From: Agromyces albus
GTDB lineage: Bacteria > Actinomycetota > Actinomycetes > Actinomycetales > Microbacteriaceae
Assembly: GCF_004134825.1 (NCBI RefSeq)
Contig: NZ_SDPN01000008.1
Span: 1-64,000 of the forward strand
DNA: 64,000 bases
Direction: 5' to 3'
Shown here: positions 1-64,000 of the stretch, piece after piece
Layout of the letters: each line of letters begins with the position of its first letter
How positions within the stretch are numbered: position 1 is the stretch's first letter
Program-made: the position numbers and the translations under genes
The notes under the pieces: model-generated
Databases searched by the model: none
Told to the model about the DNA's origin: nothing
The model's input: the letters and a program-made list of their open reading frames with translations, nothing else

Positions 1-864
1 CTCAGCCCGCCCGGCGCCGCCTGCGTCGGTGTCGGCGACCCCGCTGCCGGCTCCCTCGCCGCCGGCTCCCCCGCTGCCGCGGATGAGGTCGACGAGCGCC
101 GCGGCCGACTCGACCGGCTTCTCGAGCGGGGCGAGATGGGCTGCGCCGGCGATCTCGGCGAACCGGGCGTCGGGCAGCGCCTCGGCGAAGGCCCGCATCG
201 ATCCGGAGGTCGTGACGAGGTCGCGCTCGCCGGCCGCGATCAGGGCGGGCAGGTGGATGCCGCCGAGCGACGCCGTGCGGTCGAAGCCGCCGAGCGCCTC
301 GGCGCAGAGCGCGTACGACTCGTCGTCGACGTCGACGAGTGCCGTGAGTCCGCGAGCTCCCGGCCCGTCGGGGAACGCCTCGAGATACCCCGGTGCGTAC
401 CAGCGTGCAGCACTTCCCGTCACGAGTGAGGCGGTTCCCGAAGCGCGCACCTGCGTGGCGCGCTCGCTCCACGCCGCCGTATCGCCGATGCGTGATCCGC
501 TGCAGAACGCGGCGAGGCTGAGCACCCGATCGGGATGCCCCGCGGCCAGTTCGAGGGCGATCGTGCCGCCGAGCGAGAGCCCGGCGACGTGGAAGCGTCC
601 GCCGCCGGTCTCGTCGACGAGCCGGAGCGTCGCCTCGGCGAGCTCGGCGATCGTGAACGGCTCGCGCGTGGCGTGACTGGCGCCGTGGCCGGGGAGGTCG
701 ACGCGCAGGATTCGCAGGTCGGGCAGCGCCGCCGAGACAGGGGCGATGACACCGCCCCATACGGCCGTCGTCGTGCCGAGCGACGGCAGCAGCACGAGCA
801 GTCCGCTCGCGGTGGCGTCGGGAGACGCGGGCGTGATCGAGCCGATGAGGCGGGGGATCGTCAT
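1..864 (-). CDS. pcaD: 3-oxoadipate enol-lactonase, 3' end beyond the window; possible PcaD-PcaC fusion
   Basis: Hydrolyses 3-oxoadipate enol-lactone to 3-oxoadipate in the cytoplasmic beta-ketoadipate pathway. The frame is open from the ATG at 864 to the window edge (288 codons). It shows an alpha/beta-hydrolase fold: DLPGHG near residue 56, nucleophile elbow GLSLGG with Ser97, an acid in AGERDLVT and a late His in AAHLAPLEKP. A normal lactonase would end soon after that His, but here the frame runs on into a Gly/Ala-rich stretch (about residues 262-288), which looks like a linker. In actinobacteria the lactonase is often fused to 4-carboxymuconolactone decarboxylase (PcaL), so a fusion is inferred. 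The start overlaps the pcaB stop (ATGA), implying translational coupling; an AAGGA lies 6 bases upstream. Confidence 0.85.
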   Translation of the reverse strand, partial: MTIPRLIGSITPASPDATASGLLVLLPSLGTTTAVWGGVIAPVSAALPDLRILRVDLPGHGASHATREPFTIAELAEATLRLVDETGGGRFHVAGLSLGGTIALELAAGHPDRVLSLAAFCSGSRIGDTAAWSERATQVRASGTASLVTGSAARWYAPGYLEAFPDGPGARGLTALVDVDDESYALCAEALGGFDRTASLGGIHLPALIAAGERDLVTTSGSMRAFAEALPDARFAEIAGAAHLAPLEKPVESAAALVDLIRGSGGAGGEGAGSGVADTDAGGAGRAE

Positions 865-2039
865 GACGCGTCCTTCGGGGTCAGCGATCGGAACCGCTCC
901 GTGGCGGCGGCGACGATGCGGGCGGATGCCGCGAGCGTCGGCGCGGGGTGGTTCTCGAGGTGCGCGCTCATCGCCGCGTTCCGGGCGACAGCGTCACGGT
1001 CGATCGTGAGGCCCCCGGCGAGGCCTGCCGCAGCAGCGGCACTCTCGAGCGCGAGCCGCACGAGCCCGCGCAGCGCCTGCCACTCGGCGTGCCACTCGCC
1101 GGGCGGGCGGGCATCCTGTGAGACGGATGCCGCGTGCACGGTCGCGATGAGCCCGGGCGCGCGCAGCCCGTTCGCCGTGAGGAGCACCGCGTCGACGGGA
1201 TTGCGCTTGTGCGGCATCGCCGAGGAGCCGCCCGTGGACGCGAGCGCGACCTCACCGATCTCGGTGCGCGCGAGGAACGCGACCTCGCGACCGATCCGGC
1301 CGAGTGTCGTGGCGACGAGCGCGGCCGTGCCCGCGATGCGCAGGATCGGCGAGCGCTCGGTGTGCCACGCTCGACCGGGGTCGGCGAGGCCGAGCTCCGC
1401 GGCGAGCGCGGCACGCAGTTCGGCGGCGGCGCCAGCCCGGCCTGCGATGCGGTCGAACGCGGCGCCCGTGCCGACCGCTCCGCCGAGTTGCACGGGGAAG
1501 ACCGTGCCGTCGACGGCCTCGATGGCCGAGCTCACGCCGTCGAGCCAGCCGGCGACGCTGACGCCGATCGTGGTCGGCTCCGCGTGCTGCCCGAGCGTGC
1601 GGGCGATCGATCCGGTGTCGCGCTCCTGCGCGGCGAGCGCGACGAGCGCCGCACCGGCAATGACGAGGTGCCCGCGGGCTTCGGCGAGCGCCGCGCGGGC
1701 GACGAGCACGAGGGCCGAGTCGAGGATGTCCTGGCTCGTCGCCCCGGCGTGCACGCGATCGCCCGCGCCCTCACCGATCGCCTCGGCTTGAGCGCGCAAC
1801 TGCTCGACGAGCGCGATGACCGGCACTCCACCCGACCTCGCGCCCGCGAGCAGCGCCTCGCGATCGAGCGCACCGGCGTCGAGCGCAGCGGCGACGGCCG
1901 AGAGGTTGTCGCCGAGCACGTCGCCCCACGCGCGAACCAGCCCGCGTTCGACCTCGACGAGCGCCGCGAGCACCGCGTCGTCGGACGTCGCCGAGGCCGC
2001 GGCGCCGAGCGGTTCGAGCAGTCCCCAGTCGTCAGCCAT
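861..2039 (-). CDS. pcaB: 3-carboxy-cis,cis-muconate cycloisomerase
   Basis: Cycloisomerises 3-carboxymuconate to 4-carboxymuconolactone, the step after protocatechuate ring cleavage. The 392-residue protein belongs to the fumarase/aspartase superfamily: GATSQDILDSALV (about residue 103) and the signature GSSAMPHKRNP in the last third are both visible. The ATG at 2039 is chosen because family homology begins there; longer in-frame extensions are the pcaG gene read out of frame. GGAGA lies just upstream. It overlaps the end of pcaG by 8 bases and the start of pcaD by 4, so the pca genes form one transcript. The substrate class is clear from context; on sequence alone other members of the superfamily could not be fully excluded. 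Confidence 0.92.
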   Translation of the reverse strand: MADDWGLLEPLGAAASATSDDAVLAALVEVERGLVRAWGDVLGDNLSAVAAALDAGALDREALLAGARSGGVPVIALVEQLRAQAEAIGEGAGDRVHAGATSQDILDSALVLVARAALAEARGHLVIAGAALVALAAQERDTGSIARTLGQHAEPTTIGVSVAGWLDGVSSAIEAVDGTVFPVQLGGAVGTGAAFDRIAGRAGAAAELRAALAAELGLADPGRAWHTERSPILRIAGTAALVATTLGRIGREVAFLARTEIGEVALASTGGSSAMPHKRNPVDAVLLTANGLRAPGLIATVHAASVSQDARPPGEWHAEWQALRGLVRLALESAAAAAGLAGGLTIDRDAVARNAAMSAHLENHPAPTLAASARIVAAATERFRSLTPKDAS

Positions 2040-2607
2040 CGGTCTCCGCATCGAAATCGAGGAAGACGGTCTCGCCGTCGCCCTGCAGCCTGATGTCGAA
2101 ACGGTAGCTCGCTTCGCCGTCGGCCTGCGCGATGAGGGTCGAACGCCGCGCCGGATCCACGTCGCCGAGCAGGCGGTCACGGTCGTTGCGATCGGGCTCG
2201 TCATCGAAGTATGCCCGCGTGAAGAGGTGGTACATGAGTCCGCGGGCGAACACCGTGACGAGCAGGTAGGGCGCGGCATCCGTGCGCGTCGGCCCCGGCT
2301 TGATCGTCGTGAAGGAGTAGTGCCCGTCGCGATCGACCGCCGCGCGGCCGAAGCCCGTGACGACGTGGCCGTCGCGGGCGAAGCTGCCTCGTTCGGCGAT
2401 GATGCCGCCCGCGGCATCCGCGCCCCAGATCTCGATCACGGCGTCGGGGATGCCGTGGCCCGCGCCGTCGAACACGGTGCCGTGGAACCGGATGGCCGAC
2501 GGATGCCACGGCGACGCGACCTCGGCGCCGCCCTCGTACGGCAGCGCGTAGCCGAAGAACGGCCCGACGGTCTGCGACGGGGACTGGCGGAACGGGGTCT
2601 CAGGCAT
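2032..2607 (-). CDS. pcaG: Protocatechuate 3,4-dioxygenase alpha subunit
   Basis: Alpha subunit of the intradiol dioxygenase that cleaves protocatechuate to 3-carboxy-cis,cis-muconate. The protein (191 residues) has the family features QTVGPFFGYAL near the N-terminus, the GxVxDGxG-like turn, IEIWGADAAG, and TTIKPGP, but not the paired His ligand motif, as expected for the alpha chain, which does not bind the catalytic iron. The ATG at 2607 is preferred over the one at 2616: a GGAGG lies nine bases before 2607 but abuts 2616 directly. It follows pcaH with the two reading frames overlapping and precedes pcaB with an 8-base overlap. Confidence 0.95.
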   Translation of the reverse strand: MPETPFRQSPSQTVGPFFGYALPYEGGAEVASPWHPSAIRFHGTVFDGAGHGIPDAVIEIWGADAAGGIIAERGSFARDGHVVTGFGRAAVDRDGHYSFTTIKPGPTRTDAAPYLLVTVFARGLMYHLFTRAYFDDEPDRNDRDRLLGDVDPARRSTLIAQADGEASYRFDIRLQGDGETVFLDFDAETDG

Positions 2608-3394
2608 GATCGGCATCCTCCGGTTCCATCCACGTCGAGCGGGGACCGGTGAGCACGACGTCCCAGCGGTAGCCGATCGCCCACTCCGGCTCGCTCACGT
2701 CGTGATCGTAGGCGGCGACGAGCCGGGCCCGGGCGGCCGGGTCGACGATGGACTGGTAGATCGGATCGAGCCCGAACAGCGGGTCGCCCGGGAAGTACAT
2801 CTGCGTGACGAGCCGCTGCGTGAAGGCCGATCCGAAGAACGAGAAGTGGATGTGCGCGGGCCGCCAGGCATTGCGGTGGTTCTTCCACGGATACGCGCCG
2901 GGCTTGATCGTCGTGAGCCGGTAGCTGCCGTCGTCGCCCGTGATGAGGCGGCCGACACCCGTGAAGTTGGGGTCGAGCGGAGCGGGATGCTGGTCGCGCT
3001 TGTGCACGTACCGCCCTGAGGCGTTCGCCTGCCAGATCTCGACGAGCTGGTTGCGCACCGGGCGGCCCTCGCCGTCGAGTACCCGGCCGGTCACGATGAT
3101 CCGCTCGCCGAGCGGCTCCCCCGAGTGCTGGATCGTGAGGTCGCTCTCCTCGGCCGCGACATCCGTGTGACCGAACGCCGGCGAGGCGAGCTCGATCTCC
3201 TCGGGGTCGGCCCGGACGAGCTCATGGGTCGGATGCCGCAGCGCCGAGCTGCGGTACGGCAGGAAGTCGCGCGGCGGATGCACCGGGAGCGGGCGGCGCG
3301 TGGCATCCGCTCGCTCACGGTACGCCTCGTGGATCGCCGAGATCTCGGCGGAGATCGTCTCCTGCGTCAGGACCGGCGGCTGGTCGGTGCTCAT
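2600..3394 (-). CDS. pcaH: Protocatechuate 3,4-dioxygenase beta subunit
   Basis: Catalytic subunit of protocatechuate 3,4-dioxygenase, binding Fe(III) for intradiol cleavage. The 264-residue product carries the N-terminal DUF-like lead (FLPYRSSALRHPTHEL), LVEIWQANASGRY, TTIKPGAYPWKN with the Tyr ligand, and RPAHIHFS with the two His ligands known from Pseudomonas PcaH; a second Tyr ligand candidate lies upstream in GRYVHKRDQ. The long open frame extends far upstream, but the ATG at 3394 follows GAGGAGC and starts where homology does. Eight bases separate it from the pobA stop, consistent with co-transcription. Confidence 0.95.
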   Translation of the reverse strand: MSTDQPPVLTQETISAEISAIHEAYRERADATRRPLPVHPPRDFLPYRSSALRHPTHELVRADPEEIELASPAFGHTDVAAEESDLTIQHSGEPLGERIIVTGRVLDGEGRPVRNQLVEIWQANASGRYVHKRDQHPAPLDPNFTGVGRLITGDDGSYRLTTIKPGAYPWKNHRNAWRPAHIHFSFFGSAFTQRLVTQMYFPGDPLFGLDPIYQSIVDPAARARLVAAYDHDVSEPEWAIGYRWDVVLTGPRSTWMEPEDADHA

Positions 3395-3402
3395 CTTGCT
3401 CC

Positions 3403-4581
3403 TCAGAAGGGAAGGCCGGCGTATTGCTCGGCGAGGCTCTGGCGGGCGGCGACGGACTCGGTGACGTACTCGAGCTGACCGACCTGGCTGCGATAGCGGA
3501 ATGCGCGGGCCGAGGCATCGGGAACCTCGCGGTGCACGTGCAGCATCTCGGTCATCCACTGCGAGAAGTGCTGCACCTTCCACTGCCGCGACAGCGCCCG
3601 GTCGCTGTACCCGGCGAGCGGGGCGTCGTCGCCCGCACGATGCTCGAGAATGGCGCGACCGAGCAGGGCGACGTCGGCGATCGCGGAGTTCAGCCCCTTC
3701 GCGCCCGTCGGCGGCACGATATGGCCGGCGTCGCCGACGAGGAAGAGGCGACCGCTCGCGAGGGTCGAGGTGACGAACGAGCGCATCGGCGTGATCGACT
3801 TCTCGGTGATCGCGCCCTCGGTCAGGGTCCAGCCGGGCACGCCGAGCCGGGTCTGCAGGGCCTCCCAGATGCGCGCGTCGCTCCAGTCGTCGATCGACTC
3901 GTCGGGGTCGACCTGCAGGTACAGGCGCGACACCTGCAGCGAACGCATCGAGTGCATCGCGAACCCGTCGGGGTGCAGCGCGTAGATGAGGTCGTCGGTC
4001 GACGGCGGCACGTCGGCCAGGATGCCGAGCCAGCCGAACGGGTAGCCGCGCTCGAGCACGTGCAGCTGGGCGGCCGGAATGCTCGGCCGGCAAACGCCGT
4101 GGTAGCCGTCGGCGCCGACGATGAACTCGCAGTGCAGCTCGTGCACGACGCCCTCATGGGTGTAGACGACCACTGGATCGCCGCCGTCGAAGCCGTGCGG
4201 AGCGGCATCCGCTGCCTCGAAGACGATCGTCGAGCCGATCCGCTCGTGCTCGGCGAGCATGTCGGTGACGAGCGCCTGCTGGCCGTAGACCGTCACCGTG
4301 CGCCCGACGAGCTCGCGGAAGTCGATGTGGCGCCGCTCCCCCTCGTACTGCAGGTAGATGCCGCCGTGCTCGAGGCCGCGGGCGCGGAGGTTCGCGTCGA
4401 GGCCGAGTTCGGTGACGATGTCGACGCTGCCCTGTTCGAGCACGCCCGCGCGGATGCGGCCGAGCACGTACTCACGGGACTGGCGCTCGAGGATGACGAA
4501 CGGGACACCCGCCTGGTGCAGGATGTGCCCGAGGAGGAGCCCGGCGGGTCCGGCTCCGATGATCGCCACGCTCGTCTGCAC
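3403..4581 (-). CDS. pobA: 4-hydroxybenzoate 3-monooxygenase
   Basis: FAD- and NAD(P)H-dependent hydroxylase converting 4-hydroxybenzoate to protocatechuate, feeding the dioxygenase encoded next. The 392 residues match the usual length. Visible motifs are the FAD-binding GAGPAGL at residues 9-15, ILERQSREYVLGRIRAGVLEQG, the DG motif in FIVGADGYHGVCR, and the second FAD motif GDAGHIVPPTGAKGLN. It is the first gene of the minus-strand pob/pca operon; its 119-base leader contains two perfect inverted repeats, so it is probably the regulated promoter. Confidence 0.95.
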   Translation of the reverse strand: MQTSVAIIGAGPAGLLLGHILHQAGVPFVILERQSREYVLGRIRAGVLEQGSVDIVTELGLDANLRARGLEHGGIYLQYEGERRHIDFRELVGRTVTVYGQQALVTDMLAEHERIGSTIVFEAADAAPHGFDGGDPVVVYTHEGVVHELHCEFIVGADGYHGVCRPSIPAAQLHVLERGYPFGWLGILADVPPSTDDLIYALHPDGFAMHSMRSLQVSRLYLQVDPDESIDDWSDARIWEALQTRLGVPGWTLTEGAITEKSITPMRSFVTSTLASGRLFLVGDAGHIVPPTGAKGLNSAIADVALLGRAILEHRAGDDAPLAGYSDRALSRQWKVQHFSQWMTEMLHVHREVPDASARAFRYRSQVGQLEYVTESVAARQSLAEQYAGLPF

Positions 4582-4599
4582 GCACGCCGCCTCTCACGT

Positions 4600-4621
4600 C
4601 GATGGGATGGTGGTCCCATCG
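4600..4621. promoter_or_regulatory. Inverted repeat in the pobA leader
   Basis: Perfect 8-base arms CGATGGGA and TCCCATCG around a 6-base spacer, 19-40 bases upstream of the pobA start. It could be an operator or an mRNA hairpin in the leader. Nothing in the sequence says which. Confidence 0.5.
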
Positions 4622-4651
4622 TCACGCCGAGGCGGAGCCAGCGGAGGCCTG

Positions 4652-4668
4652 CTTCCACTCAGTGGAAG
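4652..4668. promoter_or_regulatory. Candidate IclR-type operator upstream of pobA
   Basis: CTTCCACT C AGTGGAAG is a perfect 17-base palindrome with one central base, 71-87 bases upstream of pobA and just behind the IclR gene. IclR-family regulators of aromatic catabolism bind short palindromes of this size near their target promoters, so this is the best operator candidate in the region. Binding itself is inference. Confidence 0.55.
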
Positions 4669-4700
4669 GATTGGCGGTCGGTGTCGGGACAGGGGGCGGA

Positions 4701-5456
4701 TCAGGGTCGCCAGCCGAGCGCGGCCGAGATGCCGCGGGCGGCCATGCGCACGCCGAGCGCGAACTGCGGCTCGGCGAGACGTTCGACGTGCGCGATGATC
4801 GACACCGCGGCGACGACGGCCCCGGTCGCATCCCGCACGGGCGCCGCCACCGAGAATGCGCCGCGGGTCAGCGCCTCGACCGAGGTCGAGAGGCCCGTCG
4901 CACGGATGCCGGCGAGCCGTGCGCGCAGCTCCGGCTCCGTCGTGAGTGTGTTCGGCAGGTACTTGCGCGGTCCGGCTGCGAGCACCTCATCGAAGACGTC
5001 GGGCGTGGAGTAGGCGAGCAGCACGAGCCCCACTCCGGTGGCGTGCAACGGCAACCGCGAACCGACATCCGAGATCACCGGAACCGCGTCGGCGCCTGAG
5101 AGGCGCTCGAGGTAGATCGCTCCGAGCCCGTCGCGCACGGCGAGGTGCACATGCTCGCGCGTCGCATCGAGCAGGTCCTCGAGGTAGGGACGCGCGATTG
5201 CGCGCAACCGTCGCGCCGTCGGTTGGCGCACGCCGAGACGCCAGAGCTTCAGGCCGACTCGATAGCGTCCGTCGTCGCCACGTGCGAGCCCGCCCCACTC
5301 GACCCACTCGGCCAGCAGTCGGTGCGCCGTCGACAGCGGCAGCCCGGCGCGGGCCGCCACCTCGCTGAGCGTCAGCTCGTCACCGCCCTGGAACGCATCG
5401 GCGATGGCGAACAGCTTGTCCGCCACGCTCCGGTCATCCCGCGCGCCACCCGCCAT
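4701..5456 (-). CDS. IclR-family transcriptional regulator of the pob/pca genes
   Basis: A 251-residue DNA-binding regulator. The N-terminal winged helix-turn-helix is visible at about residues 28-50 (LTLSEVAARAGLPLSTAHRLLAEW), followed by the IclR effector domain with YLEDLLDATREHVHLAVRDGLGAIYLERL, LPLHATGVGLVLLAY and the C-terminal AAVSIIAH. It lies directly upstream of pobA in the same orientation with a 119-base gap containing two palindromes. PcaR/PobR-type IclR proteins commonly activate these pathways in response to 3-oxoadipate or 4-hydroxybenzoate; the exact effector cannot be read here. Confidence 0.9.
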   Translation of the reverse strand: MAGGARDDRSVADKLFAIADAFQGGDELTLSEVAARAGLPLSTAHRLLAEWVEWGGLARGDDGRYRVGLKLWRLGVRQPTARRLRAIARPYLEDLLDATREHVHLAVRDGLGAIYLERLSGADAVPVISDVGSRLPLHATGVGLVLLAYSTPDVFDEVLAAGPRKYLPNTLTTEPELRARLAGIRATGLSTSVEALTRGAFSVAAPVRDATGAVVAAVSIIAHVERLAEPQFALGVRMAARGISAALGWRP

Positions 5457-5501
5457 GCGCTCAGCCTAGGCGTGCCGGGTCACGACGGCGGAGCGGGCGA
5501 T

Positions 5502-5540
5502 CGCTCCCGGCATCGCAGTCGACGCTCCCGGCATCGCAGT
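5502..5540. repeat. Two tandem copies of an 18-base element, 21-base period
   Basis: CGCTCCCGGCATCGCAGT occurs exactly at 5502-5519 and again at 5523-5540 between the divergent iclR gene and the epimerase gene. A 21-base period equals two helical turns, so both copies face the same side of the DNA, as expected for paired regulator sites. Confidence 0.7.
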
Positions 5541-5623
5541 TGACGGGGAAGCCGGCCGGGACGAGTCTGATTGAGACGGGTTCGCCGCTCCGCCGTCACG
5601 TCACCCGACGAAGGGACCGCGCA

Positions 5624-6547
5624 ATGAAGGTCATCGTTGCCGGTGCGACCGGCACGCTCGGCGTGCCGGTCGTGAAGCAGCTCATCGAGGCGGGGCATGC
5701 CGTCGCCGGAATCACCAGGTCGGGCAACGGCGCAGAGCGCCTCAGGCAGCTCGGTGCGACCCCGATCCTGGCCGACGCGATGGATCGCACCGGCCTGCTC
5801 CGAGCCGTCGCGGGCGAGCAGGCGGATGCGGTCCTTCATGAGCTCACGGCGTTGAAGAAGCCGCCCCTCGGCCACAGCGGGATGGCCGAGACCGACGCAC
5901 TCCGGGTGCAGGGCACGAAGAACCTCCTCGAGGTCGCTCAGCACGTGGGCGCCCGCCGATTCCTGACCCAGTCGATCGTGTTCGGCTACGGCTATCGCGA
6001 TCACGGCGAGCACGTGCTGACCGAGGACTCACCGTTCGGCCAGACCGACGGGAGCCGGTTCGACGCCCATGTCGACGCGATGGTCTCGACCGAACAGCAG
6101 GCCTTCCACGCCGAGGGCATCGAGGGCATCTCGCTCCGATACGGCATCCTCTACGGGGAGGATGCCGACACAGTCGTACGGATGCTTCGCAAGCGGGCCC
6201 TCCCGGTCGCTCGCCACGGTGGGCGAATCCCCTTCGTGCATCACCTGGATGCCGCATCCGCCACCGTCGCCGCCCTCGAGCGCGGCGTGGCCGGGCAGGC
6301 CTACAACATCGTGGACGACACGCCCGCGACCTTCCGCGAACTCATCACGCGCATCGCCGAGGCGCGGCACGCACCGAAGCCCTTGGTGCTCCCGGGATGG
6401 CTGCTGAAGCTCGTGGCCCCCTACGGCGGCATGGTTCTCGCCGACGTGTCGATGCGGGTCTCCAACGCGAAGGCCAAGCGGGAACTCGCCTGGGCGCCTC
6501 GGTATCCGTCCTTCCGGGAGGGAGTCCGCTCTGGCGTCGAGCGATAG
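5624..6547 (+). CDS. NAD(P)-dependent epimerase/dehydratase family protein
   Basis: A 307-residue extended short-chain dehydrogenase-like protein. The nucleotide-binding GATGTLG is at residues 7-13, and the family landmarks VQGTKNLLEVAQHVGARRFLTQS and an IPFVHHLDAASA segment are present. The classical YxxxK pair is not obvious (RYGILYG occupies the equivalent region), so it may be an atypical NmrA-like or reductase member, and the substrate is unknown. The ATG at 5624 follows AAGGGA; longer frames upstream would run through the tandem repeat. It ends one base before the convergent lipoprotein gene. Confidence 0.8.
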   Translation: MKVIVAGATGTLGVPVVKQLIEAGHAVAGITRSGNGAERLRQLGATPILADAMDRTGLLRAVAGEQADAVLHELTALKKPPLGHSGMAETDALRVQGTKNLLEVAQHVGARRFLTQSIVFGYGYRDHGEHVLTEDSPFGQTDGSRFDAHVDAMVSTEQQAFHAEGIEGISLRYGILYGEDADTVVRMLRKRALPVARHGGRIPFVHHLDAASATVAALERGVAGQAYNIVDDTPATFRELITRIAEARHAPKPLVLPGWLLKLVAPYGGMVLADVSMRVSNAKAKRELAWAPRYPSFREGVRSGVER

Positions 6548-6548
6548 T

Positions 6549-6998
6549 TCAGTCGTTCTCCCCCTCGCCCTTCTTGTCCTCCTCGCCCTTCTTCTCGTCG
6601 TCGCCCTTGTTGTCGTCGTTTCCCTGCTGTTCCTGGAGTTGAGCGATCTGCTCCTGCAAGCGCGCCTGTTCCTCGAGCAGTCGTTGCTGCTCCGCAGCAT
6701 CGGCGGCAGCGGCCATCGCCGCGTCGATGTCCTGGCGCACCAGCTCCATCGCGAGGGCGATGGTGTCGAATCGCTCATCGCTGACTCTGCCCGCTGCACG
6801 CGCGTCGGCGAGTTCGACTGCCATGGCATCGAGACCGGTCAGCGCCGCCTGCCAGTCGCCTGCTGCGCTGGCCTCCGCAACCGCAACCAGGTGCTCCCTC
6901 AGGTCGCCCTTCGTGGCCTCGTCGTATCCCGGAGCGCACGAGGACAATATGAGCGTCGCGATGACTGCGACAGCCGCGGCGAGAATGCGCGGTCGCAT
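6549..6998 (-). CDS. Small lipoprotein with a charged C-terminal tail
   Basis: A 149-residue exported protein. The start MRPRILAAAVAVIATLILSSC gives a signal peptide with lipobox LSSC, so the mature chain should be lipid-anchored outside the membrane. The middle is helical and alanine-rich (DIDAAMAAAADAAEQQ) and becomes a coiled-coil-like EEQARLQEQIAQLQEQQ, ending in a Lys/Glu/Asp-rich tail. The ATG at 6998 is preceded by AGGGGA. I do not recognise a family; the organisation suggests a structural or interaction role in the envelope. Confidence 0.75.
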   Translation of the reverse strand: MRPRILAAAVAVIATLILSSCAPGYDEATKGDLREHLVAVAEASAAGDWQAALTGLDAMAVELADARAAGRVSDERFDTIALAMELVRQDIDAAMAAAADAAEQQRLLEEQARLQEQIAQLQEQQGNDDNKGDDEKKGEEDKKGEGEND

Positions 6999-7110
6999 GA
7001 TGAATCCCCTTTGCCTCACGATCACGGTAGTCGACCTGCGGCCGGGACTCCTCGGGTTGACAACCCGATGGGCTGGGCTCTCGACGGTCAACTCGCGTGC
7101 AGGCGCAAGA

Positions 7111-8034
7111 TCACGACAGCGGCGGAGGGGAGAACGGATGCCCCAGCGCCTCCGAGATCGCAACGAAGATGCGCGTCGCCGGCGCCATGCAGTCGAGCTC
7201 CTTCGGGTTGTCGGGAAGGGTCTTGCTCACCGCGCAGTCACCGGTCGGGACGTCGCTGTTCACGGTCGTGATGACGGTCGTGTCGCTCGTGGTGTCGTAG
7301 AAGACGCTCGTGTTGAACCCGGGGAGCTCACCGGTGTGCCCGACCCATCCGTCGACGCAGCCCATGGCGAGCCCGTATCCCAGCTCGCCGGGGAACGAGG
7401 TGAGACGGATGACGCTCTCCTCCGTATCGAGGATGCCCTGGCCCGTGCCGAGCGCTCGACCCCACACGAGGAGGTCATCGACGGTCGAGATCATCTGTCC
7501 GGCCGTCCAGCCGAAGGTCGGGCTCCAGTCCGTGGCATCGAGCGGCTCGAAGGAGTCATCTGGTGTGCCCTGCAGCGTGAACCCGCGCGGGTGCGGGTCG
7601 GGGATCTCGTCGCCGGCCGGGAACGACGTGTGCGTCAGCTGGAGCGGCTCGAGGATCTGCTGGTCGAGCACCTCGGTGAACGGCCGGCCGGTCACCTCCT
7701 CGATGACCTTGCCAAGCAGGACCGTGTTCGTGTTGGAGTACTCGAACCGTTCGCCGGGCTCGAAGTTCGGCGGCTGGCCGAGACCCGCTTCGAGCAACTC
7801 ATCGGGAGTCCAGACCGTCGTGGGCTCGGTGAGGTAGGTGTCCAGCCAGGCCTCGTCGAACGTGTAGCTCGCCACCCCGCTCGTCATGTCGGTCAGCATC
7901 CGAATGGTCACCTTGTCGCCGTTCGGCACGCCGTCGGACGACATCCCCATATGAAGGCCCCGTGTTCGAATCGGCGGACTCGCGCGCGACCAATGCTCCT
8001 CCCCGCGGCGCGCGCTGACAAGATCGGTCGTCAC
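7111..8034 (-). pseudogene. Serine beta-lactamase/DD-peptidase-like protein lacking the catalytic N-terminus
   Basis: The 307-residue frame matches the class C beta-lactamase/R61 DD-peptidase fold from GVPNGDKVTIRMLTDMTSG onward. It keeps the Tyr-Ser-Asn motif (FEYSNTNTVLLGKVIEE) and the third-box HTG (VGHTGELPGFNTSVF). The SxxK nucleophile motif, normally some 60-70 residues before the MLTDMTSG segment, is absent: the roughly 45 codons ahead show no family similarity, and no frame on this strand supplies the missing part. It is therefore probably a 5'-deleted remnant without hydrolase activity. Alternatively translation starts internally and the product has another role. The annotated start at 8034 is nominal. 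Confidence 0.65.
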
Positions 8035-8100
8035 CCCAGTTGTGGGTTATGGAACCCGCCTGTCAAGGGGCGGCGGGCCCACCGCAACCCATGCGACGCT

Positions 8101-8144
8101 GGGCGGATGAATGAGCAGGATGATGGGCGGATGAACGAGCAGGA
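8101..8144 (+). repeat. Duplicated 20-base translation-start segment
   Basis: GGGCGGATGAATGAGCAGGA at 8101-8120 and GGGCGGATGAACGAGCAGGA at 8125-8144 differ at one base and are 24 bases apart, preserving the reading frame. Each contains an ATG. Confidence 0.7.
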
Positions 8145-8343
8145 CGCCCCGATCGAAGCCGGTGCCGACGACGCGACCCTCGTCGAGAAGCTCGAGGGCA
8201 TCGCCGAGCAGATCCGCGGCGACGCCGGACTCGGCGAGGTCGATGATGTTCGCGCGATGGTGCGCCAGCGCCTCGAGGAGGCGAACCTGCCCACCGACGA
8301 GGCCACGGTCGACGCGGTGGTGGATGCCGTGGGCTTCAGCTAG
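8107..8343 (+). CDS. Small acidic hypothetical protein
   Basis: A 78-residue acidic protein with no recognised domain; the body (EKLEGIAEQIRGDAGLGEVDDVRAMVRQRLEEANL) looks helical. Two in-frame ATGs, 8107 and 8131, lie in a duplicated 20-base segment, so the protein may begin MNEQDDGRMNEQDAP or be eight residues shorter. No clear Shine-Dalgarno precedes either. It is read away from the pseudogene on the other strand and ends 44 bases before the convergent PHP gene. Confidence 0.6.
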   Translation: MNEQDDGRMNEQDAPIEAGADDATLVEKLEGIAEQIRGDAGLGEVDDVRAMVRQRLEEANLPTDEATVDAVVDAVGFS

Positions 8344-8387
8344 CCCGCCACCGACTGCAGCGGATCACGGATGCCGTGAGCGGCCGA

Positions 8388-9407
8388 TCAGCGCCGGGCG
8401 CGCGCCCATTCGACGAGGCGATCGGCGGGCCACGTCGTGACGATGCGCTCGGCGGGCACGCCGTTCGCCTCGGCGCGCGCGGCGCCGAGATCGAGGAAGC
8501 CGAAATGCCCCGGCGCGTGCGCGTCGCTGTCGATGCTGAAGAGGCATCCGGCGTCGAGCGCGAGTTGGATGAGTTCGTCGGGCGGATCCTGGCGCTCGGG
8601 GCGCGAATTGATCTCGACGGCGACCCCGTGCTCGGCGCAGGCCGCGAAGACCGCGGGTGCATCGAACGTCGACTGGGGGCGGGTGCCACGAGAGCCCTCG
8701 ACGAGTCGGCCCGTGCAGTGGCCGAGCACGTTCATGTACGGGTGCTCGATCGCGCGCAGCATCCGTGCCGTCATCTCGCGTGACTCCATGCGCAGCTTCG
8801 AGTGCACGCTCGCGACCACCAGATCGAGCCGGTCGAGCATGTCGGTGGTCTGGTCGAGCGCGCCGTCGAGCAGGATGTCGACCTCGATGCCGGGCAGCAG
8901 GCGGATGCCGTCGAGCTTCTCGTTGAGCTCGTCGAGCACCTGCAGCTGCTCGATGAGGCGCTCGGAGCTGAGCCCGTTCGCGACCCTGAGGCTCGGCGAG
9001 TGGTCGGAGACGACGAGGTACTCGAGCCCCGCTTGCCGCGCCGCCCGCCCCATCACCTCGATGCGGGTGGTGCCGTCGGACCACTCGCTGTGGCTGTGCA
9101 GGTCGCCCTTCAGCAGCGATCGAAGACCCGTGGCCCGCTCCGCAGTGGCCGCCCCGCTGCGCGCCCGGAGCTCGACGAGGTAGCTCGGCACCTGGCCGTC
9201 GACCGCCTCGGCGATGACCGTGTAGGTGGTGTCACCGATGCCCTTGGTGCGCTTCAGCCGGCCGTCGGCGACGCGAGCCGCGAGTTCGTCGGGAGAGAAC
9301 TCACCGATGACGTCGGCGGCCCGCCGGAACGCCTTCGACTTGAACGACGATGCGCGATCCCGCTCGAGCAGGAAGGCGATCTCCTCGAGCGCGGCGACGG
9401 GGTCCAT
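8388..9407 (-). CDS. HhH-PHP domain protein, PolX-like without the polymerase domain
   Basis: A 339-residue protein with two parts. Residues 1 to about 75 resemble the helix-hairpin-helix start of family X polymerases (FLLERDRASSFKSKAFRRAADVI and TKGIGDTTYTVI). The rest is a PHP metal-dependent phosphoesterase: DLHSHSEWSDG, VVSDHSPS, LLPGIEVDI, VVASVHSK, VLGHCTGR, VEINSRPERQDPP and SDAHAPGHFG supply the usual metal ligands. The nucleotidyltransferase palm of PolX is missing. Such proteins are thought to be nucleases or phosphatases in DNA repair; the substrate is unknown. The ATG at 9407 follows GAGGGG and replaces a longer start 17 codons upstream. Confidence 0.85.
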   Translation of the reverse strand: MDPVAALEEIAFLLERDRASSFKSKAFRRAADVIGEFSPDELAARVADGRLKRTKGIGDTTYTVIAEAVDGQVPSYLVELRARSGAATAERATGLRSLLKGDLHSHSEWSDGTTRIEVMGRAARQAGLEYLVVSDHSPSLRVANGLSSERLIEQLQVLDELNEKLDGIRLLPGIEVDILLDGALDQTTDMLDRLDLVVASVHSKLRMESREMTARMLRAIEHPYMNVLGHCTGRLVEGSRGTRPQSTFDAPAVFAACAEHGVAVEINSRPERQDPPDELIQLALDAGCLFSIDSDAHAPGHFGFLDLGAARAEANGVPAERIVTTWPADRLVEWARARR

Positions 9408-9568
9408 CCCCTCATTGTCGTGGTCACGCCGGGAAAGCGCACGCGCCTCCTTCGCCACGACCCTTCACCGGCGAACGACCACTTGCGACCGTCCTCCACC
9501 GGGCAACAGGTCGTGGCGCGGCACGGCGACGACCGCGGGAACACGTGGGCTCCCGCGGTCGTGTCGTG

Positions 9569-10870
9569 TCACTCGTAGCGCAGCGACTCCACCGGATCGG
9601 CTCGCGCCGCCCGGATCGCGGGAATCGTGCCCGCGAGGAAGGCCACGCCCATGACGACCGCGATGATCACGGCGATCGACACGGGGTCGAACGCGATGAG
9701 CGTGAGCCCGGGCAGGTCGGCAAGGAGGGCTCCACCGAGCGCCGAGCTGATGCCCGTGCCGGCGAGAATGCCGAGGCCCGCCCCGATCGCGCTGCCGAGG
9801 AATCCGATGAACACGGCCTCGAGGCTGAACAGCCCGAAGACCTTGCCGCTGCCCATGCCCATCGCCTTCATGAGGCCGATCTCGCGCGTTCGCTCCTGCA
9901 CCGACATGAGCAGGGTGTTCACGATGCCGAAGCTCGCGGCGAGCAGGGCGATGATCGCGAACGCGTTCAGTACGAGCACGATCCCGTCGATGACGGCCTT
10001 GAACGTGCCGAGCTGCTGGGCGACGGTCGTCGAGTCGTACCCCTCGTCGGTGAGGCGGTCCTGCAGTGCCGTCACCTCGTCGGCCGGCGACGCGGGGTCG
10101 AACCATACGGTCGCCTGGGCATACGAGTCGAGCTCGCTCGCGTCGAGCCCCGTCGATTGCGCGTCGAAGAGCGCGTCGTTCAGGGCGTCGTTCGGCACCG
10201 CGGAGGCGCTCGTGCCGAGGCTGGCCTCCGAGACGCCGACGATCGTGGCCTCGAGCTCGTGCTGCGTGCGCTCGGCGTCGGTCACGGCGAGCGTGACGGG
10301 TTCGCCGATCGCGGCATCCGCATCGGCGAAGCCCAGGTCCTCGAGGTAGGCGTCGGGGATGACGACCTCGAAGTCGGATGCCGCGGCATCCGGCTGCTCC
10401 CCCGCAGCGAGCTGCAACTGCATGCCGGCCACGAAGCCGCCGATGCCGATCTCGTACTTCGTGCCCCCGTCGTGGACGAGGTAGTCGGCGTCGACGGACT
10501 TCACGGGCTGCGCGCGAACGACGCCGTCGATGCCGGCGAGCTCGTCGATGTCGGCCGAGCTGATCGGGGCGACGACGCTCGTCGTGCCGGGAGGGCCCTC
10601 CTGTGCACCTGCGATCGCGTCGGGGTCGTACTCACGCGGGCCGTCGCCGTCATCCGCGGCATTCTCGGCGACCTTCGTGACCGTCATGACATCGTCGGCG
10701 CCCATGGCGGCCACCGTGTCGTCGATGTACCGGTTGATGCCGGTCCCCAGGCCGTTCGTGATCGTGAGGGTGAAGGCACCGACGAAGATCGCGAGGATGG
10801 TGAGGATCGTGCGCGTCTTGCTGCGGAACGTGTTGCCGACGGCTGAGCCGACGAGGTCGACGGACTTCAT
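9569..10870 (-). CDS. ABC transporter permease, FtsX/MacB type
   Basis: A 433-residue membrane protein with one N-terminal transmembrane segment (TILTILAIFVGAFTLTITNGL), a large extracytoplasmic MacB-like domain (about residues 45-280), and three C-terminal transmembrane segments (AFAIIALLAASFGIVNTLLMS, AVFIGFLGSAIGAGLGILAG, VSIAVIIAVVMGVAFLAG) with VQERTREIGLMKAMG between them, ending in RAARADPVESLRYE. This is the hallmark of FtsX permeases in peptide or lipoprotein export and in antimicrobial-peptide defence. The ATG at 10870 overlaps the ATPase stop by 4 bases. Confidence 0.9.
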   Translation of the reverse strand: MKSVDLVGSAVGNTFRSKTRTILTILAIFVGAFTLTITNGLGTGINRYIDDTVAAMGADDVMTVTKVAENAADDGDGPREYDPDAIAGAQEGPPGTTSVVAPISSADIDELAGIDGVVRAQPVKSVDADYLVHDGGTKYEIGIGGFVAGMQLQLAAGEQPDAAASDFEVVIPDAYLEDLGFADADAAIGEPVTLAVTDAERTQHELEATIVGVSEASLGTSASAVPNDALNDALFDAQSTGLDASELDSYAQATVWFDPASPADEVTALQDRLTDEGYDSTTVAQQLGTFKAVIDGIVLVLNAFAIIALLAASFGIVNTLLMSVQERTREIGLMKAMGMGSGKVFGLFSLEAVFIGFLGSAIGAGLGILAGTGISSALGGALLADLPGLTLIAFDPVSIAVIIAVVMGVAFLAGTIPAIRAARADPVESLRYE

Positions 10871-11601
10871 GCTGCACGCTCCTCTGCCGTCGCCGTCGCC
10901 GGTGTTGCGGTAGCTGCCTCGACCACGTCGACGATAAGGCCGTCGCGGATGTGCACGCGACGATCGCACCTCGCGGCGAGTTCCTCGTCGTGCGTGACGA
11001 TGATCAGCGTGATGCCGTGCTCGCGGTTCAGGTCGAAGAGGATGTCCTCGACGACGGCGCCCGTGGCGGTGTCGAGGTTGCCGGTGGGCTCGTCGGCGAA
11101 GATCACCCGAGGCGTGTTCACGAGCGCCCGGGCGATGACCGAGCGCTGCTTCTGCCCGCCAGAGAGGTTCACGGCCTTGTTCTTCGCCTTGTCGGCGAGT
11201 TCGAGCTGCTCGAGCGCGGCGAGGGCGCGACGCTTGCGTTCGCTGCGGCCGACGCCGGCGATCTTCAACGGCAGCATGACGTTCTCGAGCACTGAGGCGT
11301 TCGCCGTCAGGAAGAACTGCTGGAAGACGAAGCCGAACGTCTTGTTGCGGGTGCGGTTCAACGCCGTGCCGGTGAGCGAGCGGGTGTCGTGACCCGCGAG
11401 TTCGACCGTACCGGAGGTCGGCTGGTCGAGCAGTGCCAGCACGTGCATGAGCGTGGACTTGCCCGAGCCGCTCTTGCCGATGATCGCGATGCTCTCGCCC
11501 TCGCGGATGTCGAGGCTCACCCCCTTCAGCGCGTCGAACTTGTTGGCACCGCGACCGTACGACTTGCGTACGTCTCGGGCCGAGAGGATCGGGGTGGTCA
11601 T
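10867..11601 (-). CDS. ABC transporter ATP-binding protein, MacB/LolD type
   Basis: A 244-residue ATPase partner of the adjacent permease. Walker A GKSGSGKST (residues 42-50), Q-loop FVFQQFFLTANASVLENV, signature LSGGQKQR, Walker B VIFADEPT followed by the family-typical GNLDT, and the switch His in IVTHDEELA are all present. The open frame extends further upstream but homology begins at MTTPILSARDV, ATG 11601. The next genes upstream are a divergent histidine kinase and response regulator, which probably control this pair. Three GGGTGGAGCT-like elements lie 35-68 bases upstream. Confidence 0.93.
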   Translation of the reverse strand: MTTPILSARDVRKSYGRGANKFDALKGVSLDIREGESIAIIGKSGSGKSTLMHVLALLDQPTSGTVELAGHDTRSLTGTALNRTRNKTFGFVFQQFFLTANASVLENVMLPLKIAGVGRSERKRRALAALEQLELADKAKNKAVNLSGGQKQRSVIARALVNTPRVIFADEPTGNLDTATGAVVEDILFDLNREHGITLIIVTHDEELAARCDRRVHIRDGLIVDVVEAATATPATATAEERAA

Positions 11602-11635
11602 GGTGGGGTCTCCCTGTCTTGGGGTGTTGGGGTCT

Positions 11636-11669
11636 GGGTGGAGCTCCGGGGTGGAGCTTGGGTGCAGCT
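11636..11669. promoter_or_regulatory. Three GGGTGGAGCT-like direct repeats between ABC and kinase genes
   Basis: GGGTGGAGCT at 11636-11645 and 11649-11658, and GGGTGCAGCT at 11660-11669, lie in the divergent promoter region. Spacing of 13 and 11 bases suits adjacent half-sites of a response regulator. The assignment is inference. Confidence 0.4.
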
Positions 11670-11796
11670 CAAGACTCGCCGGGCGGCCCGCCCGCCACAT
11701 CCACCCGGCGTCGACACTTCGCATACCGCGGTCGCGGTACGACGGATGCCGCGCCGGGCTGATGCGCCGAACCGTGATCGGGGCCAAGCTGGGTGC

Positions 11797-13041
11797 ATGA
11801 CCTCGCCGACCCCTGTGCCCGTCGGCCTCTTCGCGCGGCGCATGCCCGCCTGGATCGGTGACCTCCTCGCGGTCGTGTTCGTGCTCGGCGGTGCGCTCGC
11901 GCCGTATCCCGGGTCGCCCATGCAGACCGGGAACCTGGTCGGCCTGATCGCCGGCGTGGCGGGCGCCCTCGCGATGCCGTTGCGGCGCCGCTGGCCGATT
12001 CCCGTGCTCGCGGCGTGCATCGCGCTCTTCGGCGTGGTCGCGTTCTCGGGCGCGGGCGCTGCGGGTCTCGTGGTCGCGAGCGCCATCGCGATGTTCGCGG
12101 TCGCCGTGCGGAACGATCGGCGCACGACCGTCATCGTCGCCGCCGGCACGGTCGTGGCGGTCGTCGGCCTCAGCCTGTTGAGCACGATCTTCGGCTACTT
12201 CGACCCGCGCGACCTCCAGTTCGCGTTGACCATCGCCTTCGCCGCAGCGGCCGGCGACGCCGCGAGGTCGCACCACGCCTACATCGAGGCGATCACCGAG
12301 CGCGCCATACGCGCCGAGGAGACCCGCGAATCCGAGGCGCGGCGTCGCGTGGCCGAGGATCGCCTCCGCATCGCGCGCGACCTGCACGACACCGTCGCCC
12401 ACCAGATCTCGGTCATCAGCCTGAATGCCGGCGTCGCGTCCTCGTCACTCGAGTCGCGGCCCGAGACGGCGCGTGACGCGCTCGCGACCATCCGCTCCGC
12501 CTCGCGCACCGTGCTCGGCGAGATCGGCGATCTGCTCGAACTGCTCCGCGCCGAGTCCGACGACGCGCCGGGCACCGCCCCCCAGCCGGGGCTCGACCGC
12601 CTCGATGAGCTCATCGGCCGGTTCGCGGAGTCGGGTCTCGACGTCACGGTGCGAGTCGAGGGCGACGTCGGGCGACTGCCCGAGGCCGTCGACCGGGTGG
12701 CGTACCGCGTGATCCAAGAGGCGCTCACGAACGCGCACAAGCACGGCAGCGAGCATCGCGCACACTTGCTCGTCGAGGTGGCGACGGATGCCGCGCGCCT
12801 CGTCGTGACGAACCCGATCAGCAGCGCGCCGGTGTCACGCGACGAGCGGCGCACCCCCGACGACCGGGGCGGACATGGGTTGCTCGGCGTCCGGGAACGC
12901 GTGGCGAGCGTGCGCGGCACGGTCGAGAGCGGGCCCGAGGGGATGGTCTACCGGCTGGCGGCGACCCTGCCGATCCCCACCGACGGCGACGCGAGCCCGC
13001 GGCATCCGTCGCCCGATGCTCGAGGGGAGCGACTCCGATGA
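11797..13041 (+). CDS. Sensor histidine kinase, NarX/DesK type (HisKA_3)
   Basis: A 414-residue membrane kinase. Four or five hydrophobic segments fill the first 150 residues (LLAVVFVLGGALAPYP, LVGLIAGVAGALAMPL, VLAACIALFGVVAFSGAGAAGLVVASAIAM in two parts, VIVAAGTVVAVVGLSLL), followed by a coiled linker and the dimerisation motif ARDLHDTVAHQISVI with the phospho-acceptor His near residue 197. The HATPase part shows QEALTNAHKHG (N box) and GGHGLLGVRERV (G box). No large extracellular sensor is present, as in intramembrane-sensing kinases. It overlaps the regulator gene by 4 bases. Confidence 0.92.
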   Translation: MTSPTPVPVGLFARRMPAWIGDLLAVVFVLGGALAPYPGSPMQTGNLVGLIAGVAGALAMPLRRRWPIPVLAACIALFGVVAFSGAGAAGLVVASAIAMFAVAVRNDRRTTVIVAAGTVVAVVGLSLLSTIFGYFDPRDLQFALTIAFAAAAGDAARSHHAYIEAITERAIRAEETRESEARRRVAEDRLRIARDLHDTVAHQISVISLNAGVASSSLESRPETARDALATIRSASRTVLGEIGDLLELLRAESDDAPGTAPQPGLDRLDELIGRFAESGLDVTVRVEGDVGRLPEAVDRVAYRVIQEALTNAHKHGSEHRAHLLVEVATDAARLVVTNPISSAPVSRDERRTPDDRGGHGLLGVRERVASVRGTVESGPEGMVYRLAATLPIPTDGDASPRHPSPDARGERLR

Positions 13042-13715
13042 CGTCGGTGCTCATCGTCGACGACCAGGCGCTCATCCGCACGGCGCTGCGCGAGTTGCTC
13101 GGGCACGAACCCGGCATCACCGTCGCGGGCGAAGCCGTGCACGGCCGCGAGGCCGTCGCGCTCGCGTCGTCGCTGCGCCCCGACGTGGTGCTCATGGACA
13201 TCCGCATGCCCGAGATGGACGGCATCGAGGCCACCGCGGCGATCTGCGCCGATCCCGCGCTCGCCGAGGTGCGCGTGCTCATCCTCACGACGTTCGAGGA
13301 GGACGAGCATCTCGTCGCGGCGCTGCGCGCCGGCGCGAGCGGCTTCATCGGCAAGGGCGCCGAGCCCGAGGAGATCGTGCGCGCCGTGCGCTCGGTGCAC
13401 GCGGGCGATGCACTGCTCTCACCGGCGGCGACGCGCAGCCTCATCACCCGTTACGTGCTTCCGGGCACGGATGCCGCGCACACGGCGAGCCCGCCGCCGA
13501 CCGAACTCGAGCAGCTCACCGAGCGCGAGCGCGAGGTGTTCCTCCTCGTCGCGCGCGGCCGGTCGAACCAGGAGATCGCGACCGAGCTGTTCATCTCGCC
13601 CGCGACGGCCAAGACGCACGTGAACCGCGTGATGTCGAAGCTGCACGCCCACGATCGCGCGCAGCTCGTGATCATCGCCTACGAGAGCGGACTGCAGCAG
13701 CCCGGCTCGGCGTGA
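13038..13715 (+). CDS. LuxR/NarL-family response regulator
   Basis: A 225-residue regulator coupled to the preceding kinase by an ATGA overlap. The receiver domain has acidic residues in LIVDDQ, the phospho-acceptor Asp54 in VVLMDIRMPEMDG, the Thr of LILTTF and the Lys of GKGAEPEE. The C-terminal helix-turn-helix (LTEREREVFLLVARGRSNQEIATELFIS, then TAKTHVNRVMSKL) is the GerE/LuxR type. The likely target is the divergent ABC transporter. Confidence 0.94.
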   Translation: MTSVLIVDDQALIRTALRELLGHEPGITVAGEAVHGREAVALASSLRPDVVLMDIRMPEMDGIEATAAICADPALAEVRVLILTTFEEDEHLVAALRAGASGFIGKGAEPEEIVRAVRSVHAGDALLSPAATRSLITRYVLPGTDAAHTASPPPTELEQLTEREREVFLLVARGRSNQEIATELFISPATAKTHVNRVMSKLHAHDRAQLVIIAYESGLQQPGSA

Positions 13716-13749
13716 GGCTAGATGGCGGGCGTAAAGGCTAGATGGCGGG
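13715..13749. repeat. 20-base tandem duplication at a gene end
   Basis: AGGCTAGATGGCGGG is present at 13715-13729 and 13735-13749. It lies between the response regulator stop and the convergent DUF2510 gene, and each copy encodes the PAI-stop end of that gene, so the second copy would supply a spare terminus. Confidence 0.6.
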
Positions 13750-14409
13750 GTACGACTCCATCGTCGTGCTCATGAAGTTGGCGATGATGGCGAAGAACCA
13801 CACCATGAGGCCGACGAAGCCCGCCGCATAGAGGGTGATCGCGACCCAGATGGGCGCCGTGCCATACCCCGCCTGGCGCTTCACGACCACCGAGCGCCCG
13901 ATGACGTAGATGAGCGGCATCAGGAACGTCCATGCCCAATGGAACTGCTTGGCGTACCCCAGCCTCCTGAGCGCGACCATGTCGAGGTAGGCGAACCAGA
14001 CCAGCACCCCGTACGTGAGCCAGCCGAGCGCCGTGGTCGCGAGGTACATCGGGTCGAGGTACATGCGCGCCTGCGCCATGGGATCCGTCGTCATCGACTG
14101 CAGCAGGTAGCTCTCGAAGTCCCAGAAGAACAACGGGATGTACGGCAGGATCGGCAGCACCACGATGAGCCAGATCCACACGGTGTCGACGGGCGTGCCC
14201 TCAGCGACGCGGGCGGCGGTCGCGCTTCCGTAGGGCGCATACTGCGCTTGCGCCTGCGGCACACGCCCGTACGACGCGTACTGCGCTTGCGGCGGCGGCG
14301 ACAACGGTGTCGCGTACTCCGTCCATCGCGTGCCGTCCCACCACCGCTGGCCGTCGGTGCCGTTCGGTTCGGGATACCAGCCGGCGGGTGCTGTGTGGAG
14401 ATCGCTCAT
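13738..14409 (-). CDS. DUF2510 membrane protein
   Basis: A 223-residue protein. The N-terminus carries the DUF2510 motif AGWYPEPNGTDGQRWWDGTRWTE (about residues 8-30), a short Trp-rich domain typical of actinobacteria, then a Tyr/Gln/Pro-rich linker and about four membrane segments (IWLIVVLPILPYIPLFFW, ALGWLTYGVLVWFAYL, HWAWTFLMPLIYVIG, WVAITLYAAGFVGLMVWFFAI). Function unknown; DUF2510 proteins sit at the membrane and are suspected of cell-envelope or protein-interaction roles. The ATG at 14409 follows AGGAGGAA. Confidence 0.85.
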   Translation of the reverse strand: MSDLHTAPAGWYPEPNGTDGQRWWDGTRWTEYATPLSPPPQAQYASYGRVPQAQAQYAPYGSATAARVAEGTPVDTVWIWLIVVLPILPYIPLFFWDFESYLLQSMTTDPMAQARMYLDPMYLATTALGWLTYGVLVWFAYLDMVALRRLGYAKQFHWAWTFLMPLIYVIGRSVVVKRQAGYGTAPIWVAITLYAAGFVGLMVWFFAIIANFMSTTMESYPAI

Positions 14410-14496
14410 GCATTCCTCCTGTGGGGGTCGGAGCAATGGTAGGGGCGCCGCCATCCATGCGCCAGTGACGCGATCGGGGGGTGACGACCGCCGCCG

Positions 14497-15549
14497 TCAG
14501 GGCGAGCTGCTCGCGCGAACCGCGAACGCGTCGACCTTGGGAAGGGCCTGGCGAACGCGCGCCTCGGCGTCGGCCGAGATGGCCTCCGCCTCGCGGAACG
14601 ACGGCTCGCCGTCGATGACGACGACGGCGTCTCCGGTGAGGCGGTGGCCGCTCCAGCGCAACCGAACGTGGCCGACGCCGGCCAGACCCGGAGTGTGGCC
14701 GAGCGCGTGCTCGGCGCGCTCGATCAGCTCGGGCTCGATGCCGTCCATGAGCCGGCGGCCGACGCTCCGCACGGTGCCCCACAGGAGCATGAGGATCGCC
14801 GCGGCGATCACGAGTCCCACGATGGGGTCGGCGAGCGGGAAGCCGAGCGCGACGCCGATTGCGCCGACCACGACCGCGAGGGAGGTGAAGCCGTCGGTGC
14901 GGGCGTGCACGCCGTCGGCGACGAGCGCGGCCGAGCCGATGCGGCGCCCCACCCGGATGCGGTAGATCGCGACAGCCTCGTTGCCGACGAAGCCGATGAA
15001 CCCCGCGGCGATGAGCCACCCGAGGTGCTCGATCGGCTGCGGATTCAGCAGGCGGTCGATCGACTGCCAGGCGGCGACGATCGCGGATGCCGCCACGACA
15101 CCGACGATGAACAGGCCGGCGAGATCCTCGGCGCGACCGTAGCCGTAGGGATACCCGCGCGAGGCGGCGCGCCGGCCGAACACGAACGCCACCCACAGCG
15201 GCACTGCCGTGAGGGCGTCGGAGAAGTTGTGCACCGTGTCGGCAAGCAGTGCGACCGAGCTGCTGACGAAGACCACCGCGAGCTGCAGGAGCGTCGTGGC
15301 GAGCAGCACGAAGAGGCTCACCTTCAGCGCGCGGATGCCGGCGGTGCTCGCCTCGAGCGCGTCGTCGACGGAGTCGGCCGCATCGTGCGTGTGCGGCACG
15401 AAGAGCTCACGGAGGAATCCGCGGATGCCGCCCGGGTGGTCGTGATGGACGTGGTCGTCGTGCACATGGTCGTGCCTATGTTCGTGGCCGCGATCGTTGT
15501 CGTGCCCGTGCTCGCGCGCGTGCGCTCGAGCGCTCGAGGCATCCGTCAT
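14497..15549 (-). CDS. Cation diffusion facilitator (zinc/cobalt/nickel efflux)
   Basis: A 350-residue inner-membrane metal/proton antiporter. The first 50 residues are extraordinarily His- and Asp-rich (HGHDNDRGHEHRHDHVHDDH), a metal-binding apron. Six transmembrane segments follow with the CDF metal site residues in ALLADTVHNFSDAL (segment 2) and LVADGVHARTDGFTS (segment 5), then a cytoplasmic domain (HVRLRWSGHRLTGDAVVVIDG). The ATG at 15549 overlaps the ArsR stop by 4 bases, so the pair is translationally coupled and probably metal-derepressed. Confidence 0.93.
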   Translation of the reverse strand: MTDASSARAHAREHGHDNDRGHEHRHDHVHDDHVHHDHPGGIRGFLRELFVPHTHDAADSVDDALEASTAGIRALKVSLFVLLATTLLQLAVVFVSSSVALLADTVHNFSDALTAVPLWVAFVFGRRAASRGYPYGYGRAEDLAGLFIVGVVAASAIVAAWQSIDRLLNPQPIEHLGWLIAAGFIGFVGNEAVAIYRIRVGRRIGSAALVADGVHARTDGFTSLAVVVGAIGVALGFPLADPIVGLVIAAAILMLLWGTVRSVGRRLMDGIEPELIERAEHALGHTPGLAGVGHVRLRWSGHRLTGDAVVVIDGEPSFREAEAISADAEARVRQALPKVDAFAVRASSSP

Positions 15550-15920
15550 GCCGACTCCCCCGCCGCCGCCTCGGCATGGTGGTGCCGCGGGGTGCCGCCG
15601 AGCGAATGCTCCGCCTGGAAGATCGCGTCGGCCACGAGTTGCCGGGCGTGCTCGTTCTCGAGCCGGTAGAACACCTTGGTGCCCTCGTGCCGCGTCGCCA
15701 CGATGCGCGCGAGGCGGAGCTTCGCGAGGTGCTGCGAGACGGCCGTGGGCGCCTTGTCGACGAGGTCGGCGAGCAGGTTCACCGAGAGCTCGCCGTGGTC
15801 GCGCAGCGCGAGGATGATGCGGATACGAGTGGCGTCGGCGAGCATCGAGAACACTTCGACGGCGAGCTCGACGTACTGGCTGTCGGGCGCTCGGCCACAT
15901 ACCTGCATATCTGCATCCAT
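15546..15920 (-). CDS. ArsR/SmtB-family metal-responsive repressor
   Basis: A 124-residue winged-helix repressor: FSMLADATRIRIILAL, the recognition helix LADLVDKAPTAVSQHLAKLRLARIV, the wing TRHEGTKVFYRL and a His-rich C-terminus (EHSLGGTPRHHHAEA). The C-terminal His cluster resembles the alpha-5 site of zinc or nickel sensors in this family. It is the first gene of a two-gene operon with the CDF exporter. A long imperfect inverted repeat covers its own start codon, pointing to autorepression. A second start at 15908 (Met5) is possible. Confidence 0.92.
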   Translation of the reverse strand: MDADMQVCGRAPDSQYVELAVEVFSMLADATRIRIILALRDHGELSVNLLADLVDKAPTAVSQHLAKLRLARIVATRHEGTKVFYRLENEHARQLVADAIFQAEHSLGGTPRHHHAEAAAGESA

Positions 15921-15933
15921 ACGCAGATTATGC
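15905..15933. promoter_or_regulatory. ArsR-type operator spanning the repressor start codon
   Basis: Arms GCATATCTGC (15905-15914) and GCAGATTATGC (15923-15933) are complementary apart from one unpaired base, with an 8-base centre that contains the ATG at 15918-15920. This size and AT-content match ArsR/SmtB operators. Overlap with the start suggests a leaderless transcript or a start at 15908. Confidence 0.65.
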
Positions 15934-15952
15934 CTCAGCGCAGCGGATGCCG

Positions 15953-16996
15953 CTACACCTCGACGACCGTCATCCCCGAGCCGGCCCCGCCGGCCGCGCT
16001 CATCGCGGCGAGCGCCTCGGGCACCTCATCGAGCGTGATGCGCCGTCCGACGAGCTCGATCGGCCGGAAGTCGCCCGAGGCGACCGCACCGAGCATCGAG
16101 GGGTATTCGCGGGCCGCCATGCCGTGACTGCCGAGGATCTCGAGCTCGCCCGCGATGACCGCGTCCATCGGCATCGCGGCGAGGGCGCTGTCGCCGAACA
16201 TGAGTCCGACCTGCACGTGCCGGCCGCGCTTCTTCAGGCTGCGCACCGAGGCGAACGAGGTCTCGCTGCTGCCGAACGCGTCGACGGAGACATCCACCCC
16301 GCCCCCCGACGCCTCGATGATGCGCTCTGCGGCGCCCTCGCCACCGCGCACCGGGACGGCGCCGAGCTTCTCGGCGGCGGCGAGCGCTGCATCGGAGACG
16401 TCGACGCCGTAGACCCGCAGCCCTGCTGCGACGGCGATCATGATCGCTGAGAGGCCGACGCCGCCACATCCGTGCACCGCGATCTGCTCGCCCGGTGCGA
16501 GCCGGCTGCGCGACACGATCGCGCGGTAGGCGGTGGCGAACCGGCAGCCGAGCGAGGCCGCCTCGACGAAGCCGAGCGAGTCGGGCAGGCGGATGAGGTT
16601 GAGCTCGGCCTCGTCGACGACGACGAGCTCGGCGAACGACCCCCAGTGCGTGAAGCCCGGCTGCGACTGGGCGTCGCAGACCTGTTCGTTGCCCGAGCGG
16701 CACTCGTCGCAGCGCCCGCACGCGCAGATGAACGGCGCGGTGACGCGATCGCCCACCTGCCAGCCGCTCTCGGCGCTCACCTCGGAGCCGAGCTCGGCGA
16801 TCTCGCCGGCGAACTCGTGCCCTGGAACGTGCGGGAGCGAGATCGAATCGTCGTGACCCATCCAGCCGTGCCAGTCGCTGCGGCAGAGCCCGGTGGCGCG
16901 CACTCGGATCACGGCGCCGCGCGGTGGGCAGACGGGCTCGGGCACGTCGGCGAGCTCGGGCGCCGCACCGAATTCAGTGAACTGCACGGCGCGCAC
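15953..16996 (-). CDS. Zinc-dependent alcohol dehydrogenase (MDR family)
   Basis: A 347-residue medium-chain dehydrogenase. The catalytic zinc ligands are in GLCRSDWHGWMG and GHEFAGE; structural zinc cysteines are CACGRCDECRSGNEQVC; the NAD site is GCGGVGLSAIMIA with the acidic residue of VYGVDVSD suggesting NAD rather than NADP. Members act on alcohols or polyols; the substrate is not readable. The GTG at 16996 is used because GGAGG lies about 9 bases upstream; the upstream ATG at 17044 adds residues unlike the family. Confidence 0.88.
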   Translation of the reverse strand: MRAVQFTEFGAAPELADVPEPVCPPRGAVIRVRATGLCRSDWHGWMGHDDSISLPHVPGHEFAGEIAELGSEVSAESGWQVGDRVTAPFICACGRCDECRSGNEQVCDAQSQPGFTHWGSFAELVVVDEAELNLIRLPDSLGFVEAASLGCRFATAYRAIVSRSRLAPGEQIAVHGCGGVGLSAIMIAVAAGLRVYGVDVSDAALAAAEKLGAVPVRGGEGAAERIIEASGGGVDVSVDAFGSSETSFASVRSLKKRGRHVQVGLMFGDSALAAMPMDAVIAGELEILGSHGMAAREYPSMLGAVASGDFRPIELVGRRITLDEVPEALAAMSAAGGAGSGMTVVEV

Positions 16997-17131
16997 ACAG
17001 ACCTCCGGTTCGGGTAAACGGATGTCGCGGCGAGCCGGCCTCACGTGCCTGCGTCGCGCGCGACATCCGCGAGCCTACCCGGCCGCCGGGCCGAAATGCT
17101 CCTCGTCCAGGATCGATACGAGTCCGAGCGG

Positions 17132-17144
17132 ATTGTGTAACAAT
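17132..17144. promoter_or_regulatory. Palindrome just upstream of an EamA gene
   Basis: ATTGT GTA ACAAT, perfect 5-base arms, ends seven bases before the ATG at 17151. The AT-rich stretch may hold a -10 box for a leaderless transcript, with the palindrome as operator. Inference only. Confidence 0.4.
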
Positions 17145-17150
17145 ATTCGA

Positions 17151-18113
17151 ATGCCTCACGTGCTCGCCGTGCTGCTCGCAGCGGTCTGCTTCGGCACGAC
17201 CGGAACCGCGCAAGCGCTCGGGCCCGAGGCGAGCGCGGCCTCCGTCGGCGCAGCGCGCATCCTCATCGGCGGCGGCGCGCTCGCGGTCGTCGCCCTGGCC
17301 CTCCACTTCGCCGGGCGTCGGCGCAACGGCGCGATCGGGACATCCGCCGAGCCGATGCCCGGCGTCGCCGCCGTCGCCACCCTCGCGAGCCGAGGCGGGC
17401 GCCTGCCGTCGTGGCTGCTCGTCGCGATCGGCGCCCTGGGCGTGCTCGCCTACCAGCCGGCGTTCTTCGCGGGCATCGCGGCGAACGGCGTCGCGGTCGG
17501 CACCGTCGTCGCTCTCGGCTCCGCACCGGTCATCACGGGAGCCCTCGATTGGGCGCTGCGCCGCCGCTATCCCGGCCACCGCTGGCTCGTCGCGACGGTG
17601 ATCGCCACCGTGGGCGTCGCGATCCTCGCTGCGGCGACGTCGCCGGGCGATGCCGCTGCCGAGCCCGGCGGCCTCCTCGCCTCCCTCGGCGCAGGCGCGT
17701 CGTACGCCGTCTACACGCTCGCCGCGAAGGCGCTCCTCGATCGAGGCTGGAGCGCAACGGGCAGCATGGGAGCCCTCTTCGGCACCGCGGCGGTCGCGAG
17801 CCTCCCTCTCCTGCTGACGACGGATGCCACGTGGCTCGCGACCGGCCCGGGGCTCGCCATGGCGCTCTGGCTGGGGCTCGTCACGACCACCCTGGCGTAC
17901 GTGCTCTTCGGCATCGGACTCAACGGACTCGCGCCCGCCACCGTCTCGACGCTCACGCTCGCCGAGCCCCTGACGGCCGGGATCCTCGGCGTCGCGCTGC
18001 TCGGCGAATCCCTCTCCGCGGGGGCGGTCATCGGGCTCCTCGTGCTCTCGGCGGGCATCCTCGTGCTCGCCGCGGCGGGCGTGCGCCGCTCGCCCCCAGT
18101 GGTTGCAGCCTGA
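17151..18113 (+). CDS. EamA/DMT-family transporter
   Basis: A 320-residue exporter-like protein with about ten transmembrane segments in two EamA repeats: MPHVLAVLLAAVCFGTTGTAQALGP opens the first, and LLASLGAGASYAVYTLAAKALLD the second, ending with the typical LAEPLTAGILGVALLGESLSAGAVIGLLVLSAGILV. DMT proteins export metabolites such as amino acids. The ATG at 17151 has no Shine-Dalgarno but an AT-rich palindrome immediately upstream. Substrate unknown. Confidence 0.9.
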   Translation: MPHVLAVLLAAVCFGTTGTAQALGPEASAASVGAARILIGGGALAVVALALHFAGRRRNGAIGTSAEPMPGVAAVATLASRGGRLPSWLLVAIGALGVLAYQPAFFAGIAANGVAVGTVVALGSAPVITGALDWALRRRYPGHRWLVATVIATVGVAILAAATSPGDAAAEPGGLLASLGAGASYAVYTLAAKALLDRGWSATGSMGALFGTAAVASLPLLLTTDATWLATGPGLAMALWLGLVTTTLAYVLFGIGLNGLAPATVSTLTLAEPLTAGILGVALLGESLSAGAVIGLLVLSAGILVLAAAGVRRSPPVVAA

Positions 18114-18151
18114 AGACCCGGAGTGTCCGTCGTGCGCGGTAACGTCGCCGC

Positions 18152-18850
18152 ATGGACGTGATTCTCATCCCCGGTTTCTGGCTCGATGCATCCTCGTGGC
18201 AGAACGTCACGCCGCTCCTCGAAGAGGCCGGCCACCGCGTGCACCCCGTGACCCTCCCCGGGCTCGAGTCCGTCGACGCCGACCGCTCGGGCATCGGCCT
18301 GCGCGACCACATCGATGCCGTCGTGCAGCTGGTCGACGGCATCGATGAGCCGGTCGTGCTGGTCGGCCACTCGGGGGGCGGCGCCGTCGCGCACGGCGTG
18401 GCCGACGCACGGCCCGATCGCGTCACCCGCATCGTCTACGTCGACGCCGGTCCACTGGCCGACGGCGACTCGGTCAACGACGAACTCCCCGTGGTCGACG
18501 GCGAGATCCCCCTGCCCGACTGGTCCGAGTTCAGCGAGGAAGACCTCGTCGACCTCGACGACGGCCTGCGCGCGGAATTCCGTGCTCGCTCGATCCCCGA
18601 GCCGGTCGGCGCAGCCTACGACCCGATCGTGCTCACCGACGAACGCCGCTACGACGTGCCGATCACCGTCATCGCGTGCGAGTTCCCGAGCGTCATGCTC
18701 ACCGAATGGATCGCAGCGGGCGCACCATACACCCGTGAGCTTGCGAAGGTCAACCACGTCGACTATGTCGATCTTCCGACCGGCCACTGGCCCCAATTCA
18801 CGAAGCCCGTGCAGCTGGGCCAGGCCATCGTCGCTACGCTCGCTCGCTGA
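18152..18850 (+). CDS. Alpha/beta hydrolase
   Basis: A 232-residue cytoplasmic hydrolase. The oxyanion segment IPGFWLDASSW is near residue 5, the nucleophile elbow is VLVGHSGGGAVAHG (Ser about residue 72), and the His of the triad is in LPTGHWPQFTKP near the C-terminus. The fold and small size resemble EstA-like esterases. It starts 38 bases after the EamA gene in the same direction and may share its transcript. Substrate unknown. Confidence 0.85.
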   Translation: MDVILIPGFWLDASSWQNVTPLLEEAGHRVHPVTLPGLESVDADRSGIGLRDHIDAVVQLVDGIDEPVVLVGHSGGGAVAHGVADARPDRVTRIVYVDAGPLADGDSVNDELPVVDGEIPLPDWSEFSEEDLVDLDDGLRAEFRARSIPEPVGAAYDPIVLTDERRYDVPITVIACEFPSVMLTEWIAAGAPYTRELAKVNHVDYVDLPTGHWPQFTKPVQLGQAIVATLAR

Positions 18851-19235
18851 TCCAGCACGCGCTCCACCTCGGTTTGACGCGGATTTTCCGCCGCTGATCA
18901 GACCCGATGACCTCGAGCCCTCAGGGAGCTCCGGGGTCTGCACCCCGACCCCCGACGGCACCCGGCTCGGTCGCCCCGCGATGTCCCCCTTTCGGGGGAC
19001 ACGCAAGTTGACGTTTCCTCATGTAAGGTCAGGCCCAGAAGCAAACCGGATACGCTCCGAAAGCTTGTCGACCCGTTACCCCAATTGTGGGTCGGCTGGC
19101 AGGGCGGTTCATCCGGCGATCGGCCATTGAGCCGAACAACCCGAGCGACGGAACCAACGTGATAGCGGCACCGATTCGTCCGACGACCCATCGGACGAAC
19201 AAGAATTTCCGACCCCTTGCGGTCTGGCCGGACTG
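18851..19235. other. 385-base gene-free region before the exopolysaccharide locus
   Basis: No convincing coding frame. It holds a hairpin at 18982-19001 that may end transcription from the hydrolase, the 15-base motif ACCCCAATTGTGGGT at 19078-19092, and at its end a hairpin that encloses the next start codon. It is the likely promoter region for the sugar-transferase operon. Confidence 0.7.
18982..19001. terminator. Hairpin, possible terminator
   Basis: TGTCCCCC and GGGGGACA form a perfect 8-base stem with a TTTC loop about 130 bases after the hydrolase stop. It has no U-tract, which is common in high-GC actinobacteria. A regulatory role is also possible. Confidence 0.5.
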
Positions 19236-19246
19236 ATGTCCGGCCT
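19227..19246 (+). promoter_or_regulatory. Hairpin enclosing the start codon of the sugar transferase
   Basis: GGCCGGAC TGAT GTCCGGCC is a perfect 8-base stem. The ATG (19236-19238) starts in the 4-base loop and its G is the first base of the right arm. No Shine-Dalgarno is visible before it, so the hairpin may regulate initiation. Confidence 0.55.
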
Positions 19247-20765
19247 GTCCTCGCCCATTGAGCCCTCGCCACGCGCGGGGGCACAACCGCGAGGACCCGG
19301 CCCGTCAGCAGAGGCTAGCCGACCCGGGTATTCCCGAACGTCGGGACTGCAACTGGCGCACCAGTATCGCGATCTGCTGCTCATCACCGATACCGCCGTC
19401 ATCATCGTCGCGGTGCTCGCGGCCATCGCCGTCAGATTCGCGGCGGTCGGCGACACGGTGTCCACCTCGAGGTTCAGCCTCGAGTGGACGGTCGTTCCGA
19501 TACTGATCGTCGTGGTCTGGCTCGGCGCGCTCACCGCCTTCCGCACACGTGATGCCCACGTCGTCGGAGTCGGTGCCCTGGAGTACAAACGGGTGCTGAA
19601 CGCGACGGCCACCGCATTCGGATCGTTCGCCATCGTCGTCCTGCTCCTGCAGCTGATCGACAATCGATCGTACTTCGTGGTGGCCGCGCCACTCGGAGCC
19701 GTCGGCCTGCTCATCGGTCGATGGGGGTGGCGCAAGTGGCTGCTGGCCCAACGACGCCGCGGTCGCTACCTCGCCCCCGCGCTCGTGGTCGGCTCGAGAG
19801 CGGAAGTGCTGTTCGTCGCCGACCAGGTCCTGCGCTACTCCGGGGCGGGGTTCTGCCTGGTGGGTGCGGCCGTCGACGATGACGACCGCGACGACCTCGT
19901 GGTGCAGGGCACGCGGATCCCCGTGGTGGGCGGCGTGGGCGATGCCGCCATCGCGGCCGCTGCGTGCCATGCGGACACCGTGATCGTCGCCGGTCCGTAC
20001 GGGGGCGGCAGCCAGACGATCCGCGAGTTGAGTTGGAAGCTCGAGGGCACCGCGACCGAGCTCGTCCTGGCATCGCAGCTCACCGATGTCGCCGGGCCGC
20101 GCATTCACTTCAGGCCGGTCGAGGGCCTACCGCTGCTGCACGTCGAGATCCCCACGTTCGACGGCTGGCGGCACGTGGTGAAGCGCAGCTTCGACATCGT
20201 GTTCGCCGGCACGGCCCTGGTGCTGCTCTCCCCGGTGTTTCTCATCATCGCGGCCATCATCCGTCTCGACGACGGCGGCCCGGTCTTCTTCCGCCAGACC
20301 CGCTGCGGGCGCAATGGCGACACCTTCGAGATGATCAAGTTCCGTTCCATGGTGAAGACCGCCGAGCGGGATCTCGCCGGCCTCCTCGATCGGGACGAGG
20401 GAGCCGGTGTGCTGTTCAAGTTGCGCAACGACCCACGCGTGACGCACGTCGGGCGCGTGCTGCGCGAGCATTCGCTTGACGAACTGCCGCAGTTCTGGAA
20501 CGTCCTCATCGGGGACATGAGCGTCGTCGGTCCGCGTCCCCCGCTCATCTGCGAGGTCGAGGCGTACGACGGCAAGGCCAGGCGGAGGCTCATGATCAAG
20601 CCCGGGCTGACCGGCCTCTGGCAGATCAGCGGGCGATCCGACCTCAGCTGGGAGGAGAGCGTACGGCTCGACCTCTACTACGTCGAGAACTGGTCGCTCA
20701 CCGGCGACCTCATGATCATCTGGCGCACAGGCAAGACCGTCATCAGGGCAAACGGGGCGTACTGA
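19236..20765 (+). CDS. Polyprenyl-phosphate sugar phosphotransferase, initiating enzyme of exopolysaccharide
   Basis: A 509-residue membrane enzyme that transfers a sugar-1-phosphate from a UDP-sugar to undecaprenyl phosphate, starting the repeat unit. About four N-terminal membrane segments lead to a Rossmann-like domain, then a fifth hydrophobic helix (IVFAGTALVLLSPVFLIIAAII) and the catalytic domain: PVFFRQTRCGRNGDTFEMIKFRSM, the Asp-Glu dyad in SLDELPQFWNV, VGPRPP and KPGLTGLWQISGRSDLSWEE. The sugar is unknown. The ATG at 19236 sits in the loop of a strong hairpin and lacks a Shine-Dalgarno. It overlaps the next gene by one base. Confidence 0.92.
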   Translation: MSGLSSPIEPSPRAGAQPRGPGPSAEASRPGYSRTSGLQLAHQYRDLLLITDTAVIIVAVLAAIAVRFAAVGDTVSTSRFSLEWTVVPILIVVVWLGALTAFRTRDAHVVGVGALEYKRVLNATATAFGSFAIVVLLLQLIDNRSYFVVAAPLGAVGLLIGRWGWRKWLLAQRRRGRYLAPALVVGSRAEVLFVADQVLRYSGAGFCLVGAAVDDDDRDDLVVQGTRIPVVGGVGDAAIAAAACHADTVIVAGPYGGGSQTIRELSWKLEGTATELVLASQLTDVAGPRIHFRPVEGLPLLHVEIPTFDGWRHVVKRSFDIVFAGTALVLLSPVFLIIAAIIRLDDGGPVFFRQTRCGRNGDTFEMIKFRSMVKTAERDLAGLLDRDEGAGVLFKLRNDPRVTHVGRVLREHSLDELPQFWNVLIGDMSVVGPRPPLICEVEAYDGKARRRLMIKPGLTGLWQISGRSDLSWEESVRLDLYYVENWSLTGDLMIIWRTGKTVIRANGAY

Positions 20766-22003
20766 TGGCCGAGCCCGAGCAGCATCCTCCTCCGCCCCTT
20801 CGGATCGCGATGATCGGCACGCGAGGGGTCCCCGCTGCATACGGAGGCTTCGAGACGGCAGTCGAGGAGATCGGATCCCGCCTCGCCGGCCGCGGTCACG
20901 AGGTGACGGTGTACTGCCGGAGTGCCGCGGATGCGTCCCAACGCGAGTTTGCGGGAATGCATCTGGTCCACTTGCCTGCGCTGAGGCTCAAGGCCGCCGA
21001 GACGCTGAGCCACACCGCGCTGTCCGTCGCGCATGCGATCACGCGGCGACGCCCCGACGTGGCGTTCGTGTTCAATGCCGCGAACGCACCGTTCGTGCCG
21101 CTGCTCCGGGCGCGAGGTGTTCCGACAGCGGTGCATGTCGACGGGCTCGAATGGCGGCGCGAGAAGTGGGGCGGCGCGGGACGTGCCTACTACCGCTGGG
21201 CTGAGCGATCAGCGGTGCGGCATGCCGATGCGCTCATCGCCGATGCCCGTGGGATCGCAGACCATTTCGCGTCGGCATTCGGGGCTCCGACCCGGCTGAT
21301 CTCCTATGGCGCTCCCCTTCAGCTGAACCCGCCCAGCGATCGCCTCAGCGAACTGGGGCTGTCGTGGAAGGGATTTCATCTCGTCGTGGCGCGATTCGAG
21401 CCGGAGAACCACGTCGACGTCATCGTCGCCGGCTACGCGCGCTCGAGGGCCCGCCTCCCCCTGGTCGTCGTCGGCGCAGCTCCCTATGCCGCGACCTACA
21501 CCGCGCGGGTCCGGTCGCATGTCGAGGGTGACGCTCGCGTGCGACTGCTCGGCGCCGTGTACGACCAGGACCTCCTCGACCAGCTCTACGCCGGTGCGCT
21601 CTGCTACGTGCACGGCCACTCCGTCGGCGGGACCAACCCGTCGCTGCTGCGCGCGATGGGCGCCGGCTCGGCCGTGCTCGCGTGGGACGTGTCGTTCAAT
21701 CGCGAGGTCGCCCGAGACCGTGGCCGGTACTTCGACAACGCCCCGTCGCTGCGCTCCCTGATCGAGGCTGCCGAGATGGCACCGGCCGACGCCCAGCGCG
21801 ACGGCATGGCCCTCCGCGAGATCGTGCGGGCGAACTACCGATGGGATGACGTCGCCGTCGCCTATGAAGCACTGGCGGGCGACTTGAAATCCGGCGCCAG
21901 TTCGCGAATGCGGCTGCCGCGACGCGCGCTCGCCCTTCCACATCCGATCGACACCCTCGGCCCCGCATCCTCCCTCACCGGCATCAGAAGGAGCCGCCAT
22001 TGA
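20765..22003 (+). CDS. Glycosyltransferase, GT4-like with DUF1972 N-terminus
   Basis: A 412-residue GT-B enzyme, probably adding a sugar to the lipid-linked repeat unit. The DUF1972 opening IAMIGTRGVPAAYGGFETAVEEIGSRLAGRGHEVTVYCR is diagnostic of rhamnosyl-type or related transferases. The C-terminal donor part carries HGHSVGGTNPSLLRAMGAGSAVLAWDVSFNREV. It begins on the stop codon of the preceding gene and ends with a TTGA overlap into the next one. Donor sugar unknown. Confidence 0.9.
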   Translation: MAEPEQHPPPPLRIAMIGTRGVPAAYGGFETAVEEIGSRLAGRGHEVTVYCRSAADASQREFAGMHLVHLPALRLKAAETLSHTALSVAHAITRRRPDVAFVFNAANAPFVPLLRARGVPTAVHVDGLEWRREKWGGAGRAYYRWAERSAVRHADALIADARGIADHFASAFGAPTRLISYGAPLQLNPPSDRLSELGLSWKGFHLVVARFEPENHVDVIVAGYARSRARLPLVVVGAAPYAATYTARVRSHVEGDARVRLLGAVYDQDLLDQLYAGALCYVHGHSVGGTNPSLLRAMGAGSAVLAWDVSFNREVARDRGRYFDNAPSLRSLIEAAEMAPADAQRDGMALREIVRANYRWDDVAVAYEALAGDLKSGASSRMRLPRRALALPHPIDTLGPASSLTGIRRSRH

Positions 22004-22458
22004 ACACACGCATCGGCTACGCCGGGGGCGCCTTCGACCTCTTCCACGTCGGACATCTCAACCTCCTGCGGCATGCCAAATCCAACTGCGACTTCCTGAT
22101 CGCGGGAGTCCTCACCGACGAGATGCTCGAACTCACGAAGGGCGCCGCGCCGGTCGTCCCGTTCGCCGAACGACTGGAGATCGTTCGCAGCATCTCCTTC
22201 GTCGACGACGTCCATGCCGAGTGTGTGCCCGACAAGCTCGACACCTGGCGAGAGGTCCGGTTCAACCTGTACTTCAAAGGCGACGACTGGCGCGGGACCG
22301 AACGTGGTCGTCGACTCGAAGCCCGGTTCGCCGAAGTCGGCGTCGAGGTCATGTACTTCCCGTACACCGTGCACACCTCGAGCACAGTGCTTCGCCTCGC
22401 GCTCCAGTCGTTGACGCAACGCGGAGTCGGTTCAGGGCGATCGGCGGAGGCGGAATGA
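22000..22458 (+). CDS. Nucleotidyltransferase of the glycerol-3-phosphate cytidylyltransferase family
   Basis: A 152-residue enzyme expected to make a CDP-activated alcohol. GGAFDLFHVGHLNLLRHAK carries the HxGH catalytic motif, VLTDEM follows, and TVHTSSTVLR near the C-terminus corresponds to the family ISTT/S-R motif. It starts at a TTG (22000) with AAGGAG seven bases before it, overlapping the preceding stop. The next gene, overlapping by 4 bases, is a CDP-alcohol phosphotransferase, so the two likely act in sequence. The alcohol could be glycerol, ethanolamine or a polyol phosphate. Confidence 0.85.
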   Translation: MNTRIGYAGGAFDLFHVGHLNLLRHAKSNCDFLIAGVLTDEMLELTKGAAPVVPFAERLEIVRSISFVDDVHAECVPDKLDTWREVRFNLYFKGDDWRGTERGRRLEARFAEVGVEVMYFPYTVHTSSTVLRLALQSLTQRGVGSGRSAEAE

Positions 22459-23204
22459 CCCGCCGCATGGACGGCCCGGAAACGAAGGACGACTTCGCTG
22501 GGGTCGTCGCTCGCCTCGCGGCCGCGCAGAAATCGCGCGCACCGGGCGCTCCGGGCTACTCGATCTACGTGAACCGTCCGATCGGCAGGCTGCTTGCGGC
22601 CGCTGCCTATCTCGCCGGGCTCACTCCCAACGCCGTCACCGCCACCAGTGCGGTGTTCACCTTCTCGGCGATCGTCATGATCGCGATCGCTCCACTGACG
22701 CCGCTGACCGGCATCGCCATCGGGCTCCTCCTGATCGTCGGATATGCGCTGGATTCGGCCGACGGACAACTGGCGCGCCTTCGCGGCGGCGGCTCAGCCG
22801 CCGGAGAGTGGCTGGACCACGTCGTCGACGCGGCGAAGATCTCGAGCCTTCATCTGGCAGTGCTGATCTCGTGGCACGACCGCATCGAACTGCCCAGCGA
22901 ACTGCTCCTGCTCGTCCCCATCGGGTTCGCGATCGTCGCAGCCGTGCTCTTCTTCGCGATGATCATCAACGACTTCCTCCGAGCTCGCGATGGCCGGGAT
23001 TCGCACGCCCGGCCGGCGGGCAGCGGCATCCGCTCGCTGTTGTTGCTCCCGACCGACTACGGAATCCTCTGCATCGCCTTCCTCCTCTTCGGCGTACCCG
23101 CCGTGTTCGTGCCGGTGTACGTGCTCCTGTTCGCTGCGAACGCGGCATTCGCACTGCTCGCGCTGCCGAAGTGGTTCCGAGAAATCGGCCGGACCTCGAG
23201 GTGA
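22455..23204 (+). CDS. CDP-alcohol phosphatidyltransferase-family membrane protein
   Basis: A 249-residue integral membrane enzyme with the complete family signature DSADGQLARLRGGGSAAGEWLD followed by HVVDAAK, which holds the four metal-binding Asp residues. About six membrane helices follow. Members transfer an alcohol phosphate from a CDP-alcohol to a lipid or second alcohol. Because it is encoded with a cytidylyltransferase inside an exopolysaccharide operon, its acceptor may be a lipid-linked glycan or carrier instead of diacylglycerol; this is inference. Start by ATGA overlap. Confidence 0.88.
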   Translation: MTRRMDGPETKDDFAGVVARLAAAQKSRAPGAPGYSIYVNRPIGRLLAAAAYLAGLTPNAVTATSAVFTFSAIVMIAIAPLTPLTGIAIGLLLIVGYALDSADGQLARLRGGGSAAGEWLDHVVDAAKISSLHLAVLISWHDRIELPSELLLLVPIGFAIVAAVLFFAMIINDFLRARDGRDSHARPAGSGIRSLLLLPTDYGILCIAFLLFGVPAVFVPVYVLLFAANAAFALLALPKWFREIGRTSR

Positions 23205-23208
23205 TGGG

Positions 23209-24498
23209 ATGGGACCACTCCACCGGAGCCCCCATCACGAGCAGAGCGCGGCTTCCACCGGGCCGATGCCGGACGTCGGCCTGCTCTCCGGGCTCCGAGT
23301 GCTCGTCGCGCACCCGGGGGCCGAGCTCTACGGCTCCGATCGGGTGGTGCTCGAAAGCGTGACCGGCATGGTGGATGCCGGTGCCATCGTCGAGGTGACG
23401 GTGCCCGAGAACGGGCCGCTCATCGAGGAGCTCGAGCGGGCCGGCGCCACCGTCTTCGTCGAACCTGCCCTCGTGCTGCGGAAGAGCATGATGCGCCCGA
23501 GCAACTGGCCCTCGGCCGTCGTCCTGGCGATCCGGGCCATCGCCGCGGCCCGGCGACTCCTCCGCCGACACCCCGGCCTCGTCTACGTGAACACGATCAC
23601 GCTCCCACTCTGGCCGGTGCTCGCACGAGTCCGCGCCATTCCCACCCTCACGCACATCCACGAGGCCGAGGGCGGCGCATCGCGCCTCCTGCTCAGGGCT
23701 CTGTATCTTCCCCATCTCTGCGCGAACGCCACGGTCGCCAACAGCGACTTCAGCCGCTCGATCGCCGAACGGGCGTACCGCTCGCTCGCGCGGCGCACGT
23801 ACGTGATCTACAACGGCGTGCCGGGGCCAGTAGCGGCGACCCCGGCACGGATCTCCCTCGAGGGCTCGCCCGTGCACCTCGCCTACGTCGGTCGCCTGTC
23901 GCCGAGGAAGGGCACGGACCTCGTGATCTCGGCGGCTGCCGAGCTCATCGACGCCGGCGTCGACCTCGACGTCGACGTCCTCGGCGAGGCGTTCGCGGGG
24001 TACGAATGGTACTCCGACGAGCTCCACGAGGCCGTGGCCCGGCGCGGCATCGATTCCCGAGTGCGATTCCTCGGATTCCGGGATGACGTCTGGGCCACCC
24101 TCGAGTTCGCCGACATCGTGGTGATCCCGTCCCGAATCGGCGAGCCCTTCGGCAACACCGCCGTCGAGGCGGCCCTCGCTGCACGCCCGCTCATCGTGAG
24201 CGAGTCCAGTGGACTCCTCGAGGCGACGCAGGGTCTGCCCGGCGTTCATCGCGTACGGCCCGGCGAGGCTCACGCGATCGCGGATGCGGTACGCGAGATC
24301 GTTGCGGCATGGCCGGTCGAGCGTGTGCAGGCTGCAGCGGCGGCCCGTCTCGCCTCGCTTCGGTTCGATCCCGAGCGGTACCGCGGCTCGATCGTCGAAC
24401 TCGTCGCCGAGCTCGTGCATCGACCTTCGTCCCGCAGCGGCCGCCGCCTCACCGGTCGGGGCGCCGCTCACGTCGCAAGAGGCGGAGCACGGCGCTGA
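23209..24498 (+). CDS. Glycosyltransferase family 4-like protein
   Basis: A 429-residue GT-B glycosyltransferase. The N-domain includes LRVLVAHPGAELYGSDRVVLESVTGM and HIHEAEG; the C-domain has the family landmarks YVGRLSPRKGTDLVISA, RVRFLGFRDDVWATLEFADIVVIPS and EPFGNTAVEAALAARPLI, with the conserved Glu of the EX7E-like motif. It begins four bases after the preceding gene. Its last 50 bases overlap the end of the convergent flippase gene, so the Arg-rich C-terminus lies over that gene. Confidence 0.9.
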   Translation: MGPLHRSPHHEQSAASTGPMPDVGLLSGLRVLVAHPGAELYGSDRVVLESVTGMVDAGAIVEVTVPENGPLIEELERAGATVFVEPALVLRKSMMRPSNWPSAVVLAIRAIAAARRLLRRHPGLVYVNTITLPLWPVLARVRAIPTLTHIHEAEGGASRLLLRALYLPHLCANATVANSDFSRSIAERAYRSLARRTYVIYNGVPGPVAATPARISLEGSPVHLAYVGRLSPRKGTDLVISAAAELIDAGVDLDVDVLGEAFAGYEWYSDELHEAVARRGIDSRVRFLGFRDDVWATLEFADIVVIPSRIGEPFGNTAVEAALAARPLIVSESSGLLEATQGLPGVHRVRPGEAHAIADAVREIVAAWPVERVQAAAAARLASLRFDPERYRGSIVELVAELVHRPSSRSGRRLTGRGAAHVARGGARR

Positions 24499-25936
24499 GT
24501 TCGCCGAGATCCCGGCGGACCACCGGGAGCAGTCCCGCAATCGCATAAGCGGCGACGGTCGCGAGAGCGGCCAGCAGCACTTGCGCCCAGACGCCCAGGG
24601 GCTCCGCCAGCGTTCCCGCGCCGAAGGCCATCGCGGCGCCCCATCCGGCGAGGAGCGCCATGCGCACGATGCCCCACGCGAGCGTGCGGGCCGGAACACC
24701 CTCGATGGCGCGCGAGATCCAGATGAGCGAGATCGGCCACGACAGCGCCGGCGCGATCGCGTAGCCGACCGCGACGCCGATCATCCCCCACTGCGAGCCG
24801 ATCAGGATGCAGGCGATCTTGATCGAGACGCTCACGAGGTTGTACCGGAAGAGCACTCCGGTGATGCCCTTCGACACGTACACCCAGTAGCTGGCGGAGT
24901 TGAGCGTCTGGAAGACCGCGGCGACGGCGAGCAGGCTCAGCACCGGTGCGGCCTCGGCCCAGCGAGGACCGAGCAGCAGGTCCGTCAACGGAACGGCTGC
25001 GCCGATGACGAACCCGAGCACCACGACGATCGTGTACCCGAGGCCGACCTGGCCGACTCGCACGAAGTCCCAGTACCGCGCGCCCGCCGACTGGAGCCGC
25101 GAGAGGATCGGCACCGCGACGTTCGTGATCGGTGCACGCAACTGGCCCGCGGTGTTCATGGCGAGCTGGAACGCACGGCTGTAGATGCCGAGCGGCGCGG
25201 CTCCGAACCTCAGGCCGATCACGACGGAATCGATGTTGCCGCCCACATACGTCACGAGCTGCGTCGCGACCATGTTCCATCCGAAGCGGATGAAGCCGCG
25301 CACGGGCACCCCCCTTCGCGGCGCCCCTGGCAGCCAGCCGCCGAAGACGACCACGAGCACGAGCGTTGCGAACGAGGCACCGAGCAATTGTGCGACGAGG
25401 GCCCACGGGCCGGCATCCGCCAGCGCAGCGCTGACGCCGACTCCGAGACCGACCACCGCCGCGACGACGTCGGTGACCGCGAGTGCCCGAAACCTCAACC
25501 CCCGGTTCAAGCTCGCGCGGAACTGCGTCGCCAGTCCGTTCAACAGGAAGGCGGCAGCGGCGAACTGCGCGAGCGGCGCGAGCTCCTCGCGACCGTAGAG
25601 CGCTGCGATCCCCCATGAGGAGAGGAACACCGCCGCGGCGAGGGCAGCTCCGATCGCTGAGTTGATCCAGAAGAGGTTGCTCCGCTGGTGCTTCGTGAGC
25701 ACCGGGGCCTGCACCGCAGCTTGGGAGAGACCGAAGTCACGGAAGACCTCGGCGATGCCCGCGATGGACATGACCATGGCGAAGAGTCCGTGGTCGGTCG
25801 GCGAGAGCAGTCGTGCCATGATGACGACCGACGCCAGCTGGATGACGATGCGGAACGCCTGGCCGGCGCTGGTGACCGCCGCCCCGCGAACCGCACGACG
25901 GCCGAGTCCGTCGCCCTCGGAGGATCGTTCGCTCAT
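24449..25936 (-). CDS. Wzx-like flippase (polysaccharide transporter, MATE/MOP superfamily)
   Basis: A 495-residue membrane protein with roughly 12-14 transmembrane segments from residue 20 onward (TSAGQAFRIVIQLASVVIMARLLSPTDHGLFAMVMSI is typical of this family). It should move the completed lipid-linked repeat unit across the membrane. It is transcribed alone on the minus strand between two plus-strand blocks, separated from the next gene by a 156-base divergent region. Its C-terminal coding end overlaps the preceding glycosyltransferase gene by 50 bases. Confidence 0.9.
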   Translation of the reverse strand: MSERSSEGDGLGRRAVRGAAVTSAGQAFRIVIQLASVVIMARLLSPTDHGLFAMVMSIAGIAEVFRDFGLSQAAVQAPVLTKHQRSNLFWINSAIGAALAAAVFLSSWGIAALYGREELAPLAQFAAAAFLLNGLATQFRASLNRGLRFRALAVTDVVAAVVGLGVGVSAALADAGPWALVAQLLGASFATLVLVVVFGGWLPGAPRRGVPVRGFIRFGWNMVATQLVTYVGGNIDSVVIGLRFGAAPLGIYSRAFQLAMNTAGQLRAPITNVAVPILSRLQSAGARYWDFVRVGQVGLGYTIVVVLGFVIGAAVPLTDLLLGPRWAEAAPVLSLLAVAAVFQTLNSASYWVYVSKGITGVLFRYNLVSVSIKIACILIGSQWGMIGVAVGYAIAPALSWPISLIWISRAIEGVPARTLAWGIVRMALLAGWGAAMAFGAGTLAEPLGVWAQVLLAALATVAAYAIAGLLPVVRRDLGELSAVLRLLRRERRPDR

Positions 25937-26092
25937 GGCGCCGGGGATGATGCGCGCGGAGGCGGATCGGATCTCCAGTGATGCTCGCTGCGCATGCCTC
26001 CTCCGACCCGGTCATCGTCAGCGGCATCAGTCTATTGCGGCACCCGGCGATCCGAGCGTAGCGTTGACCCCCCGAAGCCGGAGGTGAGCTCT

Positions 26093-27337
26093 GTGACCTC
26101 GGAGCGGGAGCGCCAGAAGCTCGACACCGCGATTCGCGACGTCGTGCAGAGAAACGCGTGCATCGGCTGCGGACTCTGCACGCGACTCGACCCGTCGCTC
26201 GAGCTGAAGCTCGACGCCGACGGCTTCCTTCGGCCGCACCGGACCGGCGCCACGGGAGAGGTCTCCCCCGGGGCGGCGCGCACGTTCGAGCAGGCGTGCC
26301 CCGGATGCCGCGTCGACGCCGTTCGCCCGGCGCGAAGCCGCCGGCACGCCACGATGGGCTCGTACTTCGGCGTGTGGGAGGCGTGGGCGAGCGACGAGAC
26401 GGTGCGCCGGCGTGGCAGCAGCGGCGGCGCCCTGACCGCCCTGCATCGCTGGCTCCTCGACACCGGGCGGGCGAGCGCGATCGCCTCCGCGTCGACCGGC
26501 TCGGAGCCCCGGCGCACCGTGCCGGTCACGATCATGACGAAGGAGGCCGCGCTCGCGGCGGCCGGCTCGCGCTACGCGCCGGTGGGAGTGCTCTCGAACC
26601 CGAATGTCGTGTCGAGCGACGCGATCACCGCCAAGCCGTGCGAGATCTCGGCGATCCGGTCGCTTGCGGCATCCGTCACCACCGAGGGCGGCGATGAGCC
26701 GCTGCTCCTCTCCTTCTTCTGCGCCGGCACCCCGTCGCAGCTCGCGACGGACGAGCTCCTCGCGCGGCTCGGAGTCCCGGCAGACGAGCCCGTCGACGAG
26801 CTCTGGTATCGCGGTCGAGGCTGGCCCGGGCGGTTCACCGTTCGCGCTGCGCGCGGTGAATCGTCGATGAGTTACGACGAGTCGTGGGGAGGCGTGCTCG
26901 GCCCGTCGACGCACTGGCGCTGCAAGCTGTGCCCCGACGGGGTGGGCGAGTCGGCCGACGTCGTCGCCGCCGACTACTGGCGGGCCGACGAGCGCGGCTA
27001 CCCGGTGTTCACCGAAGGCCCCGGATCGAGTGCGCTCATCGCCCGTACCGAACGGGGCCTCGAAGCCGTTCGCGCCGCCGCCGCCGCGGGCGCGATCGTC
27101 GTCCGACCCATTCGCATGTCGGCGCTTGCGAACGTGCAGCCGCTCCAGCGGAACCGTCGCACCTCGCTCTTCGGCCGCCTCGTCGGAAGCCGGCTCGCCG
27201 GCGTGCCCGGACCTCGCTATCGGGGCTTCCGGTTGTGGGCGCTCGCACTCGCACACCCCCGCCTGAACCTGCGCGCAGCGCGGGGAACCCGCGCCCGACT
27301 TCGACGACGACCTCCCGCGCCGGGATCCGCGCCATGA
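26093..27337 (+). CDS. Coenzyme F420 hydrogenase/dehydrogenase beta-subunit-like iron-sulfur protein
   Basis: A 414-residue FrhB-like protein. A partial ferredoxin motif CIGCGLCTR lies near residue 21; a second Cys group is in FEQACPGCRVD, and a later WRCKLCPDGVGESADVVAADYW provides two more. RGSSGGALTALHRWLLD and the TAKPCEISAIRSLA segment match FrhB/FpoF homologues. Such genes recur in exopolysaccharide clusters next to pyruvyl transferases, where a redox or ketal-forming role has been suspected but is not established. The GTG at 26093 follows GGAGG by nine bases. Confidence 0.85.
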   Translation: MTSERERQKLDTAIRDVVQRNACIGCGLCTRLDPSLELKLDADGFLRPHRTGATGEVSPGAARTFEQACPGCRVDAVRPARSRRHATMGSYFGVWEAWASDETVRRRGSSGGALTALHRWLLDTGRASAIASASTGSEPRRTVPVTIMTKEAALAAAGSRYAPVGVLSNPNVVSSDAITAKPCEISAIRSLAASVTTEGGDEPLLLSFFCAGTPSQLATDELLARLGVPADEPVDELWYRGRGWPGRFTVRAARGESSMSYDESWGGVLGPSTHWRCKLCPDGVGESADVVAADYWRADERGYPVFTEGPGSSALIARTERGLEAVRAAAAAGAIVVRPIRMSALANVQPLQRNRRTSLFGRLVGSRLAGVPGPRYRGFRLWALALAHPRLNLRAARGTRARLRRRPPAPGSAP

Positions 27338-28263
27338 CATCGCCGGGCAACGACTCAGCTGATGAGGCCGACCGGCTGGCGCTCGTGGTCGTGAACTTCG
27401 CGTCGTCGTCGCTGCTCGCGGCGAATCTCGTCGATCCCGGACTTCGCAGCGTGATCGGATTCGTCGTGGTCGTCGACAACCCGAGCACCGTCGATGAGTC
27501 GCGCCGCGTACAGGAATTGTGCGCCGCGCACGAGTGGGTCCTGGTCGAGCTCCCACGTAATGAGGGCTTCGGTGCGGGGGTGAACGCCGGCGTCGCCCGT
27601 GCCCGCGAACTCGCGTGCACACGGGTGCTCGCACTCAATCCCGACGCCACGATCGATCCCGACTCGGTGCGAACCCTGCTCGCCGCGAGCAGGGCGGATC
27701 CTCGGGCGCTCGTCGCTCCGCGCATCGTCCGGCCTGATGGAGGGGGCTGGTTCTCGGGGGCAGTGCTCGATCCGCGGACCGGCACCACTCGACGTGCAAG
27801 CGGGATCGAGCTCGAGGGCGATTCGACGTGGCAGACCGGAGCCTGCTTCCTGGTGACGATCGCGATGTGGGACGAGGTCGGGGGGTTCGACGACGACTAC
27901 TTCATGTACTGGGAGGACATCGACCTGTCATGGCGCTGGCATGAAGCCGGCGGCAGGTTGGTCCTTCTCGAGGATGCGACCGCCGTCCATGATCCCGGGG
28001 GCACCCAATTCGGCGCTGGAAAATCCCCCTTGTACGTGTACTTCAACTGCCGGAACCGGCTCCTGTTCGCCCGAAAGCGATTTGCCTCGAGATTCGGGCG
28101 ACGGTGGTGGCCGGCCAGCGTCCGCTACGCCTGGAGCGTCGCAACGCGAGGGAGCCGACGGATGCTCGCGAAGCATCCGCTGCTGGTCTGGTCGGCGTTC
28201 CGGGGAACGCTCGCCGGCGCGTTCGGGAGCCTCACTCCACGACGCGCGCCGGCACGTCGCTGA
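27334..28263 (+). CDS. Glycosyltransferase family 2
   Basis: A 309-residue GT-A enzyme. LALVVVNFASSSLLAANL and VVVVDNPST open the Rossmann-like fold; RNEGFGAGVNAGV and LALNPDATID carry the metal-site region, and FDDDYFMYWEDIDLSWRWHEAGG is the ED motif found in rhamnosyl- and related transferases. It starts with a 4-base overlap on the FrhB-like gene (ATGA) and its last 32 bases overlap the convergent PaaK-like gene. Sugar unknown. Confidence 0.9.
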   Translation: MTSPGNDSADEADRLALVVVNFASSSLLAANLVDPGLRSVIGFVVVVDNPSTVDESRRVQELCAAHEWVLVELPRNEGFGAGVNAGVARARELACTRVLALNPDATIDPDSVRTLLAASRADPRALVAPRIVRPDGGGWFSGAVLDPRTGTTRRASGIELEGDSTWQTGACFLVTIAMWDEVGGFDDDYFMYWEDIDLSWRWHEAGGRLVLLEDATAVHDPGGTQFGAGKSPLYVYFNCRNRLLFARKRFASRFGRRWWPASVRYAWSVATRGSRRMLAKHPLLVWSAFRGTLAGAFGSLTPRRAPARR

Positions 28264-29569
28264 TGACGTACTTCGTCTTCGCGCCGGTGTATGGCAGCGA
28301 GTCGACATACTCGATCGTGACCGGCACCTCTCCGGCCACCCGTCGGCGGAGGGCCTCCACGGCGTCTTCGACGTGGCGCTTGGCATCGGGGCCATCACCG
28401 AGGAGCACTCGGACGGCGATCGAATAGTCCGCGCGCTGATGAACCTGGAAGAGTCTCACCGCCTCCGGATGGTACGCGAACATCGCCATCATCCGGTGGT
28501 TCAGTGCCTTGCCGCTGGGCAACCGCACCATATCGGTCGTCCGTCCCTCGGGCTGCGCCATCCGAGGAAGCGACATTCCGCAATCGCAGGTGCCGTCCAT
28601 GAGTGAGCCGCGATCGCCCAGCCGGTATCGGATGATCGGGAAGACACGATTGGTGAGGTCCGTCACGACGATGTCGCCGATCTCCCCGACGGGCAGCGAC
28701 CGACCGTCAGAGCCGACCACCTCGATCTTCTTCGCATCGGCGAAGATGTGCAGACCGGTCTGCATGCGGCATTCCCCGGCCATCCACAACGTCTCGGAGC
28801 CACGGTATTCGTCGTAGGCGGGCGCGCCGAACACCGACTCGAGGCGTTGCCGCGTCGACGGCGGGAGCGGTGCCGCCGACGTCGCGATCGCCGTGGGCGT
28901 CGGAATGGTCAATCCCTCGGAATCGAGGAAGTTCGCGAACTCCAGCACGGCGCCCACATAGCCCTCGATGAGTGCCGGACGTGTACGGACGATCGCGCGA
29001 TGGAATCTCCTCATCGAGTCGGCGTCGATGAGGGAGGCATCGAGGTAGAGCTGCTTCGAGGGCCACCACTGCAGGCGATTGCGCACCGTATCGAAGCGCC
29101 CGAAACCCCAGCGGCCGAGCCGGGCCAGGTTCTCCCACGGCTCGACGCCCCACCAGGAGTACATCCGCCAGGCGAGCGCGAGCGTCGGAACGCGAGCGTC
29201 GTGCGCGGTGCGCAGCGGCTCGCCCGTGCTGCCGCCCGTGAGCGCGTCGCGCGCGAATCGTTCGTTGCCGGCCACCCGCAGATCGGCCTCATGCTCCTTC
29301 ACCTGGGCGCGATCGGTGATCGGGATGCGCTCCCACTCCGCGGGATCCTCGAGTCGGGCGGCGTCGATGCCGTGCTCATCGAAGCGGCGCCGGTAGAAGG
29401 CGGTCGAATCGGCCGCGAACCGGGCGATCGAGGCGGCCCGCCGAGACTGCAGCTGCGCGAGTCCGTCGGGACTCAGCTGCTGGTTGCGCATGAGCTCCGC
29501 CAGAAAGACGCCCGATGATTTTCGCACCGTGCGGCTCTTGATGGTGAACGACCACTCGGCCAGCCCCAT
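28232..29569 (-). CDS. PaaK/CapK-like adenylating enzyme
   Basis: A 445-residue protein of the phenylacetate-CoA ligase/CapK branch of adenylate-forming enzymes. The P-loop-like LTGGSTGEPLRT is near residue 112, IATSAAPLPPSTRQRLESVFG and YDEYRGSE follow, and IIRYRLGDRG is the hinge region. It shows Cys residues in CDCGMSL. In polysaccharide clusters this family is found repeatedly, probably activating a small carboxylic acid for transfer to a sugar, but no substrate is proven. It is the last of three co-oriented minus-strand genes, 27 bases after a glycosyltransferase gene. Confidence 0.85.
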   Translation of the reverse strand: MGLAEWSFTIKSRTVRKSSGVFLAELMRNQQLSPDGLAQLQSRRAASIARFAADSTAFYRRRFDEHGIDAARLEDPAEWERIPITDRAQVKEHEADLRVAGNERFARDALTGGSTGEPLRTAHDARVPTLALAWRMYSWWGVEPWENLARLGRWGFGRFDTVRNRLQWWPSKQLYLDASLIDADSMRRFHRAIVRTRPALIEGYVGAVLEFANFLDSEGLTIPTPTAIATSAAPLPPSTRQRLESVFGAPAYDEYRGSETLWMAGECRMQTGLHIFADAKKIEVVGSDGRSLPVGEIGDIVVTDLTNRVFPIIRYRLGDRGSLMDGTCDCGMSLPRMAQPEGRTTDMVRLPSGKALNHRMMAMFAYHPEAVRLFQVHQRADYSIAVRVLLGDGPDAKRHVEDAVEALRRRVAGEVPVTIEYVDSLPYTGAKTKYVISDVPARVVE

Positions 29570-29596
29570 GCCGTCAGTATAGGAGCGAGGCGCAGG

Positions 29597-30568
29597 CTAC
29601 GGCCGGTTCACCCTTCCGGTTGACTTCATGGACGATCGCTGCCGACGCCTCCCGTACTCGTCATGTGCGTATCCGAGCGCGCCGGCCATCATGCCGAGAC
29701 CCCGGGTGGCGGTCCGGAGTCCGTACGCTCGGTGCCGTACCGATCCCGCGACGACTCCGAAGCCCCAGCGCACGCTTCCTCCCACCGCGCGCACGGTTCC
29801 GCGGCCGAGCGCACGCAACCGCTCGACGAGTCTGCCGGCACGGCTCCGGGCGAGCGCGATTCGCACACGCGCCGACGTGTTGCCGAAACGGAAGGTCCGC
29901 ATCAGCACCCATCGCGGCGAGAATCGCCTCGGATCCTCCTGCTCGATCACGACCGCATCCTCGGCCCAGCGGATGGTGCCACCTCGCCGCGTGAGCTGCA
30001 GCGTGAACATGCTGTCGCTGCCGCCGGTGAGCCCGAATCGCTCGTCGAAGGAGAGTCCGAGGCGGTGCACCCCGTCGAGGTCCAGAAGGAGGTTGTTCGT
30101 GGCGGCCTCGCGTATCAGCTGACCGCGGGTTCGGATCGGGCGATCGAATGCGCCGCCCTTGGAGACCCAGGGCTCCACGACTTCCGGGATGTGCGTCACG
30201 ACGCGACCCGCGACTGCGGTCGGCTTGGTCGCCGTGTACATCTCGATCATCGCGCGGAGCCAGCCGGGCTCGGGGATCTCGTCGTCATCGATGAAGAGCA
30301 CGGCGCGGGCGTGCTCGCACTCCCCGAGCGCCCGGTTGCGCACCGCGGCGATGCCCGGCTGCGGCTCGATGACGTACTTCGCACCAATCTCCAGTGCGAT
30401 CTGCTCGCCCGAGCCGGCGGAGTCGTTGTCGATCACGAGGATCGAGCAGTGCATCGGCGCATCGGCCAAGCCGTTCTCGACGTCGACTTGCGCCCGAACC
30501 GCCGTGAGCGCATTCCTCAGCGCCTCCGCCCGCCGGAAGGTCGGGATCGCGACGACGAGCTCAGGCAC
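29597..30568 (-). CDS. Glycosyltransferase family 2
   Basis: A 323-residue GT-A enzyme. Its N-terminus is LVVAIPTFRRAEALRNALTAV; the metal-binding DxD region is AVLFIDDDEIPEPGWL; and LTGGSDSMFTLQLTRRGGTIRWAEDAVVIEQEDP contains the acceptor-domain acidic residues. The C-terminal 90 residues are Arg-rich and partly hydrophobic. The GTG at 30568 has GGAGGAGGGG upstream and overlaps the preceding gene by eight bases; the open frame beyond it belongs to that gene in another phase. Confidence 0.87.
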   Translation of the reverse strand: MPELVVAIPTFRRAEALRNALTAVRAQVDVENGLADAPMHCSILVIDNDSAGSGEQIALEIGAKYVIEPQPGIAAVRNRALGECEHARAVLFIDDDEIPEPGWLRAMIEMYTATKPTAVAGRVVTHIPEVVEPWVSKGGAFDRPIRTRGQLIREAATNNLLLDLDGVHRLGLSFDERFGLTGGSDSMFTLQLTRRGGTIRWAEDAVVIEQEDPRRFSPRWVLMRTFRFGNTSARVRIALARSRAGRLVERLRALGRGTVRAVGGSVRWGFGVVAGSVRHRAYGLRTATRGLGMMAGALGYAHDEYGRRRQRSSMKSTGRVNRP

Positions 30569-31610
30569 GCGACCCCTCCTCCGGCGTCGTCGCCGAGGCG
30601 GCCGCCGAGCGGCGACTGCGATGATCCATGGCCAGCCGATAGGCACGGGCGTGGCCGGCGCCTGCGTCATGCCACCCGCGGGCACTGAGATCGGGAACTG
30701 CCCCGGGCGGCTCGGTCCGGACCGCCTGCATGGCGCCGAGCAGCGCGCCGGCCGTGAGCTCGCCCCCGAAGAGGTGCACCCACCCCCGCCCCACTTCGGA
30801 CGACAGCGCTTGATTGAGCTCATTGTCGGGCACCAGGATGGGTCGATCGAGCGAGAGCGCCGCGAGTGCGGTTCCCGAGTTGTGCATGAACCGGTACGGC
30901 AGCACGACGAGTTCGCTCGACGTGACCGCGTCGACGAATTCCTGCTCGTCGACGTACTGCAAGGTCGTGTCGAGCCCGCGGAGTCGCTCGGTCGCGGCAC
31001 GCAGTCGGCGCTCGACTCCTTGCTCCGTCGGCTTGCCCGCGACGCGAAGCGAGAGCGTCGGGTCGATAGCGGATGCCTCGGCGTACGCGTCGACGAGACG
31101 CTCCACGCCCTTGTAGGGCTTGATGAGACCCACATACCCGAGCCGCCCGGGAACCGGAGCAGCACGCGGCATCCCGTCGAACCAGGTTCGGTAGTGCCCG
31201 TGCGGAACCAGCACCGAGGGGACACCCTCCATCTCGGGGGTCACGGCGGCGATGCGGATTCGCACGTCGGTGCAGCGCTCCAGCGCCCTGATGAGGGCGC
31301 GATCCAGGCGCGGCCCCGACGGAGGGGTGACGTTGTGGACGGTGCGCACGACCGCGATCCGGCGAAGGTTCACTCGTGCGACGAGGCACGCGAGGGCAGC
31401 CCGCTTGCCGGCCTTCGTCCACCAGTGGCGTGCTGCAAGCAGCGTGTCGGGCCAGTGGACGTGCAGCACGTCGTACCGCCCGGTCAGCGCCGCACGCCAT
31501 GAGAAGGGCATGTGCTCGACCGTCGGCTCCTCGAGGAGCGCGGCTCTCAGCATGACGATGTACGGGTTCGTGGTGGCCCGCGGTTCGCCGAAGGTCTGCA
31601 TCACACGCAT
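30561..31610 (-). CDS. Glycosyltransferase, GT-B fold
   Basis: A 349-residue GT4-like enzyme. DVLHVHWPDTLLAARHWW and RTVHNVTPPSG lie in the N-domain; GRLGYVGLIKPYKGVERLVDAYAEAS and LVVLPYRFMHNSGTALAALSLDRPILVPDN in the C-domain are the usual donor-site landmarks. The ATG at 31610 begins where similarity begins; a GTG nine bases upstream is an alternative. It is the first of three minus-strand genes running to the PaaK-like gene. Confidence 0.87.
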   Translation of the reverse strand: MRVMQTFGEPRATTNPYIVMLRAALLEEPTVEHMPFSWRAALTGRYDVLHVHWPDTLLAARHWWTKAGKRAALACLVARVNLRRIAVVRTVHNVTPPSGPRLDRALIRALERCTDVRIRIAAVTPEMEGVPSVLVPHGHYRTWFDGMPRAAPVPGRLGYVGLIKPYKGVERLVDAYAEASAIDPTLSLRVAGKPTEQGVERRLRAATERLRGLDTTLQYVDEQEFVDAVTSSELVVLPYRFMHNSGTALAALSLDRPILVPDNELNQALSSEVGRGWVHLFGGELTAGALLGAMQAVRTEPPGAVPDLSARGWHDAGAGHARAYRLAMDHRSRRSAAASATTPEEGSRA

Positions 31611-31891
31611 CCGACGCACCCCCTGACCTCGCTGTCGTGGCATCCGCTCACCCGTTCGCTCGTCCCGCTTCGCTCCGCGAGCGATGCAGTCGACCGTCAG
31701 GCCTTACCCATGAGTCTTACTCGATTCTCCCAGACCGCGTACGTAGCATCCCGTCAACACCCCAACACGAACACCCCCGAGCGGCCTCGCGCCGTTCCGC
31801 CTCCCGTCACCCCCACCGGGAGGCGCCGACGTCGGCGACGAGCAGCGGCACTGACCGCCGCTCGCCGACCTGATCCCAGAACCCCCTAGGA

Positions 31892-33388
31892 ATGAAGAAC
31901 AGACTCCGACTCACAACCGTCCTTGCCGCCTCCATCGCGATCGCCCCGATCGCCGCCCTCCTCCCCGTCATCCCGGCATCTGCAACCGTCGCCACGAGCA
32001 CGGCCACGACGCTCCAGCCCGGCTCGTCCTACCTCACCAGGGCCGCCGGATCGTGGACCGACGGAACCGCCACCCTCTCGACCAAGGTCGCCGCGCTGCC
32101 CGCAGGCGGTGGAAGTCTCTACACGGGCGTTCGCATCCGCGAGTCTGCCGACAGCTACTACCTCGTCCAGTCGCGGATCTACCCCGCCGGCGACGTGCAG
32201 AGCTCGATCCGCCGCGTCGTGACGACCAACGGGACGGCCACCACGACCGTGCTCGGTTCGACGAAGTACGCACCGGCGAAGGCGAAGGCCGGATCCGCAC
32301 TCTCGATCAAGTTCCAGGCGACGGGTACCGACAGCGTGAGCCTTCGCGCGACGGTGACCGTCGGTGGCGGCACTCCGCTCGTGCTGACCGCGACCGATGC
32401 TGATACGGCCGCCCTCGATCGCGCCGGCACGGCGGCAGGCTGGGGCTACCTCTCCACGTCGTCGCCGGCGATCCGGATCGCCTCCGCGACCGTGGACTCG
32501 ACTCCGGCGCCCACGACAGCAGCACCGGCGCCTGCCCCGGCGCCTGCCCCGGCCCCGGCCCCGGCCCCGACCCCCACTCCGGCTCCCAATCCGGCTCCCG
32601 CTCCGGGCGCGTACCCGAGTGCCGAGACGACGGGGGTGCCTGCCGGCACGACGCTCAAGGTGCACCAGGGTGACCTCACGGTGACGACGCCGGGCGCCGT
32701 CATCGACGGCGTCGAGGTCCACGGCCTCCTCATCGTCAAGGCACCGGATGTCGTGATCAAGAACTCGCGCATCCTCGGCCGCGCGGTCGACAACCACGTC
32801 GGCCTCGTCTCGAATGTGGTCTCCGGCATGCCGTTCACGATCCAGGACTCCGAGATCTCCTCGTCGGTGGCGTCTCCGTACGCGAACGGCATCTTCGGCA
32901 GCGCGTTCACCGCGATCCGAGTCGACATCTCGAACGTGATCGACCCGATCCGGGTGATCGGCGGCGACGTCGAGATCCGCGACTCGTGGCTCCACGACAA
33001 CGACCACTTCGAGGTCGACATCTCGCGCAATGGGACCCCGAGTCATGACGACTCGATCCAGATCGAGGGGGGCAACGACATCTCGATCGTCGGCAACCGG
33101 CTCGAGCACGCCGACAACGCCGCGATCCAGATCACGCAGAACACCTCGAAGGCGACGCTCGGCAACATCCGCATCACCGGGAACTACCTCAACGACGGTG
33201 GCTGCACCCTGAACGTCGCGCGGACGCCGGCCACGATCGCCAACTTCGCGGTGGCCGACAACGTGTTCGGTCCCGACCGCAAGTTCGCCCAGTGCGGGAT
33301 TCTCGCGCCCGACGTGAATGCACCGCAGCAGTCGGGCAACACGTGGGAGGCGACCGGAGCGACCGTCGTGCGGACGGTCCTCAAGTAG
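31892..33388 (+). CDS. Secreted right-handed beta-helix protein
   Basis: A 498-residue exported protein. The signal peptide MKNRLRLTTVLAASIAIAPI with an Ala-x-Ala site near residue 31 is followed by a jelly-roll-like domain (about 33-205), a low-complexity Ala-Pro-Thr linker (about 208-245) and a parallel beta-helix domain with repeated short units such as VIDGVEVHGLLIVKAPDVVIKNSRI, WLHDNDHFEVDIS and IRITGNYLNDG. That fold is typical of polysaccharide lyases, hydrolases and adhesins, but no catalytic triad could be identified. It sits alone between minus-strand glycosyltransferase genes, so a role at the surface of the same polymer is inferred. Confidence 0.85.
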   Translation: MKNRLRLTTVLAASIAIAPIAALLPVIPASATVATSTATTLQPGSSYLTRAAGSWTDGTATLSTKVAALPAGGGSLYTGVRIRESADSYYLVQSRIYPAGDVQSSIRRVVTTNGTATTTVLGSTKYAPAKAKAGSALSIKFQATGTDSVSLRATVTVGGGTPLVLTATDADTAALDRAGTAAGWGYLSTSSPAIRIASATVDSTPAPTTAAPAPAPAPAPAPAPAPTPTPAPNPAPAPGAYPSAETTGVPAGTTLKVHQGDLTVTTPGAVIDGVEVHGLLIVKAPDVVIKNSRILGRAVDNHVGLVSNVVSGMPFTIQDSEISSSVASPYANGIFGSAFTAIRVDISNVIDPIRVIGGDVEIRDSWLHDNDHFEVDISRNGTPSHDDSIQIEGGNDISIVGNRLEHADNAAIQITQNTSKATLGNIRITGNYLNDGGCTLNVARTPATIANFAVADNVFGPDRKFAQCGILAPDVNAPQQSGNTWEATGATVVRTVLK

Positions 33389-33413
33389 TCAGAACGACGT
33401 CATTCCACGATCG

Positions 33414-34283
33414 TCAGTTGCGGCCCGGGCTTCGAAGCTCGGGCCGCAACGGCGTTCCCACGGTCAGCGCCTCCTGCATCTCGTAGCGTGTCGAGGCGGG
33501 CGAGGTCGATGTCTCGAGCGCCACCTTTGATCCTGCGAGGTGCTGCGCGAGCTCGGGAAAGCTCGAATAGTGCGGACCGAGGATGTGGCAGGAGGCCGCG
33601 AGCAGGTAGAGGTCGGCGACGGAAGCCTGCAACGCTGAACGGCTGTTGTACTCGCCCTTCCCGGTCTGCCCCACGCAATCGGGGAACCGGTCCGCCACCC
33701 GCGCGAACGCCGCATCGGTGTCGGCGGCGACATAGAGGCCGAGCCCGGGCCGCACCGAGCGGATCTCCTCGATCCGATCGAGATACCACTCCACGGGAGA
33801 GGATCGCAGGGTCGCTTCGTGCGCGACCGTGTGCGATCTGATCATGACGCCGAGGTAGGGCCGGCTGAGGGACGCCGCTTCGAAGAGTTCCAGGATCCGA
33901 TTCCTGATCCCCTCGACGGGCTGCACGGTGCGCAGTGCGGCATGCCAGCTTGGTGCACCCCTCGGCAGCACGAGCGCGTGGGGGGTTCGGATCTGCCAGA
34001 CGCGAGCCTGTCGTGCGGCGTCGTCGATCCAGTCGAGACTCGCGTCACGATAGGGGAAGAGCGGCGTGAGCGCCCGTGAGAGCGCCTCCGGCCATCGACG
34101 CTCATCGAATTCCCAGAGCTCCTCGAGCCTCGCGCCGAATCCGCGCCCCGTCGGCCAGACGTAGGCGAAGGCGCGCCCCTCGAGCTCCGCGAGGACCTTG
34201 CCGCCGAGCACGACGCGCATGCGATTCCCGAGCCCGTGATAACGGCGGGTCACTGCGACCAGGACGTTCTCGCGCCCGCTCAC
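33414..34283 (-). CDS. Putative fucosyltransferase-like glycosyltransferase
   Basis: A 289-residue protein. The opening RRYHGLGNRMRVVLGG resembles the GLGN(R/Q)M motif of alpha-fucosyltransferase-like enzymes, and LGVMIRSHTVAHEATLRSSPVEWYLDRIEEIR followed by GLYVAADTDAAF resembles the HxR and nucleotide-binding region of the GT23/NodZ type. The last 11 codons lie inside a strong terminator hairpin, so the true C-terminus deserves care. It is the last gene of a minus-strand Wzy, Wzz-kinase and transferase set. The family assignment is moderate. Confidence 0.6.
   Translation of the reverse strand: MSGRENVLVAVTRRYHGLGNRMRVVLGGKVLAELEGRAFAYVWPTGRGFGARLEELWEFDERRWPEALSRALTPLFPYRDASLDWIDDAARQARVWQIRTPHALVLPRGAPSWHAALRTVQPVEGIRNRILELFEAASLSRPYLGVMIRSHTVAHEATLRSSPVEWYLDRIEEIRSVRPGLGLYVAADTDAAFARVADRFPDCVGQTGKGEYNSRSALQASVADLYLLAASCHILGPHYSSFPELAQHLAGSKVALETSTSPASTRYEMQEALTVGTPLRPELRSPGRN
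33417..33450. terminator. Strong hairpin between convergent genes, inside a coding end
   Basis: GTTGCGGCCCG...CGGGCCGCAAC extends to a roughly 14-base stem with one G-U-capable mismatch and a TTCGAA loop. It lies between the beta-helix gene on plus and the transferase gene on minus and can act for both. It overlaps the last codons of the latter. Confidence 0.75.
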
Positions 34284-34294
34284 CGCGCCACGCC

Positions 34295-35716
34295 CTATTC
34301 AGCAGCCGCGCTGCTCGCCGGTATCTTGGGGCGGGCGCTCGTGTGCTTCTTCACCTCTGCATCGCGCCTGTCGTCCATGGCGCGCGCGCGTGCCTTCACG
34401 CCGTTCGGGATCAACCCGGAGATGTGCGCGTCGGAGCGTTCAAGCGCCTCGAGCGTGGTGGTGAGCTGGGCGCGCCGCACCCGCTTGTAATCGACGATGA
34501 CGACCGTCGAATCGACCTGTCGCGCCATCACCAGCGCATCAGCCCCCGCGAGCACAGGCGCCGTGTCGATGACGACCAGGTCGTACTCCGCGACGACTTC
34601 CCTGATGAGGTCTGACATGCGCGCAGACTCCAAGAGCTCGACCGGATTCGGCGGAACCTCCCCCGAGGGGAGGATGTCGAGCGTGGATCCGGCCCACGGT
34701 TGCACGATGCTCCGGAACGGCACGCTGTCCACAAGCACGGTCGTGAGACCCACGCTTCCGTCTCGGGAGAACATCTCGGCGACCCGCGGCGTCCGGAGAT
34801 TCGCATCGATCAGCAGCACTCGCGCTCCCGTCTCGGCGACGACGACGGCGAGGTTCGCGGCCACCGAGCTCTTCCCCTCGAAGTGCACCGACGACGTGAC
34901 CACGATGCTCCGCGTCTCGTGGCTCGCCGAGGCGAATCGGAGCGCGGATCGCAGACGACGGACGGATGCCGCCGCACGCCCGTCGGGCTGGCGGAGCGCC
35001 ACGGGTCGAGGGTCCGAGCTCTTCGGGAACCGCTCGATCGAAGCGAGGATCGGCACTCCGGTGAGCGACTTCAACGCGGACTCCGATCGCACGCGGGTGT
35101 CGAGGAAGCTCCCGAAGACGAGCGCGGCACACGCGAGGATGAAACCCGCGATGGCGCCGAGCAGCGCATCCTGCTGCTTGTTCGGGAACGTCTGGAAGAT
35201 CGCCGGCTCCGCCGGTTCGATCACGGTGGCCGACACCGTCGAGTTGCCGTCGGCATCCGCGGGCGCGACCTCGTCGACAGCGGTGATGAGGGAGTCCGCG
35301 ACGCGATTGGCGACGAGGGCGGCAAGCCGCCGATCCGTCGAGCCGACCCGGACGTCGAGGATCACGGTGCTCTGCGGAATCGTCACGCTCATCAGTCGCC
35401 GGAGCTGCGGCTCGGTGAGCTCGCCGTCGAACTGCTCGGACACCGGGTCGAGGACCACCGAGGAGGTCGCGAGCCGGGCGAACGACAGCATCTGAGCCTG
35501 CGTGTAGGCCGAGCCCTGATTGATGTCGGAGCCGCTCGATCCCGTGCGCAATGAGAAGTAGAGCGAGGCCGTCGAATGATAGGTCGGCGTCACGGTGTTC
35601 GATACGGCGAAGGCGCCGACCCCGCCGAGGATCGCCGCGGCGAGCACGAGGTACCACCGCTTCCGGATCACCGCGATGGCCCGAGCGATGCTCATGGTGT
35701 TCGTCGTGGTGCTCAC
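34295..35716 (-). CDS. Fused Wzz-like chain-length regulator and BY-kinase, degenerate
   Basis: A 473-residue protein with a Wzz domain between two membrane helices (about residues 20-40 and 182-205) and a cytoplasmic ATPase domain. Chain-length regulators of this type pair with Wzy. The start GTG (35716) overlaps the wzy stop. The P-loop reads SVHFEGKSSVAANLA, without the usual Pro-Gly; Walker A' reads VLLIDANLRTP with Asn where BY-kinases normally have Asp; Walker B is VVIDTAPV. No tyrosine occurs in the last 70 or so residues, so the usual C-terminal Tyr cluster is missing. Confidence 0.88.
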   Translation of the reverse strand: MSTTTNTMSIARAIAVIRKRWYLVLAAAILGGVGAFAVSNTVTPTYHSTASLYFSLRTGSSGSDINQGSAYTQAQMLSFARLATSSVVLDPVSEQFDGELTEPQLRRLMSVTIPQSTVILDVRVGSTDRRLAALVANRVADSLITAVDEVAPADADGNSTVSATVIEPAEPAIFQTFPNKQQDALLGAIAGFILACAALVFGSFLDTRVRSESALKSLTGVPILASIERFPKSSDPRPVALRQPDGRAAASVRRLRSALRFASASHETRSIVVTSSVHFEGKSSVAANLAVVVAETGARVLLIDANLRTPRVAEMFSRDGSVGLTTVLVDSVPFRSIVQPWAGSTLDILPSGEVPPNPVELLESARMSDLIREVVAEYDLVVIDTAPVLAGADALVMARQVDSTVVIVDYKRVRRAQLTTTLEALERSDAHISGLIPNGVKARARAMDDRRDAEVKKHTSARPKIPASSAAAE

Positions 35717-37005
35717 GATGTGTCCACCCGCTCTCTTCGGATTCCATCCGCTATGAACGCGTCACGACCGGGCAGAACCGCGAGCCCGGTTCGATCTCGA
35801 CTATACGAGGTGACGGCGACGCCCGCGAGGAACCAGACCAGGAAGCCGTATTGCGTGATGAGCGCAACCGCCGCGAACGCCGGGACCTGTGCAGCGACCG
35901 CGACCGCTGCTGGAGTGGCGCGTCCCGAAGCCACGCTCACGACGCCTGCGACGATCGCGGCGATCAGGACCAGCAATGGCAGATAGCCGAAGCGGAGGCC
36001 GGTGAGAACAAGTTCACTGTCGATGGACTGGAACGACCCATAGTAGGTCTCGCCGGTCGGGAGCACGGTCCAGCTCGCAGCGATGCCGAGCGCGTGCAAC
36101 TCTCCGATGAGCGCGACGAGATCGGAGCGGTATTGGGCGCTGCCGCCGGCCTCCTCGCCCGCTGCGCTGAACACCTCCATGATCATCGGCAACGCGAACA
36201 CCGCGGCGACGATGAGCAGGATGGTGACACTGAGCCGCATCGCCCGGGAGAGCCATCGGCCGAGCACGAGCACGGCGAGCGCGAGGGTGATCGCGAGGCC
36301 GATCAGGCCGATTCGGCTGAAGCTCATGCCCACCGCGGTGACCACGAGCGTCAGGCAGGCAAGCCGCACCCACACCGGCCATCGGGTCACGATCACGAAG
36401 ACCGAACTCATCGCCAGCGAGCTGGCGAATGCGATCGAGTGGCCGAACGCACCTTCGACTCGAACGAATCCGCCCCTCGGTTGCAACTCGTGCCACGTCT
36501 GCCAGGCGCCGTTCGGCATGACGATCCCGACGAAGGGATTGAAGCCGGTCATGAATTCGATGACCGCGAGCACTGCGGCGCCGGTGGCCACGACCGCGAT
36601 GCACGAATACAGCCAACCGGGCTCGACGCGTGCCAATACGACACGTCCCCACAGGTAGGGAAGGAACCAGCCGAACAGGACGATCAGGACATGACCCCAG
36701 GTCGCGCCACGGAACAGGTAGGCGGTGACGACCAGCCCGACGAAGCCGACGACCAGGATGTCGATCGATGAGAGCGAGAGATTCGTGGTCGACCACGCGG
36801 CGAGTGCGATGAGGGTGACCCCGGTCAACACGGAGAAGTACACCCCGGCCTGCACTCCCACCCAGATGGGCACGAAGAAGCATGCCGCAGCCCATCCGAC
36901 AACGACCAGTCGCGGTGCCGCTCGCGCGACGTACCACACTGCGGCGAGGGTACCCGCCGCGACTGCAAGGAGGAGCACGGTTCTCAGATCGAGTTCATCC
37001 GGCAC
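35713..37005 (-). CDS. O-antigen ligase/Wzy polymerase-like membrane protein
   Basis: A 430-residue protein with about eleven transmembrane segments (VWYVARAAPRLVVVGWAAACFFVPIWVGVQAGVYF onward) and a long extracytoplasmic loop near EVFSAAGEEAGGSAQYRSDLVALIGEL, the layout of Wzy polymerases. The GTG at 37005 is chosen: residues upstream of it are Arg-rich and unlike membrane protein. It is the first gene of a minus-strand trio with the Wzz-kinase and a transferase, and is divergent from the pyruvyl transferase gene 110 bases away. Confidence 0.85.
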   Translation of the reverse strand: MPDELDLRTVLLLAVAAGTLAAVWYVARAAPRLVVVGWAAACFFVPIWVGVQAGVYFSVLTGVTLIALAAWSTTNLSLSSIDILVVGFVGLVVTAYLFRGATWGHVLIVLFGWFLPYLWGRVVLARVEPGWLYSCIAVVATGAAVLAVIEFMTGFNPFVGIVMPNGAWQTWHELQPRGGFVRVEGAFGHSIAFASSLAMSSVFVIVTRWPVWVRLACLTLVVTAVGMSFSRIGLIGLAITLALAVLVLGRWLSRAMRLSVTILLIVAAVFALPMIMEVFSAAGEEAGGSAQYRSDLVALIGELHALGIAASWTVLPTGETYYGSFQSIDSELVLTGLRFGYLPLLVLIAAIVAGVVSVASGRATPAAVAVAAQVPAFAAVALITQYGFLVWFLAGVAVTSYSRDRTGLAVLPGRDAFIADGIRRERVDTS

Positions 37006-37115
37006 GTCCACACCCCCGGTCCTGGGGGCTTCGCGGCATCCCCGACCCAAGCAGGATGCCACGGCGATCCATAAGATCGAGAGCAGCGGGGCACCGGCAC
37101 AGACTGGAGAACGAA

Positions 37116-38207
37116 GTGCGCGTACTCGTGTTGTGGGCGGATGAACACTCACCGAATCTCGGCGTGCGCGTTCTGGCCCGCGGCAGCCGCGACCTGCTCA
37201 GCGGCGTGTGGCCCGAAGCGGAGTTCGAGTTCGCCGACTTCACCGCTCGTCCACGGCAGGTCCCGTGGGGTCGCGTGCGCTCGCTCGTGCGGGAGCGCGT
37301 GCAGGGGCGGTTCGGCATGCAACGCTGGCTCGGGGAGTTCGACGTGGTGTGGGATACCCGCTCAGGCGACAGTTTCTCGGACATGTACGGTTCGCACCGG
37401 CATTCGGTCATGTCGACGGTGCACGAGTTCGCGGTCCAGTCGGGCGGCTCGGTCGTCATGGCGCCGCAGACCATCGGTACGTTCGGGTCGATCACCGGGC
37501 GGATGCTCGGTCGACTCTCCCTGCATCGATCAGCTCTCGTCTTCGCGCGCGACCCGGTCAGCGCCGCCGCGGCCGCCGCGCTCGGCAGGCCGGTCGACGC
37601 CGTCACGAGCGACCTCGCCTTCGCGATCTCGCAGCCGGAGCACGTCGCCGTGCGACGTGACGTCATCCTCAACGTCTCAGGCCTGCTCTGGCAGGAGAAC
37701 CCGCACGCCGACGCGCAGGCATACCGGGAAGCCGTGAGATCGATCATCCGCACACTCCTCGCGCAATCCCGGTCGATCGCCATCCTGCCGCATGTGCTCG
37801 ACTCCCACGATCGCGACAACGACGCGCCCGCGGTCGACGCCCTCGTCGAGGAGTTCGGCGCAGACCTCGAGGTCGTGGTGCCGCGCGACCTCGACGACGC
37901 CCGGGCGATCATCGCCGGATCGAGCGCGCTGGTCGGAGCGCGCATGCACGCTTGCCTGAACGCCCTGTCGACCGGGGTGCCCGCCGTCGCGATGGCATAC
38001 TCCCGAAAATTCGCCCCGCTCTTCGGTGAGCTCGGATGGCCGCACTCGGTCTCGCTCGCCTCGGATGGCCCCGACGTGGCGGCACGTGTACTCAAGATCC
38101 TCGGCGAACGGTCGCTCCGCCCCCTGGCGCTCGACGCGCAAGCGAGAGGGCGGGCATCGATGACCGCGATGCTCCCCGCCCTCGAGTCGCTCTCCTTCCG
38201 TCGCTGA
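37116..38207 (+). CDS. Polysaccharide pyruvyl transferase family protein
   Basis: A 363-residue WcaK-like protein. VLVLWADEHSPNLGVRVLARG opens it; WDTRSGDSFSDMYG and VVMAPQTIGTFGS, ALVFARDPVSAA, RRDVILNVSGLLW and ALVGARMHACLNALSTGVPAVAMAYSRKFAPLFGELG are the landmarks of the family, which adds pyruvate ketals to polysaccharide sugars or acts as a related transferase. The GTG at 37116 follows GGAGA. It stops just before a terminator hairpin shared with the convergent secreted protein gene. Confidence 0.87.
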   Translation: MRVLVLWADEHSPNLGVRVLARGSRDLLSGVWPEAEFEFADFTARPRQVPWGRVRSLVRERVQGRFGMQRWLGEFDVVWDTRSGDSFSDMYGSHRHSVMSTVHEFAVQSGGSVVMAPQTIGTFGSITGRMLGRLSLHRSALVFARDPVSAAAAAALGRPVDAVTSDLAFAISQPEHVAVRRDVILNVSGLLWQENPHADAQAYREAVRSIIRTLLAQSRSIAILPHVLDSHDRDNDAPAVDALVEEFGADLEVVVPRDLDDARAIIAGSSALVGARMHACLNALSTGVPAVAMAYSRKFAPLFGELGWPHSVSLASDGPDVAARVLKILGERSLRPLALDAQARGRASMTAMLPALESLSFRR

Positions 38208-38212
38208 TCACA

Positions 38213-38239
38213 CAGGCACGCAGCGATCGCTCGTGCCTG
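38213..38239. terminator. Bidirectional terminator hairpin
   Basis: CAGGCACG and CGTGCCTG form a perfect 8-base stem, extended by the palindrome AGCGATCGCT in the centre, between convergent genes ending at 38207 and 38261. No U-tract. Confidence 0.7.
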
Positions 38240-38260
38240 GCGACTCATGTGGGCCTCCGT

Positions 38261-41200
38261 TCAGCCTGCGGCAACCACGTTCAGGCGGTCGAAGGCGACT
38301 CCGATAGGTGAGTTGGTCGCGGTGCTCGAGACGTAGGAGGTGATCGAGAGCTGGCCGCTGCCCTGCAGGCCGGGATCGCTGTCGGTCGCCGTCACCCACC
38401 AATCGACCGGCTCCGCCTGCCCTTGCGGCCAGGCCTTCACCTGCAGCGTCGTGGAGGCGCCCGTGCTCACCGTGCGCACCCGGATCTCGAGTGTGGCGCC
38501 GGCCACGTGCGTGTATCCCGTCAGCACCCGGTTGGCGATGAGCGTCTCGGTGGTGCCGACGAGCCGCGCGACGCCGACGTTCACGACGCCGGTCGCCGAG
38601 AAGCGAAGCTTCGCGCGGTACTCGCCCGCAGCCGTCTTGCGCGGGGCGATGTTGACATGCGTGCCTCCGCCGTCGGCCACCTTGTCGGTCGAGACGCTGA
38701 CCCGCGCGTCGGTGTTGGCCGGCAGGGTCCCGGAGAGCGTCGTCGAGCGCGTCTGGCCGTTCAGCAGGCTCAGCCGGCCGACCCCACCCGAGACGGATGA
38801 ACCGGACGCGGTGCTCCACGTGCCACCGACGTCGGCGGTGCCCCAACCGCTGGTGGAGGTGCGCTCGAAGTCGTCCTTGGCGAGCGCGGTCGGATTCGCC
38901 TCCGAGACGGTGACCGTCTTCGTCGTCGATCCCGTGGCGCCCATGCTGTCGGTCACGGTGAGCTTCACGCTGTAGTCCCCTGGCGCCGCATAGTTGCGAG
39001 TCGGTGCGGGCTGCGTCGAGGTCCCGCCGTCGCCGAACTCCCACGCGTACGACGTGATCGTGGCGCCATCGGCTGCAGTCGACGATCTCCCGTCGAACGC
39101 GACCGACAACCCGGTGGCCACCGACGTGAACGCCGCGGTCGGCGCGGCGTGCGCAGGCGCCACGGTCACCGGCTTCGACGTCGACGACGTCAGGCCGGCA
39201 CTGTCGGTCACGGTCAGGGTGATCGTGTACGTGCCGCCGGCGGCGTACGTGTGCGTCGCCGTGACGCCGGTGCCCGCCGCCGTGTTGTCACCCCAGTTCC
39301 AGCTGTACGAGGTGATCGTGCGACCGGGCGGTGCCGAGGAGGTCGATCCATTCACCGAGACGTCCAGTTCGTCTGTCGTCGCCGTGAACGCCGCGGTCGG
39401 TGCGGCCGCGCCCGTGGCCTTCGAATAGTGCGCCGTCACCTCCTGCGGCGTGAGCACACGGTCGTACACCGCGACCTCATCGATCTGGCCCGAGAAGTAG
39501 TCCGTCACGGGTCGCTCCGGCCAGCCGGAGAGGTTGTCGCCGCCGACCCGCCAGAAGCCGTTGAAGGCCTGCGAGGTGTTCTCGGGCCGGGTGCCGACGA
39601 GCTGTCCGTCGACGTAGAGCTTCATCCCATCCCAGCCCTGCGACGCCACGACGTGGTGCCAGCCGCCGTTCCGGTACGTTGCCGTGGTCGTGATCGTGCG
39701 GGCGATACCCGGATGCGTGCCGAAGGCCAGGCGCCCGTTGTTGAGCATGTAGACGTGGCGATCGTAGCTCGTGGAGGTCCCCGACGACGAGTTCCCGTAG
39801 CCGATCAGCTTCCCACCGGTCAGCGTCGTCGTCTTGAACCACAGTTCGGTCGAGAAGCCCTGCCCGACGGGGGCGGTACTCGTGGAGTTGATGAATCCGC
39901 TCGACGTGCCGCTGAAGTTGTACGACGGCCCGGGCTCCGAGGTCAGCGCCCCGCTCGAGTTCGAGGTCACACCCGACCGCACGACGCCGTTGTTGTTCCC
40001 GGCGAGGTCGTCCCCGCCCTGCGCGGCGGTGCCGCCGAGGCGCCAGTACAGCGATGCGCCATCGTCGAGCACCGTCTCGGCGTACGACGAGCCTGCTGCG
40101 CTCGCCACCGTCGTCGACACCGTGGCACTGTTCGCGATGTTCCCGTCGCCGTCGACCGCGACGACGCGATAGCTCTGCGTGGAGCCCGGCGGCAGGCCGG
40201 TGTCCTTCAGCGCCACGATCGGCTGCTCCCAATAGGTGGACTGCACCGTCTTGGTCGCCACCGGCTGGGATTGGCCGGTGCGCATGAGCCGGTAGGTGAT
40301 GTTGAGGTCGTCGCGATCCCAGTTGGCGGGAATGGTCACGCGCGCCGTCCCGCTCGTGGTCGACGACGCGGTCGGGACCCACGTCGTGTCCGAGAGCCGC
40401 GGACCGGAATTCTTCCCGGTCGAGGGGTTCCGGGAGAAGCGGGTGATGCCCTGAGAACGCTGCCCGTTCACGAAGGCCTGCTCGCCGCCGATGAGCAGGT
40501 AGTCGCCCGCGCCCGTCGCCGTCCAGCCGCCCTGGCCGCCGTCGGCGCCGCCCGTGATCCAGTCGGGGTACCAGTTCACGAACGCCGGTGCCGGCCATCC
40601 GCTCCAGTCGGCATAGATGCTGTTGACGTTGAACGTGCGCAGAAGGGTGCCCTTCGGCGCTGCCGTCATGAGCGTGGCGTTGCGCATGTTGCCCGGGGAA
40701 GGCGAGCCCTGTGTCATGCCGTTCGCGGTCTCGCACGAGTGCTCATGGCCGGTGGAGTACACGTTCGTGCCGTCGGAGTACACGCCGTAGTGGTCGCCGT
40801 GGCAGTCCGCGATCCATCGGATGTCGCCGCTGCCGGGCTCTGCCGAGAACAGTCCCTCGAGGTTGCCGACCGTCTTGCTCGCGTAGACCCACCCGGTGCC
40901 GTAGATGGCATTCGCATCCGCCTCGAGCTCCCAGATGCCCGCCTTGCCGGAATTGCTGCTGCCGGCGGCGACGCCGTTCTGCACGACGGAGGGCGCGGTC
41001 CACGGCAGGATCGCTCCAGAGCTGAGGTCGAGCGCCGCGAGTCCTCGCTGGGAGACGTTGTTCACCGTTCCGAAGCGGCCGGCGACGATGAGCTTGTCCT
41101 TCGAGGGCGTGAGCACCATGCTGTCGACCTGCAGGTCGGTGGTCGGCGCCCATCCGAGCAGGGCACCGTTCGTGCTGCTGAACGCGACGAGATTCTTGCG

Positions 41201-41794
41201 AGCGACGCCTGCCCCCGCCTGGATCAAGCCACCCAGGTAGACCGCGGAGTTCGTGACAGCGACCGTGTTGACGTACGAGCCGCCGACGGCCGGCCTGAAT
41301 GTCGTGGACAGCGCACCCGTGGCGACGTCGAAGGCGGCGAAGTTCCATCGGGTCTGACCGTTGACGTTGTTGAAGCTGCCGCCGACGTAGATGCGCGACC
41401 CGTCGGGCGAGGCCTCGATGACCTTCACCTGGCCGTTGATCACCGGTGCGAACGAGGTGATCACGCCCGTGGTGAGGTTGTACGCGAGGATGTTGCTGCG
41501 TGGAATCAGGCTCGTTCCCGGGGCGGCCCCTGCGGGCCGAGCGTTCGAGAAGCTGCCGCCGGCATAGACGGTGTTCCCGACGACCTCCTGCGTCCACACG
41601 ATGCCGGAATCGATCTGCACCGTGGGCAGCGGATCGGCGGTGACCGTCAAGTTGTTCCGCTGCTCGATCGGCGCGGGGCCGTCCTCAGCGGCCGTCGCTG
41701 GACTCGCAGTCCCGAACAACACTCCGGCGGCCACGACCACGGCCGCCGTGACCATGGCGAGACCCTTCCGGCTTCGGGTCGACTCGAGCTCCAT
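38261..41794 (-). CDS. Large secreted protein: propeller, LamG and two PKD domains
   Basis: An 1177-residue exported protein. A twin-Arg-free signal peptide (hydrophobic from residue 13, Ala-rich site near 36) is followed by about 450 residues of repeated strands resembling a PQQ/YVTN-type propeller (VGNTVYAGGSF, GSRIYVGGSF), an FN3-like segment (about 480-575), a LamG/concanavalin-like domain (about 590-790, FSTELWFKTT and GWHHVVASQGWDGMKLYVDG), two PKD domains near 820-980 (YSWNWGDN, YAWEFGDGG) and a C-terminal beta-rich domain. It closes the exopolysaccharide locus; likely a surface protein that binds glycan. No enzyme motif was seen. ATG at 41794 follows GAGGAG. Confidence 0.88.
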   Translation of the reverse strand: MELESTRSRKGLAMVTAAVVVAAGVLFGTASPATAAEDGPAPIEQRNNLTVTADPLPTVQIDSGIVWTQEVVGNTVYAGGSFSNARPAGAAPGTSLIPRSNILAYNLTTGVITSFAPVINGQVKVIEASPDGSRIYVGGSFNNVNGQTRWNFAAFDVATGALSTTFRPAVGGSYVNTVAVTNSAVYLGGLIQAGAGVARKNLVAFSSTNGALLGWAPTTDLQVDSMVLTPSKDKLIVAGRFGTVNNVSQRGLAALDLSSGAILPWTAPSVVQNGVAAGSSNSGKAGIWELEADANAIYGTGWVYASKTVGNLEGLFSAEPGSGDIRWIADCHGDHYGVYSDGTNVYSTGHEHSCETANGMTQGSPSPGNMRNATLMTAAPKGTLLRTFNVNSIYADWSGWPAPAFVNWYPDWITGGADGGQGGWTATGAGDYLLIGGEQAFVNGQRSQGITRFSRNPSTGKNSGPRLSDTTWVPTASSTTSGTARVTIPANWDRDDLNITYRLMRTGQSQPVATKTVQSTYWEQPIVALKDTGLPPGSTQSYRVVAVDGDGNIANSATVSTTVASAAGSSYAETVLDDGASLYWRLGGTAAQGGDDLAGNNNGVVRSGVTSNSSGALTSEPGPSYNFSGTSSGFINSTSTAPVGQGFSTELWFKTTTLTGGKLIGYGNSSSGTSTSYDRHVYMLNNGRLAFGTHPGIARTITTTATYRNGGWHHVVASQGWDGMKLYVDGQLVGTRPENTSQAFNGFWRVGGDNLSGWPERPVTDYFSGQIDEVAVYDRVLTPQEVTAHYSKATGAAAPTAAFTATTDELDVSVNGSTSSAPPGRTITSYSWNWGDNTAAGTGVTATHTYAAGGTYTITLTVTDSAGLTSSTSKPVTVAPAHAAPTAAFTSVATGLSVAFDGRSSTAADGATITSYAWEFGDGGTSTQPAPTRNYAAPGDYSVKLTVTDSMGATGSTTKTVTVSEANPTALAKDDFERTSTSGWGTADVGGTWSTASGSSVSGGVGRLSLLNGQTRSTTLSGTLPANTDARVSVSTDKVADGGGTHVNIAPRKTAAGEYRAKLRFSATGVVNVGVARLVGTTETLIANRVLTGYTHVAGATLEIRVRTVSTGASTTLQVKAWPQGQAEPVDWWVTATDSDPGLQGSGQLSITSYVSSTATNSPIGVAFDRLNVVAAG

Positions 41795-41814
41795 GACGTC
41801 TCCTCGTTCGTGCG

Positions 41815-42480
41815 TTACGCAACAGATCCGTGGAAGACGACGACCGGCGCACCCGCCGCGTAGTCGACCATCAACGTGATCTCATTTCGGGTGTCCTCGG
41901 GAATGCGGAACACGTACGTTCCTTCAGCAGCTTCGCCGTCGTCGACGGTGCCGATCGCCGGTGCCGCCGGCGACGAGGTCGTGGGCACGGCGACGTTTCC
42001 GGCCGCATCGACGAGGGAGACGATCGCGCCGCCCACGTCGAGTACCTCGCCGGACTCGTTCTCGAATCGGATCGTGGCCGCGACCGCGGGGCCGGCGAGT
42101 TCACCCGGCGTCTCGGCTTCGACCGTGATGGCGGAGATCTCGGCGACCGAAACCCGAACCCCCGTGTCGAGCGTCACGACATCGTCGAGATCGGCGTCCT
42201 CCACCGGCGCCGGCGGGGCTTCCTCGATGACGTCATCGATCGTCGTGCCATCGGGCGGGGGCACCTCGGTCGTCCGGGGTTTCTCGGGTTCGACCGGTCC
42301 GGATGGCACGGCGGATTGCTCGTTGGATGGGCCACCGGACGGCCCGCCCGATGGCCCACCGGATGCGATGCACCCCGTGAGCGAACCGACCAGAATCACC
42401 GCGGACGCTACTGCGGTGACCACTGTGCTGTGCAGCGATCTCTCATCGGCCGATCCGGAGTGGGTCCTACTGTGCCTCAC
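41815..42480 (-). CDS. Lipoprotein with Ig-like domain
   Basis: A 221-residue protein with signal and lipobox VGSLTGC near residue 29, then a short GGPSGGPSGGPS repeat, a Pro/Glu-rich linker and a beta-rich domain (VRVSVAEISAITVEAETPGELAGPAVAATIRFENESGEVLDVGG) like telomeric or DUF4352-type Ig folds. The GTG at 42480 is preferred, since a GAGG lies upstream and the ATG-initiated extension has no sense as a signal peptide. It precedes the large secreted protein gene on the same strand, separated by 20 bases from it, and could be co-transcribed. Confidence 0.75.
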   Translation of the reverse strand: MRHSRTHSGSADERSLHSTVVTAVASAVILVGSLTGCIASGGPSGGPSGGPSNEQSAVPSGPVEPEKPRTTEVPPPDGTTIDDVIEEAPPAPVEDADLDDVVTLDTGVRVSVAEISAITVEAETPGELAGPAVAATIRFENESGEVLDVGGAIVSLVDAAGNVAVPTTSSPAAPAIGTVDDGEAAEGTYVFRIPEDTRNEITLMVDYAAGAPVVVFHGSVA

Positions 42481-42682
42481 GAGTTCCTCGAGCCCTGCTC
42501 GACCGCCACAGCCTGCGCTGGACGGTCTTCGCCCCATACCCTCGTCGTTGGGGTGAGGATTTCTCAACTATAGGCCGCTCGTACGGTGCTTACTAGACCC
42601 AATCAAGGGGCGGAGGCCGGTCGGCCAACCTCATCGAGGGCGCCGCCGATCGAGTGCTGCTCGCGGCCGGAGACCTCCGGGG

Positions 42683-42883
42683 TCAGGCTCCAGCACGCGG
42701 CGACAACCGATGGACGGCCCCCGACGTGTGCTCGCCTGCGGTTCCGTGGCCGAAACCGTTGATCGGCTCCGCATACCAGTGATCGACGCCGCGCCCACAG
42801 GTGCAGGCGATGGCCACCGTCTCCTGGATGATCGCCGCGCGGAACAGCTCGCGGTGCGGCGTCGTGGTACCGGGTCGTTGCAT
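42683..42883 (-). CDS. Small hypothetical protein with CxCG motif
   Basis: A 66-residue frame from the ATG at 42883, with AGGGGAG eight bases upstream. It contains TVAIACTCGRGVDHWYAEP, a CxC pair and His/Trp residues, and ends GAVHRLSPRAGA. Not recognised as a family member. The good ribosome site and non-random composition support a real gene, but a longer overlapping frame in another phase also exists. Confidence 0.5.
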   Translation of the reverse strand: MQRPGTTTPHRELFRAAIIQETVAIACTCGRGVDHWYAEPINGFGHGTAGEHTSGAVHRLSPRAGA

Positions 42884-42986
42884 GGTCGTGCTCCCCTCGC
42901 TCCGCGGGTGCACGCCTCCGTGCACTCTCAAGGAAGAGACGCCGAACGCGCCCGATCATGACGCGAGTTCGAATGTTCCCGTGCGA

Positions 42987-43865
42987 TCAGAGTGCCGAGC
43001 CGTCGACAGCGAAGGTGTCGCACGCGCCGGCCCCCTGGTCGAAGCCCGTCTCGAACCACCGCACGCGTTGCTCGCTCGTGCCGTGCGTGAAGGTATGCGG
43101 CGAGACCTGGCCTTGCGTCGCCTCCTGGATGCGGTCGTCTCCGACGGCGGCCGCGGCGTCGAGCGCACTCGTGTACTGCTCCGGGGTGATCTCCTGCAGG
43201 AACGGCACGCCGCTCTCGTCGGGCACCGTCGATGCGTCGGCTGCCCACGCCCCGGCGAAGCAATCGGCCTGCAGCTCGACGCGCACGGCGTTCGACGTCG
43301 GACCGGTCTGGCCGTCTTGCGACCGCTCGAGGATGCCCGCGATGTTCTGCACGTGGTGGCCCCACTCGTGCGCGATCACGTACATCTCGGCGAGCGGTCC
43401 GCCGCTCGACCCGAACCGGCTGCGGAGCTCGTCGTAGAACGTCACGTCGATGTAGATGGTCTGATCTGGCGGGCAGTAGAAGGGACCCGTCGCCGACGAC
43501 GCCCCGCCGCATCCCGTGTTCACTGCACCGTCGAAGAGCACGAGGTCACGGGGGCCGGCATAGGCGAGCCCGATCTCGGGGCCGCCCTGCTGCGACCAGT
43601 ACGCCTCGAGCGATGCGGAAGCGCCCTTCATGCGGCATTCGATGTTCTCGTTCGCGTCGGCACCCGTGAGGCACTGCTCGAGCGACGAGTCGGTCGTGGC
43701 AGGCTGACCGCCGCCACCCACGAGGCCCGACAGGTCGACGCCGAGGAGCTGCGAGAGCAGGAACAGTGCGACCACGCCGAGCCCGCCGCCCACGGCGATT
43801 CCCGTGTTCCGGCCGCGCTTGGAGGCCTTGCCGCCGCCGATGTCGGCGTTCGGGTTGAACGTCAT
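42987..43865 (-). CDS. Neutral zinc metallopeptidase, YpfJ family
   Basis: A 292-residue membrane-anchored protease-like protein. A single N-terminal membrane segment (GIAVGGGLGVVALFLLSQLLG) follows a Gly/Lys-rich start MTFNPNADIGGGKASKRGRN, characteristic of the family. The zinc motif is YVIAHEWGHHVQ, with the third ligand region in VRVELQADCFAGAWA. Function of the family is not settled. It lies next to the prolyl iminopeptidase gene, separated by nine bases, so both may share a transcript. Confidence 0.9.
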   Translation of the reverse strand: MTFNPNADIGGGKASKRGRNTGIAVGGGLGVVALFLLSQLLGVDLSGLVGGGGQPATTDSSLEQCLTGADANENIECRMKGASASLEAYWSQQGGPEIGLAYAGPRDLVLFDGAVNTGCGGASSATGPFYCPPDQTIYIDVTFYDELRSRFGSSGGPLAEMYVIAHEWGHHVQNIAGILERSQDGQTGPTSNAVRVELQADCFAGAWAADASTVPDESGVPFLQEITPEQYTSALDAAAAVGDDRIQEATQGQVSPHTFTHGTSEQRVRWFETGFDQGAGACDTFAVDGSAL

Positions 43866-43874
43866 GGATCGACG

Positions 43875-45080
43875 CTACTCCGACGCGTCGTCCTGGCGCA
43901 GCCCCTTGCCCGTGGCGTCGCGGGCGTGCTCGCGATCGCCGTCATCGCCGCCACGGTCGTCATCGCCGTGCTCACGGTCGCCTTCATCGCCAGCGCCAGC
44001 GTCGTCATCGCGATCGTCTCCGCGCTCGCCGCCTTCATCGCCGTCGTCATCGCGGTCATCGCCGTCGTCGCCGTCGTCGCCGTCGTCGCCGCGATCGCCG
44101 TCGGCATACTCGTCATCGCGAGAAGCGCCCGAGAAGCGGTCGGTGGCCTCGATGAGTGCGTCGAGGATCCCCGGCTCGTCGAAGGCGTGCCCGGCGTCGG
44201 CGATGATGCGCAGGTCGGCTTCGGGCCAGGCTCGGTGCAGGTCCCACGCGGTCATCGCGGGCGTGCACATGTCGTATCGTCCCTGCACGATCACGGCCGG
44301 GATGGCGGTGAGGCGCGTGGCATCCCGAATCAACTGCCCCTCTTCCCACCACCCGCCGTGCCGGAAGTAGTGGTTCTCGATCCGGGCGAACGCCGTCGCG
44401 AACTCGGGCGTCGTGAACCGTGCGATCGTGTCGGCCTGCGGCAGGAGCGTGATCGTCGAGGCCTCCCATCGCGCCCAGGCCGCTGCTGCCGGCTCGTGCA
44501 CCTCGGGATTCGGATTCCGCAGCAGGCGCGCGTAGGCCTCGATGAGGTGCCCGCGTTCGAGCAGGGGAACGGGGGCGATGAACTCCTCCCAGAGGTCGGG
44601 ATACACCGCCGACGCGCCGCCTTCGTAGAACCAGTCGAGCTCCTGCCGGCGCAGGGTGAAGATGCCGCGGAGCACGAGCTCCGTCACTCGCTCGGGGTGC
44701 GTCTGGGCGTAGGCGAGGCCCAGGGCACTTCCCCACGAGCCGCCGAACACGAGCCAGCGATCGATGCTGAGGTGCTCGCGCAGTCGTTCCATGTCGGCGA
44801 CGAGGTGCCAGGTCGTGTTCGCCGAGAGGTCGGCCTCGGGCTCGCTCGCGTGCGGGATCGAGAGTCCGCAGCCGCGCTGGTCGAAGAGCACGATCCGGTA
44901 CCGCTCCGGGTCGAAGAGCCGCCGGTGCTCTGGCGTCGTGCCGGCACCGGGCCCGCCGTGCAGGAACACCGCCGGCTTGCCCGAGAGATTTCCGGAGATC
45001 TCCCAATAGATGTGCTGTCCGTCGCCGACGTCGAGCATGCCCGTCTCAAGCGGCTCGATCTCGGGATACAACTCACGCAT
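43875..45080 (-). CDS. pip: Prolyl iminopeptidase with an acidic C-terminal tail
   Basis: Removes N-terminal proline from peptides in the cytoplasm. LHGGPGAG, FDQRGCGLS, GGSWGSALGLAYAQTHPE (Ser about residue 114), VQGRYDMCTP (Asp) and DAGHAFDEPG (His) give the complete catalytic set of the S33 family. The enzyme domain ends near residue 320, its usual length. An 80-residue tail follows in which 39 residues are Asp or Glu, arranged as DGDD and DDRDDD-like repeats, read from GTC-rich DNA at 43878-44117. That tail is not a family feature. Confidence 0.93.
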   Translation of the reverse strand: MRELYPEIEPLETGMLDVGDGQHIYWEISGNLSGKPAVFLHGGPGAGTTPEHRRLFDPERYRIVLFDQRGCGLSIPHASEPEADLSANTTWHLVADMERLREHLSIDRWLVFGGSWGSALGLAYAQTHPERVTELVLRGIFTLRRQELDWFYEGGASAVYPDLWEEFIAPVPLLERGHLIEAYARLLRNPNPEVHEPAAAAWARWEASTITLLPQADTIARFTTPEFATAFARIENHYFRHGGWWEEGQLIRDATRLTAIPAVIVQGRYDMCTPAMTAWDLHRAWPEADLRIIADAGHAFDEPGILDALIEATDRFSGASRDDEYADGDRGDDGDDGDDGDDRDDDGDEGGERGDDRDDDAGAGDEGDREHGDDDRGGDDGDREHARDATGKGLRQDDASE

Positions 45081-45091
45081 GCCTCAGGGTA

Positions 45092-45122
45092 GGCGTAGCG
45101 ACGGATGCCGCGTCGCTACGCC
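45092..45122. terminator. Hairpin terminator
   Basis: GGCGTAGCGAC and GTCGCTACGCC make a perfect 11-base stem around a 9-base loop, overlapping the stop of the minus-strand membrane protein (45116). It lies between that gene and the iminopeptidase gene. Confidence 0.75.
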
Positions 45123-45781
45123 ACGCGCAAACGAGCGACGCGGCTGCCGATGACGATCCACCACACGGGGTAGAGCAGCCAGCACGGCACCCCGATCGCA
45201 CCGGCCAGGCTGTAGGAGGCGAACTGGGGGACGGACCCCTCGGGTAGCGCAGCGCCGGCGAGGGCGATCACCACCGCCGCGACGAGCGCGATGCCCATGA
45301 TCCGGCCCCACTTCGCGACGGCGGGCGGAAGCGCCCCCGTCTGCAGGCCGACCGTGGAGGCCATCGCGAGCCATGCGTAGATGACCGCCACGGCGGGCAG
45401 CGACAGTGCGAGCTGGACGTCGAATCCGACGGCGCCCGCGAGCAGCAGCACGGTCGCGAGCGCGACCACGGCGACGGCGACGATGAAGACGACCGTCATG
45501 GCACGCAGCGATCGACTCCTCGGCAGGACGGCCACCAGGCTGGTCGCGGCGAGCGCGTGCGCGGGCGCGAACACGACGCCGGTCACGTCGTTCGCGGGCG
45601 CGAGCCAGGACCACTCGCTCCCGCGGTCGTTCATCGGAGGTCCGAGCGCGTAGAAGAACACGAGGAAGAGCACCCCGAGACAACCACCGGCTCCCGCGAC
45701 GAGCGCCCACAGGCGCAGTCGCGAGAGCGCCCGGCGATCAGCCGCGGCGTCGCTGCCCGGCGCGTGGAGCTGGCGAGTCAT
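45116..45781 (-). CDS. Hypothetical integral membrane protein
   Basis: A 221-residue protein with about six transmembrane segments (LWALVAGAGGCLGVLFLVFFYALG, AMTVVFIVAVAVVALATVLLLAGAV, LSLPAVAVIYAWLAMASTV, IMGIALVAAVVIALAGAAL, GAIGVPCWLLYPVWWIVIG). Not recognised by family. It is followed at 46 bases on the same strand by a small DUF6220-like protein gene in the upstream direction, so both could be read together. Confidence 0.7.
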   Translation of the reverse strand: MTRQLHAPGSDAAADRRALSRLRLWALVAGAGGCLGVLFLVFFYALGPPMNDRGSEWSWLAPANDVTGVVFAPAHALAATSLVAVLPRSRSLRAMTVVFIVAVAVVALATVLLLAGAVGFDVQLALSLPAVAVIYAWLAMASTVGLQTGALPPAVAKWGRIMGIALVAAVVIALAGAALPEGSVPQFASYSLAGAIGVPCWLLYPVWWIVIGSRVARLRVA

Positions 45782-45827
45782 TCCGGCTCATTCCCGGCGG
45801 TGCGACCGCGCCGGAACGCCGGCGTCG

Positions 45828-46301
45828 TCATGGCGACGACGACGGCACGGCCTCAGGCTCCTCGTCGGAGGTCGTTGCGCGGGCGGGAGTCGAGAAGGCG
45901 AGCCGCTTCGACCGATGCAGCACGATCGTCGACACCCACAGGATCGCGAGCCCGTTGACCGCGTGGAAGCCCAGCATGATCGTTCCCGACGTGGTGACAT
46001 GCCCGTCGGGCGGCGGCGTGCTTCCGGTGAGCAGGCCGGTGAGGATGAACAGCACTGTCTGGAAGAGCAGCAGTCCGAGCACCAGGAACGTGAGTCCGAT
46101 CGTTCCGCGGCCCGCTCTCGCAAGCGCCGCGGAGATGATCCACAGGATGATGAGCACCGGGAGCACCATCCGGCCGTTCGTGCCGTGGATGGCGAACAGC
46201 TCGTCTTCCGGTTCACTGAACACGCCGATGGCGGCGAGGTAGAACTGCACGACGACGGCGAGCACGACGAGCCCGCTGAGAACGAAGAACACCTTGCGCA
46301 T
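45828..46301 (-). CDS. DUF6220-like small membrane protein
   Basis: A 157-residue protein with four transmembrane segments: VFFVLSGLVVLAVVVQFYLAAIGVF, VLPVLIILWIISAAL, IGLTFLVLGLLLFQTVLFILTGLL and IMLGFHAVNGLAILWVSTIVLH. The FHAVNGLAILW stretch with its His is typical of DUF6220. The ATG at 46301 gives a sensible N-terminus; the longer frame upstream is not protein-like. Function unknown. Confidence 0.7.
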   Translation of the reverse strand: MRKVFFVLSGLVVLAVVVQFYLAAIGVFSEPEDELFAIHGTNGRMVLPVLIILWIISAALARAGRGTIGLTFLVLGLLLFQTVLFILTGLLTGSTPPPDGHVTTSGTIMLGFHAVNGLAILWVSTIVLHRSKRLAFSTPARATTSDEEPEAVPSSSP

Positions 46302-47580
<1,279 letters not shown>

Positions 47581-47609
47581 TCGGCGGGCGATCAGCCTAG
47601 GCTTGCGGG

Positions 47610-47783
47610 ATGGCCGAGTCCTCCCCGAATGCCCGTCGCACGCAGCTCATCGTCGGACTCGTCGTGGGGGCGATCGTCGGCGTGGGCGTGAGCCTCTGGA
47701 CGGGGTTCTGGCTCTGGCTGGCAGCCGGGCTCGTCGTCGGGCTTGCCACGGGCGCCCTCATGAAGCCGCCGCCGACGAGTTAG
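47610..47783 (+). CDS. Small membrane protein, 57 residues
   Basis: ATG at 47610 to TAG at 47783, encoding MAESSPNARRTQLIVGLVVG and a Gly/Val-rich pair of hydrophobic stretches (IVGLVVGAIVGVGVSLW, FWLWLAAGLVVGLATGALM), ending KPPPTS. The charge pattern suits two short transmembrane helices. It overlaps the stop of the convergent TetR gene by four bases. No family recognised. Confidence 0.6.
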   Translation: MAESSPNARRTQLIVGLVVGAIVGVGVSLWTGFWLWLAAGLVVGLATGALMKPPPTS

Positions 47784-48607
47784 TCGAGGCGCGCTTCGCC
47801 GGCACGCGCTTCGCCGGCACGCGGTTCGCCGGCACGCGCTTCGCCGACGTCGGCGATGTACGACTCGATGCCGTCGATGACGCGCGCGAGCCCGAACTCG
47901 AAGGCGCGTGCCGGGTCGGCGACTGCGGCGTACGCCTCGCCCGCCGCTTGTCCGACCCTTCCTGAGATCTCGTACCGACCCGGCTCCATGACCTGCTCGA
48001 GGATCGGGGCGTTGCGCTCCCACCACTCCTGGTCGCTCTCCTCGGTCGCGCGCAGGAGCCGCTCTGCGTCGACGAAGGCACGCGCCGGGCCCGACACGTA
48101 CCCGACGACGAGCGTGATGACCTGGTCCATGTCGAGATCGGTGAGCCCGAGCCCCTCGATGGCGGTGAGCGCCCACTCCCAGCGGTCCGACACGTTCGGC
48201 CCGAGCGGAGGGCGGCTCGTGTCGATCGCGAGCAGCCACGGGTGCCGAAGGTAGTCGCGCCACTGCAGCCGCGCGATGCGCTCGAGTCGCTCGCGCAATG
48301 AGCCGGTGTGCGGCGGCAGCTCCTGCTCCCCCGCGACCTGGTCGAACATGAGGTCGATGAGCTCGGCTTTGCCCGGCACGTAGGTGTAGACCGACATGGG
48401 CTTGAGCCCGAGCCGGTCGGCGATGCGCCGCATCGACACCGCCTCGATGCCCTCTTCATCGGCGAGCTGGATGGCGGTGCTCACGACCTCGTCGACGCTC
48501 GACCGCTGCTTCGGCCCCCGCGAACCGGTGGGCTCGCCGAGCCGATCGCGCCACAGCAGCGCGAGCGTGCGGTCGGGCTCGCCACGGCCCGTCGATTCGG
48601 TCGACAT
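47780..48607 (-). CDS. TetR-family transcriptional repressor
   Basis: A 275-residue repressor with an N-terminal helix-turn-helix at about residues 40-75 (VSTAIQLADEEGIEAVSMRRIADRLGLKPMSVYTYVPGKAELIDLMFDQV) and a TetR_C-like ligand domain. It is divergent from the DrrAB-type ABC genes with 76 bases between starts, a layout typical of local drug-export control. The C-terminus ends in a GEARAGEPRAGEARAGEARLD repeat, read from a 15-base tandem array (47791-47850), likely to vary in copy number. Confidence 0.88.
   Translation of the reverse strand: MSTESTGRGEPDRTLALLWRDRLGEPTGSRGPKQRSSVDEVVSTAIQLADEEGIEAVSMRRIADRLGLKPMSVYTYVPGKAELIDLMFDQVAGEQELPPHTGSLRERLERIARLQWRDYLRHPWLLAIDTSRPPLGPNVSDRWEWALTAIEGLGLTDLDMDQVITLVVGYVSGPARAFVDAERLLRATEESDQEWWERNAPILEQVMEPGRYEISGRVGQAAGEAYAAVADPARAFEFGLARVIDGIESYIADVGEARAGEPRAGEARAGEARLD
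47791..47850. repeat. 15-base tandem array in the TetR C-terminus
   Basis: Units GCGCTTCGCCGGCAC (47791, 47806), GCGGTTCGCCGGCAC (47821) and GCGCTTCGCCGACGT (47836) give four copies in frame. Length changes of 15 bases would add or remove five residues without shifting the frame. Confidence 0.85.
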
Positions 48608-48625
48608 CGGGCTAGTCTACTTTCT

Positions 48626-48671
48626 CCATATGGTGTACGGTTTCACTCGGAATAATTCCGTACGCCGTACG
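48626..48671. promoter_or_regulatory. Cluster of palindromes between tetR and the ABC operon
   Basis: CCATATGG (48626-48633), CGGAATAATTCCG (48648-48660), and two CGTACG hexamers (48659-48664 and 48666-48671) fill the 76-base gap. At least one of them is a likely operator for the divergent TetR repressor. Confidence 0.55.
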
Positions 48672-48683
48672 TTAAGGAAAACG

Positions 48684-49712
48684 ATGACTCCACGAAACTT
48701 GACACCGACCCGCCCTCCCAGCGCACCCGGCACGCCCACCGCACTCAGTGCGACCGGACTCCGGAAGCACTACGGCCGCGCACTCGCGCTCGACGGCTTC
48801 GACCTCGAGATCGCCCGCGGCACGGTGCACGGCCTGCTCGGCCCGAATGGAGCCGGCAAGACCACGGCCGTGCGCTGCCTCACCACCCTCAGCTCGATCG
48901 ACGAGGGCGCCGCGACGATCGACGGCATCGACGTACGGCAGCACCCCGCCCTCGTGCGCGAGCGCATCGGCCTCGTCGGCCAGTTCCACGCCGTCGACGA
49001 AGCGCTCACCGCTCGCCAGAACCTCGTGCTGTTCGCGCGGCTCAGCGGGCTCTCCAAGGTTCGCGCCCGATCTCGCGCCGACGAACTGCTCGAGTCGTTC
49101 CAGTTGACGGATGCCGCCGACCGCGCCGTCTCGGGATTCTCGGGCGGCATGCGACGGCGCCTCGACATCTCCGCGGGCCTCGTGCTCACCCCGGCGATGC
49201 TCTTCCTCGACGAGCCGACCACCGGACTCGACCCTCGCGGTCGCGCCACGGTTTGGCAGGCCGTGCGCGAGATCGCTGCGGCGGGCACGACCGTGCTGCT
49301 CACGACGCAATACCTCGACGAGGCCGACCAGCTCGCGAGCCGCATCTCGGTGATGGACCACGGCCGGGTCGTCGCCGAGGGCTCCCCCAGCGAGCTCAAG
49401 CGACGGCTCGGCGGCGACCGCGTCGACGCGGTGATCGCCGACGCCGCGCTGCTGGCCCAGGCGGCCGACGTGATCGGCCGGGTTGCGGCGGCTGCGGCAT
49501 CCGTCGACCCCGACACCCGCACGATCACCGTCGAGGTCGCCGACGGCGCGAAGGCGCTCACTCCGATCGTGCGCGAGCTCGATCTCGCGGGCATCGCGAT
49601 CGACGACCTCGCCCTGCGGCGACCGACGCTCGACGAGGTGTTCCTGCACCTCACCGGGCAACCCGGCGCCGCGGATGCCGCGCAGCAACCAGCACACGAG
49701 GAGGCACGATGA
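48684..49712 (+). CDS. DrrA-type ABC transporter ATP-binding protein
   Basis: A 342-residue ATPase. Walker A GPNGAGKTT near residue 54, the GFSGGMRRRL signature, Walker B MLFLDEPTTGLDPRGR, and LTTQYLDEADQLASRI with the switch region. The DUF4162-like C-terminus (DAVIADAALLAQAADVIGRVA...) is the mark of daunorubicin-resistance exporters. It is coupled to the permease gene by an ATGA overlap and is probably controlled by the divergent TetR. Confidence 0.94.
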   Translation: MTPRNLTPTRPPSAPGTPTALSATGLRKHYGRALALDGFDLEIARGTVHGLLGPNGAGKTTAVRCLTTLSSIDEGAATIDGIDVRQHPALVRERIGLVGQFHAVDEALTARQNLVLFARLSGLSKVRARSRADELLESFQLTDAADRAVSGFSGGMRRRLDISAGLVLTPAMLFLDEPTTGLDPRGRATVWQAVREIAAAGTTVLLTTQYLDEADQLASRISVMDHGRVVAEGSPSELKRRLGGDRVDAVIADAALLAQAADVIGRVAAAAASVDPDTRTITVEVADGAKALTPIVRELDLAGIAIDDLALRRPTLDEVFLHLTGQPGAADAAQQPAHEEAR

Positions 49713-50539
49713 CGACCACGACCATCACCCACGCCCCGGGCGAGACGCGGGACCGCCGGCCGAACGCCGTGAGGGAGGGCTGGCTGATCGCCGGCCGCGA
49801 CGTGCTGCACTGGGTGCGCGAGCCCTGGGGCCTCATCTTCGGCCTCGCGTTCAACGTCATGCTGCTGCTCATGTTCGGCTTCCTCTTCGGCGGCGCGATC
49901 GACGTGCCGGGCGGAGGCGACTACATCGCCTTCCTCCTGCCGGGCATGTTCGCACTCACGATGCTCTTCGGGCTCGAGAGCACGATGACGGCGATGGCCG
50001 AGGACGCGAAGCGCGGCATCACCGATCGGTTCCGCTCCCTGCCGCTCTCGAGCGCGTCGGTCGCCCTCGGCCGGGCGATCGCCGACCTCGCATCGTCGGC
50101 GCTGAGCCTCGGGGTGCTGATGCTCGGCGGTCTCCTCATCGGCTGGCGGCCGACCACGGGCCCCGCCGAGATCGTGCTCGCCGTCGTGCTGCTGCTCTGG
50201 CTGCGGTTCGCGCTGCTCTGGCTCGGTATCTACCTCGGGTTGAGCTTCCGGGGCGCAGGCGCGACGACGGCCGTGCAGGTGCTCGTCTGGCCGATCGGAT
50301 TCCTCTCAACCGTGTTCGTGTCGGCCGAGACGATGCCCGGCTGGCTCGGAACCGTCGCCGAGTGGAATCCGGTCTCCGCCACCGCGACGGCGACCCGCGA
50401 GCTCTTCGGCAATCCGACGGGTGCGACGAGCGGGTGGCTGGCCGAGAACGCGGTGCTCGCGGCATCCGTGTGGCCGCTTGTGATCACCCTCGTGTTCCTG
50501 CCGCTCGCGGCGGCCGCCTATCGCGGCTTGCGCCGGTGA
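49709..50539 (+). CDS. DrrB-type ABC-2 transporter permease
   Basis: A 276-residue membrane protein with six transmembrane segments (LIFGLAFNVMLLLMFGFLFGGAI, YIAFLLPGMFALTMLFGLESTM, LGVLMLGGLLIGW, IVLAVVLLLWLRFALLWLGIYLGLSF, VLVWPIGFLSTVFVSAE and WPLVITLVFLPLAAAAY), and the ABC-2 motif AEDAKRGITDRFRSLPLSS. It partners the preceding ATPase in drug or lipid export. The ATG at 49709 follows GGAGG. Confidence 0.92.
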   Translation: MTTTTITHAPGETRDRRPNAVREGWLIAGRDVLHWVREPWGLIFGLAFNVMLLLMFGFLFGGAIDVPGGGDYIAFLLPGMFALTMLFGLESTMTAMAEDAKRGITDRFRSLPLSSASVALGRAIADLASSALSLGVLMLGGLLIGWRPTTGPAEIVLAVVLLLWLRFALLWLGIYLGLSFRGAGATTAVQVLVWPIGFLSTVFVSAETMPGWLGTVAEWNPVSATATATRELFGNPTGATSGWLAENAVLAASVWPLVITLVFLPLAAAAYRGLRR

Positions 50540-50545
50540 CGCAGC

Positions 50546-50590
50546 GGTGGTCGAGTAGCGCGCCGCGACGCGCGACGCTACTCGACCACC
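50546..50590. terminator. Long inverted repeat, REP-like, between convergent genes
   Basis: GGTGGTCGAGTAGCG and CGCTACTCGACCACC are perfect 15-base arms with a 15-base centre, in the gap between drrB-like (ends 50539) and acyl-CoA oxidase (ends 50596). It can terminate both transcripts. The arm sequence matches the repeats at 59926, 60204 and 60257. Confidence 0.75.
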
Positions 50591-50595
50591 GGCCG

Positions 50596-52764
50596 TTACT
50601 TCTTCGACTTCTCGGGAACGGGAAGCGTGCCCGCGGCGCGCTGCGCCGCGTAGTAAGCGCGGGCCTCGTCTTGACGTTCCTGCTCGGCGCCCGACGCGAT
50701 CTTCGCGCGCAAGTGCTCGGGGCGGTAGCCGAACGCGTCGACGAGGTCTTGCGCATGCGGGCGCAACCGCTCGATGAGCCGGTCGATGTAGGCGGTCACG
50801 GCTTGCGCGCGCTGCGGCGAGAGCCGGCCGTTGATGAGGTACCACGCGAGGTGCTTCTCGATGAGGCCGAGCCCGAACAGGTCGCGCACCCAGGTGAGCA
50901 CTTGCTTCGTTCCTGCATCGGTCGTGCGCTCGAGGGCCCGCGTGAACGCCTCCCACTGGAGCAGCTCGGCGTGCGCCCGTGCGGCTTCGATGAGCTCGTT
51001 CTGGTTGCGATTGAAGACCGCCGCGGCATCCGACTTCGGCAGCTTCCGGGCCTCTCGCAGGCGACCCGCGATGTCGCCGATCATCGCCTCGACGCGATCG
51101 GTGAGCAGCTCGCGCTGCGTGTTCGTGTCGCGGAGCTCGGCGACCGAACGGGCGGTCGAACCGAAGTCGGCGATCGTCTGCGCCAGGCGGCGCAAGCCGG
51201 TGCCGTGGTAGGCGCGGTCGGCCGTCTGCTGCACGACATAGCGGGCCATGACGCCGGCATCCGCATTCGCGAACTGCTTCGAGTAGTCGGTGAGCAGGCG
51301 CTTGGCCACGAGCTGCAGCAACACGTTGTTGTCGCCCTCGAAGGTGACGTAGATGTCGAGGTCCTGACGCAGGCCGACGATGCGGTTCTCGGCGAGGAAG
51401 CCGGCGCCGCCACTGGCCTCGCGCGCCTCCTGGAGCGTCTCGAGCGCGTGCCACGTGGAGAGCGGCTTGAGCGCTGCCGCGATCGTCTCGAGGTCTTGGC
51501 GGTCGTCGTCGGTGTCGGCCTTGCCGGAGAACACCTCGTCGAACTTCACGAGGAACTCGTCGTGCGCGAAGATCTGCGCGTACGTCGTGGCGAGCTTCGG
51601 CAGCAGCCGGCGCTGGTGGCGCTGGTAATCGAGCAGCACCTCTTCGTCGGTGTCGCTGCCCGCGGTGAACTGGCGGCGCTGGTTGCCGTAGGTGATCGCG
51701 ATCGTGAGCGCCATCGCCGCAGCGCTCGTCGCGGCGCCGTCGAGCGACACGCGACCCTGCACGAGAGTGCCGAGCATCGTGAAGAAGCGGCGGCCCGAGC
51801 TCGCGATCGGGCTCGAGTAGGTGCCGTCTTCGGCGACGTCGCCATAGCGGTTCAACAGGTTCACGCGGGGCACGCGCACGTCGGTGAAGTGCAGGCGGCC
51901 GTTGTCGATGCCGTTGAGGCCGCCCTTCAGGCCGTCGTCTTCGCCGCCGATGCCCGGCAGGAAGCCGCCATCGGCGTCGCGCAGCGGCACGTAGAAGGCG
52001 TGCACGCCGTGGTTCACGCCCTTCGTGATGAGCTGCGCGAAGACCACCGCCGCGGTGCCGTGCAGTGCCGCGTTGCCGAGGTAGTCCTTCCAGGCGCCGC
52101 GGAACGGAGTGTCGATGACGAACTCCTGCGTCGACTCGTCGTAGGTGGCCGTGGTGCCGATCGCCGCGACATCCGAGCCGTGACCCGTCTCGGTCATCGC
52201 GAACGCGCCGGGCACCTCGAGCGTCATGATGTCGGGCAGGAAGGTCTGGTGGTGGTACTCGGTGCCGAGGTGCAGCACCGCTGCACCGAACAGGCCCCAC
52301 TGCACACCCGACTTGATCTGGAGGCTCGGATCGGCGAGCACGAGCTCCTCGAACCCGGCGATGTTGCCGCCGTGGTCGTCGTGCCCGCCGAGCGACTTCG
52401 GGAACGCGCGGTGGACCGCGCCGTGTTCGACGAGGATCTTCAGTTGTTGGAGCACGCGCTCGCGGTGCTCCTCCATCGACTGGCCCTCGATGCGCTGCAG
52501 GTCGGGGTGCGCGGCGCGCTCGCGCGCGACGAGGCGCAGGTCGGCCCAGGTGCCGAGCAACTGACGGCCTAGGGTGGCGACGTCGACCTTCGGTGCTGCG
52601 CCGTGCGCGGTCGCGACCGTTGCCGGCGATGGTGCCGGTGCAGGCGTGCCGGCTGCCGGACGGGCCGGCTTCTGCGCCGAGTCGACGGCGCCGGAAGTGC
52701 GGGCTGCGGGCTGGGTCGTCGACTCTGAGGTCTTCGAGGAAGTGCTGGGTGCCGTGTCAACCAT
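50596..52764 (-). CDS. Acyl-CoA oxidase/dehydrogenase family protein
   Basis: A 722-residue FAD enzyme of the acyl-CoA oxidase type. The first 60 residues are Ala/Pro/Thr-rich with no clear function. ACOX landmarks follow: AFAMTETGHGSDVAAI, FRGAWKDYLGNAALHGTAAVVFAQL, GLKGGLNGIDNGRLHFTDVRVPRVNLL, GRVSLDGAA and EASGGAGFLAENRI, with the catalytic Glu probably in VTFEGDNNVLLQLV. It catalyses the first step of beta-oxidation with electrons passed to oxygen or flavoprotein. Upstream lies a five-unit 17-base repeat. Confidence 0.9.
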   Translation of the reverse strand: MVDTAPSTSSKTSESTTQPAARTSGAVDSAQKPARPAAGTPAPAPSPATVATAHGAAPKVDVATLGRQLLGTWADLRLVARERAAHPDLQRIEGQSMEEHRERVLQQLKILVEHGAVHRAFPKSLGGHDDHGGNIAGFEELVLADPSLQIKSGVQWGLFGAAVLHLGTEYHHQTFLPDIMTLEVPGAFAMTETGHGSDVAAIGTTATYDESTQEFVIDTPFRGAWKDYLGNAALHGTAAVVFAQLITKGVNHGVHAFYVPLRDADGGFLPGIGGEDDGLKGGLNGIDNGRLHFTDVRVPRVNLLNRYGDVAEDGTYSSPIASSGRRFFTMLGTLVQGRVSLDGAATSAAAMALTIAITYGNQRRQFTAGSDTDEEVLLDYQRHQRRLLPKLATTYAQIFAHDEFLVKFDEVFSGKADTDDDRQDLETIAAALKPLSTWHALETLQEAREASGGAGFLAENRIVGLRQDLDIYVTFEGDNNVLLQLVAKRLLTDYSKQFANADAGVMARYVVQQTADRAYHGTGLRRLAQTIADFGSTARSVAELRDTNTQRELLTDRVEAMIGDIAGRLREARKLPKSDAAAVFNRNQNELIEAARAHAELLQWEAFTRALERTTDAGTKQVLTWVRDLFGLGLIEKHLAWYLINGRLSPQRAQAVTAYIDRLIERLRPHAQDLVDAFGYRPEHLRAKIASGAEQERQDEARAYYAAQRAAGTLPVPEKSKK

Positions 52765-52783
52765 CGTCGGTTTCGTCCTTCGT

Positions 52784-52868
52784 CTGCGGTCAGGCTTCGT
52801 CTGCCGTCAGGCAGCGCCTGCGATCAGGCTTCGCCTGTGGTCAAGGCTCGCCTGCGGTCGAGGCTCAC
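52784..52868. repeat. Five tandem 17-base units upstream of acyl-CoA oxidase
   Basis: Units begin at 52784, 52801, 52818, 52835 and 52852; the consensus is CTGCGGTCAGGCTTCGC. Adjacent units form short hairpins such as CAGGC TTC GCCTG. They lie 20-104 bases before the oxidase start on the minus strand. Operator array or decayed repeat are both possible. Confidence 0.8.
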
Positions 52869-53046
52869 TTCCACGGTATGACCGCACCTCGCGCGCCCGA
52901 AACCGTGCGTCCCGGGCCTACAAACCGCGCCCGCGACCGCTCGGATGCGCCTGTCGAGACCCTACAAAGCCGAGTCGGGCCCACGTAGGACCATCGACAA
53001 TCGGATGCCGCGGCATCCGCTTATCCGAATGCTGCGCCGAACGTGA

Positions 53047-55104
53047 TCAGGCCGCGGCGACGACCCGGATCAGTGCCTCGCCGTAGGCTTCGAGCTTCTT
53101 CGCTCCGATGCCGGTGATGCCGTCGAGCTCGCCGATGGCAGCGGGACGCGCTTGCGCGACGGCGCGAAGCGTGGCGTCGCCGAACACGATGTAGGCGGGC
53201 ACTCCCTGCTCGCGCGCCTCACCCGCTCGCCACGCGCGCAGCGCCTCGAACAGCTCGAGCTCGAGCGGGCTGAGATCTGCCGAGGCGGCGGCGGCCTTCG
53301 GCCCGCGTGACCGGGTGATGCGTTCGGGTTCGGTGCGGAGCGCCACCTCGTGCCTGCCCGCGAGCACGGCGGCGGATGCCTCGGTGACCGTGAGCGTGCC
53401 GTACTCGCCGTGCGTGGCGAGCAGGCCCTGCGCGAGCAGCTGCCGCACGACACTTCGCCACTGCTGTTCGCTGAGGTCTTGGCCGATGCCCCACGTGGTG
53501 AGCGAATCGTGGTCGTACTGGCGCGAGCGCGGCGTCTCTTTGCCGCGCAGGATGTCGATGAGGTGCCCGGCGCCGAACTTCTGCCGGCGCTCACGCTGCA
53601 GGCGCACGATCGTCGACATGAGCTTCTGTGCCGGCACGGTGCCGTTCCACGAGGCGGGCGGCTCGAGGCACGTGTCGCAGTTGCCGCACGGCTGGCTCGC
53701 CTGGCCGAAGTAACCGAGCAGGTTCTGGCGTCGGCACTGCACGGTCTCGCAGAGCGCGAGCATCGCGTCGAGGTGTTGCGCCAGGCGGCGACGATGCGCG
53801 AGGTCTCCGGGACTCTCGTCGATCATGCGGCGCTGCTGCACGACGTCTTGCAGACCGTAGGCGAGCCAGGCGGTGGCCGGGGCGCCGTCGCGGCCGGCAC
53901 GGCCCGTCTCCTGGTAGTAGCCCTCGACCGACTTCGGCAGGTCGATGTGCGCCACGAATCGAACATCGGGCTTGTCGATGCCCATGCCGAACGCGATGGT
54001 CGCGACGATGACGACGCCGTCTTCGCGGAGGAACCGCTCTTGCGTGCGACGGCGGAGCGCGGCGTCGAGTCCGGCGTGGTAGGGCAGCGCGTTCACGCCG
54101 TTCGCGGCGAGGAAGGCGGCGGTCTTCTCGGTGGTGGCGCGGGAGAGGGCGTAGATGATGCCCGAGACCGGATTGCCTGCGGCATCCACACCCTCGCTGC
54201 GGACGAAGTCGAGCAGCTGCTTGCGCACCTCGAGCTTGGGCGCGATGCGGTACTGGATGTTCGGGCGGTCGAAGCTCGAGACGAAGTGCTTGGCCCCGCT
54301 GAGCGAGAGCCGGTCGGTGATCTCGCGGTGGGTGGCGTCAGTGGCGGTGGCGGTGAGCGCGATGCGCGGCACGTCGGGCCAGCGCTCGGCGAGCTCGGAG
54401 AGCGCGAGATAGTCGGGGCGGAAGTCGTGGCCCCATTGTGCGACGCAGTGCGCCTCGTCGATCGCGAAGAGCGCGACCTTGCCGCGCGCGAGGAGCTGCT
54501 TGGCCGACTCGGTGTTCAGGCGCTCGGGCGCGACGTAGAGGAGGTCGAGCTCACCCGCGACGTAGGCCCGCTCGACGTCGGCACGCTCGGCGGGCTGCTG
54601 GCTCGAATTGAGGTAGGCGGCCCGCACACCGTTGCGGACGAGCGCGTCGACCTGGTCGTGCATGAGCGCGATGAGCGGCGAGACCACGATGCCGGTGCCC
54701 TCGCGGAGCAGTGACGGGATCTGGTAGCAGAGACTCTTGCCGCCGCCGGTGGGCATGAGCACGACGGCGTCGCCGCCCGACGTGACCTGCTCGATGATCT
54801 CGGCCTGCTCGCCGCGGAACGCGTCGAAGCCGAACACCGTGTGCAGCGCCTCGGCCGCCGTCGCGAAGCGGGCCGGGGCGACGCCGCCGGGCATGGCCGC
54901 GGTCGTGTTGCGGGTCGTGTTGCGAGCAGCGCCGTGCCCGGCGCCTCGCGGCGAGGAACCGAAGCCGGCTCCCCTTTCGTTCGAGGGTGCGCCCGACCAG
55001 CCGTCGTCGGCGGGCGGAACCCAGTCGTCATCGGGCGGTGGCGCGAACTCGTCGGGATCCCAGGGGACCTCCTCGGCCGAATCGGGCTGCGCGTTCGAGT
55101 TCAC
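53047..55104 (-). CDS. recQ: ATP-dependent DNA helicase RecQ
   Basis: A 685-residue 3'-5' DNA helicase in recombination and repair. A Pro/Asp-rich N-terminal extension (about 75 residues) precedes the helicase core: MPTGGGKSLCYQIP (motif I), SPLIALMHDQ, FAIDEAHCVAQWGHDFRP (DEAH), ALTATA, VIVATIAFGMGID and YYQETGRAGRDG. The RQC zinc cysteines are in CRRQNLLGYFG and CGNCDTC, and the C-terminal HRDC domain is LELFEALRAWRAGEAREQGVPAYIVFGDATL. Full length, ATG at 55104. Confidence 0.95.
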   Translation of the reverse strand: MNSNAQPDSAEEVPWDPDEFAPPPDDDWVPPADDGWSGAPSNERGAGFGSSPRGAGHGAARNTTRNTTAAMPGGVAPARFATAAEALHTVFGFDAFRGEQAEIIEQVTSGGDAVVLMPTGGGKSLCYQIPSLLREGTGIVVSPLIALMHDQVDALVRNGVRAAYLNSSQQPAERADVERAYVAGELDLLYVAPERLNTESAKQLLARGKVALFAIDEAHCVAQWGHDFRPDYLALSELAERWPDVPRIALTATATDATHREITDRLSLSGAKHFVSSFDRPNIQYRIAPKLEVRKQLLDFVRSEGVDAAGNPVSGIIYALSRATTEKTAAFLAANGVNALPYHAGLDAALRRRTQERFLREDGVVIVATIAFGMGIDKPDVRFVAHIDLPKSVEGYYQETGRAGRDGAPATAWLAYGLQDVVQQRRMIDESPGDLAHRRRLAQHLDAMLALCETVQCRRQNLLGYFGQASQPCGNCDTCLEPPASWNGTVPAQKLMSTIVRLQRERRQKFGAGHLIDILRGKETPRSRQYDHDSLTTWGIGQDLSEQQWRSVVRQLLAQGLLATHGEYGTLTVTEASAAVLAGRHEVALRTEPERITRSRGPKAAAASADLSPLELELFEALRAWRAGEAREQGVPAYIVFGDATLRAVAQARPAAIGELDGITGIGAKKLEAYGEALIRVVAAA

Positions 55105-55251
55105 TCGTCGAGTGTAACGAGCGCCGCTGACGGACCGGCTGCCCGGCAGCGGCTGAGCGGGGCCGATCGAGCGCGGCGACCGGTGGAGGACGAGTCATCC
55201 GGATGCTTCATCGCCACTCCGAACCGGGCGAGCTCGAGATCGCTCGAGACG

Positions 55252-55289
55252 CCGATGAGGCCGGACACTCGCGTGCCCGGCCTCATCGG
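55252..55289. terminator. Hairpin terminator after the nuclease gene
   Basis: CCGATGAGGCCGG and CCGGCCTCATCGG make a 13-base perfect stem around a 12-base loop, 15 bases past the nuclease/nucleotidase stop. No clear U-tract. Confidence 0.75.
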
Positions 55290-55304
55290 TGGTGCGGTGT
55301 TCGA

Positions 55305-58300
55305 TCAGTCGACGGTCAGGGTGAACGAGCTCGACGTGCCGGTTGTCGGCACCGAGATCTCGAACGTCTGCGCGCCGCTCGCTCCCTCGGGGATCGTGAA
55401 GACCACCGTCGCCTGGCCGATGTTGTCGAGCGTCGGCGTGAACGACCGGTCGACCGGCGCGCTCGCGAGGTCGACGCCGCCGAGCGAGACGACGACGGTT
55501 CCGGCCGCGGGCTCGTTCGTGCTGAAGTCGAGCGACGAGAGGTTGACCGTCACCTGGTCGCCCACGTCGTAGCCGTCGGCGTCGGGAGCCGAGACCTTGA
55601 CTCCGACCGCGCGCTGCGCGTAGTCAGGCGTCGCAGTGCCGTGGGCGGCGTACCAGTCGACCATCGACTCGAGGTCGACCTTGCCGCTGTCGGCCTTGCT
55701 CGTGCCCGTCGCGAGGGTGAGGAAGTTGTCTCCACCGGTGCCGAGGAACGAGTTCACGCCGACCGAGTACGTCGCCGCGGGATCGAGCGGCTCGCCGTTC
55801 AGGCGAATGCTCGTGATGTGCGAACCCTTCGCCGCCGTCGGGTCGTACGTGTAGGTCAGCCCCTCGCTCACGCCGAGCTTGAGGAACGGCCTGGATGCCC
55901 CAGCCGGCTGCCACTGGTCCTCGAGCACGTCCTTGATCTTCGCTCCGGTGAGATTCATCGTGACGAGCGTGTTCGCGAACGGCTGCACCGCAGCGGCCTC
56001 GCGATACGTGACCTCGCCCGACTCGATATTCGCCCGCAGGCCGCCCGGGTTCATGAACGTGACATCGACCTCGCGAGTGCCGTCTTCATTGAGCGCCCAG
56101 AGCTGCACGTCGGCGACGAAGTTGCCGAGCGTCGACTCACCACCGCGGTTCTCGGGGTAGGAGGCGCCACCGAGGGGTGCGAACGCGGCCCGGTTGAAGT
56201 TCGCGCTCGCCTCTCCCAGCACGACATTGCCGAGTTCATCGGCGACGATCTTCGCCTGGTCGACGATCGGCTTGACCTCGGGGTCGTCGAGGTAGAGCGG
56301 CGTCGCGCCGTCCATGAGGTTGTAGACCTCGTTGGTGATCTTGGAGATCTTCTTCGCCGCGCGATCGAACTGGATCTCCATCTTGGAGAACTTCTCGCCG
56401 TACTGGCCGCTCGAGATCACGGGCCGGCCGTCGATCACGTGGTTGTAGGCGAGATGGGTGTGACCCGAGACGATCGCGTCGACCTCGGCGGTCGTGTTGA
56501 GCACGATCTTGCCGAAGCGCGTCGCGGGATCGACCGCCGACGCCACGTCGGTCGTCGCCGCGCCCTCGTGCACGAGCAGGATGAGGATGTCGGCTTCGCC
56601 GTTGTCCTTCTTGCCGTCGCTCAACTGCGCCGCGACGCGGTTCGCGGCCTCGGCGACGTCGCCCACCGTGATCTCGGCGATGCCGCCGGGGCTCACGAGT
56701 GACGGGAGCTCGTCGGTGACCGCTCCGATGAAGCCCACGTTGACGCCGTCGAACGACTGGATCCAGTACTCGGGCAATGCCGGCTTTCCGGTCGCCTTGT
56801 CGTAGACGTTGGCGCCGAGGTACTCCCAGAGGGCGAGCGGCATCACGCGATCGGTGAGGTCGGCGAAGCCCTGGTCGAACTCGTGGTTGCCGACCGAGCT
56901 CACCTCGAGCCCGGCGGCGTTGAGCGCTTCGATCGTCGGCACGTCCTGCTGGATGAACGACGTGAACGTCGAGGCGCCGATCATGTCGCCCGCTGCCGCG
57001 AACACGGTGTTCGGGTTCTCGGCGCGGATCTGCTTGACCGCGGTGGAGAGCGCCGCGATGCCGCCGGACGGCGCGGACTGCTCGATGCGACCGTGGAAGT
57101 CGTTCACGGTCACGACGTCGATCTCGACCGTCGAGGGCGCCGACTCCGTGCCCACGCCGACGAGGATCGGGTCGTGGTCGCTCGAGCGGTAGGGGGTGCC
57201 GGCTTCGCTCGCCGGACCCCAGTACTCGCGACCGGACCACTCGGCCGAGTTGATCGACCACACGCCGGCTTTGGTCACCTTGTCGGTGGCCGACTTCGAC
57301 GCGATGACGTGGTCGAGCGAGCCGAGCTCGCCGTCGAACGAGTACGTGTACTGGCCTGCGGCCTTCTTCGGCAGGATGTCGCTCCAACCCGCGTCGGCGA
57401 AGACCTTGATGGGGTCTTCCTTCGCGTAGGCGTTGAAGTCTCCGACGAGGAAGATGTCGGTCTTCCGGTCTACTGAGAGGCCCTGCGCGAAGGTGAGCAG
57501 CGACTGGGACTGCTCGACCCGCTCGTCGTTGAACGCGTCTTGACCGGGCTGGGGGCTCGGGTCGGTGCCGCTCTTCGACTTGAAGTGGTTGGCGACGACG
57601 GTCACGAACTGCTTGTCGTACTTGAAGGTCTGGGCGATCGGCTCACGCGCGATGTCCCACACGGTCTCGTCGACGATCGTCTTGGCCGCGTCGACCGGCT
57701 TGACGGCGGCCGCGCGGTAGATGATCGCGTTCGTGATGAAGTCGGTGATCGCCGCGTCGTGCAGCGCCGCGGGCGTGGGCACGAACTTCCACACCTGGGA
57801 GCCGGCGGCCTGGTTGAGGCCGGCGACGAGGTCGGCGAGCGCCTCGTCGGGCGCCTCGCCGAGCTTCACGGAGTTCTCGATCTCCTGGAGCGCCACGATG
57901 TCGGCGTCGAGGGCGTTGATCGCCGTGACGATCTTCGACTTCTGGATGGCGAACTCGGCGGCGTTCGCTGCGCCGCGAGCGTCGGGGTTGTCATCGGAGA
58001 ACGTCGTGAAGTAGTTCAGCACGTTGAAGCCCGCGACCGAGACGTCGCCGCCGACCGCGGGAGCCGCAGCGGGGCGGGGGTTCGCGGCGGTGAACGTGGG
58101 CTTGAGCGATGCGTCGCTCGCGTCGGTGATGGGCACCGGCGGCTGCAGGCGCCATTCGCCGAAGTCGAAGTTCAGCACGTATCCGCCGGCGGGGAAGTTC
58201 ACGGCGTCGCCGTTGCGCACGACCGCGTCTTTCGTGAGGTAGGGCTGGTCGCCGGGGTGTGCCGGGTTGTCGGAGCCGTTGGAGTTGCGGATGCCGATGC

Positions 58301-58988
58301 TGTAGCCGTCGTCGAGGAGGAGCCGGCTCGCGCGGTTCGCGGTGTTGGCGTTGTTCGCCGCGGTCGAGCCGGGGGCTGCGCTCTCGAACGGCTCGATGGG
58401 CATCGCGTTGCCGGCGTTCAGCCAGAGTTCACCGAAGCGCAGGAGGTTGTGGCTCGAGATGAGGCGGTGCGTTCCGCTGGGCTGCACGAGCATGCCCTCG
58501 AACGCCTCACGAGCGGCGCCGAGCACCGTGGCGGGCATGGGGGTGAGGGCGGGCACGCCCACCCCGGCCTGCACGAGTTCGACCGCGCCGGCGGCGGAGC
58601 CCGTGATCTGCGTGTTGCCGTTGAACTCGCTCACCCGGCCGGTGACGCGCACCTTGTCGCCGATCGCGACCGCGGGATTGGCGCTGGAGAGGAAGATGAA
58701 GATGCCGTCTGAGGCATTCGGCGTGGCATCCGCGGCCCCGCCAGAGCCCGCGGTCTGCAGGTAGATGCCACGGTACCCGCCCGTGCGATGGTCGGCGGTG
58801 ACGACGCCCTCGACCGTGACGGTCGCGCCGACGAGCGGCGACGTCGCGACGTTGGTGCCCTGGACCTGAGCGATGCTGTGCGTCGGTTCGGCGGCGAACG
58901 CGGGGGGCGCTGCGAACACCCCGGCGAACAAAGTGCCTGCCGCGGCGATGGCCACGGCAGAAAGGCGTTGGGTGGTGCGACGTTGCAT
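55305..58988 (-). CDS. Secreted ExeM/NucH-type nuclease fused to 5'-nucleotidase
   Basis: A 1227-residue exported protein. Signal peptide to about residue 33; an OB/lamin-tail-like domain (about 40-140); an endonuclease/exonuclease/phosphatase domain from about 325 (VAGFNVLNYF, ALQEIEN, VVANHFKSK, GDFNAYA, SDHDPI); a metallophosphoesterase from about 627 (VVTVNDFHGRIEQ, GDMIGAS, GNHEFDQG, VHEG, GHTHLAYN); a 5'-nucleotidase C-terminal domain (about 910-1085) and a C-terminal Ig-like region. It should degrade extracellular DNA and dephosphorylate the nucleotides. No sortase motif was seen. Start at 58988 after GAGGAG. Confidence 0.92.
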   Translation of the reverse strand: MQRRTTQRLSAVAIAAAGTLFAGVFAAPPAFAAEPTHSIAQVQGTNVATSPLVGATVTVEGVVTADHRTGGYRGIYLQTAGSGGAADATPNASDGIFIFLSSANPAVAIGDKVRVTGRVSEFNGNTQITGSAAGAVELVQAGVGVPALTPMPATVLGAAREAFEGMLVQPSGTHRLISSHNLLRFGELWLNAGNAMPIEPFESAAPGSTAANNANTANRASRLLLDDGYSIGIRNSNGSDNPAHPGDQPYLTKDAVVRNGDAVNFPAGGYVLNFDFGEWRLQPPVPITDASDASLKPTFTAANPRPAAAPAVGGDVSVAGFNVLNYFTTFSDDNPDARGAANAAEFAIQKSKIVTAINALDADIVALQEIENSVKLGEAPDEALADLVAGLNQAAGSQVWKFVPTPAALHDAAITDFITNAIIYRAAAVKPVDAAKTIVDETVWDIAREPIAQTFKYDKQFVTVVANHFKSKSGTDPSPQPGQDAFNDERVEQSQSLLTFAQGLSVDRKTDIFLVGDFNAYAKEDPIKVFADAGWSDILPKKAAGQYTYSFDGELGSLDHVIASKSATDKVTKAGVWSINSAEWSGREYWGPASEAGTPYRSSDHDPILVGVGTESAPSTVEIDVVTVNDFHGRIEQSAPSGGIAALSTAVKQIRAENPNTVFAAAGDMIGASTFTSFIQQDVPTIEALNAAGLEVSSVGNHEFDQGFADLTDRVMPLALWEYLGANVYDKATGKPALPEYWIQSFDGVNVGFIGAVTDELPSLVSPGGIAEITVGDVAEAANRVAAQLSDGKKDNGEADILILLVHEGAATTDVASAVDPATRFGKIVLNTTAEVDAIVSGHTHLAYNHVIDGRPVISSGQYGEKFSKMEIQFDRAAKKISKITNEVYNLMDGATPLYLDDPEVKPIVDQAKIVADELGNVVLGEASANFNRAAFAPLGGASYPENRGGESTLGNFVADVQLWALNEDGTREVDVTFMNPGGLRANIESGEVTYREAAAVQPFANTLVTMNLTGAKIKDVLEDQWQPAGASRPFLKLGVSEGLTYTYDPTAAKGSHITSIRLNGEPLDPAATYSVGVNSFLGTGGDNFLTLATGTSKADSGKVDLESMVDWYAAHGTATPDYAQRAVGVKVSAPDADGYDVGDQVTVNLSSLDFSTNEPAAGTVVVSLGGVDLASAPVDRSFTPTLDNIGQATVVFTIPEGASGAQTFEISVPTTGTSSSFTLTVD

Positions 58989-59213
58989 GACTCTCCTCAA
59001 GCGTTCGCGCCCGGCTCACACGACTCGCACTCGGGCGCGTTCCTCGGGGACTGTGCCCGTAGCCTATGAGCGCGGAGTGCCCATTTCCAAGGGTGTGCCG
59101 ACGATTGATTCGTCGATTTCACACGGCGTTCATGCGCGTCTGCGCACATGAGCATCGGCCGCCATTCGGTCCGCTCGAATGAGCAGAACCACGCCGGATA
59201 CGCTGGGACGACC

Positions 59214-60197
59214 ATGCTCACCGCTGCCCTCTCCCTCACCGGGGCGCTCGTCTACGGCGCGGCCGATTTCCTCGGAGGGCTCGCCGCCAAGCGCATGAGC
59301 GCGATGCTCGTGGCGGCGATCGCGGCACTCGCAGGACTCGTCGTGCTCGTCGCCGCCTATCCCGTGCTCGGCGGCACGTGGAGCACGCACGACGTCACGT
59401 GGGGCCTGCTCTCCGGGATCTCGGGCGCGATCGGCATCTCGCTGCTCTACGCCTGCCTCGCCATCGGGCCGATGAGCATCCTCTCGCCCCTCACCGCCGT
59501 GATCTCTGCGACGGTGCCGATGATCTGGGGGCTGCTCGTGAACGGCGAGCGATTCGGCTCGCTCGGGTATTGGGCGCTCGGCCTCGCGCTCCTCGCGGTG
59601 GTGCTCGTGGGCTTCGTTCCTGAGCGCGGGGCGGTGCGGCCGCAACCTCGCGGCCTCCTCCTGGCGGTGGGTTCCGGCATCGGAATCGGCGGCTTCCTCA
59701 TCGCGATCGACCAGACCTCGGATGAGAGCGGCGTCGTGCCATTGCTCCTCAACCGTTGCGTCACCGCCGCGATCATGCTCACGGTGATCGGCGTCCTGGC
59801 GCTCATCGCCGTGTCGCGTCGGGCTGCACGCGAAATGAAGGACGAGCGGATGCCGCAGCCGGCGGTGATCGCGGTGGGTGCCTCGCCGGAGATCGCGGGG
59901 ATTCCGGCATCGGGGGATGCTCCGAGGTGGCTTCGATACGCGTCCGGCTTCGCCGGGCGCTACTCAACCACCGGACTGCTCGCGATCGCGTGCGGCGTGG
60001 TCGACGTGGTCGCCAACGGGCTGCTCCTGCTCGGCATCCGCGCGGGCGACCTCTCGGTGGCTGCAGTGCTCGGGGCGATGTATCCGGCCGGCACGATCCT
60101 GCTCGCCGCGGTCGTGCTGAAGGAGCGCATCGCGCCGGTGCAGTGGGCGGGACTCGTGCTCGCACTCACGGCGGCAGGCATGCTCGCCGTGGCGTGA
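59214..60197 (+). CDS. EamA/DMT transporter with a REP-like insertion in the frame
   Basis: A 327-residue membrane protein of about ten helices in two EamA repeats. Between repeat halves, near residues 220-260, lies an insert of about 40 residues not seen in typical family members; its residues RWLRYASGFAGRYSTTG are translated from a REP-like repeat (59926-59974). The insert precedes LLAIACGVVDVVANGLLLLG, where family similarity resumes. The frame stays open. The start ATG at 59214 lies 225 bases after the divergent nuclease start. Substrate unknown. Confidence 0.85.
   Translation: MLTAALSLTGALVYGAADFLGGLAAKRMSAMLVAAIAALAGLVVLVAAYPVLGGTWSTHDVTWGLLSGISGAIGISLLYACLAIGPMSILSPLTAVISATVPMIWGLLVNGERFGSLGYWALGLALLAVVLVGFVPERGAVRPQPRGLLLAVGSGIGIGGFLIAIDQTSDESGVVPLLLNRCVTAAIMLTVIGVLALIAVSRRAAREMKDERMPQPAVIAVGASPEIAGIPASGDAPRWLRYASGFAGRYSTTGLLAIACGVVDVVANGLLLLGIRAGDLSVAAVLGAMYPAGTILLAAVVLKERIAPVQWAGLVLALTAAGMLAVA
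59926..59974 (+). repeat. REP-like repeat, copy inside the EamA gene
   Basis: GGTGGCTTCGATACGCGTCC... to ...CTACTCAACCACCGG; 47 of 49 bases equal the copy at 60257-60305. It is read in frame as part of the transporter. Confidence 0.85.
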
Positions 60198-60203
60198 CCA
60201 ACC

Positions 60204-60246
60204 CCGGTGGTTGAGTAGCCAGCGAAGCAGGCGTATCGAAACCACC
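60204..60246 (-). repeat. REP-like repeat, inverted copy
   Basis: CCGGTGGTTGAGTAGC ... GCGTATCGAAACCACC, the reverse of the other copies with a divergent centre. Seven bases after the EamA stop; with the next copy it forms a large inverted repeat and may terminate transcription. Confidence 0.85.
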
Positions 60247-60256
60247 CGTGCCCAAT

Positions 60257-60305
60257 GGTGGTTTCGATACGCGTCCGGCTCCGCCGGGCGCTACTCAACC
60301 ACCGG
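60257..60305 (+). repeat. REP-like repeat, forward copy between convergent genes
   Basis: GGTGGTTTCGATACGCGTCC ... GCTACTCAACCACCGG, nearly identical to the copy at 59926. It lies just before the stop of the convergent helicase gene (60310), and pairs with the inverted copy at 60204-60246. Confidence 0.85.
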
Positions 60306-60309
60306 GCGG

Positions 60310-62844
60310 CTAGAGGCGCAGCACCTCGGTGACGCGCACGACGGCCGCGCCCTCCTCGGCCGAGGCATCGAGGTCGACCTCCGCGCGGATGCGCCAGTCG
60401 TGGTCGCCCGCGGGGTCGTCGATCGTCTGCTCGACGCGCCAGGTGCCGTTCGCGGCATCCGTCTCATCGATCGTGACGAGCGCGGGCGAGCGTGCAGCGC
60501 CGCCCGTGCCGATCTCGTCGTGCTCGTCGTAGTAGCGGTCGAGCGCGCCCGGCCAGTCGACGTCGGGGTCGAGTTCGGCGAGCTCGTCGTCGCGCTGCAG
60601 CGCCGCGAGCTGCACGCGGCGGAACAGCTCGTTGCGTACGAGCACCATGAACGCGCGACGGTTCGTGACGACCGACGGCGGTGCGGGCGGAACGACGGGC
60701 GCGTCGTCTTCTGGCAGGTGCGCCGTGGGATCGACGAGCTCGTTCCACTCGTCGACGAGGCTCGAGTCGACCTGCCGCACGAGCTCGCCGAGCCACTCGA
60801 TGATGTCGAGCAGCTCCTCGTTCTTCGCCTCGGTGGGCACCGTCTGCCGGATCGCGCGGAACGCGTCGGAGAGGTAGCGCAGCACGAGCCCCTCGCTGCG
60901 CGCGAGCTGGTAGTGGAAGACGTATTCTCCGAACGACATGCTTCGCTCGAACATGTCGCGCACGACCGACTTCGGCGACAGCTCGAAGTCGCGCACCCAC
61001 GGCTGGCTCGATGCGAAGGTCTCGAAGGCCTGCGCGAGCAGCTCGTCGAGGGGCTTGGGCCACGTGACCTCTTCGAGCAGCTCCATGCGCTGGTCGTACT
61101 CGACACCATCGCGCTTCATCGCGGCGACGGCCTCGCCGCGAGCCTTGTACTGCTGCTGCGAGAGGATCGGCCGCGGGTCGTCGAGGGTCGACTCGATCAC
61201 GCTCACGACGTCGAGCGCGTAGTGGCCGGTCGCGATCCCCGACCCGGGCGCCGCGTCGGGGTCGAGCAGCTCGATCGCCGCGAGCGCGAACGGCGACAAC
61301 GGCTGGTTCAGCGCGAAGTTCGGCGGCAGGTCGACCGTGAGGCGCACGATCGGCGGCGCGGCATCGGGCGTCGGCACGATCTCGACCACGCCCGCATCGC
61401 GCAGGGTCCGGAAGATCTCGAGCGCGCGCCGGGCGAGCTCGAACTGCCGCGCCCGCGGCTCGTGGTTGTCGGTCACGAGCGAGCGGATGTTTCCGATGAC
61501 GTCGCCACCGCGCCCGATCACGTTGATGAGCATCGCGGCACTCAGCTGCAGGTGGGGCGTGAGCGGCTCGGGCTCGGCGGCGACGAGTCGCTCGAACGAG
61601 CCCTCGCCCCACGTGATCTGCCCGGCCGGGGCCTTCTTGCGCACGACCTTCTTGAGCTTCTTCGGATCGTCGCCCGCCTTGCGCACGGACGTCTCGTTGT
61701 CGATCTCGTGCTCGGGCGCGAGCACGACGACGGTGCCCGCGGTGTCGTAGCCTGCGCGGCCGGCGCGCCCCGCGATCTGGTGGAACTCGCGCGCGCTGAT
61801 CTGCCGCATCTTCGTGCCGTCGAACTTCGCGAGCGCCGTGATGAGCACCGTGCGGATCGGCACGTTGATGCCGACGCCGAGAGTGTCGGTGCCGCAGATG
61901 ACGCGCAGGAGCCCGCGCTGCGCGAGGGTCTCGACGAGCCGCCGGTAGCGCGGGAGCATGCCCGCATGGTGCACGCCGATGCCGGCGCGAACGAGCCGCG
62001 AGAGGGTCTTGCCGAAGGCCGTGGTGAAGCGGAACCCGCCGATCGCGTCGGCGATCTCGTCGCGCTGCTCGCGCGAGACGATGCGGATCGACGAGAGCGC
62101 CTGGGCCCGCTCCATCGCAGCGGCCTGCGAGAAGTGCACGATGTACACCGGCGCCTGACGCGTCTCGAGCAGTTCTTCGACGGTCTCCTGTACGGGGGTC
62201 TTCGCATAGGAGAAGTGCAGCGGCACCGGCCGGTCGACGCCCGTGACGCGCGCGGTCTCGCGGCCCGTGCGGCGAGTGAGGTCGTCGGCGATCGCGGTGA
62301 CGTCGCCGAGCGTCGCCGACATGAGGATGAACTGCGCGCGCGTGAGGGTGATGAGCGGCACCTGCCACGCCCAGCCGCGCTCGGGATCGCCGTAGTAGTG
62401 GAACTCGTCCATGACGACCTGGTCGACCTCGAGATCCGCGCCCTGCCTGAGTGCGAGGTTCGCGAGGATCTCGGCCGTGCAGCAGATGATCGGGGCATCC
62501 GCGTTGACCGAGCTGTCCCCCGTGACCATGCCCACGCTCTGCGCGCCGAAGATCTCGACGAGCTGGAAGAACTTCTCGCTCACGAGCGCCTTGATGGGCG
62601 CCGTGTAGAAGGTGCGGCCGCCTCGGGCGACGGATGCCGCGTGCGCCGCGACCGCGACGAGCGACTTGCCCGTGCCCGTCGGCGTGGAGAGGATCACGTT
62701 CGCGCCCGACACGATCTCGATGATCGCCTCGTCTTGCGCGGGATAGAGCGCGAAGCCGCGCTCGTCGGCCCAGCCCACGAAGGCGTCGTACATCGCATCG
62801 GCGTCGTACGGGCGCGGGGCGAGGTCGGGCAGCGTCAGGGTCAT
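60310..62844 (-). CDS. Ski2/Mtr4-like DEAD/DEAH-box helicase with DUF3516
   Basis: An 844-residue RNA helicase-like protein. STPTGTGKSLVAVAAH near residue 53, TAPIKALVSEKFF, DEFHYYGDPERGWAWQ (variant DEVH-box), MSATLGDV, VHHAGMLPRYRRLVE, VICGTDTLGVGINVP and QIAGRAGRAGYDT are the helicase motifs. The second half matches the DUF3516 actinobacterial extension (EVTWPKPLDELLAQAFETF, FEYVFHY-like LSFGEYVFHYQLARSEG). Role in RNA turnover is inferred from the family. It spans the end of a REP pair at its 3' side. Confidence 0.9.
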   Translation of the reverse strand: MTLTLPDLAPRPYDADAMYDAFVGWADERGFALYPAQDEAIIEIVSGANVILSTPTGTGKSLVAVAAHAASVARGGRTFYTAPIKALVSEKFFQLVEIFGAQSVGMVTGDSSVNADAPIICCTAEILANLALRQGADLEVDQVVMDEFHYYGDPERGWAWQVPLITLTRAQFILMSATLGDVTAIADDLTRRTGRETARVTGVDRPVPLHFSYAKTPVQETVEELLETRQAPVYIVHFSQAAAMERAQALSSIRIVSREQRDEIADAIGGFRFTTAFGKTLSRLVRAGIGVHHAGMLPRYRRLVETLAQRGLLRVICGTDTLGVGINVPIRTVLITALAKFDGTKMRQISAREFHQIAGRAGRAGYDTAGTVVVLAPEHEIDNETSVRKAGDDPKKLKKVVRKKAPAGQITWGEGSFERLVAAEPEPLTPHLQLSAAMLINVIGRGGDVIGNIRSLVTDNHEPRARQFELARRALEIFRTLRDAGVVEIVPTPDAAPPIVRLTVDLPPNFALNQPLSPFALAAIELLDPDAAPGSGIATGHYALDVVSVIESTLDDPRPILSQQQYKARGEAVAAMKRDGVEYDQRMELLEEVTWPKPLDELLAQAFETFASSQPWVRDFELSPKSVVRDMFERSMSFGEYVFHYQLARSEGLVLRYLSDAFRAIRQTVPTEAKNEELLDIIEWLGELVRQVDSSLVDEWNELVDPTAHLPEDDAPVVPPAPPSVVTNRRAFMVLVRNELFRRVQLAALQRDDELAELDPDVDWPGALDRYYDEHDEIGTGGAARSPALVTIDETDAANGTWRVEQTIDDPAGDHDWRIRAEVDLDASAEEGAAVVRVTEVLRL

Positions 62845-62871
62845 CCGTTCGAGTCTGTCACGCGCGGCGGG

Positions 62872-63918
62872 TCAGGCCGATTCGCGTACGACGAGCTCGG
62901 TCGGCACGGTGAGCCGTGCCGCACGCTGGCCGTCGCGCACGTCGAGCAGCATGCGCACCATCTCGCGGCTGATGCGGTCGAAGGGCTGGCGCATCGTCGT
63001 GAGCGGCGGGTCGGTGCGCTGGGCGACGGGCGAGTCGTCGAAGCCGCCGACCGCGACGTCGTCGGGAACGCGGCGTCCGGCGGCGACGAGCGCGTCGATC
63101 GCGCCGGCCGCCATCAGGTCGTTCGCGGCGAAGACCGCGTCGAGGTGCGGCATCCGCTCGAGGAGTTCCTTCATCGCGGCGAACCCGCTCGCCCGGCTGT
63201 AGTCGCCCTGGGCGACGAGGCGCTCGTCGAAGGCGTCGCCGTGCTCTTCGCGGTAGCCCGCGAGCCGGCCGATGCCGCCCGAGGTGTCGAGGGGGCCCGC
63301 GATGTGGGCGATCGTGCTGCGCCCGGTCGATCGGAGGTAGTCGACCATCGCCCGGGCACCGTCGACGTCGTCGGCCTCGACGTAGCCGATCGACTTCTCG
63401 AAGCCGAGCGGCACGCCGCACGCGATGACCGGCACGCGCGCCGCGGCGAACTCGGAGAGGAAGCTCTGCCGGCCGCGGTGCGAGGAGACGAGGAGGGCGC
63501 CGTCGACGTGGCCCGCCATGATGAACTCCGTCGCGCGGCGCTGCTCGTCGTCGGAGCCGGCCATCAGGAGCACGAGGGGCAGGTCGTGCTCGGCGAGCGC
63601 CTCGGCGGCGCCGCGCATGAGCGCCGAGAAGTTGGGATCCTCGAAGAGCCGCTCGTGCGACTCGGTCAGCAGGAACGCGATCGAGTTGGCGCGGCTCGTC
63701 GCGAGGTTGCGAGCGTGCGGGTTGATGCGGTACCCCGTCTGCTTGATCGCCTCGTCGACGGCCGCCGCGGCAGCGGCGCCGACCCAGTGCCCGCCGTTGA
63801 GCACTCGCGAGACGGTGCCGCGCGAGACGCCGGCGACGCGAGCGACATCCTCGATCGTCGGTCGTCGTCGGGGCGGGCGGGGTTCCACGCCACCCACCCT
63901 ATTGCTGCGGCCCGCCAT
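62872..63918 (-). CDS. LacI-family transcriptional regulator
   Basis: A 348-residue sugar-responsive regulator. The helix-turn-helix and hinge are PTIEDVARVAGVSRGTVSRVLNGG (about residues 20-43) and INPHARNLAT; the periplasmic-binding-like ligand domain follows (VIACGVPLGFEKSIGYVEADDVDGARAMVDYLRSTG, AVFAANDLMAAGAIDALVAAGRRVPDDVAVGGFDDSPVAQ). It follows the end of a sugar ABC permease gene by two bases on the same strand, so it likely regulates that transporter. The effector sugar is unknown. Confidence 0.92.
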   Translation of the reverse strand: MAGRSNRVGGVEPRPPRRRPTIEDVARVAGVSRGTVSRVLNGGHWVGAAAAAAVDEAIKQTGYRINPHARNLATSRANSIAFLLTESHERLFEDPNFSALMRGAAEALAEHDLPLVLLMAGSDDEQRRATEFIMAGHVDGALLVSSHRGRQSFLSEFAAARVPVIACGVPLGFEKSIGYVEADDVDGARAMVDYLRSTGRSTIAHIAGPLDTSGGIGRLAGYREEHGDAFDERLVAQGDYSRASGFAAMKELLERMPHLDAVFAANDLMAAGAIDALVAAGRRVPDDVAVGGFDDSPVAQRTDPPLTTMRQPFDRISREMVRMLLDVRDGQRAARLTVPTELVVRESA

Positions 63919-63920
63919 GC

Positions 63921-64000
63921 TCAGGCTTTCACGGCTCCCGCGGCGAGATCGACCCGCCAGTACCGCTGCAGCACGAGGAACAGCGCGATGAGCGGCACGA
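63921..64000 (-). CDS. C-terminal end of a carbohydrate ABC transporter permease
   Basis: Only the last 25 residues are in the window: VPLIALFLVLQRYWRVDLAA then GAVKA and TGA. Membrane segment followed by a Gln-Arg rich stretch and the terminal GAVK is typical of MalG-type sugar permeases. The gene continues to the right. Confidence 0.75.
   Translation of the reverse strand, partial: VPLIALFLVLQRYWRVDLAAGAVKA

Follow-up and report, generated by a model that had tools for sequence, protein, structure and literature searches.

Repetitive extragenic palindromes (REPs) are common bacterial repeats, and the RAYT transposase is, to our knowledge, the sole dedicated partner known for them. Also relevant to the locus studied here are the free-standing GIY-YIG homing endonucleases of the SegA-E type, the UPF0213 GIY-YIG proteins (which we take to be YhbQ-like), and the sites of integrons (attC), whose boxes are arranged as RYYYAAC ... 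GTTRRRY. For the CGTC-tagged REPs, the part of the published description considered here (Di Nocera 2013, PMC3733652) gives a CGTC tag, a stem of 8-9 bp and mostly a CCA tail, and a dedicated transposase is, in that part, apparently lacking.

In this work we analyse a 64-kb stretch of Agromyces albus DNA (NZ_SDPN01000008.1, hereafter the window), whose repeats belong to a hairpin family found in several phyla, which seems to move about with a small GIY-YIG nuclease of its own and not with the known REP transposase. The family resembles the REP/REPIN-RAYT systems in its short, imperfect, multi-copy palindromes, in the GTAG placed by the hairpin, in pairs with GTAG outward and in a repeat-flanked gene. 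It differs from them in that the apparent partner is a GIY-YIG protein and not a Y1 HUH enzyme, in the combination of an outer stem with a conserved asymmetric internal loop (GAGTA/GTATCGA), and in an inner stem whose sequence is almost free, even inside one genome. The CGTC-tagged REPs, as far as that same part of their description goes (PMC3733652), are alike in being REP-like, in forming mainly head-to-head dimers and in having no known dedicated transposase, and are set apart by the CGTC, the 8-9 bp stem and the CCA tail given there. As in the SegA-E type homing endonucleases, a GIY-YIG gene acts as a mobile gene; unlike them, it is linked to a multi-copy hairpin family whose dispersed members greatly outnumber it. 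The UPF0213 proteins (PDB 1zg2 and 1ywl, with E 6e-18 and 1.5e-12) belong to the same sequence family and carry the same conserved GIY-YIG residues. Integron attC sites were set aside by eye, the boxes being reversed here (GTT..AAC). A search of the open-licence PMC literature, by titles and abstract openings, found neither a link between a GIY-YIG nuclease and a REP-like repeat nor a description of this element, with broader topics among the matches listed.

The preliminary description of the window had reported four related elements, and all four are present as claimed, together with the transporter gene that hosts one of them:

50546-50590, no strand assigned: symmetric palindrome GGTGGTCGAGTAG..CTACTCGACCACC, both arms of the GAGTAG/CTACTC type
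59148-60197, plus strand: EamA-family transporter gene carrying an element (Pfam EamA)
59926-59974, plus strand: single long-class element, in frame within the EamA interdomain linker
60204-60246, minus strand: short-class element, left member of a head-to-head pair
60257-60305, plus strand: long-class element, right member of the head-to-head pair

The palindrome at 50546-50590 lies six bases past the stop codon of an ORF that, by eye, resembles an ABC transporter permease, has the same symmetric form at the matching place in a relative, genome G592, and is probably an element pair or a unit minus its inside. The pair at 60204-60305 sits between the convergent EamA ORF and an ORF at 60310-62844, and folds as single-stranded DNA into one long hairpin (z -10.2 against shuffles); single elements also fold better than their own shuffles (z -2.6 to -6.7). 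At the site of the 60257-60305 element, G592 has only a right-arm stub. Each window copy outside the gene either follows a stop codon or sits between ORFs that converge. No part of the window matched Rfam at the gathering score.

The repeats are real and REP-like and do not arise by chance. A genome-wide family had been suggested, with restriction to these few copies as the outcome that would speak against it, and the genome bears the suggestion out: the strict pattern TTTCGATACG-N5..35-CTACTCAAC occurs 58 times (reversed control 0), there are 90 copies of the relaxed pattern TCGATACG-N5..35-CTACTCRAC (none of its control), and blastn returns 55 matches at E<=1e-3. Among 296 genomes of the phylum, mostly distant ones, the strict pattern was seen in this genome only, and blastn with the element pair gave no match on plasmids; the same arms do recur, among the matches listed, in Microbacteriaceae, Gordonia, Anaerolineae and Treponema. 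Within the genus, a pattern scan finds a patchy distribution, from 0 copies in 10 of 45 genomes up to 223 in one.

Each element is an imperfect hairpin in which the internal loop (GAGTAG../..CGTATCGA) is conserved, whereas the inner stem varies in sequence yet stays paired. This loop (GAGTA / GTATCGA) separates the nearly free-sequence inner stem from a short outer stem. Among 316 distinct central sequences, the first inner pair is CG in 158, GC in 105, TA in 19 and AT in 14, and an inner stem of at least 4 bp is formed in 181 of the 306 that are long enough, against 3.2% of shuffles; outer pair 1 is TA in 338 and CG in 134 of 485. Complementarity was not a criterion of the search pattern. GTAG stands immediately 5' of the inner stem, and its constancy is no independent evidence, because it belongs to the search pattern. 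Most neighbouring copies face each other head to head, their GAGTAG arms pointing outward: the 88 neighbouring pairs within 80 nt comprise 62 in '-+', 8 in '+-', 14 in '--' and 4 in '++' orientation.

Concerning the copy inside the EamA gene, the reading as an in-frame insertion between two transporter halves stands. The element is translated within ORF 59148-60197, reading ...RWLRYASGFAGRYSTTG..., and lies between EamA-matching stretches at residues 26-155 (numbered within the part preceding the element; Pfam EamA E 2e-6) and 277-346 (the C-terminal half, E 2.8e-15). Of 21 loci tested, which are part of all the copies in this genome, it is the only one within a frame having coding-like GC3 on both sides. 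A match to the transporter was found in 48 of 60 genus genomes; from the 30 loci given, 6 were motif-negative and left unaligned, and among the 24 aligned congeneric rows the element peptide is present in two, our genome and G592, so that orthologues without the insert exist, as had been anticipated. The hosting linker varies strongly across the orthologues in the alignment.

Recent mobility and domestication, both proposed for this copy, find no support. The same position is occupied in G592, whose sequence matches most of this contig at about 95% identity, and the insertion is therefore older than the split of the two genomes. As to domestication, the linker is highly variable, with no sign of a gained function, and the G592 orthologue contains an internal stop. 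The 47/49 identity between 59926-59974 and 60257-60305 is correct (2 of 49 bases differ, and identity is 93% over 55 nt), and it reflects membership in a common subfamily, not recent movement. The copy is an in-frame insertion, tolerated within a variable linker, and neither its domestication nor its recency is supported.

A candidate partner was noticed in dense element arrays. In our own genome, a small GIY-YIG nuclease gene has copies of the element on both sides in inverted orientation (contig C1, about 142.26-142.85 kb, outside the window), and the full unit has the layout [- elements][nuclease gene][+ elements], with a protein of about 95 residues. Four founding loci are bracketed by elements in the same orientation, which is no test of bracketing because these loci were found through the element arrays. 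The homologues were counted over 70 of 95 match rows (our own hit was read separately, one row lay within another locus and 23 weaker ones were omitted): among close homologues (E<1e-28), 25 of 51, in three phyla, are bracketed and 8 have a one-sided element, whereas 0 of 19 weaker homologues are bracketed and 1 has a one-sided element. Among the bracketed loci are two of Treponema bryantii, together with loci of Chloroflexi and Gordonia. Using five patterns, four of which are real classes, an element lies within 500 bp of 43/51 close versus 3/19 weaker homologues. For 15 loci obtained later, and counting loop variants, 11 are bracketed, 1 is one-sided and 3 are without any class. Random windows from contig C90 of our genome were bracketed in 0 of 5000 cases, with an element on some side in 8.5%. 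Many nuclease loci carry several copies per flank in fixed orientation. Nuclease genes of one clade are bracketed by same-orientation elements across three phyla.

The proteins match PF01541, the four founders with E values between 4e-14 and 2e-19 and our own copy with 1e-13. Residues Y5, Y15, G17, R25, H29 and E62, presumably catalytic, are conserved in all 56 rows or in all but one. Our own gene has no start codon in its frame at the usual place, and for this reason its product is possibly no longer active. The nearest UPF0213-type paralogues from the same genomes (10 rows) have no element class adjoining them and do not have the S18 and W68 of the clade. In the protein tree, from which three rows were excluded (two truncated, one with a stop), the loop classes are clustered yet interspersed, and few forks are resolved.

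Nuclease and elements also occur together. The gene was detected in 13/19 element-bearing congeners versus 0/10 element-free ones (Fisher p 4e-4), the former being 19 of 35 such genomes, hand-chosen and mostly high-copy, and the latter all ten; of two further element-bearing congeners, G142 has the nuclease and G079 does not. Across the family, it is found in 35/55 element-bearing genomes against 36/244 others (p 1e-12), and no homologue was detected in 6/19 element-bearing congeners and 20/55 element-bearing family genomes. The 36 family genomes with a homologue and no strict-class element include some that bear other classes. The loop classes observed are GAGTAG/GTATCGA, GAGGAG/GTCTCGA, GAGTAG/GTGTCGA and GAGCYTGTCGA, and the loop variant adjoining the nuclease is the one dispersed nearby, in the genomes where this is testable: two genomes with the nuclease among GAGGAG/GTCTCGA elements have 10 elements of that class and 0 of the window's class in 340 kb, whereas our own genome has 0 and 8, respectively, in 120 kb. 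In genomes G111 (60 kb) and G643 (20 kb) the nuclease adjoins elements of the window's class, and the little sequence covered showed no element of that class, which lends this pattern no support. In five genomes with several homologues, different loop classes adjoin different homologues. Finally, CCTCATCCTGAGG..CCTCGAAGG elements bracket two homologues in Methylobacterium, and in Sphingomonas one is flanked on both sides by CTGAGCGAAGTCGAAG, such flanking palindromes being present at 3 of 5 alphaproteobacterial loci fetched.

Element sites are polymorphic between our genome and G592 (about 95% identical). Where our genome has the whole nuclease unit, G592, in which no nuclease was detected, has one symmetric bare palindrome, and it likewise shows a symmetric form at the place of a pair in ours, at 70718 of contig C90. 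At several sites G592 holds remnants, which fits gain in our genome and loss in G592 alike. No clean filled/empty pair with a target site duplication was found among the loci compared. For a MITE of a DDE transposon, such a duplication would be expected together with a parent transposon having the same ends; the gene clusters listed near elements in the loci compared include no transposase.

Taking these observations together, we consider it rather probable that the window copies are a REP/REPIN-like non-autonomous element with a GIY-YIG nuclease partner, spread by cutting of the hairpin and copying by the host. The preliminary description had instead named a REP-associated transposase as the mover, and a classical family moved by RAYT (TnpA-REP, a HUH tyrosine transposase), since lost or acting from elsewhere, would share the GTAG beside the hairpin and the head-to-head, GTAG-outward pairs seen in GTAG REPs, as given in the part of their description considered here (PMC3733652). 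Among Y1 loci from element-bearing genomes, 4/30 have an element within ~1.5 kb, one of them, a Chloroflexi locus, with two copies within ~300 bp (L257). The search for Y1_Tnp, positive in E. coli as a control, nevertheless gave 0 matches in our own genome, 0 in any of 15 actinobacterial genomes that bear the element and none in 5/7 Treponema genomes, and was positive in only 3/299 genomes of the family; moreover, 0 of 45 RAYT-like Chloroflexi loci (chosen by length from the Y1_Tnp match rows, 5 of them also among the 30 Y1 loci) bear the element. RAYT was therefore rejected as the mobiliser: its absence from whole element-rich genomes nearly refutes this explanation, which we regard as most improbable.

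The GIY-YIG gene could instead be a parasite, a free-standing homing-type endonuclease that targets palindromes spread by something else. The bare palindrome of G592 at the site of the nuclease unit does resemble a possible homing target, and the 20/55 element-bearing family genomes in which no homologue was detected also fit. A single homing event, however, would give split halves, not the arrays of several fixed-orientation copies seen on each flank; the homologues within one genome adjoin different loop classes; and all-against-all blastp of ORFs near elements, covering a part of the loci, gave no cluster of a transposase or another nuclease among those listed (at least 4 loci each); these consisted of ordinary genes, such as those for ABC transporters and SDR enzymes, and phage genes. 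We judge the parasite explanation unlikely. It is very unlikely that the hairpins are selected host elements (terminators, mRNA stabilisers or topology sites) moved by recombination, with the nuclease as a nearby host repair protein: the sites of the window copies outside the gene, past a stop codon or flanked by converging ORFs, would suit such a role, but their presence in the genus is patchy (none in 10/45 genomes, 223 copies in another), one insertion lies in frame within a gene, and one gene clade is bracketed far above random windows.

In the mechanism that we prefer, the nuclease would be what moves the hairpins. It would recognise the extruded hairpin or cruciform through the internal loop and cut there, the cut ends or the freed hairpin could then be copied elsewhere by host replication or repair, and copies would erode once the nuclease is absent. 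The EamA copy would be an old insertion, which we propose was tolerated because the reading frame was kept in a permissive linker.

More generally, we lean, on balance, towards a second, RAYT-independent kind of REP across phyla, in which GIY-YIG nucleases read the hairpin loop (GAG...TCGA) and each propagates its own loop class, and which may include the alphaproteobacterial palindromes. Given the flanking palindromes in Methylobacterium and Sphingomonas, many orphan repeat families could have a GIY-YIG partner. For the window itself, the reading is corrected: the copy within the EamA gene is an insertion that has been tolerated, and no domestication is demonstrated. A GIY-YIG partner identified by bracketing, whose homologues adjoin different loop classes, provides a concrete enzyme/substrate pair to test, with a simple model in which a structure-reading nuclease could drive the spread of a repeat, and bracketing offers a route to the partners of other orphan palindromes.

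Re-inspection of the window sequence bore out all four coordinates given in the preliminary description for the REP-like imperfect hairpin, together with the 47/49 identity between the copies at 59926-59974 and 60257-60305. The copies are:

50546-50590, symmetric relative of the element
59926-59974, copy inside the EamA transporter gene, on the opposite strand to 60204-60246
60204-60246, short copy, on the opposite strand to 59926-59974 and 60257-60305
60257-60305, copy on the opposite strand to 60204-60246

The genome-wide search proposed there as a check yielded 55 blastn matches in the Agromyces albus genome (4.29 Mb in 111 contigs), where the exact pattern TTTCGATACG-N5..35-CTACTCAAC occurs 58 times (reversed pattern, 0) and a relaxed arm pattern 90 times (control, 0). 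Of 45 genomes of the genus searched (this one included), 10 have no relaxed copy and the highest count is 223; strict copies are present in 55 of 299 genomes and 28 of 85 genera of the family. Among the matches listed, the same arms with other stems were found in Chloroflexi (mostly Anaerolineae), Treponema, Gordonia, Aeromicrobium and others, and also in 35 IMG/VR stretches. Relaxed counts go as high as 184 in G670 (Chloroflexi), 178 in G681 (a Treponema bryantii) and 108 in G669 (Gordonia), each with a reversed control of 0. One Chloroflexota MAG carries 14 elements arrayed within about 1 kb (L155, 1096-2060), and four related IMG/VR contigs (L222, L229, L233 and L237) share one same-stem element at the same intergenic position.

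Read on the bottom strand, the element is GGTGGTTGAGTAG-[inner stem-loop]-CGTATCGAAACCACC, with GAGTA and GTATCGA as the two sides of an internal loop that separates a short outer stem from the inner stem. The latter is nearly free in sequence (316 distinct central sequences in the loci in hand; first inner pair CG 158, GC 105, TA 19, AT 14), and, complementarity being no part of the pattern that collected these sequences, pairing of 4 bp or more directly at the arms is seen in 181 of the 306 that are long enough, compared with 3.2% of shuffles. The outer pair adjoining the loop is TA in 338 of 485 cases, alternating with CG (134/485). Neighbouring elements at most 80 nt apart (n=88) mostly form head-to-head pairs whose GAGTAG arms point outward (62, with 8 in reverse and 18 in tandem); in most families of GTAG REPs, dimers with GTAG outward (HH) are more frequent than any other type (PMC3733652).

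A REP-associated tyrosine transposase (RAYT), which the preliminary description had invoked to mobilize the element, is argued against by a survey of its domain (PF01797) in this genome, the family, element-bearing genomes and Chloroflexi loci. The domain is absent from the A. albus genome (the same search was positive in E. coli), occurs in just 3 of 299 family genomes, and is found in 27 of 49 element-bearing genomes outside the family, though in none of the 15 actinobacteria among them and in 2 of the 7 Treponema. No element was found at 45 RAYT-like Chloroflexi loci, selected by length; a contrary sign is that at 4 of 30 Y1 loci from element-bearing genomes an element lies no more than about 1.5 kb away, and L257, one of these four, has two copies within about 300 bp. 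Five Chloroflexi Y1_Tnp matches (L254, L255, L257, L258 and L259) lie in open frames of 408-627 aa, far above the usual Y1 size.

What the elements do surround is the gene of a small GIY-YIG protein. In the family, four loci dense in elements have '-' and '+' arrays around about 350 nt coding for a 94-100 residue protein (PF01541, E 4e-14 to 2e-19; PDB relatives 1zg2 and 1ywl), and a profile of these four founders detected one homologue in A. albus (G000:C1:142473-142730), flanked by two '-' and two '+' copies. Among the other close homologues (E<1e-28, n=51), 25 are bracketed by the window's class of element ('-' on one side, '+' on the other), 8 have it on one side and 18 lack it, as against 0, 1 and 18 of 19 weaker homologues. 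The bracketed homologues include those of Chloroflexi (G647, G659, G660, G676, G692), Treponema bryantii (G650, G681) and Gordonia tangerina (G669). By pattern match, 11 of the 18 without the window's class carry variants built on the same plan (GAGGAG/GTCTCGA, 7; GAGCYTGTCGA without inner stem, 3; GAGTAG/GTGTCGA, 1). Counted over the classes, an element lies within 500 bp of 43/51 close versus 3/19 weaker homologues; some of the remainder, among the matches listed, have other inverted or direct repeats. Three close homologues (L410, L411, L412) lie inside other, larger direct-repeat arrays, with no hairpin class matched. Of 15 further loci from a later search, 11 are bracketed in one class (6 in the window's), 1 is one-sided and 3 have none; random windows of the A. 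albus contig C90 were never bracketed (0/5000), and 8.5% had an element on some side. Beyond these phyla, 3 of 5 fetched loci (from 14 records listed) have flanking repeats: two Methylobacterium homologues lie between inverted CCTCATCCTGAGG..CCTCGAAGG palindromes and a Sphingomonas one has CTGAGCGAAGTCGAAG on either side, with none at another Sphingomonas homologue or at that of Acetoanaerobium.

Element classes were compared with the nucleases that they adjoin. Five genomes with several homologues (G637, G641, G180, G182, G282) have different classes beside different ones. Across 340 kb, two genomes whose nuclease sits among GAGGAG/GTCTCGA elements (G091 and G008) hold 10 elements of that class and none of the window's, and each has 0 strict copies in the family-wide count; in 120 kb of A. 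albus the figures are 0 and 8, respectively. In G111 (60 kb) and G643 (20 kb), where the nuclease adjoins elements of the window's class, no element of that class was found, and G637, with both classes beside nucleases, gave 1 and 2 elements in 20 kb. In a protein tree with few columns and many unresolved forks, all element-associated rows except L417 form one group separate from UPF0213-like paralogues (57 rows, support 93/82), distinguished from 10 paralogues by S18 and W68; classes are clustered yet interspersed (16 changes versus 31 when shuffled). Of 56 rows, 55 or 56 conserve the GIY-YIG residues. A homologue occurs in 35/55 element-bearing versus 36/244 other genomes of the family (p 1e-12, kinship ignored) and, in the genus, in 13/19 element-bearing (hand-chosen from 35, mostly high-copy) versus 0/10 element-free genomes (p 4e-4, kinship ignored).

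A congener (G592), which shares about 95% identity with A. albus along most of the contig that holds the window, allowed sites to be compared. No nuclease homologue was detected in it, and the flanks of the A. albus nuclease locus join there at one symmetric palindrome; at position 70718 of the contig a pair in A. albus corresponds to a symmetric form, and at 60204, 73591 and 77213 the congener has stubs or remnants. Since it has symmetric forms at A. albus pair and unit sites, the most likely interpretation of the symmetric copy at 50546 is a pair or unit that lacks its inside.

The copy in the transporter gene had been described as domesticated and recently mobile. Its insert is indeed nearly absent elsewhere, the element peptide appearing in A. 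albus and G592 only among 24 aligned congeneric rows (the others have different, highly variable linkers there). The insertion is older than the split of these two genomes, and the comparison lends no support to domestication. It is the only one of 21 A. albus loci tested with coding-like GC3 on both sides, in frame, and the most fitting description of it is an in-frame insertion that has been tolerated. The G592 orthologue (L055) has an internal stop codon, and next to the A. albus gene a large ORF at 55305-59000 by eye resembles a nuclease/5'-nucleotidase fusion.

The evidence for the proposed link between nuclease and hairpin is bracketing, orientation, the matching of classes and co-occurrence; among the open-licence papers listed, none connects GIY-YIG nucleases to REP-like repeats and none describes this hairpin. 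The A. albus gene (L009, 1205-1462) has no in-frame start codon at the usual position, its sole upstream in-frame ATG/GTG/TTG/CTG being a GTG within an element, and its stop codon falls within the right-hand element; because the usual start is missing, the nuclease may be inactive at present. GIY-YIG enzymes hydrolyse DNA, and therefore transposase-like strand transfer is not expected. We infer, rather than observe, the cutting step, the fate of the strands and the insertion step; copying of the hairpin would require host replication or repair.
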